Below are positions 1 through 64,000 of a stretch of 64,000 nt of DNA, piece by piece. Under the pieces are notes generated by a model, which searched no databases, was not told where the DNA came from, and worked only from the letters and a program-made list of their open reading frames with translations. The stretch lies in contig JAAZXM010000015.1 in assembly GCA_014240165.1 (NCBI GenBank), positions 1-64,000 of the forward strand, in the 5' to 3' direction. The position numbers were made by a program, and so were the translations under genes. Position 1 is the first letter of the stretch; every line of letters starts with the position of its first letter. This stretch comes from Myxococcales bacterium. Lineage in GTDB: Bacteria > Myxococcota_A > UBA9160 > UBA4427.

Positions 1-137
1 TGGTGATGCCGGGTGATAACGTCGAGATGAAGGTGACGTTGATCACGCCCATCGCCATGGATAAAGAACTGCGCTTCGCGATTCGCGAAGGCGGTCGTAC
101 GGTCGGCGCTGGTGTCGTCGCCGAGGTAATCGAATAG
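1..137 (+). CDS. tuf: Elongation factor Tu, 3' end only (copy 1, truncated by window edge)
   Basis: Translates to the EF-Tu C-terminus (...[44 protein letters not shown]); matches 16745..16881 with only 2 differences by eye. Confidence 0.96.
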
Positions 138-171
138 GGGCTGCAATGGGGTGGCCGTCAATGGATCACGA

Positions 172-247
172 AGGCGCGTAGCACAATTGGTAGTGCATCG
201 GACTCCAAATCCGGAGGTTGGGGGTTCGAGTCCCTCCGCGCCTGCCA
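172..247 (+). tRNA. trnW: tRNA-Trp (anticodon CCA), 3' CCA encoded
   Basis: Acceptor arms AGGCGCG/CGCGCCT, anticodon loop CTCCAAA, T arm GGTTCGAGTCC, terminal GCCA; sits in the usual tuf-trnW-secE context. Confidence 0.95.
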
Positions 248-332
248 CGTCGGCAGTTAAAAAAGAAACGCCCCACCCGATGATTAAAGAATTGATCGAG
301 CCGCTACAGGGGCTTGAAGACAGAGGTCAAAA

Positions 333-539
333 ATGGCGATGAACCCGGCGGACTGGGCAAGAGGCACTCGCAGCTATCTCAGTGACGTGCAGGGGGAATA
401 TCAAAAGATCACGTGGCCTCCCCAGGCGGAGGCGATTGCCGGGACCGTCGGCGTGGCAGCGATCGTTACGGTGGTCACAACCGCGCTGGGTCTGGTCGAT
501 TTTTTCCTCAGTCGCATCATGCAATACCTGCTCAGCTAG
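333..539 (+). CDS. secE: Preprotein translocase subunit SecE
   Basis: Small protein with YLSDVQGEYQKITWPPQAE motif and one TM segment; upstream of nusG. Confidence 0.95.
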   Translation: MAMNPADWARGTRSYLSDVQGEYQKITWPPQAEAIAGTVGVAAIVTVVTTALGLVDFFLSRIMQYLLS

Positions 540-605
540 TCGGTGAGTAGAGAAAGCCAAATTGAAGGTTTCGGCACTCAGATGATGGAGGACACCGCGG
601 TCGGC

Positions 606-1136
606 ATGGCTAAGAATTGGTACATCGTCCATACCTACTCGGGGCAGGAGGCGCGCGCGAAGCAGTCGCTCCTGGAGAGGGCCCAGACCCTGGGCTTCGA
701 GGAGAAGTTCGAGGAAATCCTGATTCCGGAGGAAAGCGTTGTCGAGATGGTGGGCGGGAATAAGCGGACTTCCAAGAGGAAGTTCTTCCCGGGTTATATC
801 CTCGTCCGGATGGATCTGGACGACGAGACTTGGCATGTCGTGAAGGGGACGCCCAAGATCACGGGCTTCGTGGGCAACGCGACCGATCCGCCGCCGGTTT
901 CAGAGGACGAGGTTGCACGCATGACCCAGCGGATGAAGGAAGGGGCCTCCAAGCCCAAGCCGCTGATCCTCTTCGAAGAGGGAGAGGCCGTGCGAGTCGT
1001 CACCGGCCCGTTTGCGAACTTCTCCGGTTACGTGGATGAAGTGATGGAAGATAAAGAGAAACTCCGCGTGATGGTCCAGGTCTTTGGGCGAGCGACGCCC
1101 GTTGTGTTGGACTACGCGCACGTGGAAAAGGCCTGA
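606..1136 (+). CDS. nusG: Transcription termination/antitermination factor NusG
   Basis: MAKNWYIVHTYSGQEARAKQSL... and KOW-type C-terminus; ORF extends to 543 but ATG at 606 fits the family N-terminus. Confidence 0.96.
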   Translation: MAKNWYIVHTYSGQEARAKQSLLERAQTLGFEEKFEEILIPEESVVEMVGGNKRTSKRKFFPGYILVRMDLDDETWHVVKGTPKITGFVGNATDPPPVSEDEVARMTQRMKEGASKPKPLILFEEGEAVRVVTGPFANFSGYVDEVMEDKEKLRVMVQVFGRATPVVLDYAHVEKA

Positions 1137-1214
1137 GTTGAAGCTTCGGCGCTGGAGCCAAGTATCGGCTCTCGGCGCGTCTAATTAGAAGCCGAACCCT
1201 GGAGGGGAGTTGGA

Positions 1215-1640
1215 GTGGCCAAGAAGGTTATTGGCATGATCAAGTTGCACTGTCCGGCTGGACAGGCGAATCCCGCGCCGCCGGTGGGTCCGGCGCTCGG
1301 GCAGCATGGCGTGAATATCATGGAGTTCTGTAAGGCATTCAACGCGAGAACTCAGGAGCAGGCTGGCCTGATTATTCCCGCGGTGATCACGGTGTACGCC
1401 GATCGCTCCTTCACTTTCGAGTTGAAGTCCCCGCCGGCTGCGGTCCTCTTGAAGAGGGCGGCAAAGATCAAGAAGGGTTCGGGTGAACCCAATAAGGAAA
1501 AGGTTGGAACCGTCAGCCAGAAGGATCTCGAGGAAATCGTCGAGATCAAGAAGGCTGATCTCAACGCCTGGGATCTTGAGGCGGCGAAAAAGATTATTGC
1601 CGGGACCGCAAGGTCCATGGGCCTGACGGTGGAGGGCTGA
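1215..1640 (+). CDS. rplK: 50S ribosomal protein L11
   Basis: [33 protein letters not shown] start. Confidence 0.97.
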
Positions 1641-1643
1641 GCG

Positions 1644-2354
1644 TTGCCTCGAAGAAGTAAGCGCTACCGAAAGTCGGCCGAATTGATCGATTCCGAGAAG
1701 CTCTACAACCTTGAAGAGGCCATCGGTCTGATCAAGGAGTTTCCAGCGGTGTCTCTCGATGAAAGCGTTGATCTAGCGATCAACCTGGCTGTTGACCCGA
1801 AGCATGCCGACCAAATGGTCCGCGGGGCGATCGTTCTGCCTCACGGCATCGGAAAGACCGTCCGGGTGCTGGTCTTCGCCAAGGGAGATAAGGAGCAGGA
1901 GGCTCGGGACGCAGGGGCGGATTTTGTGGGCGGCGACGATATGGCGAAGAAGATCCAGGAAGAGGGCTGGCTCGATTTCGATCGCGTCATCGCTTCACCG
2001 GACATGATGGGTGTGGTTGGCCGGTTGGGAAAGGTTCTGGGCCCTCGTGGGCTCATGCCGAATCCGAAGCTGGGCACGGTGACGCCCAACGTGGGGCAGG
2101 CCGTCAGCGAACAGAAGGCGGGCAAGGTCGAATTTCGAGTGGACAAGGCAGGCATTATCCATTGCGCCATCGGTAAAATGTCTCTTGAGGCACAGGCGCT
2201 CTTTGAGAACGCCTCGGAGCTGATCGGTACGGTGCAGAAGGCGCGGCCCTCGACAACCAAGGGCACCTATATGAAGAAGATCACGGTTTCGACAACAATG
2301 GGCCCGGGGGTCAAAGTTGATCCCTCTGCGCCTCTTGCTGCGAATGCCGCTTGA
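1644..2354 (+). CDS. rplA: 50S ribosomal protein L1
   Basis: L1 motifs LGKVLGPRGLMPNPKLGTVT; TTG start. Confidence 0.97.
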   Translation: MPRRSKRYRKSAELIDSEKLYNLEEAIGLIKEFPAVSLDESVDLAINLAVDPKHADQMVRGAIVLPHGIGKTVRVLVFAKGDKEQEARDAGADFVGGDDMAKKIQEEGWLDFDRVIASPDMMGVVGRLGKVLGPRGLMPNPKLGTVTPNVGQAVSEQKAGKVEFRVDKAGIIHCAIGKMSLEAQALFENASELIGTVQKARPSTTKGTYMKKITVSTTMGPGVKVDPSAPLAANAA

Positions 2355-2371
2355 CTTGAAGGATTGCAGCT

Positions 2372-2902
2372 GTGCTTACGCGTGAGCAAAAAAGAGATGC
2401 GGTCGCCGAGTTGGGTGAGAAATTCGGCAGGGCGACCAGTGTTTTTGTAGCCGACTACCGAGGGCTGAGCGTCGAGGAGGTTCGCGAATTGCGGGGGCAG
2501 CTTCGCAACGAGTCCGACGACGAATGTGAATACCGGGTAGCCAAGAATTCACTCTTGACTCTCGCGGTGGATGGCCACGATGCTGAGGTCCTCAAGGATC
2601 ATTTCGTGGGTCCGACGGCGGTCGCCCTCTCTTACGGAGATCCGGTGAGCCTGGCAAAGGTTCTGGTCAAGTACGCGAAGGATCATGACGTCTTCGAGAT
2701 CAAGGGAGGCGTGCTCGACGGCAAGTCTCTGGATCCGGGAGAAGTCGCACATCTTGCAACTCTGCCGAATCTGCTGGAGTTGAGAGGGAAGTTGGTGGGG
2801 CTGCTACAGGCTCCCGCCGGCAAGCTCGCACGCTTGTTGAATGAGCCCGGCGGACAGCTGGCTCGGTTGGTATCCGCGCGCAAGGATGCGCTCGAGGAGT
2901 AG
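2372..2902 (+). CDS. rplJ: 50S ribosomal protein L10
   Basis: L10 N-terminus (FVADYRGLSVEEVRELR...); position between rplA and rplL. Confidence 0.96.
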   Translation: MLTREQKRDAVAELGEKFGRATSVFVADYRGLSVEEVRELRGQLRNESDDECEYRVAKNSLLTLAVDGHDAEVLKDHFVGPTAVALSYGDPVSLAKVLVKYAKDHDVFEIKGGVLDGKSLDPGEVAHLATLPNLLELRGKLVGLLQAPAGKLARLLNEPGGQLARLVSARKDALEE

Positions 2903-3002
2903 GGCTGCTTGGAGCTCTGCTTGTTTTTCGTTGACAGGCGGGAGGGGCCGGTAGAGACCGGGCCCATCAAACACCGCCGCAATAAAGAAGGGTTGAAAGA
3001 AA

Positions 3003-3380
3003 ATGGCCGATCTGAATGAAATTGCCGAAACGCTCTCGGGTCTGACAGTCATGGAGGCTGCCGAATTGGCGACGCTGCTCGAAGAGAAATGGGGCGTATC
3101 CGCCGCTGCACCAGTAGCGGTCGCCGCAGGTCCCGCCGCAGGAGGTGGCGAAGCCGCCGCTGCCGAGCAGACAGAGTTCGACGCAGTGCTGATCTCCTTC
3201 GGCGATAAGAAGATCCAGGTCATCAAGGAAGTGCGCGCGGTGACCGGGCTCGGCTTGAAGGAAGCGAAGGCCTTGGTGGAAGGTGTGCCCAAGGCATTGA
3301 AGGAAGGCGTCGAGAAGGAAGAGGCGGAAGCGATCAAGGCGAAGATCGAAGAGGTCGGAGGCCAAGTCGACATCAAGTGA
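3003..3380 (+). CDS. rplL: 50S ribosomal protein L7/L12
   Basis: L7/L12 C-terminal domain [34 protein letters not shown]. Confidence 0.98.
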
Positions 3381-3381
3381 A

Positions 3382-3400
3382 ATGACCCCAAGAGGGTCAT
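3382..3400 (+). promoter_or_regulatory. Hairpin in rplL-rpoB intergenic region (possible processing/attenuation element)
   Basis: ATGACCC-CAAGA-GGGTCAT, 7-bp perfect stem starting 2 nt after the rplL stop; no T-tract. Confidence 0.45.
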
Positions 3401-3507
3401 GGGTTCGGCTTCGTTTCCAGCAATCTCCGCATTTCGTCTCGGTCTGCCGGTTCGCATGCCCGCAGAGGGGCATCGTGATCATGTAGCCAGGAGGGGAATC
3501 TCCAGCA

Positions 3508-6500
3508 GTGTCAGAAATTACCTACTCAGAATTCGCACCTCGTCTTCGGAAATCCTACGCAAGGATCAAGAAGATCATCGACATTCCCAACCTGCTTGAG
3601 CTTCAGCGGGCTTCTTTCGATCGCTTTCTCCAGGCCAATCTGGACATGGAGAAGAGGGAGAAGGTCGGCCTTCAGAGCGTATTCGACGCCGTTTTCCCGA
3701 TCCGCGATTTCAACAATACAGCCTCGTTGGAGTTCGTCGGGTATACGCTCGAAGAACCCAAATACGATGTTCAGGAGTGCCTCCAACGCGGCATGACCTA
3801 CGCATCGCCCTTCAAGGTCACCATTCGCTTGGTGGCTTGGGAGGACTCGGACGGATCCCAGACGATTCGCGACGTAAAGGAGCAGGAAGTCTATTTCGGT
3901 GAAATACCGATCATGACCGACAACGGCACCTTCCTGATCAACGGCACCGAACGCGTCATCGTTTCCCAGCTGCATCGGTCCCCCGGCATCTTCTACGACA
4001 CAACCCTTTCAACAACGGTGAGCGCGGCGGGCAAGAAGATCTACTCGTGCCGGATCATTCCCTACCGCGGATCCTGGCTCGATGTCGAATACGACCATAA
4101 GGACCTGGTATTCGCCCGAATCGACCGACGTAGGAAGATTCACGTCACCGTGCTCCTCAAGGCGCTCGGCTATCAGCCCGAGGATCTGCTCAAGCATTTC
4201 TACCCCCGCGAAACGATCCGAATCGAGGGGAAGCAGGTTCTCAAGAAGGCTGTGCCCGAGGATCTGATCGGGCAACGTTGCACGAAGGAGGTCAAGGACT
4301 CTTCGGGCACGGTCATCGTTCGCAAGGACAAGAAATTCACCAAGGCAGCGGCAAGGAAGATTCGCGCGGCTGAACTCGAGTGGATTCCTGTGGGTATGAG
4401 CGACTTGATCCGGGTCGATGCCGTCAAGCGGGTCGTTCCGGTGGATATCGTGGACGAGACCACGGGCGAAGTCCTGATGGAGTGCAACGAAGAACTCACT
4501 GAGGAGCACCTCGAGGAGTTCAAGTCCAGGGGTATCAACGAATTTCCGCTGCTCTTCCTGGATCCGCTCACTACGGGAACCGCTATTCGAGACACGCTCG
4601 TCGCGGACAAGACCATGAGCCAGGACGAGGCGATGATCGAAATCTATCGCCGACTGCGCCCGGGTGATCCGCCGACCCTCGAGACGGCGACCAACCTCTT
4701 CAATAACCTTTTCTTCAACCCCGAGCGCTACGATCTCTCGCTCGTGGGTCGGCTCAAGCTGAACCATAAACTTGACTTCGATAGCGAAGAATACGCGACG
4801 ATCACCGACGGGTTGAAGGCCGACGAAGAGCCGCAATCCGTGCGTTTGGCCGATCTGAAGACGCTTCGCCGGGACGACATTCTGGCGGCTGTTAAATATC
4901 TCGTCGACCTCAAGAATGGGACCGATGCCACCAAGCGCGTGGACGACATCGATCACCTCGGTAACCGGCGCGTGCGAGTCGTTGGCGAGTTGCTCGAGAA
5001 TCAATATCGCATTGGTTTGGTGCGCATGGAGCGAGCCATCAAGGAGCGCATGTCGCTCCAAGAGATCGAAACGCTGATGCCCCATGACCTGATCAACTCC
5101 AAGCCGGTCACCGCGGTGATCAAGGAGTTCTTCGGTTCGAGTCAGTTGTCACAGTTCATGGATCAGACCAATCCGCTCTCGAGCGTGACCCATAAGCGGC
5201 GCCTTTCGGCGTTGGGCCCAGGCGGCCTGACTCGAGAACGGGCGGGCTTTGAAGTTCGCGACGTTCATCCGACTCATTATGGTCGGATCTGTCCGATCGA
5301 GACGCCCGAGGGCCCCAATATCGGTCTGATCGCCTCTCTTTCCACCTTTGCCCGGGTCAACGACATGGGCTTCATCGAAACGCCCTATCGGCGTGTCGAG
5401 GAAGGAAAGGTGCTGAGCGACGTCAATTTCCTCTCGGCTCTGGATGAGGAGAGAATGTCGATTGCCCAGGCCAACGCGCCTCTCGATGAGGAGGGCCGAT
5501 TCGAGCTCGATCGGGTTTCGGCCCGAAGGCAGGGCGAGTTCGAGATGGTTGAACCCGACGCGGTCAACATGATGGACGTATCGCCGAATCAGTTGGTTTC
5601 GGTGGCGGCGTCCCTGATTCCCTTCCTGGAAAACGACGATGCAAATCGCGCGCTCATGGGTTCCAACATGATGCGCCAGGCAGTGCCCCTGCTTCGAACC
5701 CAGGCGCCTCTCGTCGGTACCGGGATGGAGTCGGTGGTGGCCCGGGATTCAGGTGTGACGGTTGTCGCGAAGCGAGACTGTGAGGTGGAGTCGGTAGACG
5801 CCTCCCGAATCGTACTCAAACCGACACATACGGATCCTGCCGAATCGAACGTCGACATCATCAACCTGATCAAATATCAGCGGTCGAACCAGAATACGAG
5901 CATCAACCAGACGCCGATCGTCAAGCCTGGTGATTCTGTGAAGGAGGGGCAGGTCATCGCCGACGGCCCCGCGACGGATCGCGGTGAGATGGCCCTTGGC
6001 TGTAATGTGCGCGTTGCCTTCATGCCCTGGGGCGGATACAACTTCGAGGATTCGATCCTTATTTCGGAGCGCATCGTAAAGGACGACTACTTTACGTCGA
6101 TCCATATCGAAGAGTTCGAGTGTGTCGCTCGGGATACCAAGCTGGGCAAGGAAGACATCACTCGGGATATCCCGAACGTCGGTGAAGAGGCACTGAACGA
6201 CCTCGACGAGGCCGGCATTGTCCGAATCGGCGCGGAAGTAAGGCAGGATGACATCCTGGTCGGGAAGATCACGCCCAAGGGAGAGACTCAGCTCTCGCCG
6301 GAAGAGCGCCTGCTACGCGCAATCTTCGGCGAGAAGGCCGGTGATGTGAGGGATACGTCTCTCAGGGTCCCGCCGGGTGTCATTGGCACAGTGATCGGTG
6401 CGCAGGTCTTCTCGCGCCGGGGCGTTGAGAAGGATGAGCGCGCGAAGGCGCTGGAGGAGGCCGAAATCGAACGCCTCCGCAAGGATCAGGAAGACGAGAT

Positions 6501-7689
6501 CCGCATCATCCGCAAGGGTGCGTTCAAGAACGTGGCTGCAGCGATCATTGGAAAGCGGGCCGCAAATTCAATCGGCGACGAGCGCCGGGGCTTGGAATGG
6601 CTCCGGGCAGGCGACACGATCACCGAGGAAATGCTCGCGGCGGTCCCCGATCGACGTTGGCGGGAAATCCAGGTTGCCGAGAGCGCGACCCAGGATCGGA
6701 TCGACCGCATCTTCGCGAACATCGAAGACCAGGCGATGGTCATCAAGGCGGTTTTCGATGAAAAAATTGCCCGACTCAAGAAGGGCGATGAGTTGCCGCC
6801 GGGCGTCTTCAAGATGGTCAAGATCTACCTCGCCATCAAGAGGAAGCTCTCGGTGGGCGACAAGATGGCAGGCCGGCACGGCAATAAGGGTGTGATCTCG
6901 CGGATTCTTCCCGAGGAGGATATGCCCTACCTGGCGGATGGTACGCCCGTCGACGTCGTGCTGAATCCCCTGGGTGTGCCCTCGCGTATGAATATCGGTC
7001 AGGTCCTCGAGACCCACCTGGGTTGGGCTGCCCATGGCCTCGGCCATATCATCGGTCAACTGGCGGAAAAGGGGGCCGAGCCCGAGGAACTGCGATCGAA
7101 ACTCAAAGAGATCCACTCGGATAGCGGGATCAGCGCACTCCTCGATGAGGCTGGACCTGATGCCATACGATCCCTTGCGGCGAACGTCGCCAAGGGAATT
7201 CATGTATCGACGGCAGTGTTCGACGGGGCGAGCGAAGAGCAGGTCAAGGAAGAACTGCGCCGGGCAGATCTACCCGAGAGCGGGCAGATGGTGCTCTTCG
7301 ATGGGAAGACCGGTGAACCCTTCGACCGACCCGTCACCGTCGGGATCATCTACATGCTCAAACTTCACCATCTGGTGGATGACAAGATCCATGCTCGGAG
7401 CATTGGCCCCTACAGCCTCGTGACCCAGCAGCCGTTGGGCGGCAAGGCTCAATTTGGTGGTCAGCGACTGGGTGAGATGGAGGTGTGGGCCCTCGAGGGT
7501 TACGGAGCAGCTTATGCTCTGCAGGAGTTCCTCACGGTCAAATCAGACGACGTGAACGGGCGAACTCGGATCTACGAGTCCATCGTCAAGGGCGAGAATA
7601 CCCTGGAGCCTGGGCTGCCCGAGAGTTTCAACGTGTTGATGAAGGAGCTACACGCTCTCGGCCTCAATGTGGAAATGGTCGAGAAGTAG
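3508..7689 (+). CDS. rpoB: DNA-directed RNA polymerase subunit beta
   Basis: 1393 aa; [31 protein letters not shown] and [10 protein letters not shown] motifs; GTG start. Confidence 0.99.
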
Positions 7690-7772
7690 CCAGGAAAAAT
7701 CAGAGCGGTGACTTAGTGCTACCGCGGACGGGAACGATTCCCGGAAACAAGTTTGGATAGGAGACAGCCACC

Positions 7773-11954
<4,182 letters not shown>

Positions 11955-11986
11955 AGCTCGGCCAATCCAGACGAAGAACTCCGATT

Positions 11987-12011
11987 CCCGCCCTGGGACT
12001 ACCAGGGCGGG
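11987..12011 (+). terminator. GC-rich stem-loop after rpoC (weak terminator candidate)
   Basis: CCCGCCCTGG-GACTA-CCAGGGCGGG, 10-bp perfect stem 33 nt after the rpoC stop, but no downstream T-tract. Confidence 0.4.
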
Positions 12012-12199
12012 GTCGGTGACCGTCCGGAGCAGCTGAACGTGGGATCGATTCCGGGCCGGGGGCGAGGACCCTGTCCATGGTGGTCGAATCCTCTCTCAGT
12101 GGGCCTTCCGCGCTGGGTTGAAAAAGCCTCTGCGACCGGATTCCCCTCGGCGGGTGACCCTTCGCCCCGGGTCCACCGGGCCGAGAGTCGCGGGGAACG

Positions 12200-12227
12200 T
12201 TGACACTGCCCCGCAGGTCGCTAAGAT
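12200..12227 (+). promoter_or_regulatory. Sigma70-like promoter for the rpsL operon
   Basis: TTGACA-N16-TAAGAT in the 637-nt rpoC-rpsL gap. Confidence 0.6.
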
Positions 12228-12591
12228 GCGGCGGCTTCGGAACAAGGGGCTGCATCTCCGCGTTCCGCCTCCGGATTTCGGAGGGGCTGGCCGAGGAAGC
12301 GAACTGAGCAGGCATCATTGAGTCCGCTCTTTTCGCCTGGGGTCGAACGAACGATTCCCCGCCTCCGCTCCCTTCGTCGCCGCGATGCGGGCAGCGGGGA
12401 GTTTTGTCTCTGGAGTTCGCCGAAGGGCCCGCGGAAGCGTTCAGGGGTTGAGGCTTCGCGGGCACGGTCAAGACGGCTGGGTCGCAGAGTCAGTAAGGAA
12501 ATAGGGAACTCGGGCGCGCAACAAGAGCAGCATTCGATGAGTCGGCGAACGCAACTGGGCGTCCCGGCGCAACACGTAGAGTCGAGGTGGC

Positions 12592-12963
12592 ATGCCGACA
12601 ATTCAACAGTTGATCCGCAAGGGCAGGAAGCCCAAGCAATCCCGGACAAATTCGCCCGACCTGGGCAAGTGTCCGCAACGCAGGGGAGTCTGCCTGCGTG
12701 TGTTTACCTTGACGCCGAAGAAGCCGAACTCCGCTCTTCGGAAAGTGGCGCGTGTTCGGTTGACCAATGGAAACGAAGTCAACGCCTACATTCCGGGTGT
12801 CGGTCATACGCTTCAGGAGCACTCGGTGGTGCTCGTGCGCGGAGGCCGAGTAAAGGATCTGCCCGGCGTTCGTTATCACATCGTGCGCGGAACGCTGGAC
12901 GCAACGGGAGTCGACGGTCGAAACCGGGGCCGTTCGAAGTACGGGGCCAAGCGGCCCAAATAG
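12592..12963 (+). CDS. rpsL: 30S ribosomal protein S12
   Basis: [12 protein letters not shown]...[18 protein letters not shown]. Confidence 0.98.
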
Positions 12964-13004
12964 AAGTGCTGTCGCGACCCGCGATGGTCACTTAGGGATA
13001 CGAA

Positions 13005-13475
13005 ATGCCGAGACGTCGAGAAGTTCAAAAGCGGGAAACGCCGGCTGATCCGAAGCATGGCGACAAAATGGTCGGTCAGTTCATCAATGTGCTGATGAGC
13101 GACGGCAAGAAGAGCACCGCAGAGTCGATTATTTACGGTGCCTTCGATGAGATCGAGCAGAAGATGCGAAGTGACCCCCTGGCGATGTTCAGGCGGGCGC
13201 TGGAAAACGTGCGGCCGAGGCTTGAGGTGAAGTCCCGGCGAGTGGGTGGTGCGACGTACCAGGTACCCACGGAGATTTCGCCGAAGAGGGCATCCTCATT
13301 GGCCATGCGCTGGCTGGCGAGTTATTCGCGAGCACGGCCGGGCAAGAGCATGAGGGAGCGCCTGGCCAACGAGATCATCGATGCCGCCAATGAGCGCGGC
13401 GAGAGCGTAAAGAAGAGGGAAGACACTCATCGGATGGCGGATGCCAATAAGGCTTTCGCCCATTATCGCTGGTAG
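13005..13475 (+). CDS. rpsG: 30S ribosomal protein S7
   Basis: [19 protein letters not shown]... S7 family motifs. Confidence 0.98.
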
Positions 13476-13537
13476 CGTGGCCGGATTCGTCCTCCTGCGC
13501 CGGAAAAATCACCGTCGTATTGCGATGACGAGACGAA

Positions 13538-15610
13538 ATGATGGCCCGTACTGCTCCGCTGGAAAAGATCAGGAACATCGGCATCATGGCCCATATTGAT
13601 GCGGGCAAGACCACGACCACCGAACGCATCCTTTATTACACAGGCGTCAATTACAAAATCGGGGAAGTTCACGACGGTGCGGCAACGATGGACTGGATGG
13701 AGCAGGAACAAGAGCGCGGTATCACGATCACGTCGGCTGCGACGACGTGTGAGTGGAGGGATCACCGCGTGAATATCATCGACACCCCCGGGCATGTCGA
13801 TTTCACCATCGAGGTAGAACGCTCCCTTCGCGTTCTCGATGGGGCTGTCGCGGTCTTCTGTGGTGTCGGCGGTGTGGAACCCCAATCCGAAACGGTCTGG
13901 CGGCAAGCCGACAAATACGAGGTTCCCCGGATCGCTTTCGTGAACAAGATGGATCGAATCGGCGCCGATTTCCCAAGAGCGGTGGAGATGATTCGTGAGC
14001 GACTCGGGGCCAACGCGGTTCCGTTGCAGCTCCCTATCGGTGCCGAAGAAGATTTCGAGGGTGTCATCGACCTGATCAAGAACAAGGCGCTCTATTGGGA
14101 GGATGAATCCCTCGGTGCGAAATTCCGAGCGGATGAGGTCCCCGAACCGCTTCAGGAAGTCGCCAACGCGGCCCGCGAACAATTGGTGGAAGCCGCAGCG
14201 GAATTCGATGACGATTTGATGACCCGCTACCTCGAGGGTCAGGACGTCAGCACCGAGAGCCTGGTCGAAGTATTGCGTAGGGCGACGCTGGCTCTTCAGG
14301 TTGTCCCGGTCCTCTGCGGCAGTTCCTTCAAGAACAAGGGGGTACAGCCCCTGCTCGATGCCGTGGTGGATTATCTCCCGTCGCCGATCGATGTCCCCGC
14401 GATCGAGGGCGTCCGGTTGAAGGATGGTGCAACCGTTCCCCGAAAGGCGGACGACAGCGAACCCTTTGCGGCCCTGGCCTTCAAGCTGGTCAGTGACAAG
14501 CACGCCGGGCATCTCGCCTATCTCAGGGTCTATTCCGGAACGGCGAAGAGCGGGGACACCCTGCTGAATGCCGGCCCTGGGAAGAAACAGCGCGTCGGAC
14601 GTTTCCTTCAGATGCATGCGAATAAGCGGCAGGATCTGGACGAGGTTCATGCCGGGGATATCGTGGCGGCGGTTGGACTCAAGAAGGTTGCCACCGGCGA
14701 TACGATCTGTGCGGTCAATGCGCCGCTGGTGCTCGAGTCCCTGGAATTCCCCGAGCCCGTAATCGCGATCGCGATCGAGCCCAAGACAACCGCGGACATG
14801 GCAAAGCTCTCGGAGTCGCTGGAGCGCCTGGCCCTGGAAGATCCTTCCTTCAAGGTCACCACCGACACCGAAACCGGGCAGACCATTATCTCGGGCATGG
14901 GCGAGCTTCATCTCGAGATCATTTCCTCGCGCCTTCTGCGCGAGTTCCAGGTCGATGCCAACGTCGGCCGCCCGCAGGTCGCCTACAAGGAAGCCATCAC
15001 CCGTTCGATCAAGGTCGAAGGCCGCTACGTCAAGCAGACGGGTGGCTCGGGCGATTTCGGGATCGTCGAATTGGAGTTGAGCCCTGGCGAACGTGGTCAG
15101 GGCTTTTCGTTTCAGAACTCCATTCGAGGAGGAGCCATCCCGAAGGAGTTCATTCCTGCGATCGAGAAGAGTTGCGCGGAAGCCGTGGAGAGCGGAATGC
15201 TTGCCGGTTTTCCCGTGGCCGATGTTCGAGTCGAACTCCTCGATGGCAGCTTTCACGATGAGGATTCTTCGGAGCGCTCATTCAGCGTGGCTGCCGCCAT
15301 GGCCATGGGTGACGGGTTACGGCAGGCCGATCCGGTGCTTCTCGAGCCAATCATGGCGGTGGAAGTTGTGACACCGGAAGAGTATCGCGGCGCGGTGCAG
15401 GGAGATCTCAACGGCCGCAGGGGTCAGATCACCGGCATTGATATGCGCGGCGGCGCGCAGGTGATCACCGCCGAAGTGCCGCTTGCCGAGATGTTCGGCT
15501 ACGTGGGGTCGGTGAGATCCATGACCCAGGGGCGAGCCAGTTATACGATGCAGTTCTCGCATTACGATCAGGCACCGGATTCGGTCGTGAACTCAATCGT
15601 GGCGCAGTGA
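13538..15610 (+). CDS. fusA: Elongation factor G
   Basis: [68 protein letters not shown]. Confidence 0.98.
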
Positions 15611-15690
15611 ATTCAAGGTAGAGGGTTGTTGGCAGGCAGCCTGCAACATTCAAGGAAGCCAGAAACAGTAAGGAAGGACGAGAGGGAGCA

Positions 15691-16881
15691 ATGGCCAAGG
15701 AGAAATTCGAGCGGACGAAGCCGCATGTGAACGTGGGAACGATTGGGCACGTGGATCATGGTAAGACGACCTTGACGGCTGCGATCACCCAGCGTCAGGC
15801 GCATAAGAACCTGGCGGATTTCACTCCTTTCGATGAAATCGACAAGGCTCCGGAAGAACGCGAGCGGGGGATTACAATCGCGACAGCGCACGTGGAGTAC
15901 CAGACCGAAGGTCGCCACTACGCACACGTGGATTGTCCCGGCCACGCGGACTACGTGAAGAATATGATTACGGGAGCAGCCCAGATGGATGGTGCTGTTC
16001 TTGTGGTTTCGGCCGCTGATGGTCCGATGCCGCAGACCCGTGAGCACGTGCTCCTGGCCAAGCAGGTGAACGTTCCTTTCATCGTTGTTTTCATGAACAA
16101 GGTGGACCAGGTCGACGACGAGGAGTTGTTGGAACTGGTCGAGATGGAAGTTCGCGAGCTTCTTTCGGGTTACGATTTTCCTGGCGACGACATTCCGATC
16201 GTTAAGGGGAGCGCATTGAAGGCGCTCGAGGCATCGGATGACGATGCGGCGAATGGGTGTATCGATGAACTGATGGATGCCCTGGATTCATATATTCCCG
16301 AGCCCGAGCGTGCCTTGGACAAGAGTTTCCTGATGCCGATCGAGGATGTTTTCTCGATTACGGGCCGGGGCACTGTTGTGACGGGTCGTATCGAGCAGGG
16401 TGTTATTCATACGGGCGACGAAGTGGAGATCATCGGTATCCGTGATACGACGAAGACGACGATCACGGGTGTGGAGATGTTCCGGAAGATCCTGGATCAG
16501 GGTCAGGCCGGTGATAATGTGGGCTGCCTGCTTCGAGGTACGGGCAAGGATGACGTGGAGCGCGGGCAGGTGTTGGCGAAGCCCGGATCGATCACGCCGC
16601 ATACGCAGTTCAAGGCCCAGGCCTATATCCTGACGAAGGACGAGGGGGGTCGTCATACGCCCTTCTTCAATGGCTACCGCCCGCAGTTTTATTTCCGGAC
16701 GACGGATGTGACGGGTGTGGCTGAGTTGCCCGAAGGCACGGAGATGGTGATGCCGGGTGATAACGTCGAGATGAAGGTGACGTTGATCACGCCCATCGCG
16801 ATGGATAAAGAACTGCGCTTCGCGATTCGCGAAGGCGGTCGTACGGTCGGCGCCGGTGTCGTCGCCGAGGTAATCGAATAG
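15691..16881 (+). CDS. tuf: Elongation factor Tu (copy 2)
   Basis: [33 protein letters not shown]...; complete 396 aa. Confidence 0.99.
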
Positions 16882-16945
16882 TCACGCTGCTCTGCTGAGC
16901 ACATCAAGCGAAGTGCCGTGGGGCAGTTCGGAATCGGGGATCAGA

Positions 16946-17263
16946 ATGGCCGAAGAAGCGACACAGAAGATCAGGATTCGTATGAAGGCATACGACTATA
17001 AGCTTCTCGACCAAAGCGCGGGGGAGATCGTCGACACCGCACTGAGGACAGGGGCGAATATTGCTGGGCCCATCCCGCTTCCTACGAATATCAACAAATA
17101 CACGGTGCTGCGTGGGCCCCATATCGACAAGAAGTCCAGAGAGCAGTTCGAAATGCGTACCCACAAGAGGCTCATTGACATCATCGACCCGACCGCACAG
17201 ACGGTTGACGCCCTGATGAAGCTCGAATTGGCTGCCGGGGTGGATGTGGAGATCAAGCTGTAG
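16946..17263 (+). CDS. rpsJ: 30S ribosomal protein S10
   Basis: [30 protein letters not shown]...GPIPLPT; start set to ATG 16946. Confidence 0.97.
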
Positions 17264-17265
17264 CC

Positions 17266-17919
17266 ATGGCCAACGCCGATATCGTGACGATGGAGAACAA
17301 GAAATCAGGGGCGATGGATCTCGATCCCTCGGTCTTCGAGGGAAAGGTCCGGCCGCACCTCTATCAGGCTGAGGTCCGACGCCAGCTTGCTCTTCGCCAT
17401 GCGGGCACGCACTCCACCAAGAACCGCGCCGCGGTCTCGGGTGGTGGCGCGAAACCGCATAAGCAGAAGGGCACGGGGCGAGCCAGGCAGGGTACCCGGC
17501 GAGCGGTTCAATTCGCTGGGGGTGGCATCGCGTTCGGTCCGGTGCCCCGGCATTACGACCACAAGCTTCCGAAGAAGATGCGCCGTGCAGCCTTGATCAG
17601 CGCGTTGACGCAATGGCTGGATGAGGGCGCGATCACCATCGTGGAAGAGTTGAGCCTGGATGAGTACAAGACTCGCCGCATGGTCGAGGCGCTCTCTGCC
17701 CTCGGTCTCTCGGGGGAGAAAGTCCTCGTCGTGACCGACGAAGCCAACCCGATGGTGGAATCCTCTTTGCGGAATATTCCAGGAGTGGGGCTGGTGAGGG
17801 CCGAAGGCTTGAATGTCTACGACATACTCCGCCACCCAAAGATGCTCATTACCCGGGCGGCGGTTGAAGCCCTCCAGGCCAGGGTCGGCAGGAGTACTGG
17901 GAAAGGGCCGAGCGCATGA
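17266..17919 (+). CDS. rplD: 50S ribosomal protein L4
   Basis: [46 protein letters not shown]; directly follows rpsJ with no rplC between. Confidence 0.95.
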
Positions 17920-18203
17920 ACGTGCATCAGATCATTCAGAAGCCGTTGCAGACGGAAAAGAGCATGATCGGACGCGAAGAGCAAAATCTCGCGACTTTCG
18001 CGGTGGATCCTCGGGCGAATAAGCACGAGATCAAGCGAGCCGTGGAGGAACTTTTTGACGTCGAGGTCACAAAGGTTCGAACCATGCGCCAGCAGGGCAA
18101 GAAGCGAAGGGTCGGTCGAGTGGTTGGGCGCCGGCCTGCATGGAAGAAAGCCATAGTCGAACTGGCAGAGGGCCAGTCGATCGAGTTCTTCGAAGGAGTC
18201 TGA
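17916..18203 (+). CDS. rplW: 50S ribosomal protein L23
   Basis: [14 protein letters not shown]...[30 protein letters not shown]. Confidence 0.96.
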
Positions 18204-18207
18204 GGGC

Positions 18208-19038
18208 ATGCCCGTAAAAGTCTATAAGCCCACCAGCCCGGGCCGACGAAATATGTCCGTTTCGGACTTCGAGGAGATTACTCGAGGGCAGCCCGAGCGG
18301 TCTCTTCTTGGCGGGCGTGCGAATAAGAGTGGTGGCCGCAACGCGCACGGACGAATTACGACATTTCAGCGCGGTGGTGGCCATAAGCGGCGCCATCGCA
18401 AAATAGATTTTCGTCGCGAGAAGGTGGACGTCCCCGCGCGAGTTGCGGCAATCGAATACGATCCGAACCGCTCGGCGAATATTGCCTTGCTCCATTATAT
18501 GGACGGGGAAAAGCGGTACATCCTGGCCCCGAACGGTCTCAAAGTGGGAGATGAATTGCAGTCGGGGAACAACGCCGAGTTGCGACCCGGGAACGCTATG
18601 CCCATCGCAAATATTCCCTTGGGTACGCAGTTGCACTGCGTCGAATTGAAGCCTGGCAAGGGAGCCCAGATGGTTCGCTCCGCGGGGACCAGCGCCCAGT
18701 TGATGGCTCGTGAGGGGAAGATGGCCACCCTGCGGCTCCCCAGCGGCGAAATGCGCATGGTTCGAATCGAGTGCGCCGCGACGATCGGCCAGGTGGGAAA
18801 TTGGGAGCACGAAAATCAACGCGTGGGCAAGGCAGGGCGCTCACGTTGGAAGGGCAAGAGGCCCAATGTGCGGGGGGTGGCGATGAATCCGGTCGACCAT
18901 CCCATGGGTGGCGGCGAGGGCCGCTCATCCGGTGGCCGTCATCCCTGTACGCCTTGGGGAAAGCCCACCAAGGGTCGCAAGACTCGAAAAAATTCGAACT
19001 CGGACAAGTATATCGTGAAGCGGCGAGGGAAGAAGTAA
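18208..19038 (+). CDS. rplB: 50S ribosomal protein L2
   Basis: [12 protein letters not shown]... and [36 protein letters not shown]. Confidence 0.98.
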
Positions 19039-19314
19039 ATGGCGCGCTCATTGAAAAAGGGTCCCTTTGTAGATCCCAGTCTGCAGAAAAAAGTCGACCG
19101 GGTATCCGGGGCAGGGTCGAAGCAGGTTATTCGCACTTGGTCGCGGCGATCGATGATTACGCCCGATTTTGTGGGCATGACTTTCCATGTTCATAACGGG
19201 AAACTCTTCATGCCCGTATTCGTGACCGAGAATATGGTGGGCCATCGTCTCGGCGAATTTGCTCCGACGCGAAAATTCACCGGGCACGCGACGGACCGAA
19301 AGGTGAAGCGCTGA
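19039..19314 (+). CDS. rpsS: 30S ribosomal protein S19
   Basis: [19 protein letters not shown]...[23 protein letters not shown]. Confidence 0.98.
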
Positions 19315-19315
19315 T

Positions 19316-19663
19316 ATGGAAGTTCAAGCTTCGCTCAATGGGTTCCGGGTCAGCGCCTTCAAGGCGAGGTTGGTCGCGAACCAGGTGAGGGGAAAGGGCG
19401 TAGAGGAGGCTCTTACGATCCTCTCTCTTTCCACCAAGAAATCCGCGAGCGCAATTGAGAAGCTGCTGCGCTCTGCGGTCGCCAACGCGGAGAACAGGAA
19501 CGACGAAAGTGACGCAGGTATTGACGTCGACAGTCTCGTCGTAAGCAAGATCACGGTGGACGAAGGACCGAGCATGTGGCGAATCAGGCCCCGTGCCCAG
19601 GGACGTGCGAGCTGGATCCAGAAACGCGCCAGCCATATAACGGTCATTCTTTCGGATAATTAG
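19316..19663 (+). CDS. rplV: 50S ribosomal protein L22
   Basis: Position plus VDEGPSMWRIRPRAQGRASWIQKRASHITVIL. Confidence 0.96.
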   Translation: MEVQASLNGFRVSAFKARLVANQVRGKGVEEALTILSLSTKKSASAIEKLLRSAVANAENRNDESDAGIDVDSLVVSKITVDEGPSMWRIRPRAQGRASWIQKRASHITVILSDN

Positions 19664-19684
19664 CGGAAAGATCGAGGAGATAAC

Positions 19685-20380
19685 GTGGGTCAAAAGGTCC
19701 ATCCCTACGGCTTTCGGGTCGGCACACTCTACGGGTGGCAGTCAAACTGGTTCGCCAGTCGTCACTACGCCGAGCAGTTGCACGAAGACATCGCCGTCCG
19801 AGATTTCATCAAGAAGAAGCTTTATCACGCCGGCATTTCGAAGGTGGTTATTGAACGTACGGGCGAAAAACTCGTTGCCAATATTCACACTGCTCGGCCG
19901 GGAATCCTGATCGGGAAGCGCGGCGCTGAAGTCGACGTGCTGCGAGAGGATCTGAAGAAGTTCACAGCTCGGGACATCTTCATCAACGTGAAGGAAATTC
20001 GAAAGGCTGAGCTGGATGCGCAGCTCGTAGCCGAAAACATCGCGACCCAGCTCGAGCGCCGCGTGGCGTTCCGCCGGGCGATGAAAAAAGCAATGATCGC
20101 GACCATGAAATTTGGCGCCGAGGGTATCCGAATTCAATGCTCAGGCCGGCTCGGTGGTGCTGAGATGGGTAGACGAGAGTGGTATCGGGACGGCCGGGTG
20201 CCGCTTCATACCCTTCGAGCGGAAGTCGAATACGGATTCGCTGAGGCAAGAACTACGTACGGAATCGTCGGCGTGAAGTGCTGGATCTTCAAGGGCGAAG
20301 TGGGTGATAAGGAGCTCCGAAAAGGACCGCTCAGTCACGATGCGCCCGGTGAAGCCGCCAGACCCGGTCCGGCCAGGTAG
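19685..20380 (+). CDS. rpsC: 30S ribosomal protein S3
   Basis: [13 protein letters not shown]..., KH motif [15 protein letters not shown] start. Confidence 0.97.
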
Positions 20381-20395
20381 GGGAGAGAACGTTCG

Positions 20396-20806
20396 ATGTT
20401 GCAGCCGCGGAAGGTCAAGCACAGGAAGGTCCAGAAGGGCCGGCTCCGAGGAAAGGCTCGGCGCGGGAATACGGTTTCCTTTGGCGACTATGGCCTGCAA
20501 GCCCTGGGCACGGGCTTCATAACGGCCAGGCAGATCGAAGCCGCCCGTATTGCCATGACCCGCCACATCAAGCGTGGCGGCAAGGTCTGGATTCGCCTTT
20601 TTCCCGACAAGCCAGTCAGCAAGAAGCCCGCTGAAACGCGGATGGGTAAGGGCAAGGGAAATCCTGAGGCATGGGTCGCACCGGTGAAGCGCGGAAGAAT
20701 CCTTTACGAACTCGAGGGCGTCGATACGACCGTTGCGCGCGAGGCGCTGAGGCTGGCCGCACATAAATTGCCGATTCCCACCCGTTTCGTGGCGCGGGAG
20801 GACTGA
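20396..20806 (+). CDS. rplP: 50S ribosomal protein L16
   Basis: [16 protein letters not shown]...[29 protein letters not shown]. Confidence 0.98.
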
Positions 20807-20808
20807 AA

Positions 20809-21006
20809 ATGAACGCAGCAGAGATTCGAAAGCTTGCGTTGGGAGAGCTTGAACAGAAGGCACGAGAAGCACGAGACGAGCTCTTCAACGCACGAGTGAA
20901 ACACTCAACGGGCCAACTGGAAGACACAGCAAAGCTCTCCAGGCTTCGGAAACAGATTGCTCGAATCGAAACAGCATTGCTAGAGAAGCAAGAGGCGACA
21001 AAGTGA
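20809..21006 (+). CDS. rpmC: 50S ribosomal protein L29
   Basis: [57 protein letters not shown]. Confidence 0.95.
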
Positions 21007-21266
21007 GCGAGAGAGGCACTAGAAGGACCATGGTCGGAACCGTAGTCAGCGACAAAATGGACAAGACCGTCGTCGTGCGAGTCGAACGCCTTGTCCAGGA
21101 TCGGCGATACAAGAAGTACATTCGCCGTTATTCCAGGTTCGTTGCGCACGATGAAAACAATGACTGCAAGGCGGGCGATCAGGTGAGGATTATTGAGCAT
21201 CGTCCCCTCTCCAAGCGGAAGCGGTGGATGGTGCAGGAAACGGTCACTAGGGCCGCCGGGGTCTAG
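21003..21266 (+). CDS. rpsQ: 30S ribosomal protein S17
   Basis: [50 protein letters not shown] start overlapping rpmC. Confidence 0.96.
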
Positions 21267-21277
21267 GGAGAGCCGAG

Positions 21278-21646
21278 ATGATTCAAGCAGAATCCACATT
21301 GTCCGTCGCAGATAATTCCGGCGCCCGAAAGATCAAGTGCATACGTGTGCTCGGTGGTTCGCGCCGCCGCTTCGCATCCGTCGGGGATATCATCGTTGTT
21401 ACGATTAAAGAGGCGATTCCCAACGGCCGGGTGAAGAAGGGCGAGGTGCGCCGCGCCGTCATCGTGCGGACGAAAAAGGCGATCGGTCGGGCCGACGGCT
21501 CACATATCCTCTTCGATGAGAATGCCGCAGTCCTTCTCAGTAATGACAAAGAGGTGGTTGGCACCCGTATCTTTGGTCCGGTCGCTCGCGAGCTCCGCGG
21601 GCGTGGGTTTATGCGGATCGTTTCACTGGCGCCGGAGGTACTCTGA
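21278..21646 (+). CDS. rplN: 50S ribosomal protein L14
   Basis: [28 protein letters not shown]... Confidence 0.98.
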
Positions 21647-22189
21647 ATGGCTGCCCGGCTGCAAGAGCGATACAAGGACGAAATCGTCTCCAAGTTGAGG
21701 GACGAGTTCGGTTATTCCAATCCCCACCAGGTCCCTTCGGTGGCGAAGGTCGTAGTCAATATCGGCCTCGGAGAGGCGACTCAGAACTCCAAGTTGCTGG
21801 ACCAGGCAATGGAGGAGTTGGCGGTGATCACGGGTCAAAAGCCTTCTCTGCGGCGTGCAAAGAAGAGCGTCTCGAATTTCAAGCTTCGAGAAGGACAGGC
21901 GATTGGCGCCAAGGTGACCCTGCGCGGGATGCGGATGTGGGAATTTCTGGACCGCTTGCTCACCGTGGCGCTCCCTCGAGTGCGCGATTTTGGCGGCGTA
22001 TCGGATAGGGCTTTCGATGGCCGTGGCAATTACACCCTGGGCGTTAAAGACCAGACGATTTTTCCGGAAGTGGAGTACGACTCGGTTGAGCGGGTAACGG
22101 GCATGAACGTGACCATGGTGACCACAGCACCTACGGACGCCGAAGCAAGAGCCCTGCTCAAGCATCTGGGCGTGCCCTTCAGGCAGTAA
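21647..22189 (+). CDS. rplE: 50S ribosomal protein L5
   Basis: [44 protein letters not shown] immediately follows the rplN TGA. Confidence 0.98.
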
Positions 22190-22201
22190 GGATTCTAAAT
22201 C

Positions 22202-22597
22202 ATGATGACCGATCCGATAGGCGACATGCTCACCCGACTCAGGAACGCTGGCCGCGTTCACCACGAGGAGGTGCGCTGTTCTTCTTCGAAGCTCAAGGTG
22301 GCAGTGGCCAAGGTTTTGAGTGACGAGGGTTTCGTTGGACAAATTCGCACCGAGGACGAGGATAAAAAGCCCGTTCTGGTGATTGAATTGCGTTACGGGA
22401 ATAGCGGCGCGTCCATGATCGACCATGTTCAGCGGATAAGCCGACCTGGTCGGCGCGTCTATGTCGGGGCGAGCGAAGTTCACGAAGTTCGAGGCGGATT
22501 GGGAATGACAATCCTTTCGACGTCGAACGGTGTGATGTGTGATCGAGACGCCCGCGCCCAGAAAGTCGGCGGCGAAGCAATCTGTGAGGTCTGGTAG
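22202..22597 (+). CDS. rpsH: 30S ribosomal protein S8
   Basis: MTDPIGDMLTRLRNAGR...STSNGVMCDRDARAQKVGGEAICEVW. Confidence 0.97.
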   Translation: MMTDPIGDMLTRLRNAGRVHHEEVRCSSSKLKVAVAKVLSDEGFVGQIRTEDEDKKPVLVIELRYGNSGASMIDHVQRISRPGRRVYVGASEVHEVRGGLGMTILSTSNGVMCDRDARAQKVGGEAICEVW

Positions 22598-22599
22598 GG

Positions 22600-23139
22600 A
22601 TGTCCCGAATCGGAAAGAAGCCGGTCACGATTCCCACCGGAGTAGATGTCTCGGTCGGCGAAGGTGAAATTCGGGTCAAAGGGCCCAATGGAAACCTCGT
22701 CGGTCCACTGCCTCCGGCGATCGAGGCGAGCGTGGAAGAGAGCAAGTTGGTTCTGATCCGCAAGGACGAGAAGAAGGAAACCCGCGCTCTCCATGGATTG
22801 GCGAGAGCCATCGCGAACAATATGGTGGTCGGGGTAACCGACGGATTCTCCAAAGGCCTCGAGATCGAAGGCGTTGGCTACCGGGCAGAGGTCAAGGGCA
22901 AGAATTTGGTGTTGACCTTGGGGTTCTCGCACTCGGTGGAGATGCCGATTCCTGAAAAGATCGATGTGAAGATGGACGGAAATACGAGCCTCAAGATTTC
23001 CGGAGCGGACAAACAGGCGGTGGGGCAATTCGCGGCCGATATTCGAAAGCTCCGGCCCCCGGAGCCCTATAAGGGCAAGGGGATTCGGTACGAGAACGAA
23101 CGCATTCGACGCAAGGTCGGTAAGACCGGAGCGGCCTGA
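22600..23139 (+). CDS. rplF: 50S ribosomal protein L6
   Basis: MSRIGKKPVTIPTGVDV...PEPYKGKGIRYENERIRRKVGKTGAA. Confidence 0.98.
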   Translation: MSRIGKKPVTIPTGVDVSVGEGEIRVKGPNGNLVGPLPPAIEASVEESKLVLIRKDEKKETRALHGLARAIANNMVVGVTDGFSKGLEIEGVGYRAEVKGKNLVLTLGFSHSVEMPIPEKIDVKMDGNTSLKISGADKQAVGQFAADIRKLRPPEPYKGKGIRYENERIRRKVGKTGAA

Positions 23140-23146
23140 GGTTTCT

Positions 23147-23515
23147 ATGAAGAATTCTGTACTGGAAGAAAAACGGCGAAAATGGGATTCCCGAAGGAAG
23201 CGGACGAACAAGTCCCTCGCACGGGCCGATCGACCCGTTGTGAAAGTGTTCCGGAGTGCAAAGCATATTTATGCGCAGATTCTGGATCCGGACACCGGCG
23301 CAACAGTGGGCACGGTGTCGACGCGCAGTCAATCCGTCGTGATCGAGGGCGCTACGGGGAATATCGATGCCGCGAAGAAGGTAGGGACCGCCTTGGCGGA
23401 ACTCGCAAGGGAAAAACAAATCGACCGAGTGGTTTTCAATCGGAATGGCTTCCTCTATCACGGGCGAGTCAAAGCGCTGGCGGAAGCGGCCAGGGAAGCG
23501 GGGCTTCAGTTCTGA
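23147..23515 (+). CDS. rplR: 50S ribosomal protein L18
   Basis: [31 protein letters not shown]...[26 protein letters not shown]. Confidence 0.96.
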
Positions 23516-23516
23516 T

Positions 23517-24020
23517 ATGGCACAGCTGATAAAATCATCTGAGATCAACCCCAACGATCACGATTTGAACGATCGCGTCGTGCACATCAATCGCGTGGCG
23601 AAGGTGGTGAAGGGCGGTCGCCGCTTCAGCTTCAGCGCCCTGGTGGTGGTGGGTGACGGCAACGGACTCGTGGGAGTTGGCCTTGGCAAGGCGGGAGAAG
23701 TTCCCGAAGCCATCCGCAAAGGTGTGGACAAGGCGAGGAAGGCCCTGATCCGAATTCCCCTGGTGGACGGCACGCTGCCCCACGAGGTGCTTGGCCGCTT
23801 CGGCGCCGGGAGCGTGATGCTCAAGCCGGCCTCTCCAGGTACGGGTGTGATCGCGGGGGGCCCGGTCCGAGCGATCGTTGAGTCGGCGGGAGTCCACGAC
23901 ATTCTCACAAAAACGTTGGGTACGAATAATCCGCGCAATGTGGTTAATGCCGTAATGGCCGGTCTGCAGGAGTTGAGAGACCCCGAAGAGCGGCTCGCTG
24001 AACTCGGAAGGGTGCGGTGA
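23517..24020 (+). CDS. rpsE: 30S ribosomal protein S5
   Basis: [57 protein letters not shown]; start set to ATG 23517. Confidence 0.96.
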
Positions 24021-24208
24021 TGAGCGAGAAGGCGAAGATCACGATCAAGCAGGTCAAGAGTTCGATCGGGTACAACCGGAGTCAGAGGGCGACCCTGGTC
24101 GGTCTCGGTATTCGCCGTCTGCACCAGGTAGTTCGACTGGAAGACACGCCTTCTGTACGCGGAATGATCAATAAAGTCAGCCATCTCGTAGTGGTGATCG
24201 AGGAGTAG
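24017..24208 (+). CDS. rpmD: 50S ribosomal protein L30
   Basis: [51 protein letters not shown]. Confidence 0.95.
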
Positions 24209-24212
24209 GGAA

Positions 24213-24653
24213 ATGCTTGATCGACTGAGCCCGAGGCCGGGCGCGAAGCATAGCCGTCGCAGAGCTGGGCGCGGGCCTGGATCCGGGTTGGGGAAGACCG
24301 CGGGTACGGGTGTCAAGGGTCAGGGCACTCGCTCGGGCAAGAAAATCAAGCCGTGGTTCGAAGGCGGCCAGATGCCCCTGATGCAGCGCGTGCCCAAGCG
24401 CGGATTCAAGAATCCTTTTCGGAAGGATGTCGAGATTGTCAACGTGGGCGAGCTTTCGCGATTGGGCGACGGCGCAACCGTGGACAGCGAGGCGCTCGTG
24501 AGCCACGGACTGATTCGCGGAACAGGTGCCGCGATCAAATTGCTGGGTGAGGGCGAAGCGCCCAAGAACCTGACGATCAAACTCAACCGCGTGAGCGCGG
24601 GTGCTCGGAGCAAGATCGAAGCGGCAGGCGGAAGCGTGGAACTCATCGCATGA
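24213..24653 (+). CDS. rplO: 50S ribosomal protein L15
   Basis: [33 protein letters not shown]...FEGGQMPLMQRVPKRGF. Confidence 0.97.
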   Translation: MLDRLSPRPGAKHSRRRAGRGPGSGLGKTAGTGVKGQGTRSGKKIKPWFEGGQMPLMQRVPKRGFKNPFRKDVEIVNVGELSRLGDGATVDSEALVSHGLIRGTGAAIKLLGEGEAPKNLTIKLNRVSAGARSKIEAAGGSVELIA

Positions 24654-25960
24654 CGAGTGGAATTCAGAACATATGGCGAATTCCGGAGTTGCGGGCACGC
24701 ATCTTGTTTACGTTCGGAATGCTCGCCGTGTATCGGATCGGATGTGTCGTGGTGACGCCGGGGATCAATGCCCAGGTGATCCGGGACTTCTTTGCCCAGA
24801 TGTCGGGCACCGTATTCGGGCTGATGAATCTCTTCTCGGGTGGTGCGATGGAGCAGTTGTCGATTTTCGCGCTCGGCATCATGCCCTATATCAGTGCCAC
24901 AATTATCTTTCAACTATTGACCGTGGTGATTCCCGCCCTGGAAGCTCTCAAGAAAGAGGGCGAGCAGGGGCAGAAGAAGATCAACCAATGGTCGCGCTAC
25001 GCAACCATCGTGCTCGCGCTTTTTCAGAGTTTTTTGATGGCCTTGGCTCTCGAGGGCGGAAGCTTCGGTGAGGGCGCAGTGCTCTTTCCCGGTTGGGGTT
25101 TCCGCATCGTCACCATGGTGACGCTGACATCGGGAACGGCGTTCATCATGTGGCTCGGGGAGCAGGTGACCGAGAGAGGGATTGGCAACGGGATTTCGTT
25201 GATCATCTTCTCGGGCATTGTTGTGAGCATTCCTTCGGGCCTTTCGAACCTGGCCGACATGATTCGAAATGATCAATTCACCCTGCTGCAGGCAGCCGTG
25301 ATTCTTGTCTTTGCCATCGGCGTGGTGGGTGCCGTGGTGTTCGTGGAGCGCGGCCAAAGACGAATTCCCATTCAGCATGCCCGGCGCGCGGTTGGCCGGG
25401 AGGTGACCCAGGGTGGCATGAGTTATTTCCCTCTTCGCGTGAACTCGGCTGGCGTGATTCCGCCGATCTTCGCTTCGTCGCTCTTGATGTTTCCGCTTAC
25501 GGTTCGGCAGTTCAGCGATAGTCCGGCTGTTCAGAGCTTTATCGACCAATTCATGAATCCTGGGGACTTCACGTACAACGCGGTCTACGTATTTCTGATC
25601 ATCTTTTTCTGCTTTTTCTATACCGCGATCATCATCAACCCAGTTGATGTCTCGGAGAATATCAAGCGATCCGGTGGCTATATCCCGGGTATCCGGCCGG
25701 GTAAAAACACCGCCGAGTACATCGACAAGGTTTTGAGCCGCCTCACATTTATCGGGTCGATCTATGTCGCCCTGGTCTGCTTGCTGCCCGTCATTCTGTC
25801 GACACGGATGGACGTGCCCTTCTATTTCGGAGGCACGGCTCTTCTCATCGTTGTGGGTGTTTCGCTGGATACAGTGGGCCAGATCGATGCCCATATGGTT
25901 TCCCGACATTACGAGGGCTTCGTCAAGGGTGGCCGTATGCGCGGAAGGCTCGGCCAATGA
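24650..25960 (+). CDS. secY: Preprotein translocase subunit SecY
   Basis: 10-TM protein; IMPYISATIIFQLLTVVIPALEALKKEGEQGQKKINQWSRYATI. Confidence 0.98.
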   Translation: MTSGIQNIWRIPELRARILFTFGMLAVYRIGCVVVTPGINAQVIRDFFAQMSGTVFGLMNLFSGGAMEQLSIFALGIMPYISATIIFQLLTVVIPALEALKKEGEQGQKKINQWSRYATIVLALFQSFLMALALEGGSFGEGAVLFPGWGFRIVTMVTLTSGTAFIMWLGEQVTERGIGNGISLIIFSGIVVSIPSGLSNLADMIRNDQFTLLQAAVILVFAIGVVGAVVFVERGQRRIPIQHARRAVGREVTQGGMSYFPLRVNSAGVIPPIFASSLLMFPLTVRQFSDSPAVQSFIDQFMNPGDFTYNAVYVFLIIFFCFFYTAIIINPVDVSENIKRSGGYIPGIRPGKNTAEYIDKVLSRLTFIGSIYVALVCLLPVILSTRMDVPFYFGGTALLIVVGVSLDTVGQIDAHMVSRHYEGFVKGGRMRGRLGQ

Positions 25961-26532
25961 GCGCGACGAAAATCGTATTGCTCGGTGCGCCCGGGGCAGG
26001 CAAGGGGACCCAGGCCGCAGTGCTGGCCGAAGCCATCGGAATTCCTCATGTCTCGACTGGAGACATGCTGCGGGCCGCCGTTGCCGCGGAGACTCCCGTG
26101 GGACTCAAGGCCAAGGCGGTGATGGATGCCGGTCACCTCGTGGGCGACGATATCGTGATTGCGATTGCCCGGGAGCGCCTGGCGGAGGGGGACGCCCAGA
26201 AGGGGTTCATCCTCGACGGCTTTCCCCGGACCTTGGCTCAAGCCGAGGCGCTCGATGAGCTCTTGCCCCGAATTGGATCGGGGATCGACTGCTGCCTCGC
26301 TATCACTGTCCAAACGGAAGCCATCGTCAAGCGCCTGCTTGCGCGCGCCGAAATCGAGGGCAGGGCGGACGACAACGAGGAAACGATTCGGGAGCGCATG
26401 CGGGTCTATGACGACCAGACGGCGCCCCTGCTCGACTATTATCGCGGCCAGTCGTTGCTGCGTGAAGTGCCCGGCATGGGGTCGGTTGAAGAGGTCTCCA
26501 GTGCCATTCTCGCCGAATTGGAGGCCGCGTGA
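25957..26532 (+). CDS. adk: Adenylate kinase
   Basis: IVLLGAPGAGKGTQAAVLAE...STGDMLRAA...GFILDGFPRTLAQAEAL. Confidence 0.97.
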   Translation: MSATKIVLLGAPGAGKGTQAAVLAEAIGIPHVSTGDMLRAAVAAETPVGLKAKAVMDAGHLVGDDIVIAIARERLAEGDAQKGFILDGFPRTLAQAEALDELLPRIGSGIDCCLAITVQTEAIVKRLLARAEIEGRADDNEETIRERMRVYDDQTAPLLDYYRGQSLLREVPGMGSVEEVSSAILAELEAA

Positions 26533-27317
26533 GCTACGGGGAATCCATCGCATTGAAGAGCCGGCGTGAGCTGGACCAGATGCGCGAGGTGGGTCAGCAT
26601 ACCGGCGAGATCCTGCTCACCCTGCGAGACAAGGCCCAGGCGGGCGTCACCACCGGCGAGCTGAATGAACTCGCTGAGGGCGAGCTGAAGCGCAGGGGCC
26701 TGAATTCACCCTTTCTCAACTACTCACCCGGGGGGCTTCCTCCCTACCCGGCGGTGATTTGTGCCTCGGTGAACGACGAAATTGTCCATGGAATTCCGGG
26801 GTCGCGCGAACTCAAGGAGGGTGACATACTCAGCCTCGATTTCGGGGTCGAGAGCCGGGGTTTTCACGGCGACTCGGCAGTCACGATCCCGGTGGGCCCG
26901 ATCTCCGAAGACGCTCAGAAATTGCTCGATACCACGTGTGATTCCCTCTACGAGGGGGTTCGCGAAATGGTTTCGGGCAATCGACTATCGGATATCGGCG
27001 CAGCCGTTCAAAAGCGGGCTGAATCCGAAGGTTTTTCGGTGGTCCGGCAATTCGTCGGTCACGGAATCGGTCGGCAGATGCACGAACCGCCCCAGGTTCC
27101 GAATTATGGATCGCCCGGGCGGGGCCAACGGCTCCAGTCCGGAATGGTCTTCGCGGTGGAGCCGATGGTGAACGTTGGGAGCGAGAGAGTGCGGATGCTC
27201 GAGGACGAATGGACGGCGGCGACAGTCGATGGAGAACTCTCGGCTCATTTCGAGCACACCATTGCGATCACCGACGCGGGTCCGGAAGTGCTGACGAAGG
27301 TAGAAGGGTCACACTGA
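26529..27317 (+). CDS. map: Methionine aminopeptidase type I
   Basis: [53 protein letters not shown] start. Confidence 0.97.
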
Positions 27318-27354
27318 GCACTCCTCAAGGGTGCCCAGTAGAGGAAGCAGCAGA

Positions 27355-27468
27355 ATGAAGGTTCGATCATCGGTGCGAAAGATGTGTGATAAGTGCAGGA
27401 TCATTCGCAGACGAGGTGTGATTCGCGTGATCTGCGAAAATCCCAAGCACAAGCAGCGTCAGGGTTGA
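27355..27468 (+). CDS. rpmJ: 50S ribosomal protein L36 (zinc-binding type)
   Basis: Not in ORF track; [37 protein letters not shown] with C-x2-C...C...H. Confidence 0.95.
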
Positions 27469-27502
27469 GCCTGGCTCGCAGGAAATTTGAGAGGAGTACG
27501 GC

Positions 27503-27883
27503 ATGGCCCGAATAGCAGGCGTCGACCTGCCCCGGAATAAGCGAATCGAAATCTCGCTGACGTATATCTTTGGTGTCGGGCACACACTCGCCGGAAAGAT
27601 CTGCGAAACGGCCGGAGTCGACGGCGCTACCAAGACGGAGCAGTTGAGCGAGGCTGAAACCATCAAGCTTCGTGAAGTGATCGAGCGGAGCTACAAGGTC
27701 GAGGGCGATCTACGACGGGAATTGAGCCAGAACATCAAGGTCTTGATGGATATCGGATGTTATCGGGGGTTGCGGCATCGCCGAAATCTTCCCGTACGAG
27801 GTCAACGCACTCACACCAACGCCCGGACCCGGAAGGGCCCGGCCAAGAGCGTCGCGGGCAAGAAACTCGCGCCCAGGAAGTAG
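27503..27883 (+). CDS. rpsM: 30S ribosomal protein S13
   Basis: [26 protein letters not shown]...[26 protein letters not shown]. Confidence 0.98.
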
Positions 27884-27895
27884 TGAAGCACACTC

Positions 27896-28285
27896 ATGGT
27901 AGCCAAGAAGACAGCTCGTAAGAAGAAGGTCAAGAAGAACATCCAGACGGGTGTTGCTCATATTCAGTCGACCTTCAATAACACGATCATCACCATCACC
28001 GATGTGGGCGGAAACGCTGTCGCCTGGGCGAGTGCTGGTCAGCAGGGATTCAAGGGATCACGAAAATCCACGCCCTATGCCGCACAGATGGCAGCTGAAG
28101 AGTGCGCCAAGAAGGCCCAAGAGCATGGGGTGCGAACCCTGGGCGTTGAGGTCAAGGGCCCGGGTGGCGGGCGTGAGTCCGCGCTTCGCGCGCTCCAAGC
28201 GGCGGGCATGAAAATTACGATGATCCGAGACGTTACTCCAATTCCGCATAATGGATGCCGCCCTCCCAAGCGGCGCCGAGTCTGA
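27896..28285 (+). CDS. rpsK: 30S ribosomal protein S11
   Basis: [50 protein letters not shown]. Confidence 0.98.
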
Positions 28286-28295
28286 GAGGCAAGAG

Positions 28296-28922
28296 ATGGC
28301 ACGTTATCGAGGTTCGGTCTGTCGACTTTGTCGGCGTGAGGGCACCAAGCTCTTTCTCAAGGGCGATCGCTGCTTCAGCGAAAAGTGCGCCATTGAGCGA
28401 AGGGCGTATCCGCCCGGAGTGCATGGGCAAGGCCGGGTCCGTTTTTCGGACTACGGGGTTCAGCTTCGCGAGAAGCAGAAGGTCAAGCGAATGTATGGCC
28501 TTCTGGAAAAGCAATTCAGGCAGACATTCCACCGGGCGGCGGCCATGAAGGGGCGTTCGGGTGAGAATCTGCTGATTCTCCTGGAGCGAAGGCTGGACAA
28601 TGTCGTCTTTCGCATGGGCTATGCCACTTCGCGTGCCGAAGCGCGGCAACTGGTGAAGCACGGCCACTTCGAGATCAATGGAAGCACAGTGAAGACGCCG
28701 TCACTCCTGACCAAACCGGGGATGACGATCTCTCTCAGGGATCGATCGAAGAAGGTCGAGCGGGTCATTGGCGCGCTGGATGCACTTGAGGGTCGCAGCG
28801 TTCCGCAATGGCTAGAGATCGACAAGGACGAAAAAGTAGGCACGATCAAGCAATTGCCGGTGCGGGAGGATATTACCCTCCCGATCGATGAGCAGCTGAT
28901 CGTGGAAATGTACTCACGCTAA
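28296..28922 (+). CDS. rpsD: 30S ribosomal protein S4 (N-terminal zinc-type Cys motif)
   Basis: [41 protein letters not shown]; start set to ATG 28296. Confidence 0.97.
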
Positions 28923-28939
28923 TCCCCCTGGCGGAGTCT

Positions 28940-28977
28940 GTGGCTATCGACAGCCGCATTCCCGAGGTCGGCTCGGG
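28940..28977 (+). promoter_or_regulatory. Two tandem hairpins between rpsD and rpoA
   Basis: GTGGCT-ATCGAC-AGCCGC (28940-28957, one GU) and CCCGAG-GTCGG-CTCGGG (28961-28977). Confidence 0.4.
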
Positions 28978-29043
28978 GTTCTCCGTGGGGAAGCCAAATT
29001 CCAAGATAGAGATATTTCTGGAAACGATTCAAGGGAGGTTCCG

Positions 29044-30072
29044 ATGCAGCAGGAACTGGTTGTAGCCAATTGGCGGACGTTGATTCGACCCCGTCGCCTG
29101 GATCTCGAAGAGGCGTCGCTCGGGGCGACTTATGGTCGCTTTTCATGCGAACCGCTGGAAAGAGGTTTCGGGACGACCCTGGGCAACGCCCTACGTCGAG
29201 TTCTTCTTTCGTCGCTTCAAGGCGCCGCGATCACCAACGTCCGGATGGCCGGGGTTCTTCACGAATTCTCGACCATCCCGGGTGTGATGGAAGATGTCAG
29301 TGAGATCATCCTGAACCTCAAGGAAGTCCGAATGCGTATGCATTCAGAGGGGCCGCGGACGATTCGGATCAAGAAGTCCGGACCGGGAACCGTGACCGGG
29401 GCAGATTTCGTGTCTGACGACCAGACAGTCGAGATCGTGAACCCCGAGCGGATGATCTGCACCCTCGGTTCGGACGCGGATTTCGACCTGGAGGCCACGG
29501 TCGAGAGCGGCAAGGGGTATGTCCTGGCCGACAAGAACAGGTCAGAGGAAATGCCCATCGGCACGATTCCCATCGACTCGGTCTTCTCGCCGGTCAAGCG
29601 CGTCAACTATCTCGTCACCCCGGCTCGTGTCGGCCGCGAGACGGACTTCGATCGTTTGAACCTCGAGGTCTGGACCGACGGTGCGGTGGAGCCGGTGGAT
29701 GCCGTGGCTTATGCGGCGAAGATCCTCAAGGAGCAGCTCACCATCTTCATCAATTTCGAAGAGCAGGACGAGGCGCTCCCGGCCCAGGCGGACGAGCCCG
29801 AACCCCTCAATCCGAATCTCTTCAAGTCGGTGGACGAGCTCGAACTCTCGGTTCGCTCGGCCAACTGTCTTCAGAATGCCAATATTCGATTCATTGGCGA
29901 GCTTGTGATGAAGACCGAGGGCGAGATGCTCAAGACCAAGAATTTTGGGCGGAAATCCCTGAACGAGATCAAGGATACGCTCTCATCCATGGGGCTGTCC
30001 CTGGGAATGACCATCGATAATCTTCCGGTTCGCGCAGAACTGGAAAAGATGCGCGAGCAACGCGAGGCTTGA
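29044..30072 (+). CDS. rpoA: DNA-directed RNA polymerase subunit alpha
   Basis: [29 protein letters not shown]; alpha-[25 protein letters not shown]. Confidence 0.98.
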
Positions 30073-30075
30073 TCA

Positions 30076-30450
30076 ATGAGGCACCGTAAATCAGGCAGAC
30101 GGCTGGGGCGGGATAGTTCGCATCGCAAGGCGCTATTCCGAAATATGGTCACGTCGCTGATGCAGCATGAGCGGATCCAGACGACGGATGCGAAGGCCAA
30201 GGAATTGCGCGGCATTGCCGACCGAATGATCACCCTGGGCAAGCGTGGCGATCTGCATGCGCGGCGCCAGGCGGCGGGTTTCCTGCGCGACCAGGCCGTG
30301 ACCTCCAAGGTCTTTGGCGAGTTGGCAGACCGCTACCGGGAGAGGCCGGGCGGCTATACCCGGGTCATCAAGGTCGGGCATCGAGTTGGAGATGCCGCGC
30401 CCGTTTCGATCGTTGAACTCGTCGACAGGGTCGAGGCAGACGACGAGTAG
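30076..30450 (+). CDS. rplQ: 50S ribosomal protein L17
   Basis: [56 protein letters not shown]. Confidence 0.98.
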
Positions 30451-30515
30451 GTCGAGCTTCGCCAGGCGCGGCCTTTCGGGCCACGACTGGCAAAGGTTCG
30501 CCTCCGAGGCTCACC

Positions 30516-31082
30516 GTGGTTGAAGACCAAGATCGTTCCTCCTCAGCTCCGCCTCGAGTCCCGGCCGTGGCCTGGCTGGTGGGCGGGGTGCTCGTGGGCA
30601 TTGCCGGGCTCTTGATCCTGATGTCCGAGCCCATCGAACCGCCGCTCTCCCGAGGTGATCGGGCGCCGTCCTTCGATTTGCCGAGCCTCGAAAGCGGCGA
30701 CAATGTCACCCTCGAAGAGCTGCGCGGGAAGGTGGTGCTGGTCAATTTCTGGGCGACCTGGTGCAAGCCCTGCGAGGAGGAGATGCCCGCCATGCAGAAC
30801 CTCCATACCGCGTTGGGGGAGGAGGGCTTTGCCCTGATCGCCATCGCTGTGGATCGGTCTCGGGATGATGTGGTGGCCTTCCAAGAACGCCTGGGAATCG
30901 GTTTCCCCATCGTGCTGGACCCGGATCAGAAAGCCGCAGGCGCGTACCAGACGACCGGATTCCCCGAATCGATCCTCGTGGACGCCGACGGGGTAATCGT
31001 CGAGCGGTATGTGGGACCTCGCGAGTGGGACCACCCGGACTACGTGGCAAGGATCCGGAGGCTGATGGCGGCGCGCGGTTGA
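30516..31082 (+). CDS. TlpA/ResA-like membrane-anchored thioredoxin-family protein
   Basis: N-terminal TM; VNFWATWCKPCEEEMPAMQ (CXXC) thioredoxin fold; GFPESILVD. Confidence 0.85.
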   Translation: MVEDQDRSSSAPPRVPAVAWLVGGVLVGIAGLLILMSEPIEPPLSRGDRAPSFDLPSLESGDNVTLEELRGKVVLVNFWATWCKPCEEEMPAMQNLHTALGEEGFALIAIAVDRSRDDVVAFQERLGIGFPIVLDPDQKAAGAYQTTGFPESILVDADGVIVERYVGPREWDHPDYVARIRRLMAARG

Positions 31083-31151
31083 GGGCCCCCGGAAGGCCGT
31101 CGGATCGGATTCGGGCGCAAATTCAACCAATTCCGGGTAGTATCCCGCCCC

Positions 31152-31472
31152 ATGACCGTCGTCCACAAGGGGGGGGGGCTGCGGGCACTGAAGGCCCAAT
31201 GGCTGGTGCCGACGATTCTCGTGGCCGGCCTGGGCTTCAGCCTGGCCGACCGCGAATCGGGGCCTCTTGCCTGGTACGAGATTCGCGGAAAGCTGAGCAT
31301 TTCCCAGGACCGAATCGCGACGCTGAGAGACAAAGTGGAGGCACTACAGGCCGAGATCGGTGCGTTGGAGGCCGACCCCTTCGCGTTGGAGCGGGCGATT
31401 CGAGAGGAATTGGAGTTGGCGCGGCCCGGAGAGGTCGTGGTGCGATTCAAGCGTTCCTCCGCCGTCCCCTGA
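31152..31472 (+). CDS. Septum formation initiator family (FtsB/DivIC-like)
   Basis: Short N-terminal TM plus coiled coil ending ALERAIREELELARPGEVVVRF. Confidence 0.75.
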   Translation: MTVVHKGGGLRALKAQWLVPTILVAGLGFSLADRESGPLAWYEIRGKLSISQDRIATLRDKVEALQAEIGALEADPFALERAIREELELARPGEVVVRFKRSSAVP

Positions 31473-31505
31473 AGGAAAAAGGCCCCGCCTCTAGCCGGCT
31501 CGGCC

Positions 31506-33251
31506 ATGGATCGAGTGATGAAGGAAGACCTGGTCAAAGAAATAGGGCGTGTGCTGGCGGGCCTGCTCGAGGAAAGGGGAGATCAGGGCGAAATGCCCGA
31601 GATCGTCCTCGAAGTTCCCCGTCAGCCGGAGCACGGCGATTTCGCGTGCAGCTTCGCCATGGCCCTCGCCAAGCGGCTTCGCCAGCCTCCGCGTGCCATC
31701 GCCGAGGAGATCGTCGAGCGATTGGGTGACGCCGGGGGCCTGCTGGTGGACGCCGAGGTCGCGGGGCCGGGCTTTATCAATATGCGCCTGGCCCCGGCGG
31801 CGTGGCAGGGATTGGTTCCGACGATCCTGGCCGCGGGCTCGGAGTTCGGAAGCAGCTCGACCGGGACGGGTCAGAAACTCCAGGTGGAGCATGTCTCGGC
31901 GAATCCCACCGGTCCCCTGAGCACGGGGCACGGAAGGCAGGGGATACTCGGAGATTGTCTCGCCCGCCTGCTCGAGAAAGTGGGCTTCGAGGTGACCCGG
32001 GAGTACTACTTCAACGACGGGGGCCGCCAGATGCGCGTGCTCGGCGATTCGGTGAAGGCCCGCTACCTGGAGGAGTTGGGTCAGGCGGCGCCTCCCCCGG
32101 CCCAGGCATTGGAAGATCCCGAAAAGGCGTGGGTGAGCGAGGTGGATGGCCTCCCGGTGGCTTTCCCTGCCGATGGCTACCAGGGGGAATATATCCGCGA
32201 CATCGCGCGAGCACTTCTCGAGAGCCACGGGGAAGCGCTGGTGGATGAGCCCGGCGATGGTCTTTTCAGGGATTTTGCCCAGAAGGAGATCTTCAAGGAT
32301 ATCGACGCGACCCTCGCCTCCATAGGCATCCGCTTCGACGTTCATTTCAACGAGAAGTCGCTCTACGACGACGGCAAGGTCGAAGAAGCCGTGGCGGATC
32401 TGCGCGAGCGCGGCCTGATCAATGAGTCCGAAGGCGCGGTCTGGTTCACGGCGACGAATCTCGGTCTCGACCGAGACCGGGTGGTGATCAAGAGCAGCGG
32501 CGAGCCCACCTATCTGCTGCCGGATATCGCCTATCACCGGGAGAAGTATCGAAGGGGCTTCGATCGCATGATCGATGTTCAAGGAGCCGATCACATCGAG
32601 CAATTTCCCTTCGTGCGCCGCGCGGTGGGGGCGCTCGGCTTCGACGAGGATCGACTGGAATTGGTGATGCATCAATTCGTCACCATCACGAGCGGAGGCG
32701 AAAGGGTCAAGCAATCCACTCGGCGGGCGACCTTTGTCACCGTCGATGAGTTGGTGGAGGAGGTCGGCTCGGATGTCTTTCGCTTCTTCATGATCGAGCG
32801 AAAGCCGGAGGGTCACCTGGACTTCGATCTGGATCTGGCCAAGGACAAGAACTGGCGCAAGAACCCCGCCTACTATGTTCAGTACGCCCATGCCCGTTCT
32901 TACGGGATCGAGCGAAGAGCCGAGGAAGAGGGCGTGCCCATGCCCTCAGGTGAATCCCTGGATCCCAGCCGGCTCGAGTTGCCCGAAGAGATCGAGCTTT
33001 TGCGCAAGCTCGGGGCGTTTCCGGGCATGGTCGAGCGCGCGGCCCAGATGCGCGAGCCCCATCATGTGGCCTACTACCTGCGGGATCTGGCTGGCCTGTG
33101 GAACCCCTATCTCCAGGATGGCACCCGGCATCGCGTGATCTCCGAGGATGAGGCCCTGACCGCGGCGCGGCTCGGGCTGGTGCTGGCGGTGCGCTGTGTT
33201 CTGGCCGAGGGGCTCGGCCTGCTGGGCCTGTCGGCTCCGGAGCGAATGTGA
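31506..33251 (+). CDS. argS: Arginyl-tRNA synthetase
   Basis: EHVSANPTGPLSTGHGRQGILGDCLARLLEKVGFEVTREYYFNDGG. Confidence 0.97.
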   Translation: MDRVMKEDLVKEIGRVLAGLLEERGDQGEMPEIVLEVPRQPEHGDFACSFAMALAKRLRQPPRAIAEEIVERLGDAGGLLVDAEVAGPGFINMRLAPAAWQGLVPTILAAGSEFGSSSTGTGQKLQVEHVSANPTGPLSTGHGRQGILGDCLARLLEKVGFEVTREYYFNDGGRQMRVLGDSVKARYLEELGQAAPPPAQALEDPEKAWVSEVDGLPVAFPADGYQGEYIRDIARALLESHGEALVDEPGDGLFRDFAQKEIFKDIDATLASIGIRFDVHFNEKSLYDDGKVEEAVADLRERGLINESEGAVWFTATNLGLDRDRVVIKSSGEPTYLLPDIAYHREKYRRGFDRMIDVQGADHIEQFPFVRRAVGALGFDEDRLELVMHQFVTITSGGERVKQSTRRATFVTVDELVEEVGSDVFRFFMIERKPEGHLDFDLDLAKDKNWRKNPAYYVQYAHARSYGIERRAEEEGVPMPSGESLDPSRLELPEEIELLRKLGAFPGMVERAAQMREPHHVAYYLRDLAGLWNPYLQDGTRHRVISEDEALTAARLGLVLAVRCVLAEGLGLLGLSAPERM

Positions 33252-33772
33252 TGGCGGCGCGGTCCTCGGCACGAAAAAGAGGTTGGGGGCTGGGCTGGTT
33301 GGCGACGCTGCTGGCCCTGCTCTTGATGGTTTTTGGGGGTTTCGGCGTGGGGCTCGTGGTGGGCTTCGTTCTGGAGGAGCCGACCCTGGTCGCGGGCCAT
33401 ATCGTTGGGCGCACCACCGAGATCGATTGGGGCCTGGAAGACGCCCGGGCGAGCACATCCGGAGCCGACGAAGCCGGGGCTCTGGCCCCTGTGGGCGCCG
33501 GGCCCTCTCCCGCTTTCCTGCGCGCGCAGGAGGAAGCCCTGCGCTTCTCGATCCAAGTCGGCGCTTTCGGTAATCCGGCCCGAGCCAGCGATCTGGCCGA
33601 GCAGTTGGGGTCGGCCGGCTATCCCGTACACATCCTGGAACCCGACGACGACGATCGCTGGCGGGTGCGGGTCGGGCCCATCGATAGCCGGGACGAAGCC
33701 GATACCTTGGCGCTTCGACTGAAGCGGGAGGATCGGCTTCCCACTTGGGTTCTTTCCGAGCCCCGGGATTAG
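33251..33772 (+). CDS. SPOR-domain membrane protein
   Basis: N-terminal TM and C-terminal SPOR-like FSIQVGAFGNPARASDLAEQLGSAGYPVHI...WRVRVGPIDSRDEAD; follows argS. Confidence 0.8.
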   Translation: MAARSSARKRGWGLGWLATLLALLLMVFGGFGVGLVVGFVLEEPTLVAGHIVGRTTEIDWGLEDARASTSGADEAGALAPVGAGPSPAFLRAQEEALRFSIQVGAFGNPARASDLAEQLGSAGYPVHILEPDDDDRWRVRVGPIDSRDEADTLALRLKREDRLPTWVLSEPRD

Positions 33773-33834
33773 GCTTGCGGGCACTGGGTCCGATAGACGC
33801 GGCCCGGTCCGCGTGAATCCGTTGAGGAGAGGCC

Positions 33835-34815
33835 GTGCGTTGGCTGATTACGGGAAGTGGAGGGCAATTGGGCCGGAGCCTGGTGGACGCGTTGGAAGCG
33901 CGCCAAGGGGAAACCGTGGCCGCTGCCTTCGATCATTCCCATTGCGATATCGCCGAGCCCGGCAGCCTGGCTCGTCTGCTCGAAGCGGGGAGCGCTGGCG
34001 AGCCCGATATTCTGGTAAACGCCGCCGCCTATACCGCGGTGGACCGCTGCGAGAGCGAGACCGAACTGGCCTGGCGGGTGAACGCCGAGGCGCCGGGCTG
34101 GTTGGCGGAGGATTGCCGGGCGGCGGGCCTCGACTACGTCCATGTTTCCACGGATTACGTCTTCAGTGGAGCCGCGGATGAGCCCTATCCCGAGACCGCT
34201 CCCGTGGAGCCTCGAACCGCCTACGGGCGCAGCAAGGCGGAGGGAGAGGTGCGCGTGCTAAAGACCCTCCCCGGGGCATTAATCGTTCGCACCAGTTGGG
34301 TGTTCGGTCCGGGCAAGAATTTCGTTGGCGCGATTCTGAGGCAGGCCCAGCGCCGGGCGCAGGGGCTCGAGTCCGGCCCGCTGCGGGTGGTTTCGGACCA
34401 GCAGGGATCGCCCACCTACTCGGCGGACCTGGCCGAGGCCATTTTGGACCTGGCCGGGCTTGCCTTTGGGGCCGGATCGGCCGATGGGGGAGGGCGGCCC
34501 TCGGCTTCGGGCGCTGCCGGCGAGAGCGAGGAGAATAGGGGCGATATGAGCGGCGTATTTCATCTGGCGGGCGGGGGGGTGGCCACCTGGTTCGAGTTCG
34601 CTCGGGCGATTCTCGATCTTTCCGGCCACGGCGATCTGGATCTCGAGCCACTCGCTACCCCGGACCTCGACCTGCCCGCCGAGCGTCCGCTCTGGTCCGT
34701 GCTCGGCTGTGAGCGGGCCCGGGCGCTGGGCATCGGGCTGCGGCCCTGGCGCGAAGCCCTGGCGGCCTACCTGGTTTCCGATGCGGGCATGGCGCTCCAG
34801 GAGGGGGCGATATGA
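33835..34815 (+). CDS. rfbD: dTDP-4-dehydrorhamnose reductase (RmlD)
   Basis: [63 protein letters not shown]. Confidence 0.88.
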
Positions 34816-36620
34816 GCCGCGTGCCCATCGAGCGAATCCGAAATTTCTGCATCGTGGCCCACATCGACCACGGCAAGAGCACCATCGCCGATCGCCTCCT
34901 CGAGGCGACGGGCGCGCTTTCCGAGCGGGACCAGCAGGATCAATTTCTCGACAATATGGAACTCGAACGCGAGCGCGGTATCACGATCAAGGCCCAGACA
35001 GTCCGCTTGAGTTTCGTGGCCGAGGACGGAGAGACCTATATTTTGAACCTCATCGACACCCCGGGTCACGTCGACTTCTCCTACGAGGTCTCCCGCGCGC
35101 TTTCCGCCTGCGAGGGGGCCTTGTTGGTGGTGGATGCCGCCCAGGGGATTGAGGCCCAAACCCTCGCCAATGCCTACCTGGCGGTGGACGCCAATCTCGA
35201 ACTGATTCCCGTCGTCAACAAGATCGACCTCCCCTCGGCGGATCCCGACGCCGTCGCCCAGGAGATCGAGGACGTGGTGGGCCTGGATGCCGCCGATGTT
35301 CTGGCAGTTTCCGCCAAGCAGGGAACCGGGATCGGCGAACTCCTGCAGGCGGTGGTCGACCGAATTCCCCCGCCGGTGGGCGATCTCGAAGCGCCCACCC
35401 GGGCATTGGTCTTCGACTCCTGGTTCGACCCCTACGTGGGTGTGGTCATGCTGGTCCGGGTGGTGGATGGCAAGCTGAATCGCCGCGACACCATCCGGCT
35501 GATGATTTCTGGGGGGGAGCACGGCATCAGCCAGCTTTCGGTGATCGACCCCTCGCCCCGCAAGGTGGATGACTTGGGGGTGGGAGAGGTCGGCATGGTG
35601 GTGGCGGGTATCAAGACCCTCTCCGATGTGCGGATCGGCGACACCATCACCCTGAGTTCCAACGCCGCTGCAGAACCCTTGGAGGGTTTCCAGGAAGTGA
35701 AATCCATGGTCTTCGCCGGGCTCTATCCGGTGGACGCTGAGGATTACGAGGATCTCAAGGCGGCGCTGGAGAAATTGCGCCTCAACGATTCCTCCTTCGC
35801 GTACGAGCCCGAGACCAGTGCGGCCCTGGGTTTCGGATTTCGCTGCGGATTCCTCGGTTTTCTGCACGGCGAGATCATCCAGGAGCGCCTCGAAAGAGAG
35901 TACAGCCTGAACCTCATCACCACGGCGCCCACTGTGCGCTATCGGGTGGTTCCCAAAACCGGCGAGAGTTTCGAAATCGAGAGCCCCGCGGCGCTTCCCG
36001 AGTCGAGCGATATCAATCGCATCGAGGAACCCGTCATCCATGCCAATATCCACGTTCCGTCGGATTACCTCGGCCCGGTGATCGGCCTTTGCCAGGAGCG
36101 CAGGGGCAGCCAGAAGGATATGCAGGTCCATGGCTCCCGAGTGCAGATTCGCTACGAACTGCCCCTCGCCGAGGTCGTGACGGATTTTCACGACAAACTC
36201 AAGAGCGCAACCCGGGGTTATGGGTCCTTCGACTACGAGTTGGTGGGCTTTGCCCCGGCGGACCTGGCCAAACTGGATGTCCTGGTCAACGGCGATTCCG
36301 TAGATGCGCTATCGCTGATCGTCCATCGGGATGCGGCCCACGCTCGGGGCTCGGAACTCGCCCGAAAGCTGAAGGAATTTATCCCCCGCCAGCAATTCCC
36401 CGTGGCTATCCAGGCCGCAGTGGGAAGCAAGGTGATCGCGCGAACGACCGTCCGGGCCCTGCGAAAGAACGTTCTGGCCAAGTGCTACGGTGGGGATATT
36501 TCGCGTAAGCGAAAATTGCTGGAGAAGCAGAAGGCGGGCAAGAAACGAATGAAGATGGTCGGATCGGTGGAAATTCCCCAGGAAGCCTTTCTCGCCGCAT
36601 TGAAGTTGGGAGATGAATGA
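34812..36620 (+). CDS. lepA: Elongation factor 4 (LepA)
   Basis: [28 protein letters not shown]...; LepA C-terminal domain [25 protein letters not shown]. Confidence 0.98.
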
Positions 36621-37507
36621 CTTCCACCCCGGATGGTGATCAGGCCAATCAGGGCCCCGACGGGGGAGACTCCGCCTCCGATCCCGGAGGCGAGGAGACG
36701 CCCGGGCGAAGCCGTCTGGCCGCGGTCTGGGAGCAGGTGAGTACCCTGCTGGTCGCGGTCGTCATTGCCCTGGCGATTCGTACGTTCATCGTCGAGCCCT
36801 TTCGTATTCCCTCGGGCTCCATGTTCCCGACCCTGCTGATCGGGGATCACCTTTTCGTCAACAAGCTGACCTACGGGCCGCGGATTCCCTTCACGGATAT
36901 TCGCCTTCCCGGCTTTCGTGCGCCCGAGCGCGGCGACGTCGTGGTCTTTGAGGTCGCTCGGAACAACGGAAGCGAGGGCGAGTTGCGAACGGAGATCGTC
37001 CCGGCCGACCTCTATCCCGATCTGCCCACGGATGATTTCGTCAAGCGCCTGGTGGGTCTGCCCGGGGATCGCATCACCATTCGCAACGGCCGGGTGAGCG
37101 TCAACGGCGTTCCGGCGGAACAGATCAGCACGGGGAGAGTTTTCGAGGACAATCGCGGACTCACCTTGGCCGTGCGCGACGAGGTGCTCGAGGAGTGCGT
37201 CCACGAGGTGCTCGACGATCCGATCCTGAGCAATCCCTACGGGCGAAATCGCGAATATGTGGTGCCCGAAGGCCGCTATTTCATGATGGGCGACAACCGG
37301 GACCACTCCAACGACAGCCGAAATTGGGGAACGGTGCGCCTGGACGAGATGAAGGGCCCGACCTTCCTCCTCTACTGGTCGTGGAATATCAACGGCAACG
37401 CGCTGCAATTCTTCAACCCGGTCAACTGGTGGCAGGCCGAGAAGCGCTGGGACCGGGTTTTCAGCCGGGTTCGCTGCGAGACCCGGGAGGAGGCTGGGTT
37501 TCTCTGA
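36617..37507 (+). CDS. lepB: Signal peptidase I
   Basis: [57 protein letters not shown]. Confidence 0.96.
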
Positions 37508-37559
37508 GAGGCCGGAACAAGGCCCCCAGAAGATTCCCTGCCCAGGGCGCTCGGACCGA

Positions 37560-37587
37560 TTGACGCCAGCGCGGCAGAGGTTAGAAT
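37560..37587 (+). promoter_or_regulatory. Sigma70-like promoter of the pyr operon
   Basis: TTGACG-N16-TAGAAT between lepB and pyrR. Confidence 0.6.
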
Positions 37588-37605
37588 CCCGCGACTTGAA
37601 CGGCC

Positions 37606-37638
37606 CCTTTTAAGTCCGTCCCGAGAGACGGTCAAAGG
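37606..37638 (+). promoter_or_regulatory. PyrR-binding RNA element overlapping the pyrR ribosome-binding site
   Basis: CCTTTTAAGTCCGTCCCGAGAGACGGTCAAAGG: upper stem CCGTC/GACGG with CCGAGA loop, lower CCTTT/AAAGG, conserved UCC..GAGAG core; AAAGG also serves as SD 7 nt before the TTG start of pyrR. Confidence 0.75.
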
Positions 37639-37645
37639 CGCAACG

Positions 37646-38362
37646 TTGGCGAATACGCGCTCCCCAAGCCCCGACAGCCCCCCCGCAGAAAGCGCTCATA
37701 GCGCTTCTCCTGCGCTTCTCGATGGCATTGCGGCTGATCAGGCCGAAGCCTCCGCCGCCGAGGAACTCCACGAGCGGGTCGTGCTGGACGACGAGCGAAT
37801 CCGCCGGGCCCTGCGCCGCATCGCCCACGAGATCGTCGAGTCCGATGCCGATCTGAGTGCGCTCTACCTGGTGGCCATTCCCAATGGCGGGGTGCCCCTG
37901 GCCCGGCGCCTGGCCGAAAACCTGGAATCCCTGGCGGGTGCCCGGCCCCAATTGGGCATCATGGACACCACCCTGTATCGGGACGATCTCGCCAGCCGGG
38001 GAACCCGTCCCCGCCTGCGCCGCACCGAAATGCCCTCGTCCGTGGACCGCGGGGTGGTCATCCTGGTGGAGGACGTGGTCAGCACCGGGCGCACCATCCG
38101 GGCCGCGATGGATGCCCTGATGGATTTCGGTCGCCCGCAATCGGTGAAGGTGGTGGCCCTTGTGGATCGCGGGCACCGGGAGTTGCCCATCAAGATCGAC
38201 TACGTCGGCAAGAATATTCCGACCCAGCCCGGGGAATCGGTGATCTTCCGGGCGCATGAACGCGCAGAGGCCGAGGAGGAAATCCTGGAGGTGGTCGTCC
38301 AGTCCCTGGATACGCCCCCCTCGGCTACTTCCGGGACGGATCGAGCGGGGGGCATGGCATGA
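37646..38362 (+). CDS. pyrR: Bifunctional pyr operon regulator / uracil phosphoribosyltransferase PyrR
   Basis: PRPP-binding loop [21 protein letters not shown]; PyrR motifs DTTLYRDDL and [21 protein letters not shown]; adjacent to pyrB. Confidence 0.95.
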
Positions 38363-39291
38363 TCGGCCAAGATCTTCTGGGCATCGAGCATCTCGAGCGC
38401 GACCAGATTGAACTCATCCTGGAGACCGCCGAGCGGATGCAGGAAATCGGGACCCGGGATGTCAAAAAGGTCCCCACATTGCGTGGCCGTACCGTGGTGA
38501 ACCTCTTCTTCGAACCCTCCACCCGAACCCAGACGAGTTTCGAAATCGCCGGGAAGCGCCTTGCCGCGGATGTGGTGAATTTTTCGGTCTCCTCCTCGAG
38601 CCTGAGCAAATCCGAAAGCCTGCTCGACACCGCCAAGACCCTGGACGCCATGGATCCGGATGCGGTGATCGTGCGCCATAAGGTGGCGGGGGTTCCCCAG
38701 CGCATCGCGGATGTCCTGGACGCCCCGGTAATCAATGCCGGGGATGGAGCGCACGAACATCCGAGCCAGGCGCTCCTGGACATGCTCACGGTCTATCAGG
38801 AGAAGGGCAGGTTTGAGGGCCTCAGCGTCGCGATCATCGGCGACATCGCCCACTCCCGGGTGGCCCGCTCCAATATCTACGGCTTTACGAAGCTTGGCGC
38901 CGAGGTCCGGGTGGCCGGCCCACCGACGATGCTCCCGCCCCATATCGAAACCTTGGGCGTCAAGGCCTATACCTCCCTGCGCGAAGCGCTCGACGGGGTC
39001 GACGTGGTGATGGCCCTTCGGATCCAGAACGAGCGCCTGGGAGGCGGAATCTTCCCCAGCGTCCGGGAATACTCGGCGACCTTTGGCCTGGACCGGGCAA
39101 AATTACGCTTCGCGCGTCGCGATGCCATCGTGATGCACCCCGGCCCCGTCAATCGCGGAGTCGAGCTTTCGCACGACCTTGCCGATCACCGCCCGAGCGT
39201 GATTCTTGATCAGGTGCGCAACGGCGTCGCCCTTCGCATGGCCCTGCTCTATCTCATCGCGGGCCGCGCTTTCCCCCAAGACCAGGAGTGA
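38359..39291 (+). CDS. pyrB: Aspartate carbamoyltransferase catalytic subunit
   Basis: [34 protein letters not shown]. Confidence 0.97.
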
Positions 39292-39295
39292 GTTT

Positions 39296-40591
39296 TTGTC
39301 CAGAGTGCTGATCCGAGGGGGCCGCGTGCTCGACCCCGCCAATGACCACGATGCCGTGGCCGACGTACTGATCGAGGAAGATCGCGTTCTCGAAGTCGGT
39401 CCCGATTTGAGCGCCGAGAACGCCGAGGTCGTGGAGGCCGCGGGCAAATGGGTTGCTCCGGGTTTTGTCGATCTCCACGTCCACCTGCGCGAGCCCGGAT
39501 TGGAGTACAAGGAGGATCTGGCTTCGGGTGGCCGGGCGGCGGTGGCCGGTGGCTTCACGTCGATCTGCTGCATGGCGAATACCGACCCGGTGAACGACGA
39601 CCCGTCGGTGACGAAGTACATCCTGGACCGGGCTGCCAAGGATTCTCCCGCCCGGATCTTTCCCATCGCGGCGGCCACTCGCCGACTGGCAGGGGAAGTG
39701 ATGACCGAGATGTCCGCCCTCAAGGACGCCGGGGCGGTGGCTTTCAGCGATGACGGCGAAACCATCATGGACGCCGCCGTCATGCGCAGCGTCTTGGAGT
39801 ACTCGAAGCTGGTGGATGCCCCGGTGGTGATTCACGCCGAGGACTGCGGGCTACGCGCCGATGGTGTGGTGAACGAGGGCCGTATGTCCACGCGCCTGGG
39901 GCTGCCCGGGAATCCGGTCGAGGCCGAGGAAATTCACGTGGCCCGGGATATTCGCCTGGCCAGGCTCACCGGGGCGCGGCTCCACGTGGGCCACGTTTCC
40001 TCGGGCGGTTCGGTGGGATTGATCCGCCAGGCCAAGGAGGAGGGGCTCTCGGTGACCGCCGAAGTCACCCCTCACCATCTTTCGCTCACCGAGGAGGTCA
40101 CCGAGGGCTTCGATACCAGCACCAAGATGGCCCCGCCCCTGCGGACCCAGGGCGATGTCGAGACCCTTCGAAAGGCGCTCGCCGACGGTGTGATCGACTG
40201 CGTGGCTACGGACCATGCACCCCATGCAACCTACGAGAAGGATGTGGAGTTCACCGCCGCGCCCTGCGGCGTGCTCGGTCTCGAGACCGCCTTCGGCGTG
40301 GTGAACGACATGGTGCGCCAGGGCGAGATCTCGCCCCTGGAATTGATGCGGCGAATGTCCACGACACCGGCGCGCATCTTCGGCCTGGAAGGGGGGAGCC
40401 TGAGTTCCGGCAGCGTGGCGGACCTGGTGCTCCTGGATCCCGAAACCGTCTGGGTCTACGACCCCACCGAGGGTTTTTCGAAGAGCCGAAACTCGCCCTG
40501 GGGCGGCAGCGAATTGACCGGCCAGGTCTTCGCGACCTTCGTCGCGGGTCGGCTCGTATACCAGGCGGGCAGGGGAGTGCTGGTCCGATGA
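39296..40591 (+). CDS. pyrC: Dihydroorotase (type I)
   Basis: [24 protein letters not shown]..., [16 protein letters not shown] start at 39296 preferred over the ORF start. Confidence 0.95.
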
Positions 40592-41835
40592 GCCCCTCGA
40601 CCTCGAAATTCGCTGCGGGCCTCGGGTCCGGCGGCGCCGGGAACTTCCGTCCCGCCGCGCTTGCGTTGGCGGATGGCACTGTCTACCGGGGCCAGGCCTT
40701 TGGTGCCGAGGTCGTTCGGGCCGGCGAGGTGATCTTCAACACGAGCATGACGGGCTACCAGGAGATCGTCACCGATCCCTCCTACGCGGGTCAGATCGTC
40801 ACCATGACCTATACCCAAATCGGAAACGTGGGGGCCAATGCCGAGGACGAGGAGTCGGCCCGTCCTTTTCTTTCAGGCTTCGTCGTCCGAGAGTTGCTCG
40901 ATGAGCCCAGTAATTGGCGGTCGGAACGCGGCATCGATGGCTTTCTCGCCGAGGCGGGGGTTCCGGGCATTTCGGGTATCGATACCCGGGCTCTGGTGCG
41001 TCGCATTCGCGATTCGGGGGCCCAGGTCGGTGTTCTCAGCACGGACCCCGAGGTGCAGGACAGCGAGGCCCTGCTGGCCCGTGCGCGCAGTGCACCGGGC
41101 CTCGACGGTCGGGATCTGGTGGCCGAAGTCACCTGCAACGCGCCCTACACGTGGAGCGAAGGGCGCTGGAAGGGCATCAAGGGACAGGTCCCGCGCGAAA
41201 AGCGCCCCGAGACCGCGCGCCGTCTGGTCGCGTATGACTTCGGCGTGAAGCGAAATATTCTCCGGCTCCTGGTAGAGCAGGGTTTCGAGGTGACGGTGGT
41301 CCCCGCGACCACTTCCGCCGCCGACGCCCTCGCGCTGGATCCCGACGGAATTTTTCTTTCCAACGGTCCGGGCGATCCGGGGGCAGTCGAGGGGGTGCGC
41401 GATGCGGTCCGCGAACTCGCCACCCAGAAGCCCCTCTTCGGTATCTGCCTCGGGCACCAGATTCTCGGGCTCGCGTTGGGGGGAGAAACCCGAAAGCTCA
41501 AATTCGGCCACCATGGGGGCAATCAGCCGGGCCAGGATCTTTCCACGGGCAAGGTCGCGATCTGCGCCGAGAACCATGGCTATGCGGTGGACGCCGATTC
41601 CCTCGCGCGGGCGGGCGAACCGGTGGAGGTCACCCACGTCAACCTGAACGACGGCACGGTGGAGGGCCTGGCCCATACCGAACGCCCGCTCTTCTCTGTC
41701 CAATACCATCCCGAGGCATCGCCCGGGCCCCACGATGCCGCCTACTTCTTTCAACGTTTTCGCGAGATGGTCGACCGCCACGTGGCGGGTGAGAATGTGA
41801 CCGGATCGTCCATCGCGAAGGGCCAAACCGCCTAG
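40588..41835 (+). CDS. carA: Carbamoyl-phosphate synthase small subunit
   Basis: [49 protein letters not shown]; GATase motif [16 protein letters not shown]. Confidence 0.97.
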
Positions 41836-41858
41836 GCAAGCGAGAGGATTCAAGTCCC

Positions 41859-45077
<3,219 letters not shown>

Positions 45078-45128
45078 ACTGGGTGGGGCGGGGCGCCTCT
45101 GCCCCCCCAGCCCGGAGTTCTCCATCGC

Positions 45129-47579
45129 GTGTCCCAGACCTCTCGCCCAGCCTCGGCTTCCACCCCTTTCGAGGGCAGTCTCGCGGCGCTCGTCCGCCCG
45201 CTGGAGTTTGCCGCGCGAGCGGGCGGGGAGGGGGTTGACCGCATTCCGGACCTGGAAGACAGGGCGGTTGCGGCCTGCCGGGCGCTCCAGCACTACAGCC
45301 TCCCCCTGGACCTGGTTGGTTTCTTCAAGGATCTGGAAGAACTCTTCCAGGAACCCCTGGAGGGCGAGAAGCGCCTCGAGCGTGTTCGCAGTGCCTGGGC
45401 CAGGCTGGCCCCTTTGCGCGAGCCCGGCTGGATGGACGCGCTGCTCGCCCGCCGCACCTCGGTTCTCCAGGGGGTCGGGGCCAAGCGGGCCGAGTCCCTG
45501 GCGCAGCGGGGGATCGGTTCGGTGGGAGACCTGCTCTTTCACCTGCCTTCTCGTTACGAGGATCGCCGCCGGCTCTCGCGAATTTCCGAACTCGAGGTTG
45601 GGCGGCGGGCCACCTTCATCGCCTCGGTGCTGGCGGTGGATTTCGTGGGTTCCCGGGCCGGTGGGCGGATGAGGCAGGTTCTCCAGGCCGTCGTGGGCGA
45701 TGACGGGGGAACCATCAATCTCAAGTGGTTTCGCGGAGGCGAGAGCATCGCGCGTAACCTCAAGCAGGGGGATCGGCTGCTCATCACCGGGGACGTGGCG
45801 CGTTACCGCTTTTCAAAGCAGATCGTTCACCCGGAGATCGAGCGGCTCGATGAGGCCGGAGGTCAGGGCGAAGAAAAGGCGGACGACGGCGAGGGCGAAG
45901 AGGTCCGCCAGGTGGTGCCGGTGTATAGCGCCCCGGAAAAAGTCAATCCGCGAACCCTGCGCCGACTGATTCAGAACGCGGTGGAGACCCATGCGGATTT
46001 GCTGGCGGGCTGGCTTCCGGCCAAGCTGGTGGCCGAGCGAAAGCTTCCCCAGGCCCCGGATGCCATTCGACAGGTGCATCGACCCGAGGTCGACGCGGAT
46101 GTCGATGTTTATTCGGCCCAGGTTTCCAGGGCCCATCAGCGGCTGGTCCTCGAGGAGCTCTACCTGCTGGAGGTGGGCCTGGCTCTTCGTCGGCAATTCC
46201 GGGGCCAATCGCCGGGCCGGCCCCTGGCTTCCCAGGGCGAGGCGCTGGATTCCGCGATTCGGGGTTTGCCCTTCGTCCTGACCGGGGCCCAGCAGCGCGC
46301 GTGGTCGGAAATCGCCGCCGACCTGGCCCGGCCCCATCCCATGCACCGGCTGCTCCAGGGGGATGTGGGGAGTGGAAAAACCGTCGTGGCGCTGCTGGCG
46401 GCGGTGGCCGCAAGCGCCAGCGGTGAGCAGGCGGCCCTGATGGCGCCCACGGAACTTCTGGCGGAGCAGCATGCACGGACCCTGGCGAGCCTGATGGCCC
46501 AGGCCGGGCCGGCGCTCGGCTTGCGTACGGCTCTGCTCACGGCTTCGCGGTCGGCCGCGGAAGGCGCGCGGATCAAGGCGGCCCTGCGGTCCGGCGAGAT
46601 CGATCTCGTGGTGGGGACCCATGCGTTGGTCCAGGACGATGTGCACTTTCAGCGCCTGGGCCTCGCGATCATCGACGAGCAGCATCGCTTCGGCGTTCGC
46701 CAGCGCGCGGCGTTGACCCGGCCGGGGGACGACGGCCTGCGCCCCCACGCCCTGCTCATGACGGCTACGCCCATCCCGAGAACCCTGGCTCTGACGGTCT
46801 ATGGTGATCTCGACGTATCCGTGATCGACGAGTTGCCCCCGGGCAGGGCACCGGTGGAGACCCATTTGCTGCGCGAGGGGGAAGGCGACCGGATCGTGGA
46901 GATCATCCGCGAAACCCTGGCCCGGGGCGAACAGGTCTACGTGGTCTATCCCCTGGTCGAGGAGAGCGAGAAGGTGGACCTGAGGTCCGCCCTGGAGTCC
47001 ACGGAGAAGATCCGGCGGGCCTTTCCCCAGGCCGAGGTGGGCATCGTGCACGGGCGCCTGGACGCCGGCGAGCGCTCCCGGGAGATGGACCGCTTCGTAC
47101 GCGGCGAGAGCCAGATCCTGGTGGCCACCACGGTCATCGAAGTGGGCGTCGATGTGCCTGCCGCAACCCTGATGGTGGTGGAACATGCCGAGCGCTTCGG
47201 GCTGGCGCAGCTTCATCAGCTTCGGGGTCGCGTGGGGCGCGGCGAGCGGCCCGGTCAATGCCTGCTGGTGGCCCGCGGCGGCGGCGAAAAGGGCGAGGCG
47301 CGTCTGCGCGCCATGCTGGACACCACCGATGGTTTCGTGATCGCCGATGCGGACCTCAAGATCCGCGGCCCCGGCGAGTTCATGGGGACGAGGCAGAGCG
47401 GTCAGCTGCCGGATCTGAGAATCGCCGACCTGGTGCGGGACTCGCGGTGGGTTTCGGTGGCGAGGGAGGCGGCCCTGGACACCGTGCGCAGCGACCCCGG
47501 GCTTCGCCGGGATGCGGGGCTGGCCCGGGCCGTGCGCGCGCGATGGGGCGACCAGCTTTCCCTGGTGGATGTGGGCTGA
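45129..47579 (+). CDS. recG: ATP-dependent DNA helicase RecG
   Basis: RLLQGDVGSGKTVVALLAA, IIDEQHRFGVRQR, LLMTATPIPRTLALTVYGDLDVSVIDELPPGR; GTG start. Confidence 0.96.
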   Translation: MSQTSRPASASTPFEGSLAALVRPLEFAARAGGEGVDRIPDLEDRAVAACRALQHYSLPLDLVGFFKDLEELFQEPLEGEKRLERVRSAWARLAPLREPGWMDALLARRTSVLQGVGAKRAESLAQRGIGSVGDLLFHLPSRYEDRRRLSRISELEVGRRATFIASVLAVDFVGSRAGGRMRQVLQAVVGDDGGTINLKWFRGGESIARNLKQGDRLLITGDVARYRFSKQIVHPEIERLDEAGGQGEEKADDGEGEEVRQVVPVYSAPEKVNPRTLRRLIQNAVETHADLLAGWLPAKLVAERKLPQAPDAIRQVHRPEVDADVDVYSAQVSRAHQRLVLEELYLLEVGLALRRQFRGQSPGRPLASQGEALDSAIRGLPFVLTGAQQRAWSEIAADLARPHPMHRLLQGDVGSGKTVVALLAAVAASASGEQAALMAPTELLAEQHARTLASLMAQAGPALGLRTALLTASRSAAEGARIKAALRSGEIDLVVGTHALVQDDVHFQRLGLAIIDEQHRFGVRQRAALTRPGDDGLRPHALLMTATPIPRTLALTVYGDLDVSVIDELPPGRAPVETHLLREGEGDRIVEIIRETLARGEQVYVVYPLVEESEKVDLRSALESTEKIRRAFPQAEVGIVHGRLDAGERSREMDRFVRGESQILVATTVIEVGVDVPAATLMVVEHAERFGLAQLHQLRGRVGRGERPGQCLLVARGGGEKGEARLRAMLDTTDGFVIADADLKIRGPGEFMGTRQSGQLPDLRIADLVRDSRWVSVAREAALDTVRSDPGLRRDAGLARAVRARWGDQLSLVDVG

Positions 47580-47610
47580 GGGCAGTTCAGCAGCGGGCTC
47601 AGGGTCTTTT

Positions 47611-47639
47611 TTGACTTGTCTCCCGGCTTCCTGTATCCA
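47611..47639 (+). promoter_or_regulatory. Sigma70-like promoter of leuL-leuA
   Basis: TTGACT-N17-TATCCA; predicted +1 around 47646-47649. Confidence 0.55.
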
Positions 47640-47648
47640 TGGCGCACC

Positions 47649-47720
47649 ATGCGTACGCGTCCCAACCGAAACCTGGGCCTCCTTGACCTCCTGCTTCTTA
47701 GCCAGGCGGGGGAGGCGTAG
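47649..47720 (+). CDS. leuL: Leucine-rich attenuator leader peptide, 23 aa
   Basis: ATG CGT ACG CGT CCC AAC CGA AAC CTG GGC CTC CTT GAC CTC CTG CTT CTT AGC CAG GCG GGG GAG GCG TAG = MRTRPNRNLGLLDLLLLSQAGEA; upstream of a terminator/antiterminator switch before leuA. Confidence 0.85.
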   Translation: MRTRPNRNLGLLDLLLLSQAGEA

Positions 47721-47775
47721 CGCCGGTCCATCTGCTTCGAGTCAGACCGAATCGAAGCCACTGAACAGGGACTCA

Positions 47776-47825
47776 AAAGCGCGAAGCCCTCTCCCGCCGA
47801 ATGGCCGGAGGGGGCTTCGCGCTTT
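47776..47825 (+). terminator. leuA leader attenuator terminator hairpin
   Basis: AAAGCGCGAAGCCCTCTCC / GGAGGGGGCTTCGCGCTTT, 19-bp stem (one GU), 12-nt loop; mutually exclusive with antiterminator 47705-47715 / 47788-47798. T-tract is short. Confidence 0.75.
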
Positions 47826-47945
47826 GGGGCCCGCTTCGCGCTGGGGATGGTTGCGCTTGATTTCTTTTGAGCGCCCCGACTCGGCGCCCTCCGGTTCATC
47901 GCGCGGGAGAGAGTCCACCGTGGAGAGCCCGGAGGAGAAGAAATC

Positions 47946-49685
47946 ATGTTCCGCGAAAAACGTGAAATGGGCGCCGTCCAGGCGGCCGGAAAGAGATCCG
48001 CGCCCGGGATGCGGGCGGAGGCCTACCGTCCCTATGCGCCCGTGGATCTGCCCGATCGTCGCTGGCCGGACCAAAGCCTGACGGCCCCGCCGCTCTGGTG
48101 CAGCGTCGACCTGCGCGATGGCAACCAGGCCCTCCGTGAGCCCATGGGCCCGGGGGCCAAGCGCCGTTTCTTCGATGCCCTGGTGGCGGTGGGCTTTCGC
48201 GAGATCGAGGTGGGCTTTCCCGCCGCGGCGCGAAGTGAGCGGGAATTTCTGCGTCAATTGATCGAATCCGAGGCGGTGCCCGAGGACGTGACGATCCAGG
48301 TGCTCACCCAGGCCCGGGAGGATCTGATCGAGCCCACCCTGGACGCGCTGCAGGGCGCCCAGCGGGCCATCGTGCACCTCTACAATTCGACGTCAACGCT
48401 CCAGCGCCGGGTGGTCTTCGGCATGGATCGGGCCGGAGTGATGGAGATCGCCCGGCGCGGTGCGGGCCTGATTCGCGAGCGGGCTGCGCGTATGCCCGAG
48501 ACCCAAATCACCCTGGAGTACTCACCCGAAAGCTTTACCGGGACCGAATTGGATTTTGCCCTGGAGATCTGCGAAGCGGTGGCGGAAGAGTGGGGGCCCA
48601 GTCCGGAGGAACCCATGATCGTGAACCTGCCCGCCACGGTCGAGATGGCCACACCCAATGTGTATGCGGACCAGATCGAGTATTTCGGTCGCCACGTGCG
48701 CGGCCGGGAAGCAATGATCCTCAGCGTGCATCCGCATAACGACCGGGGCTGCGCGGTGGCGGCGGCAGAACTCGCCCTAATGGCGGGCGCCGACCGTATG
48801 GAGGGCACGCTCTTCGGGAACGGCGAACGAACTGGCAATGTCGATCTCGTGACCCTGGCCCTGAACCTCTTCACCCAGGGCGTGGATCCCGGGCTCGACC
48901 TGTCGAAGATCGACGCGTTGGTGCAGACCTACACGGAGTGCACGGGCATGCCCGTACACCCGCGCCACCCCTACGCGGGGGAACTCGTTTTCACCGCGTT
49001 TTCCGGCTCCCATCAGGATGCCATCCGGAAAGGGCTGAAGGCGCATGCCGAGCATGGGAAAGCAGTCTGGGAGGTTCCCTACCTGCCGCTGGATCCCGCC
49101 CACGTGGGCCGGGGCTATGACGCCCTGGTCAAGGTCAACAGCCAGTCGGGTAAGGCGGGGGTGGCCTTCGTGCTCGAGCAGGATCACGGCTACTCGATTC
49201 CCCGGGCCATGCAGGTGGAGTTCCAGCGTGTGATTCAGAACGCGGCCGAAGCCACCGGGGGCGAGGTCGGGTCCGAGGGCATTCGTCGGCTCTTCGAGGC
49301 CGAATACCTGGCCTGGGGCGAGCCCATCGCGTGTTCCGTAGAGGCGTGCCGCTTCGACGAGGTGGCGGGCCCCGCTTGCCGCGTCCGGGGCGAGGCCTTT
49401 GCCCGAGGAGAGCGCCATGAACTGGCAGGGGAGGGCAACGGGCCCATCGATGCGCTCTTTGTCGCGCTCTGTGAGCGTTTTGATCTCTCGCTGTCGCTGG
49501 GCGATTACCAGGAACATGCGGTGGGCGCGGGTTCGGATGCGGTTGCTGCGGCCTACGTGGAGGTTTCCGATTCCGAGGGCCGTCGGTTTTTCGGTGCCGG
49601 TCGCCATTCCAGCAGCGTGGTGGCCTCGCTCCAGGCCGTGCTCTCGGCGGTGAACCGCTCCCTGGTCGCGCGTTCCGAGGCTTGA
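47946..49685 (+). CDS. leuA: 2-isopropylmalate synthase (LeuA2-type)
   Basis: WCSVDLRDGNQALREPMGPGAKRRFFDALVAVGFREIEVGFPAAARSE, HPHNDRGCAVAAAELALMAGADRMEGTLFGNGERTGN. Confidence 0.95.
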   Translation: MFREKREMGAVQAAGKRSAPGMRAEAYRPYAPVDLPDRRWPDQSLTAPPLWCSVDLRDGNQALREPMGPGAKRRFFDALVAVGFREIEVGFPAAARSEREFLRQLIESEAVPEDVTIQVLTQAREDLIEPTLDALQGAQRAIVHLYNSTSTLQRRVVFGMDRAGVMEIARRGAGLIRERAARMPETQITLEYSPESFTGTELDFALEICEAVAEEWGPSPEEPMIVNLPATVEMATPNVYADQIEYFGRHVRGREAMILSVHPHNDRGCAVAAAELALMAGADRMEGTLFGNGERTGNVDLVTLALNLFTQGVDPGLDLSKIDALVQTYTECTGMPVHPRHPYAGELVFTAFSGSHQDAIRKGLKAHAEHGKAVWEVPYLPLDPAHVGRGYDALVKVNSQSGKAGVAFVLEQDHGYSIPRAMQVEFQRVIQNAAEATGGEVGSEGIRRLFEAEYLAWGEPIACSVEACRFDEVAGPACRVRGEAFARGERHELAGEGNGPIDALFVALCERFDLSLSLGDYQEHAVGAGSDAVAAAYVEVSDSEGRRFFGAGRHSSSVVASLQAVLSAVNRSLVARSEA

Positions 49686-49729
49686 TCAACGCCTTGGGGA
49701 ATGCGGCGTTTGCGGATGGCAGGAAAAAG

Positions 49730-49760
49730 AAAAGCCCTGGCCGTCAAGGCCAGGGCTTTT
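49730..49760. terminator. Bidirectional intrinsic terminator between convergent leuA and hppA
   Basis: AAAAGCCCTGGCC-GTCAA-GGCCAGGGCTTTT, 13-bp perfect stem, A-tract on one side and T-tract on the other. Confidence 0.92.
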
Positions 49761-49784
49761 CGCCGCGAAGTATTGCGGGCTGGA

Positions 49785-51893
49785 TCAGAGCGTGGCGATC
49801 AGCGGCGCAATGAGGAGGCTGACAACGCTCATGACCTTGATCAGGATGGCAACTCCTGGCCCCGACGTATCCTTGAAGGGGTCGCCCACCGTGTCGCCGA
49901 TCACCGAGGCCTTGTGGGCTTCCGAGCCCTTGGGGTGTCCCGGCATGCCGCCTTGTTCGATGAACTTCTTGGCGTTGTCCCACGCGCCGCCCGCGTTGGC
50001 CATGAAGAGTGAGAGCGAGGCCCCCACCGCTACGGCTCCGGCCAACATGCCTGCGAGGGATGCAGGGCCGAGGATGAAGCCCACAGCCACCGGCGCGGCG
50101 ATCGCGACGGTTCCGGGCAGGATCATCTGGGCCAGGGCGGCCTTGGTCGCGATGTCGACGATCACCTTGCCCTCGGGCTCGGCGTTGCCCTCGCGCAGGC
50201 CGGGGATTTCGTTGAATTGGCGGATGATCTCCTGGATGATCGCCTGGGCGGCCTTGCCCACTGCGATCATGGTGCTGGCTCCCACCGCGTAGGGGAGACA
50301 GGCGCCAATGAGCAGACCCACCAGGATCGGCGCGTCATCGAGTTTGAGCACCATGGCGTCCAGGCCACTCTCCGCCCGCTTGTGGTTGACTTCGAGAACG
50401 AACGCGGAGAAGAGGCTGAGCACAGTGAGGGTGGCGGACCCGATGGCGAAGCCCTTGCCGATGGCCGCCGTCGTGTTGCCCACGGCGTCGAGTTCGTCGG
50501 TGATGGCGCGCACTTCCGGCCCCAGGGAGCTCATCTCGCTGATGCCCCCGGCGTTGTCCGCGATGGGCCCGTAGGCATCCACGGTCATTACGATGGCGGT
50601 TCCGGCGAGCATGCCCACGGCGCTCATGGCGATTCCGTAGAGTCCCATGCCTTCAGGCATCACCGCATTGGCGATAAAGCCCGCGCTGGCAACGATGAGC
50701 AGGGAAACCACGGTGCTCTCCATCCCCACCGAGAGTCCGCTGATGATGCCCGTGCCGGCACCGGTCTTGGAAGCTTCGGCCACCTTTTCGATGGGCGACC
50801 AGGCGGTGTAGTACTCGGTGACCAAGCCGATCATCCCGCCGCCGATGGCACCTGCGGCCAGGGCGTAGGTGACCGCCTGAACGACACCCAACATGGGCAT
50901 GACGATGAAGGCCACCACGCAGATGATCAAGGAGGGAATGATCAGCGCGGCGCGCAGCACGGCTGCTGGGCTGTTTTGCCGCAAAAGCCGGGCAATGAAA
51001 ATACAGACGATACTCACCAGCAAACCGAGGCCCGAGAGGAAGACGGGCAGAGTGACGGCCAACATGGTGGCGTCGTTGCCACTCAGGCCGTTGGTGAAGA
51101 GGCGCTCCACGTATTCGGTCTTGGCCGTGAGGGCAATCGCCATGGCGGCGACGATGGCGGCCACCAGGGACTCGTAGATATCCGCGCCCATGCCGGCGAC
51201 GTCGCCCACGTTATCGCCCACGTTGTCCGCGATGCCGCCGGGGTTGCGCGGATCGTCCTCGGGGATCCCCTCGACAACCTTGCCCGCGATATCCGACCCG
51301 ACATCGGCTGCCTTGGTGTAGATCCCGCCGCCGATCCGGGCGAAGAGGGCGATGGAAGATGCGCCCACCGCAAAGCTATGCAGCACGGTGCCGAGGTGCG
51401 GGTCTTCGCGGTAGAGGTAGTAGAGCAACCCGAGTCCGAGCAGGGCGGTGGCGGCCACGCAGAGTCCCATCACCGCGCCGCCGTCCAGGGCGGTCAGCAA
51501 GGCGTTGGGCTTGGAGCCCTCCCGGGCAGCCTGACTCGTCCGGACGTTGGCGTAAGTCGCCGCCTTCATGCCGATGAAGCCCGAGCCCAGCGAAAGGAAC
51601 GCACCGAGGACGAAGCACAGACCGGCCAGGATGCCGGTCCCCTCGGAGTCGAAGGCAAAATAGAGCAGGCCGAACACCGCCAGGGTGTAGATCGCGAGTA
51701 CCTTGTACTCCCGGGTCAGGAACGCCATGGAGCCCTCGCGCACGTAGCGCGCGATGAGGTTCATGGTTTCGGTGCCCTCGGGCAGGGCCTTCACGCGGAA
51801 GTAGAAAAAAGCCGCGACGGCCAGGCCGAGTAACCCCGCCCCAAGGGGCACCATGGTGAGTTGGTCGAGTAGTCCTGCGGTCATCAAATCCAT
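49785..51893 (-). CDS. hppA: Membrane-bound pyrophosphatase (K+-dependent signature)
   Basis: 16-TM type; [62 protein letters not shown]. Confidence 0.96.
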
Positions 51894-52334
51894 CCTCTAT
51901 TTGTGCGTGACTTCTCACGCGCGTCTCTGCTTATCGATCCGCCTGATTCCCTGTCTGCGGCGTGACCCCAGGGCCTGTTCGAGCCCTGGCCTTGATTCGT
52001 TGTGATGTTGCGGTTGCGATGCTTCGTCGCCCAGCGGTCCGTCTCGTGAACCTTCGGCACACATGGGGCCATTCCGGGCTCCCGACCCGCGACGGTTCCC
52101 TCTTTCCCCTGATCTCTTCTCCAACCCCCGCCCAACTCCGCCTCGAGCCGGGCGATCCCTTGTGGGTGATTGCCATCAGGGAGTTGAGCCAGGAGGTGCG
52201 TGATCGTCCTTCGCCCGCTGCCCGACGTTCGGCCTGTGATCCGGGCTTCTTCGCGGATGTGATTTAGCGACTCGGGCGTTCTGAGGCAACCAAATCGCCT
52301 TGTTTTTTCGCCGGGTTGCGCTCTGAGAGGCCCC

Positions 52335-53132
52335 TCAGAGGCCCGCTGTGCTCCAGGCTGCGATTCCCGCGTAGCGCACCACCAGATAGGCCGCGACGCC
52401 GGTGAGAACGGTCTTGTAGAGCACCAGGAAGCTGGCTTCGCTTACAGCGGAGAGCAGGCGCGTGCCGATGGCGGTTCCCGCCACCACGCACAGGCAGAGC
52501 AGGCCGAGCAGGCCGCTCCACTCGGGAAAAGTGAAGCCCGCCACCCCGAAGACGACGATCTTGACCGCATGTCCGGCCAATTGGCAGGCGGCCTTGGTGC
52601 CCACGATGGCGAAGCGCGTGAGGCCCAGATTGAGGAAAAAGGGGGCGATGAGCGGGCCGGTGGCTCCGAAGGTCACGTTGACCACCCCCACCACGGCCCC
52701 GAGCCCGAAAAAGCGGAGTGCCGGATTGGTTTCGCCCGGATGCGTGCCCAGGAGCAGCCACGCCGGCCGCCAGGTGGAGAGCAGGACGAAGACGCCGATC
52801 AGGGCGCGGGCGCCGCCCGGCGGAATCGTTTCGGCCAGTTGCAGGCTGACCCAGCCCAGGGGAGCCAGGGGGAGGGCGTAGCGCCAGAGGATCGACCAAT
52901 CGACGTGGCGGCGTTGGGCGACGGCCCGGGTTCCATTGGAGACCAATTGCACCACGGCGTGGAGGGGAATCGCCACCAGGGGTTCCAGGAAGACCAACAT
53001 CAGGGCGAGCAGGGTGATGCCGCCCCCCATGCCGACGATGGCCGAGAGGATCGAGGTGAGGAGCGCGGCGAGGGACAAGAGTCCGACGATCGCCGGGTCG
53101 AGTCCGCCCAGGGAGAGTGCGCCCAGATCCAT
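52335..53132 (-). CDS. TSUP (sulfite/organosulfonate exporter) family membrane protein
   Basis: Multi-TM; SAIVGMGGGITLLALMLVFLEPLVAIPLHAVVQLVSNGTRA. Confidence 0.85.
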   Translation of the reverse strand: MDLGALSLGGLDPAIVGLLSLAALLTSILSAIVGMGGGITLLALMLVFLEPLVAIPLHAVVQLVSNGTRAVAQRRHVDWSILWRYALPLAPLGWVSLQLAETIPPGGARALIGVFVLLSTWRPAWLLLGTHPGETNPALRFFGLGAVVGVVNVTFGATGPLIAPFFLNLGLTRFAIVGTKAACQLAGHAVKIVVFGVAGFTFPEWSGLLGLLCLCVVAGTAIGTRLLSAVSEASFLVLYKTVLTGVAAYLVVRYAGIAAWSTAGL

Positions 53133-53211
53133 GGACGCGGGTATAGGTCATTCCTCCGCCTCGCCGCTACGGCGCCCGCAGCGCGTTCCATGCGTCTCCG
53201 GGACGCCCGCT

Positions 53212-54624
53212 ATGCTCGCGGGCGTGACCGAAAATCACGGCTCAGCCCATCCTCGCGATCGCCTGGTGCGGGAACTTTCCCTGGTCGACGCCGCGATGCT
53301 GGTGGTCGCTTCAGTCATCGGGGCGGGCATCTTCTTTACCCCGGGCCAGGTCGCCCAACTTCTCCCGGCACCGGGCTGGATCATGGCGGCTTGGGTGGCC
53401 GGGGCCCTGCTCTCCCTGGCCGGCGCCCTGGCCAACGCCGAACTCGGGGCGATGTATCCCCGGGCGGGGGGCGACTACGTCTATTTACGCGAGGCCTTTC
53501 ACCCGATCGCGGGTTTCCTGGTGGGCTGGCTCACGTTCTTCGCCATCTACGCGGGCACGATCGCGGCCCTGGCCTCCGCTTTCGCCGAGGGCGTGGGCGA
53601 GCGGATGGGCTGGGGGGAGGGCGGGGTCCTGCTTTGCGCGCTGGGGATCACCGTGGGGGTCTCGGCGATCAATTATGTCGGGGTTCGCTGGGGGGCCCGT
53701 GCGAACAACATCACCTCGCTGTTCAAGATCCTGGCACTCCTGGCCTTCGTCGTCCTGGGCCCCCTGATGGGCACGGGCGATCCCGCTCGGCTCGCAGTGA
53801 CCGCCGAACCCGGATCCATCACGTGGGTCGGCTTCGGCCAGGCCCTCTCGCCGATTCTCTTCACCTATCTGGGTTGGAACGCGTCGGTTTACGTGGCCAG
53901 CGAGATCCGCTCGCCTGGCCGCAACGTGCCGCGATCCCTCTTCCTGGGTCTCGGCCTTTGCGCGGGCATCTACCTTCTGGTCAATGCGGTCTACCTCTAT
54001 GCGCTCCCGATGGCGTCGCTCCAGGCGGCGACCGATACCGGGACGGCGGCGGGTCTTGCCCTTTTCGGCCCGGAGGCGGGGGCACTGATCGGGATCTTCG
54101 TGCTGGTTTCGGTGCTGGGAACCCTGAATGCCACAGTCCTGGTGGGCCCCCGCATTGCCTACGCGATGGCGCTGGACGGTCTCTTCGTCGGCCGCGCCGA
54201 TCGGGTCCACGGGGCCTTTCGGACGCCCTCCACCGCCATCGTCATCCAGGGCATCGTCGCCGCCGGGCTCCTGCTGGTTCTTCGCAGTTTCCCCGCGGCA
54301 TTGGGCTTTACGGTCTTTGCCATCGTGCTCGCCACTCTGGCCGATGTGCTGGCCCTCTACCGGCTTCGCATTCGCCAGCCCCATCGCCCGCGACCCTACC
54401 GGGCCTGGGGCTATCCCTGGGTGCCGGGCCTCTATGGGGTGGCCAACGGGGCGATCGCCGTGGCGATGCTGATCGGGAACCCGCTCGAATGTCTGCTGAG
54501 CGTCGGCATGCTGGCGGCGGGCCTGCCCTTCTACGCCTTCTTTGTGGCGGGCCGACGGCCGACGGGCCAAAATGCGGAGCCCGGCAGCGAGAATGAGCCC
54601 ACGGAGCCGTCCTTCGATGACTGA
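53212..54624 (+). CDS. APC superfamily amino-acid permease
   Basis: [77 protein letters not shown]; start 53212 (ATG) or 53224 (GTG). Confidence 0.88.
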
Positions 54625-55828
54625 GTTTCTACCGCGCCACGATTTCAATAAGTTGAACCGGCTGCCGCCCTATGTGCTCTCGGAGGTGACCGACCTGACC
54701 CGGGCTGCCCGGCGCAACGGGGAAGACATCGTCGATCTGGGCATGGGAAACCCGGATCTTCCGACCCCGCCCCATGTGGTGGAGAAAATCGTCGAGGCCG
54801 CGCGGGATCCGCGCAATCACCGCTATTCGTCCTCCCAGGGGATTCCGAACCTGCGCGTAGCCGTGACCGAGTGGTACGACCGCCGGCATGGCGTGAAATT
54901 GGACCCCGACCGGGAGGCCATCGCGGTCATCGGCGCCAAGGAGGGGCTCAGTCATTTCGTCTTGATGACCATCGGCGCCGGGGATGTGGTGCTGGTGCCC
55001 GACCCCGCCTACCCGATTCACCAATACTCGGTCATCATCGCGGGCGGGGATCTGCGCACGGTTCCCCTCACCGGAGCCCAGGATTTCTTCGCCAATCTCG
55101 AAGAAGCGGTGAGCCTGACCTGGCCCCGGCCGAAAATGCTGATTCTCTCGTTCCCCGCCAATCCCACCACCCACGTGGTGGACGTCGCCTTCTTCGAGCG
55201 CGTGGTGGATTTCGCGCGAACCCATAACCTGATGGTCCTTCACGATTTCGCCTATGCCGAGGTGGCCTTCGACGGTTGCAAGCCTCCCAGTATCCTGGAG
55301 GTCCCCGGTGCCAAGGAAATCGCCATCGAGTTCGTGTCCCTGTCCAAGAGTCACTCCATGGCGGGCTGGCGCGTGGGTTTCGCGTGCGGAAATCCCGAGA
55401 TGATCCACGCCCTGCGCAGGATCAAGAGTTACCTGGATTACGGCATGCCCCAGGCGATTCAGATCGCAGCCATCACGGCGCTGCGGGGTCCCCAGGACTG
55501 CGTGGAGGAAAATGCCGAGGTCTACCGCGAGCGGCGCGACGTCTTGATCGACGGACTCGGCCAGGAAGGCGAGGGGCAATGGCTGATCGAGAAACCCCGG
55601 GCCACGATGTTCGTGTGGGCGCCGATTCCGGCGCCCCTTGAGTCCCTGGGCTCGTTGGAGTTCTCCAAATTGCTGCTGCGCGAGGCCAAGGTCGCGGTTT
55701 CTCCGGGGATCGGCTTCGGGAAGAGCGGGGAAGGGTTCGTGCGTTTCGCCCTGGTGGAGAATAAGAACCGGATTCGGCAGGCCGCCCGGGGCATTCGCCG
55801 ATTTCTCAAACAAGCAAGAGAGGCCTAG
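54617..55828 (+). CDS. PLP-dependent aminotransferase, alanine/AlaC-like
   Basis: [52 protein letters not shown] (PLP Lys); upstream of hom. Confidence 0.88.
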
Positions 55829-55836
55829 GGGTCGGC

Positions 55837-57177
55837 ATGGCGGTCAAGAGCGGGCGCAGTATTGGAGTGGGACTCATCGGTTTCGGCACCATCGGAACCG
55901 GGGTCGTGAAAGTTCTTGCCCAGAACGCTGCGGTGATCGAGCAGCGCCTGGGTTTCCCGTTGAAGATGGTGGCCATCGCGGATCTCGATACCGAGACCGA
56001 TCGCAAGGTCGACCTCGAGGGCGTTCGCTTCGACTCTGACGCCGAGGGCCTGATCGCCGCCCCGGACGTGGATATCGTGATCGAATTGGTGGGCGGCTAC
56101 GAGGTGGCCAAGCGCTTCATCCTCGCCGCAATCGCCGCCGGAAAGCCCGTTGTCACCGCGAATAAGGCGCTGCTGGCCCTTCACGGCAAGGAAATCTTCG
56201 CCGCGGCTGAGGCGGCGGGGGTGGACGTCGCTTTCGAGGCAGCGGTGGGGGGTGGCATTCCGATTCTTCGATCGCTTCGTGAAGGGCTCTCGGCCAATCA
56301 CATCGACAGCGTTCTGGGGATCCTCAACGGCACCACCAACTACGTACTCACCGAGATGGAGCGCACCGAGGAGGACTTCGAGGTGGTGCTCAAGCGGGCC
56401 CAGGAGTTGGGCTACGCCGAAGCGGATCCGACTTTCGATGTGGACGGCATCGACGCAGCCCACAAACTCGCGCTGCTCACCGCCATGGCTTTTGGGGCCG
56501 AACTCACCTACGAGCAGATCCCCACCGAGGGCATCCGACAACTCATGCCCATCGACTTCGAATTGGCGCGAGATTTCGGTTACAAGATCAAGCTGCTGGG
56601 GATCGCCAAATGTCGCCGGGAAGACGACGGCGTCGAGTGCATCGAAGCCCGGGTTCACCCCACCATGGTGGCGGCGGGCAGTATGCTGGCCAACGTGGAC
56701 GCCGCCATGAACGCCATCGAGGTTCGGGGAGACGCTGTGGGGCCGACCCTCTATTACGGTGCGGGCGCGGGGGAGATGCCGACCGCCAGCGCCGTGGTGG
56801 CCGATCTGATCGAGATTGCCCGGGAACTCCAACGCGGCGGTTCGGGCCCTGTGGCGCCGCTCTCCTATCTGCCGCATCACCTGGTGCCCAAGCCCCTGGT
56901 GGGTCTTGAGGAACTGAGCGGGCGCTTCTATCTGCGTTTCACTGCCGCCGACGAACCCGGGGTGCTGGGCCGAATCGCGGGCGCGCTGGGCGATGAGGGG
57001 GTGGGGATCCAGTCGGTCGTTCAACAGGGGGGAGCCGATTCCCCGGGATCGGTCCCGATTATCGTTTTGACCCACGAGGCCAGTGAGGCCGGGCTGGCCG
57101 CGGCTCTCGCGCGAGTGGACGACGAGCGCGAAGTGACGGCGCCCACCGTCGTGGTCCGCATCGAGGAGGGTGAATAA
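55837..57177 (+). CDS. hom: Homoserine dehydrogenase with ACT domain
   Basis: [36 protein letters not shown]-terminal [38 protein letters not shown]. Confidence 0.97.
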
Positions 57178-57179
57178 CC

Positions 57180-58529
57180 ATGGCCGCTCAGCCCAAAGGC
57201 CAGGCCTGGTTCGAGAGCCTCGCCGACCCCTCGGAGCGCTACGGACTCGACGAGATCGTCTATACCGACCAGAGCGGCGGGCTTCTCCAGGTCGTGCACG
57301 ACATGGACGCCCTCAAAGAGCGTTCGGCGGATGAATGGAAGCAGCTTTTTGATCAGCGAGCCCGGCGCACCGAATGGCCCTATGGCTCCGGGGTCTGGGG
57401 CAAGAAGGAATGGGTTCTGCCCGATATCAAGCCCGACAACGTGGTGTCCATGTACGAGGGCTACACGAATCTTTTCTGGGCCGAGCGCTACGGGCGGGAG
57501 ATCGGGCTCAACGATCTTTGGATCAAGCTCTGCGGCAACTCCCATACCGGAAGTTTCAAGGATCTGGGGATGACGGTTCTCGTATCTCAGGTCAAGGAGA
57601 TGATCGCCCAGGGGGCGGAGATTCCCGCCGTGGCGTGCGCGTCCACCGGGGATACCTCCGCGGCGCTGGCCGCCTATGCGGCGGCGGCCTCGATTCCCTC
57701 GGTGGTCTTCCTGCCCCGGGGAAAGATTTCCCTCGCCCAACTGATTCAGCCCGTGGCCAACGGGGCCATCGTTTTCGCGCTGGATACGGATTTCGACGGC
57801 TGCATGAAGATCGTCCGGGAGGTTTCGGAACGCGACGGGGTCTATCTCGCGAACTCCATGAACAGCCTGCGGATCGAAGGTCAGAAGACGGTCGGGATCG
57901 AAATCCTGGAGCAACTCGATTGGAACGTTCCCGATTGGATCGTGATTCCCGGAGGCAATCTCGGCAACGTGTCGGCCCTCGCCAAGGGACTCGACATGCT
58001 GCTGGACCTCGGCCTGATCGACCGCAAACCCCGCATCTGCGTGGGGCAGGCCCAGGCGGCGAACCCGCTCTACCTCGCCTACAAGAAGGATTTCGAGGTC
58101 TTTGAACCCATTGCGGCGCGCCCCACGGTGGCTTCGGCGATCCAGATCGGCGACCCGGTTTCCCGGGATAAGGCCATCGATGCCCTCCGGCGCTATGACG
58201 GGGTGGTGGAGGAGGCCAGCGAGGCGGAAATCGTCGAGGCCTGCGCGGCAGCGGATCGCACGGGGCTCTTCAACTGCCCCCATACGGGAGTGGCCCTGGT
58301 CGCCATGCAGAAATTGCTGAAGAGCGGTCAGATCCACAAAGACGAAAAGGTCGTGGTGGTCTCGACTGCACATGGCCTCAAGTTCACGGACTTCAAACGC
58401 GATTATCACGAGATGACGCTCGAGGGTCCGTCCCCGCTGCACGCCAACCCTCCGATCGAGTTGTCCGCGCGCTATGACGATGTCCGGGATCGGATGCTGC
58501 GAGAGATTGATCTCCGGTTCGGGAGTTGA
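57180..58529 (+). CDS. thrC: Threonine synthase
   Basis: [56 protein letters not shown]. Confidence 0.95.
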
Positions 58530-58533
58530 GTGA

Positions 58534-61350
58534 TTGAAACTCGCTCTCGTGGCGGCCCTGATGGCGACAGCGACCCTGGGCCAGTCGGGCAATGGCTGGC
58601 AGGAAACGCTGGATGATGTGGTGCGTGGCGTGGTCGTGCTGCGCGTCAACTCGCCGAGGGCCTTCGACGGGCAGAGTCCGGGCTAAGCCACCGCGACCGG
58701 CTTCGTTGTGGATGCCGAACAGGGACTGATTCTCACCAATCGGCACGTGGTGACCACCGGGCCGGTGGTGGCCGAAGCGGTGCTTCTCGATAACGAGGAA
58801 GTACCGGTTCAGGCGGTCTATCGCGATCCGGTTCACGATTTCGGGTTCTTTCGATTCGATCCGAAGGATGTCGAGTTCATGAAGCTCCGGGAACTCGAAC
58901 TCGCCCCGGAGCGGGCCCGGGTGGGGCGGGAAATTCGAGTGGTGGGAAACGACGCCGGCGAGAAACTCGCGATCCTGCCGGGCACCATCGCTCGCCTGGA
59001 TCGCCGCGCCCCGGATTATGGGCCGGAATCCTGGAACGACTTCAATACCTTCTACATCCAGGCGGCCTCGGGGACCTCCGGCGGATCGTCGGGCTCTCCC
59101 GTGGTGGATATCGACGGCAAGGTGGTGGCCATCAACGCCGCGGGCAAGCGAACCGCGGCGTCGAGTTTCTTCCTGCCTCTCGATCGGGTCAAGCGCGCCT
59201 TGGACCTGTTGAGACGAGGCGAGCCTGTCTCTCGCGGGACGCTTCAGACTGTTTTCAGCTATCAGCCCTACGACGAGGTCAGGCGCCTGGGCGTGCGTCG
59301 ATCAACCGAATCTGCCGCCCGCAAGGCCTTCGCCGAAGGGACGGGCATGATCGTCGTGGGCGAAGTGGTACCCGAGGGCCCGGCGGACGGGATTCTCGAG
59401 CCGGGCGACGTGGTGGTTCGCATCAACGAGAAAAGGGTCGGGGGCTTTATCGACCTCGAAGCCGTTTTCGATGAGTCGGTGGGCGAGCAGGTGCGCTTGG
59501 AAGTCGAGCGGGGAGGCGAACCCCTGAGCCTGGAGGTCCAGGTGGATGACCTCCACGCCCTGATTCCTTCGGATTACGTGGAGGTGGGTGGGGCGGTGCT
59601 GAATCCGCTGTCCTACCACATGGCGCGCAATTACTCGGTGCCCGCCCGGGGCGTCTACCTGGCCAACCCCGGTTTCATGTTCTCCCGTGCCCGGTTGCCC
59701 CCGGGTTCCGTGTTGACCGGCGTAAACGGTGTGCCCACCCCGACCCTGGACGTTTTCGAGGCCGAGATGGCCCAATATCCGGAAGGGGAGCGCGTGCCCA
59801 TCCGCTTCCATCTTCTGAGCAACCCCCGAGCACCGGGGGTTGGGGTGGTTCGTATTTCCCGGCGCTGGTTCTCCATGCAGCACTGCGCCCGGAACGATTC
59901 GACGGGTCGCTGGCCCTGCGAGGTGTCTCCCGAGGCTCCCCAGGCTTGGCCACCTGAACCGGCCACCACCAAGATGGAGACCGAGGGGCCCCGGGCGGTT
60001 GAAGCCCTGGCGCCTTCCCTGGTTTTGGTGACCTACGATATTCCGTTCCTGATCGACGGGGTCCATCACGATCGTTTCATCGGGACCGGTCTCGTCGTGG
60101 ACGCTGAGAGGGGACTCGTGGTGGTGGATCGGGAAACCGTTCCCGTCGCCTTGGGACAACTTTCCCTGACCTTCGGCGCCTCGGTGGAGGTTCCGGGTGA
60201 AGTCGTTTACCTGCATCCCGAACATAATTTCGCCGTGGTCCGCTATACGCCCGAACTGCTGGGAGATTCTCCGGTGCGCAGCGCTCGCTTCCGAGACGAT
60301 GAAATCGCCGCGGGGGATCCCGCTTGGCTGGTGGGCATGTCCAGTGACCAGCGCATCGTCTCGAGGGAAACCCGGGTCGCCCGGCGTGAGCCCGTCTCCC
60401 TGCCGCCGCCCTTTCCGCCTCGCTTTCGCGACAGCAATGTCGAACTCATCATGCTCGAGGATACGACGCCCACCGTCGGCGGGGTTTTGGCCGATCGAAA
60501 GGGCCGGGTGCGTGCGCTCTGGGCCTCTTTCTCCCTGGGCGAAGGCATGGGCGCCGAGGAGTTCTTTGCGGGTATTCCGTCCCGCACGATTCAGGAAGTG
60601 GTCGCGGTCCTGCGCAGGGGAGAACCGGTCCGGTGGCGTTCGCTCGGAGTGGAACTCAGGCCGCTGACCTTGGCGGAAGCCCGCAGCCGCGGCCTTTCCG
60701 ATGCCCAGGCCCGGCTGCTCGAAAAACACGATCCCAAGGGCAGGCGAGTGCTCTCCGTCCTGCGCGTGAGCGCGGGCAGCCCGTCTGCGAAGTTGCTGCG
60801 CGCAGGCGATCTGCTGCTCTCGGTGGACGGGCAAGCGGTGACTCGCTTCCACGAGGTGGAAGTGGCCTCCATGCGGGACGAAGTGGTGTTGAGGGTGCTT
60901 CGCGAGGGCCGGGAACTCGAACTCACCGTGCCCACCGAGGCGCTCTCGGGAGACGGGACCGGGCGCGGCGTACTCTGGGCCGGCACCCTGCTGCAGAAGC
61001 CTCCGCCCGCCCTCGCGCGGGATCACTCCCTGCCGCGCAGCGGCGTCTACATCGCGCGTTATTGGTTCGGCTCTCCCGCGAATCGCTACGGACTGAACGC
61101 GACAAGCCGCATCATCGAGGTGAACGGCGAGCCGACCCCCGACCTCGACCGCTTCCTGGCGGCGGTGGCGGACACGCCGGATCGAGGCTCGGTCCGGCTG
61201 AAAATGCTCGATCTCGAGGGCCGCACCCGGGTCAAGACCCTCAAACTCGATCTCGAATACTGGCCCACCTGGGAACTGCTGCGCGGGCCGAACGGTTGGG
61301 AGCGGGTTCGGATCTCGGCGCCCCCGGGTGAGAAAGCGTCATCTCCCTAG
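58534..61350 (+). pseudogene. Nma111/Deg7-type trypsin-like protease with PDZ domains; interrupted by in-frame TAA at 58684-58686
   Basis: TTG start with GGGAG SD gives signal-peptide-like [21 protein letters not shown], then [49 protein letters not shown]...; first protease keeps H (TNRHVV), D (HDFGFFRFD), S (GGSSGSPVVD); second protease-like half lacks H and S. ORF track lists only 58708 onward. Confidence 0.75.
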
Positions 61351-61361
61351 CAGCGGGCGGG

Positions 61362-62714
61362 TCAGATCAACTTCTCCAGGAGCAGGGTGGCGATGCCCAG
61401 GAAGGAGAAGAACCCGAGCGCATCGGTAAAGAAGGTCACCAGGACGCCTGCCCCGACGGCCGGGTCCTGGCCCAGGGCCTTCAGGAGCAACGGGATGGCG
61501 GCTCCGAGAAGGCTGGCTACCGCCATGGTGATGATCATCGCAAGCAGCAGAACGACGCCCAGCACGGGGTTGCCCTGCCAGAGGTAGGCGATGAAGCCCG
61601 AAAGGATTCCCGCTGCCGTCCCGACAACCAGGCCCACCCACAATTCCTTCCCGACGGCGCGGAGACCGCTCGAGAACTCGATCTCACCCAAGGCGATCGA
61701 CCGGGTGATGACCGTCAGGGCTTGGATGCCGCCGTTTCCGCCGATGCCCGCCACCACCGGGAGAAAGACCGCGAGGCTGACGAGTTGATCGAGCGTGGAT
61801 TCGAAGAGGCCTACGACGAAGGCGGCGGTAAAGGCGGTTCCCAGGTTGACGATCATCCACGGCAGGCGTTTGCTGATGGAGACCCGGGCCGCGGTAAAGA
61901 CACGATCCGCTTCGGAGAGTCCAGCGAGGTGGTAGATGTCCTCGGTGGCTTCCTCGGTGATGACATCGATGACGTCATCCACGGTGATTATGCCCACCAT
62001 GCGATCGTCAGGGTCTGTTACCGGGAGCGCGAGCAGGTCGTAGCGGGCCACCAGGCGAGCGGCCTCTTCCTGGTCCGCTTCAGACGAAATGCTGATGGAT
62101 TCGGGAACCATCAGGGTGCCCACGCTTGTCTCCGGGGGAACGGAGACCAATTTGCGAATGGGGACGACCCCCAGCAGATGTTTCGCTTCATCGACCACGT
62201 AGAGGTGCAGGGCCGAGTCGCCGGTTTCCCCCTCCTGGCGAATCGCTTCGATGGCTTCCTGGGCGGTCATTTCCTGCCGAAGCGCGATGAAATGAGTGAC
62301 CATCGCGCGCCCGGCGCTGTCCGGGGGGTAGAGTTCGGCGTGTCGGAGTTCGCTGCGCAAGGGAGCCGGAAGCGCTTGCTGAACACTCTCGCGTCGATCT
62401 TCCGCCAGATGCTCGACGAGCAGCAACATATCGTCGATCTCCAGTCGCGCGAGAATCTCGGCAAGTCGGGTGTCCCGAACAGCTTCGAGGATTTCGGGCA
62501 GCAGTTCCGGAGGCAGGTCGGCCAGGAGCGGTGCGGCGCGGTGCCGGGCGAAGAGCAGGTCGATCAGCCGCCTGATCTGGTCGGAGGAGAGATCGCCCAA
62601 TAGGGGGCCTAGGCTCGAGGGGTGAAGTTCCGCGAGGCGTTCCTCGGCCAGGGCATCGTCTTCGCCGCTGAGCAGGCGTTCGAGGAAGTCCGCTGTGATG
62701 TCCTGTTCCGCCAT
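61362..62714 (-). CDS. mgtE: Magnesium transporter MgtE
   Basis: MgtE N-domain, CBS pair (VPESISISSEADQEEAARLVARYDLLALPVTD...VGIITVDDVIDVI), C-terminal TM PVVAGIGGNGGIQALTVITRSIALGEI. Confidence 0.95.
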   Translation of the reverse strand: MAEQDITADFLERLLSGEDDALAEERLAELHPSSLGPLLGDLSSDQIRRLIDLLFARHRAAPLLADLPPELLPEILEAVRDTRLAEILARLEIDDMLLLVEHLAEDRRESVQQALPAPLRSELRHAELYPPDSAGRAMVTHFIALRQEMTAQEAIEAIRQEGETGDSALHLYVVDEAKHLLGVVPIRKLVSVPPETSVGTLMVPESISISSEADQEEAARLVARYDLLALPVTDPDDRMVGIITVDDVIDVITEEATEDIYHLAGLSEADRVFTAARVSISKRLPWMIVNLGTAFTAAFVVGLFESTLDQLVSLAVFLPVVAGIGGNGGIQALTVITRSIALGEIEFSSGLRAVGKELWVGLVVGTAAGILSGFIAYLWQGNPVLGVVLLLAMIITMAVASLLGAAIPLLLKALGQDPAVGAGVLVTFFTDALGFFSFLGIATLLLEKLI

Positions 62715-62935
62715 GGGGTCTCCGCGCGCCGGCGCCGGGTTGAGGGAGTCTATGGGATTGATCGGCGGGAGTTCGCTTCAAGCCAAGAGGGGAAGAACAT
62801 GTCTTGGTCGAGGGCGGCTGAGGGTGTACCGGAGCGGCTCCGCCCGAAGGAGCGCCGAGTCATTAACCCAGATCAGAGCGATTCTCTACCTGCGGGCTCT
62901 GCGCCTCAGTTGCGGATCAAAAGGAGACGTTGCGC

Positions 62936-62986
62936 ATGAAATCGGTCCATGCGGAGTCGGTCTGGTTCGGTCGGCGCCATGGGTAG
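62936..62986 (+). CDS. Candidate small ORF, 16 aa
   Basis: AAGGAG-N9-ATG; MKSVHAESVWFGRRHG*; 11 nt later a hairpin CGGCGGG-ACAGCAC-CCCGCCG followed by TTT (62998-63021). Confidence 0.3.
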   Translation: MKSVHAESVWFGRRHG

Positions 62987-62997
62987 CGAGTGGGCTT

Positions 62998-63018
62998 CGG
63001 CGGGACAGCACCCCGCCG
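62998..63018 (+). terminator. GC-rich hairpin followed by TTT in the mgtE-khpA intergenic region
   Basis: CGGCGGG-ACAGCAC-CCCGCCG-TTT, 7-bp perfect stem. Confidence 0.45.
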
Positions 63019-63390
63019 TTTGGTCCTCGAAGCAGATTGCAGACCTGCAACGAAGCGGATAATTCATGCGGAATTGCGTGTTGTTGTTGATTCTCTCAGG
63101 TCTTTCCCCGTTGCGCGTATCGCCCTGAGCGATGACTCTTTCCAGGCGGTGACGGGATTTGGGACCCCTCACCTGGAGAGGCTGAAAAAAACATCTCTTC
63201 TACGTCGGAGAGAGTGAAGATCTTCAGGCCGCAAGCCGATACCCAGTACTAGAAAAGAAGCAAGGGTGGCTCAGCCGAGGCTCGATTGATGGACGCAGGT
63301 ACGACGACGACAAGCCGAAGCTGCATCGCGCCCAACGAAGGCGCGAACTCAAATTCAAAGTTGAACCTGAATGGGTAGCGGAGAAGCAAA

Positions 63391-63630
63391 ATGATGATGA
63401 AGCAACTCGTTGAAGACATTGTGCATGCTTTGGTGGACAAGCCGAGCGAAGTCCAGCTCAAGGAAGTAATCGGCGACCACGCACACCTGCTGGAGCTTCG
63501 GGTGGCCAGAGATGATCTCGGCAAGGTCATTGGCAAGGGTGGCGCGCACGCCTCAGCGATTCGCACGCTGATGACAGCTGCCAGTGGCAAGGAAAAGAAG
63601 CGCTACATCCTCGAGATCATCGAGGACTGA
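63391..63630 (+). CDS. khpA: KH-domain RNA-binding protein KhpA (YlqC/UPF0109 family)
   Basis: QLVEDIVHALVDKPSEVQLKEVIGDHAHLLELRVARDDLGKVIGKGGAHASAIRTLMTAASGKEKKRYILEIIED; KH GKVIGKGG loop. Confidence 0.93.
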   Translation: MMMKQLVEDIVHALVDKPSEVQLKEVIGDHAHLLELRVARDDLGKVIGKGGAHASAIRTLMTAASGKEKKRYILEIIED

Positions 63631-63840
63631 TGTCCGGCGGGGGCGAGGTCGCCAACGTCTCGCCTTCGCGCTCGATCTTCGCTGCTTTGCCGCATCGCCG
63701 CGAGCGCGGGATCGCATCAGTTCAAAGCCGGAATTGAATTTTCGGCGCGGTCGAACAGTTTTTCGGCTGTTTTTGGCGGCGTTGAACGATTTTTTTTTCG
63801 CGCCCGAAACGGGCTTGGAAACGTCGTCCCACGATGCTCT

Positions 63841-63873
63841 GGGCACTTTCAATAAGGTGTTTGGAAAGTGCCC
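63841..63873 (+). promoter_or_regulatory. Isolated stem-loop downstream of khpA
   Basis: GGGCACTTT / AAAGTGCCC, 9-bp perfect stem, 15-nt loop, in non-coding DNA. Confidence 0.4.
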
Positions 63874-64000
63874 GGCGACTTGCACCAGAGAAGCGGCCCC
63901 CGGGGAGATTGGGCGCGCTTGACTTGGCCAGGGAGACTCACTAATCCTTCGCCTTCGCCGAAACACGCCGGGCTGCAAGGACGTTCGCAGCTATAGCCAG

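Follow-up and report, generated by a model that had tools for sequence, protein, structure and literature searches.

A probable leader-peptide attenuator upstream of leuA in an uncultured order of Myxococcota

One of the questions raised by the DNA between recG and leuA in an uncultured member of the Myxococcota is whether expression of leuA follows the supply of charged leucine tRNA, and if so through what kind of switch. The locus lies within a 64-kb stretch of a metagenome-assembled genome, referred to here as the window, and the closest named relatives of the source genome are themselves metagenome-assembled genomes labelled Myxococcota or Myxococcales. A first-pass annotation had described a complete, classic leucine attenuator in this intergenic region. 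The relevant features are collected in Table 1, together with three similar leaders from elsewhere in the phylum. As discussed in the sections below, sequence comparison and folding indicate that leuA is very probably controlled by a ribosome-mediated transcription attenuator that responds to the charging of tRNA-Leu.

Table 1. Features of the recG-leuA region in the window, and leaders found before tRNA arrays in other genomes
Feature	Position	Strand	Remarks
recG	45129..47579	+	Upstream neighbour; bounds the intergenic region
-35-like box TTGACT	47611..47616	+	38 nt 5' of leader ATG
-10-like box TATCCA	47634..47639	+	Spacer of 17; ends 9 nt before leader ATG
Leader ORF MRTRPNRNLGLLDLLLLSQAGEA plus stop	47649..47720	+	Read directly; relatives have a Leu-rich ORF in the corresponding position
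Leu codon run, 7 Leu in 9 codons	47673..47699	+	Presumed stalling region; rare Leu codons enriched in leaders
Segment 1 (proposed by the first-pass annotation)	47677..47682	+	Pairs with 47711-47716; present here, poorly conserved
Segment 2 GGCGGGGGAGG, 5' strand of antiterminator	47705..47715	+	Inside the last leader codons
Segment 3 CCTCTCCCGCC	47788..47798	+	Pairs with segment 2 or with the 3' arm of the terminator
Terminator-type hairpin	47776..47825	+	Arms 47776-47794 / 47807-47825; 5' arm contains segment 3
leuA, yeast/actinobacterial-type 2-isopropylmalate synthase with LeuA_dimer domain	47946..49685	+	
Leader MTKSLTNAVFLLSPGLFSLLARGGVRA, Leu/Phe-rich (L198)	L198 588-1574 (G331:C216)		Before Leu(UAG), Phe, Leu(GAG), Leu(CAG), Leu(UAA), Leu(CAA)
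Leader MSSCRPNCILLSLELLLFVGLEGCM, Leu-rich with one Phe (L195)	G337:C64:19018-19167	reverse	Before Leu(CAG), Phe
Leader MNAHFTSPSSLYSASASLCLGAALSCSLLLDDVLEGIIGV, Leu/Ser/Cys-rich (L246)	G324:C1040:12033-12190	reverse	Before Leu, Ser, Cys, Ser, Ser

The leader and its competing helices

Direct reading of the sequence bears out the leader that had been annotated, an ORF of 23 codons that opens with the ATG at 47649, carries seven leucines within codons 9-17 and closes with TAG at 47718-47720. The leucine codons themselves are unusual. Over 27 loci, CTT, CTA and TTA together make up 76 of the 189 leucine codons in the leaders; in the leuA genes that follow, they make up 42 of 1274. The bias persists (42 of 135; Fisher p about 2e-23) once the last two leucine codons of each leader are set aside because of their overlap with a conserved CTTAGC stretch, and such use of rarer codons would fit the sensing of tRNA charging.

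Both of the mutually exclusive helices proposed for the leader RNA can be read directly as well. Segment 2 pairs with segment 3 over 11 bp, including one G-U, and the arms of the terminator-type hairpin pair over 19 bp, again with one G-U; inward of these lie a C.C mismatch (47795/47806) and then three further pairs (47796-47798 with 47803-47805). When folding of the stretch was compared with that of shuffled versions, the z score was -5.6 and none of 200 shuffles did as well.

Relatives retain these pairings. Segment 2 is complementary to segment 3 in all 35 of the loci analysed, and the pairing is present in 64 of 64 homologous elements, each with at least 9 of the 11 bp. The leader peptides mostly end in LLLxRAGEV/A or LLLxGAGGA, with another group ending in QREEVxFA, and it is these ends that spell segment 2. 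In an alignment of 32 elements, 96.3% of cells are paired in the antiterminator and 92.3% in the terminator, percentages that are favoured by having taken the structures from the window sequence; two-sided changes occur at three pairs of the former and at 13 of the 22 pairs of the latter. The covariation score of the antiterminator exceeds those of all 500 shuffles, which leave relatedness in, and also those of all slid versions, which are the fairer comparison. Across the 64 elements, the ninth position of segment 2 takes part in A-U, G-C or G-U pairs, and segment 4, the 3' arm of the hairpin, changes along with it. The two alternative helices thus both covary, as had been suggested as a check on the original reading.

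The 1:2 stem (GCCTCC/GGAGGC) that completed the annotated set fares less well: it is present in the window, but is poorly conserved, its columns pairing in 13 to 28 of the 32 relatives. A local hairpin, CCTGCT/AGCAGG, was considered in its place and set aside; 77% of its cells are paired, yet this is weak evidence because the hairpin sits in Leu-Leu coding sequence.

The nucleotides of segment 2 and of the hairpin are strongly conserved, and this might be read as the mark of a cis-acting RNA element that binds, for example, a protein or a ligand and works without translation of the ORF, the leucine run being a by-product. Such an element is very improbable here. The two alternative helices account for the conserved bases, while the linker is neither conserved nor constant in length; leucine runs, rare codons and promoter spacing (see below) are all kept in the leaders, and no Rfam family matches the element.

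Promoter-like boxes, distribution and the downstream gene

The boxes 5' of the leader recur in relatives at a characteristic distance from the start codon. Of 63 homologous leaders, 60 have TTGAC at 35-44 nt ahead of the start codon and 59 at 35-40 nt, a range that is partly selected, as the promoter script chose an in-frame start 32-46 nt past a TTGAC. The sharp mode of this distance, 38 nt in 27 of the 63 cases, was not among the script's selection criteria, and neither was the match at the -10 place, where TA is found in 57 of the 63 leaders, mostly 6-10 nt 5' of the start codon. In the window itself the -10 box is weak by consensus, and it was not picked up by a generic promoter scan; within the 64 kb, on either strand, only this site has a TTGAC, a TA at -10 and, 34-42 nt further on, an ATG opening an ORF of 10-60 codons. 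With some 6-9 nt between the -10 box and the point where transcription starts, the AUG would stand at or near the 5' end of the RNA, and the conserved spacing of TTGAC and the -10 box to the start codon makes it probable that the leader is translated leaderless.

The leucine run and the alternating stems are kept at homologous loci across the order and beyond, the very conservation whose absence would have spoken against the first-pass annotation. Nearly every locus of the genus, family and order with sequence available 5' of the yeast-type LeuA has a Leu-rich leader in the corresponding position. One locus (L008) is cut by a contig end and another (L026) has a poorer leader, LGLWLAKAGG. Of 80 genomes of the order, a covariance model built from 32 elements, whose training sequences match by construction, found the element in 70 at E<=0.001 and in 66 at E<=1e-11. 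In a phylum-wide draw 120 of 378 genomes matched, most of the matches outside the class being weak; the weak matches inspected elsewhere in the phylum proved for the most part to be ordinary terminators, a gene-end hairpin or a hairpin repeat. The element also extends to a sister family and to one further family. Outside the order, a leader, hairpin and downstream leuA are found together in four genomes of the same class (G346, G185, G148 and G160) and, with a poorer hairpin, in two of another family of the phylum (G292 and G303).

The element is present in one copy in the source genome, according to a genome-wide pattern search and the covariance model. Another genome, G011, has two copies (L155, G011:C181; L156, G011:C172), both at contig ends and so probably one locus split in assembly. 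A dispersed hairpin repeat in G272 is picked up by the inner part of the hairpin model at about 65 places spread over many contigs; its copies often form pairs of opposite orientation, separated by about 100-200 nt.

A hairpin downstream of recG, on the same strand, could in principle be no more than the terminator of that gene, with the ORF present by chance and leuA unregulated by either. This is hardly credible. The element tracks leuA across genomes, several times with a different form of LeuA, and it has promoter-like boxes of its own; together, its conservation and the covariation of its alternative helices rule out a chance ORF or a plain recG terminator.

The downstream genes encode more than one kind of LeuA. 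The window leuA product scores above the cut-off of TIGR00970 and includes the LeuA_dimer allosteric domain, as judged by family-model search. Other elements precede either this yeast-type LeuA or a shorter protein, of about 383-477 aa if the earliest possible start is taken, whose alignment to the window LeuA runs from about residue 56 to about residue 460. When one of the short proteins was compared with family models, its best match was to the first 386 of the 516 positions of a bacterial 2-isopropylmalate synthase model; it has HMGL-like and HCS_D2 domains and no LeuA_dimer. To judge from their length, the remaining short proteins would lack LeuA_dimer as well. With the element common to LeuA proteins that have the allosteric domain and short ones that, in the case tested, lack it, RNA-level control may stand in for feedback on the enzyme. 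The source genome also has a second LeuA, of bacterial type (G000:C77:42938-44404, L237; TIGR00973 above cut-off), upstream of which the covariance model found no element on contig C77.

How the switch would operate

The arrangement suggests the following course of events. Transcription would start at or within a few nucleotides of 47649, and a ribosome would begin on the leaderless 5' AUG. When leucyl-tRNA is scarce, the ribosome would stall in the leucine run (47673-47699) and leave segment 2 free to pair with segment 3 once the latter has emerged. This pairing would take up the half of segment 3 nearest the loop, from which the terminator is expected to nucleate, and with nucleation blocked RNA polymerase would read through into leuA. 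When leucine is plentiful, the ribosome would reach the stop codon (47718) and cover segment 2, the 3:4 hairpin would form, and transcription would end near 47825. Of 35 leaders, 23 have segment 2 beginning 16 nt ahead of the end of the stop codon, close enough for a terminating ribosome to be expected to cover it.

Folding of the nascent RNA, with a ribosome footprint assumed to reach 12 nt past the A-site codon, agrees with the two states that had been predicted. Before segment 4 is made, a ribosome at Leu9-Leu14 leaves the antiterminator with a mean pair probability of about 0.92, and a ribosome at the stop codon leaves none; with no ribosome at all, the nascent RNA still favours antitermination (0.72). 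Once segment 4 has been made, the terminator is favoured at equilibrium in every ribosome state, the isolated helices having energies of -23.0 kcal/mol for the antiterminator and -43.9 for the terminator. The decision must therefore be kinetic, taken during transcription.

Termination is the least secure step of this mechanism. The longest T run past the window hairpin is only 3 (UUU, at the end of the 3' arm), and runs of 2-6 follow the hairpins elsewhere in the order, which leaves intrinsic termination uncertain. The hairpin might then not be an intrinsic terminator at all, with the leader peptide instead controlling translation of leuA or the access of Rho; in one variant, stalling or the Leu-codon run would change how accessible the leuA ribosome site is, an effect proposed for the LEU element of actinobacteria. 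Precedent for this comes from the actinobacterial leuA leader, which is without a typical terminator (PMC8079986) and for which pairing with the leuA SD box has been described (PMC1262725). Even so, control of this kind is unlikely at the present locus, given that the conserved partner of segment 2 is an arm of the hairpin, not the leuA ribosome site, that the distance from hairpin to leuA varies from 65 to 267 nt across loci, and that T6-8 follows the hairpins of three members of a sister family.

Transcription attenuation remains the preferred reading, although the terms "classic" and "complete" in the first-pass annotation were too strong. The leader and the 2:3 and 3:4 helices stand; the U-tract of three, the poor conservation of the 1:2 stem and the probable leaderless start do not fit those terms.

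Related leaders and known attenuators

Similar leaders were also seen before other genes. In three genomes of another Myxococcota family (f22: G331, G337 and G324), a leader ORF and a terminator-type hairpin stand directly before a tRNA array, and the amino acids of the leader match those of the array (Table 1). ARAGORN supports the tRNA calls, as does Rfam for L198 and L246. Segment 2 is exactly complementary to its partner in G331 (GCGGAGGGG with CCCCTCCGC) and in G324 (CTGGAGGG with CCCTCCAG), and G337 has seven contiguous pairs of the 2:3 type. Since one genus accounts for two of the three genomes, and the model by which all of them were found is biased to this sequence, these cases are a lead and not a finding. 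Among the other loci examined in the family, mostly single Phe, Leu or Met tRNA genes, no further tRNA leaders were seen. It is conceivable, at somewhat short of an even chance, that tRNA operons too are under the control of leaderless leader-peptide attenuators in this phylum. A lack of one charged tRNA would in that case increase transcription of the tRNA genes concerned, and the leaders, if real, would feed the charging state of tRNAs directly back on transcription of their genes. A literature search, with most subscription papers outside its reach, found no leader-peptide attenuation of this kind described for Myxococcota, nor for tRNA operons.

Other amino acids appear in further leaders. 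Four loci (L167, L173, L174 and L182) have Trp-containing leaders (DWCW, TAWTVW, SWW) before homologous MFS transporters; their segment 2 and hairpin resemble those of the leucine element, and they are candidate tryptophan attenuators of a transporter. In another Myxococcota family, an Ile/Val/Leu-rich leader, LELIVGLLLLLVLLIGRAG (L201, G234:C34:272393-272542), has the same kind of segment 2 and hairpin, and the gene downstream, as read from its sequence, appears to be acetolactate synthase-like. Farther afield, Leu-containing short ORFs lie upstream of leuA in Alphaproteobacteria (L036, L038, L041, L068, L093 and similar loci; Sphingomonadales, Dongia and Ferrovibrio). They end in LLLRLTRP, SLRLxAPAx or LLLxxPIL and are probably other leucine leaders.

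The leu attenuator of enterobacteria (leuL), upstream of leuA, combines a run of leucine codons in the leader peptide with a terminator/antiterminator switch. The present element shares the leucine run, the arrangement of alternative helices and the place upstream of leuA. It differs in its probable leaderless start, in having segment 2 inside the leader codons, in its weak U-tract and in the type of LeuA downstream. The corresponding Rfam family, RF00512 (Leu_leader), gave no match at E<=1 in window positions 47000-49000, nor at the gathering score in relatives.

Actinobacterial leaders offer a second comparison. The LEU element is described as a pseudoknot with a base stem formed between Leu codons and the leuA SD box (PMC1262725), and the LeuL1 leader of Streptomyces lividans is on a leaderless transcript without a typical Rho-independent terminator (PMC8079986). 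A leader with a leucine run before leuA is common to these and to the present element, the leaderless start of S. lividans has a probable counterpart here, and the actinobacterial and present peptides end alike (MRFGLLLLSCRGEGL versus LLLLSRAGEV). Unlike the LEU element, the present leader has a covarying terminator/antiterminator pair, placed 65-267 nt before leuA, and unlike the S. lividans leader it has a covarying terminator-type hairpin, although one poor in U.

Mycobacteria provide a third. Their poly-Cys leaders are leaderless (Canestrari 2020, as cited in PMC13236596), and the ilvB1 attenuator uses a terminator/antiterminator switch (PMC13236596). Ribosome stalling on cognate codons, as proposed here, is the shared principle; amino acids, operons and phylum are different. 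Set beside these systems, the Myxococcota element probably extends leader-peptide leucine attenuation to an uncultured order, in a form that appears to combine a leaderless leader with a U-poor terminator.
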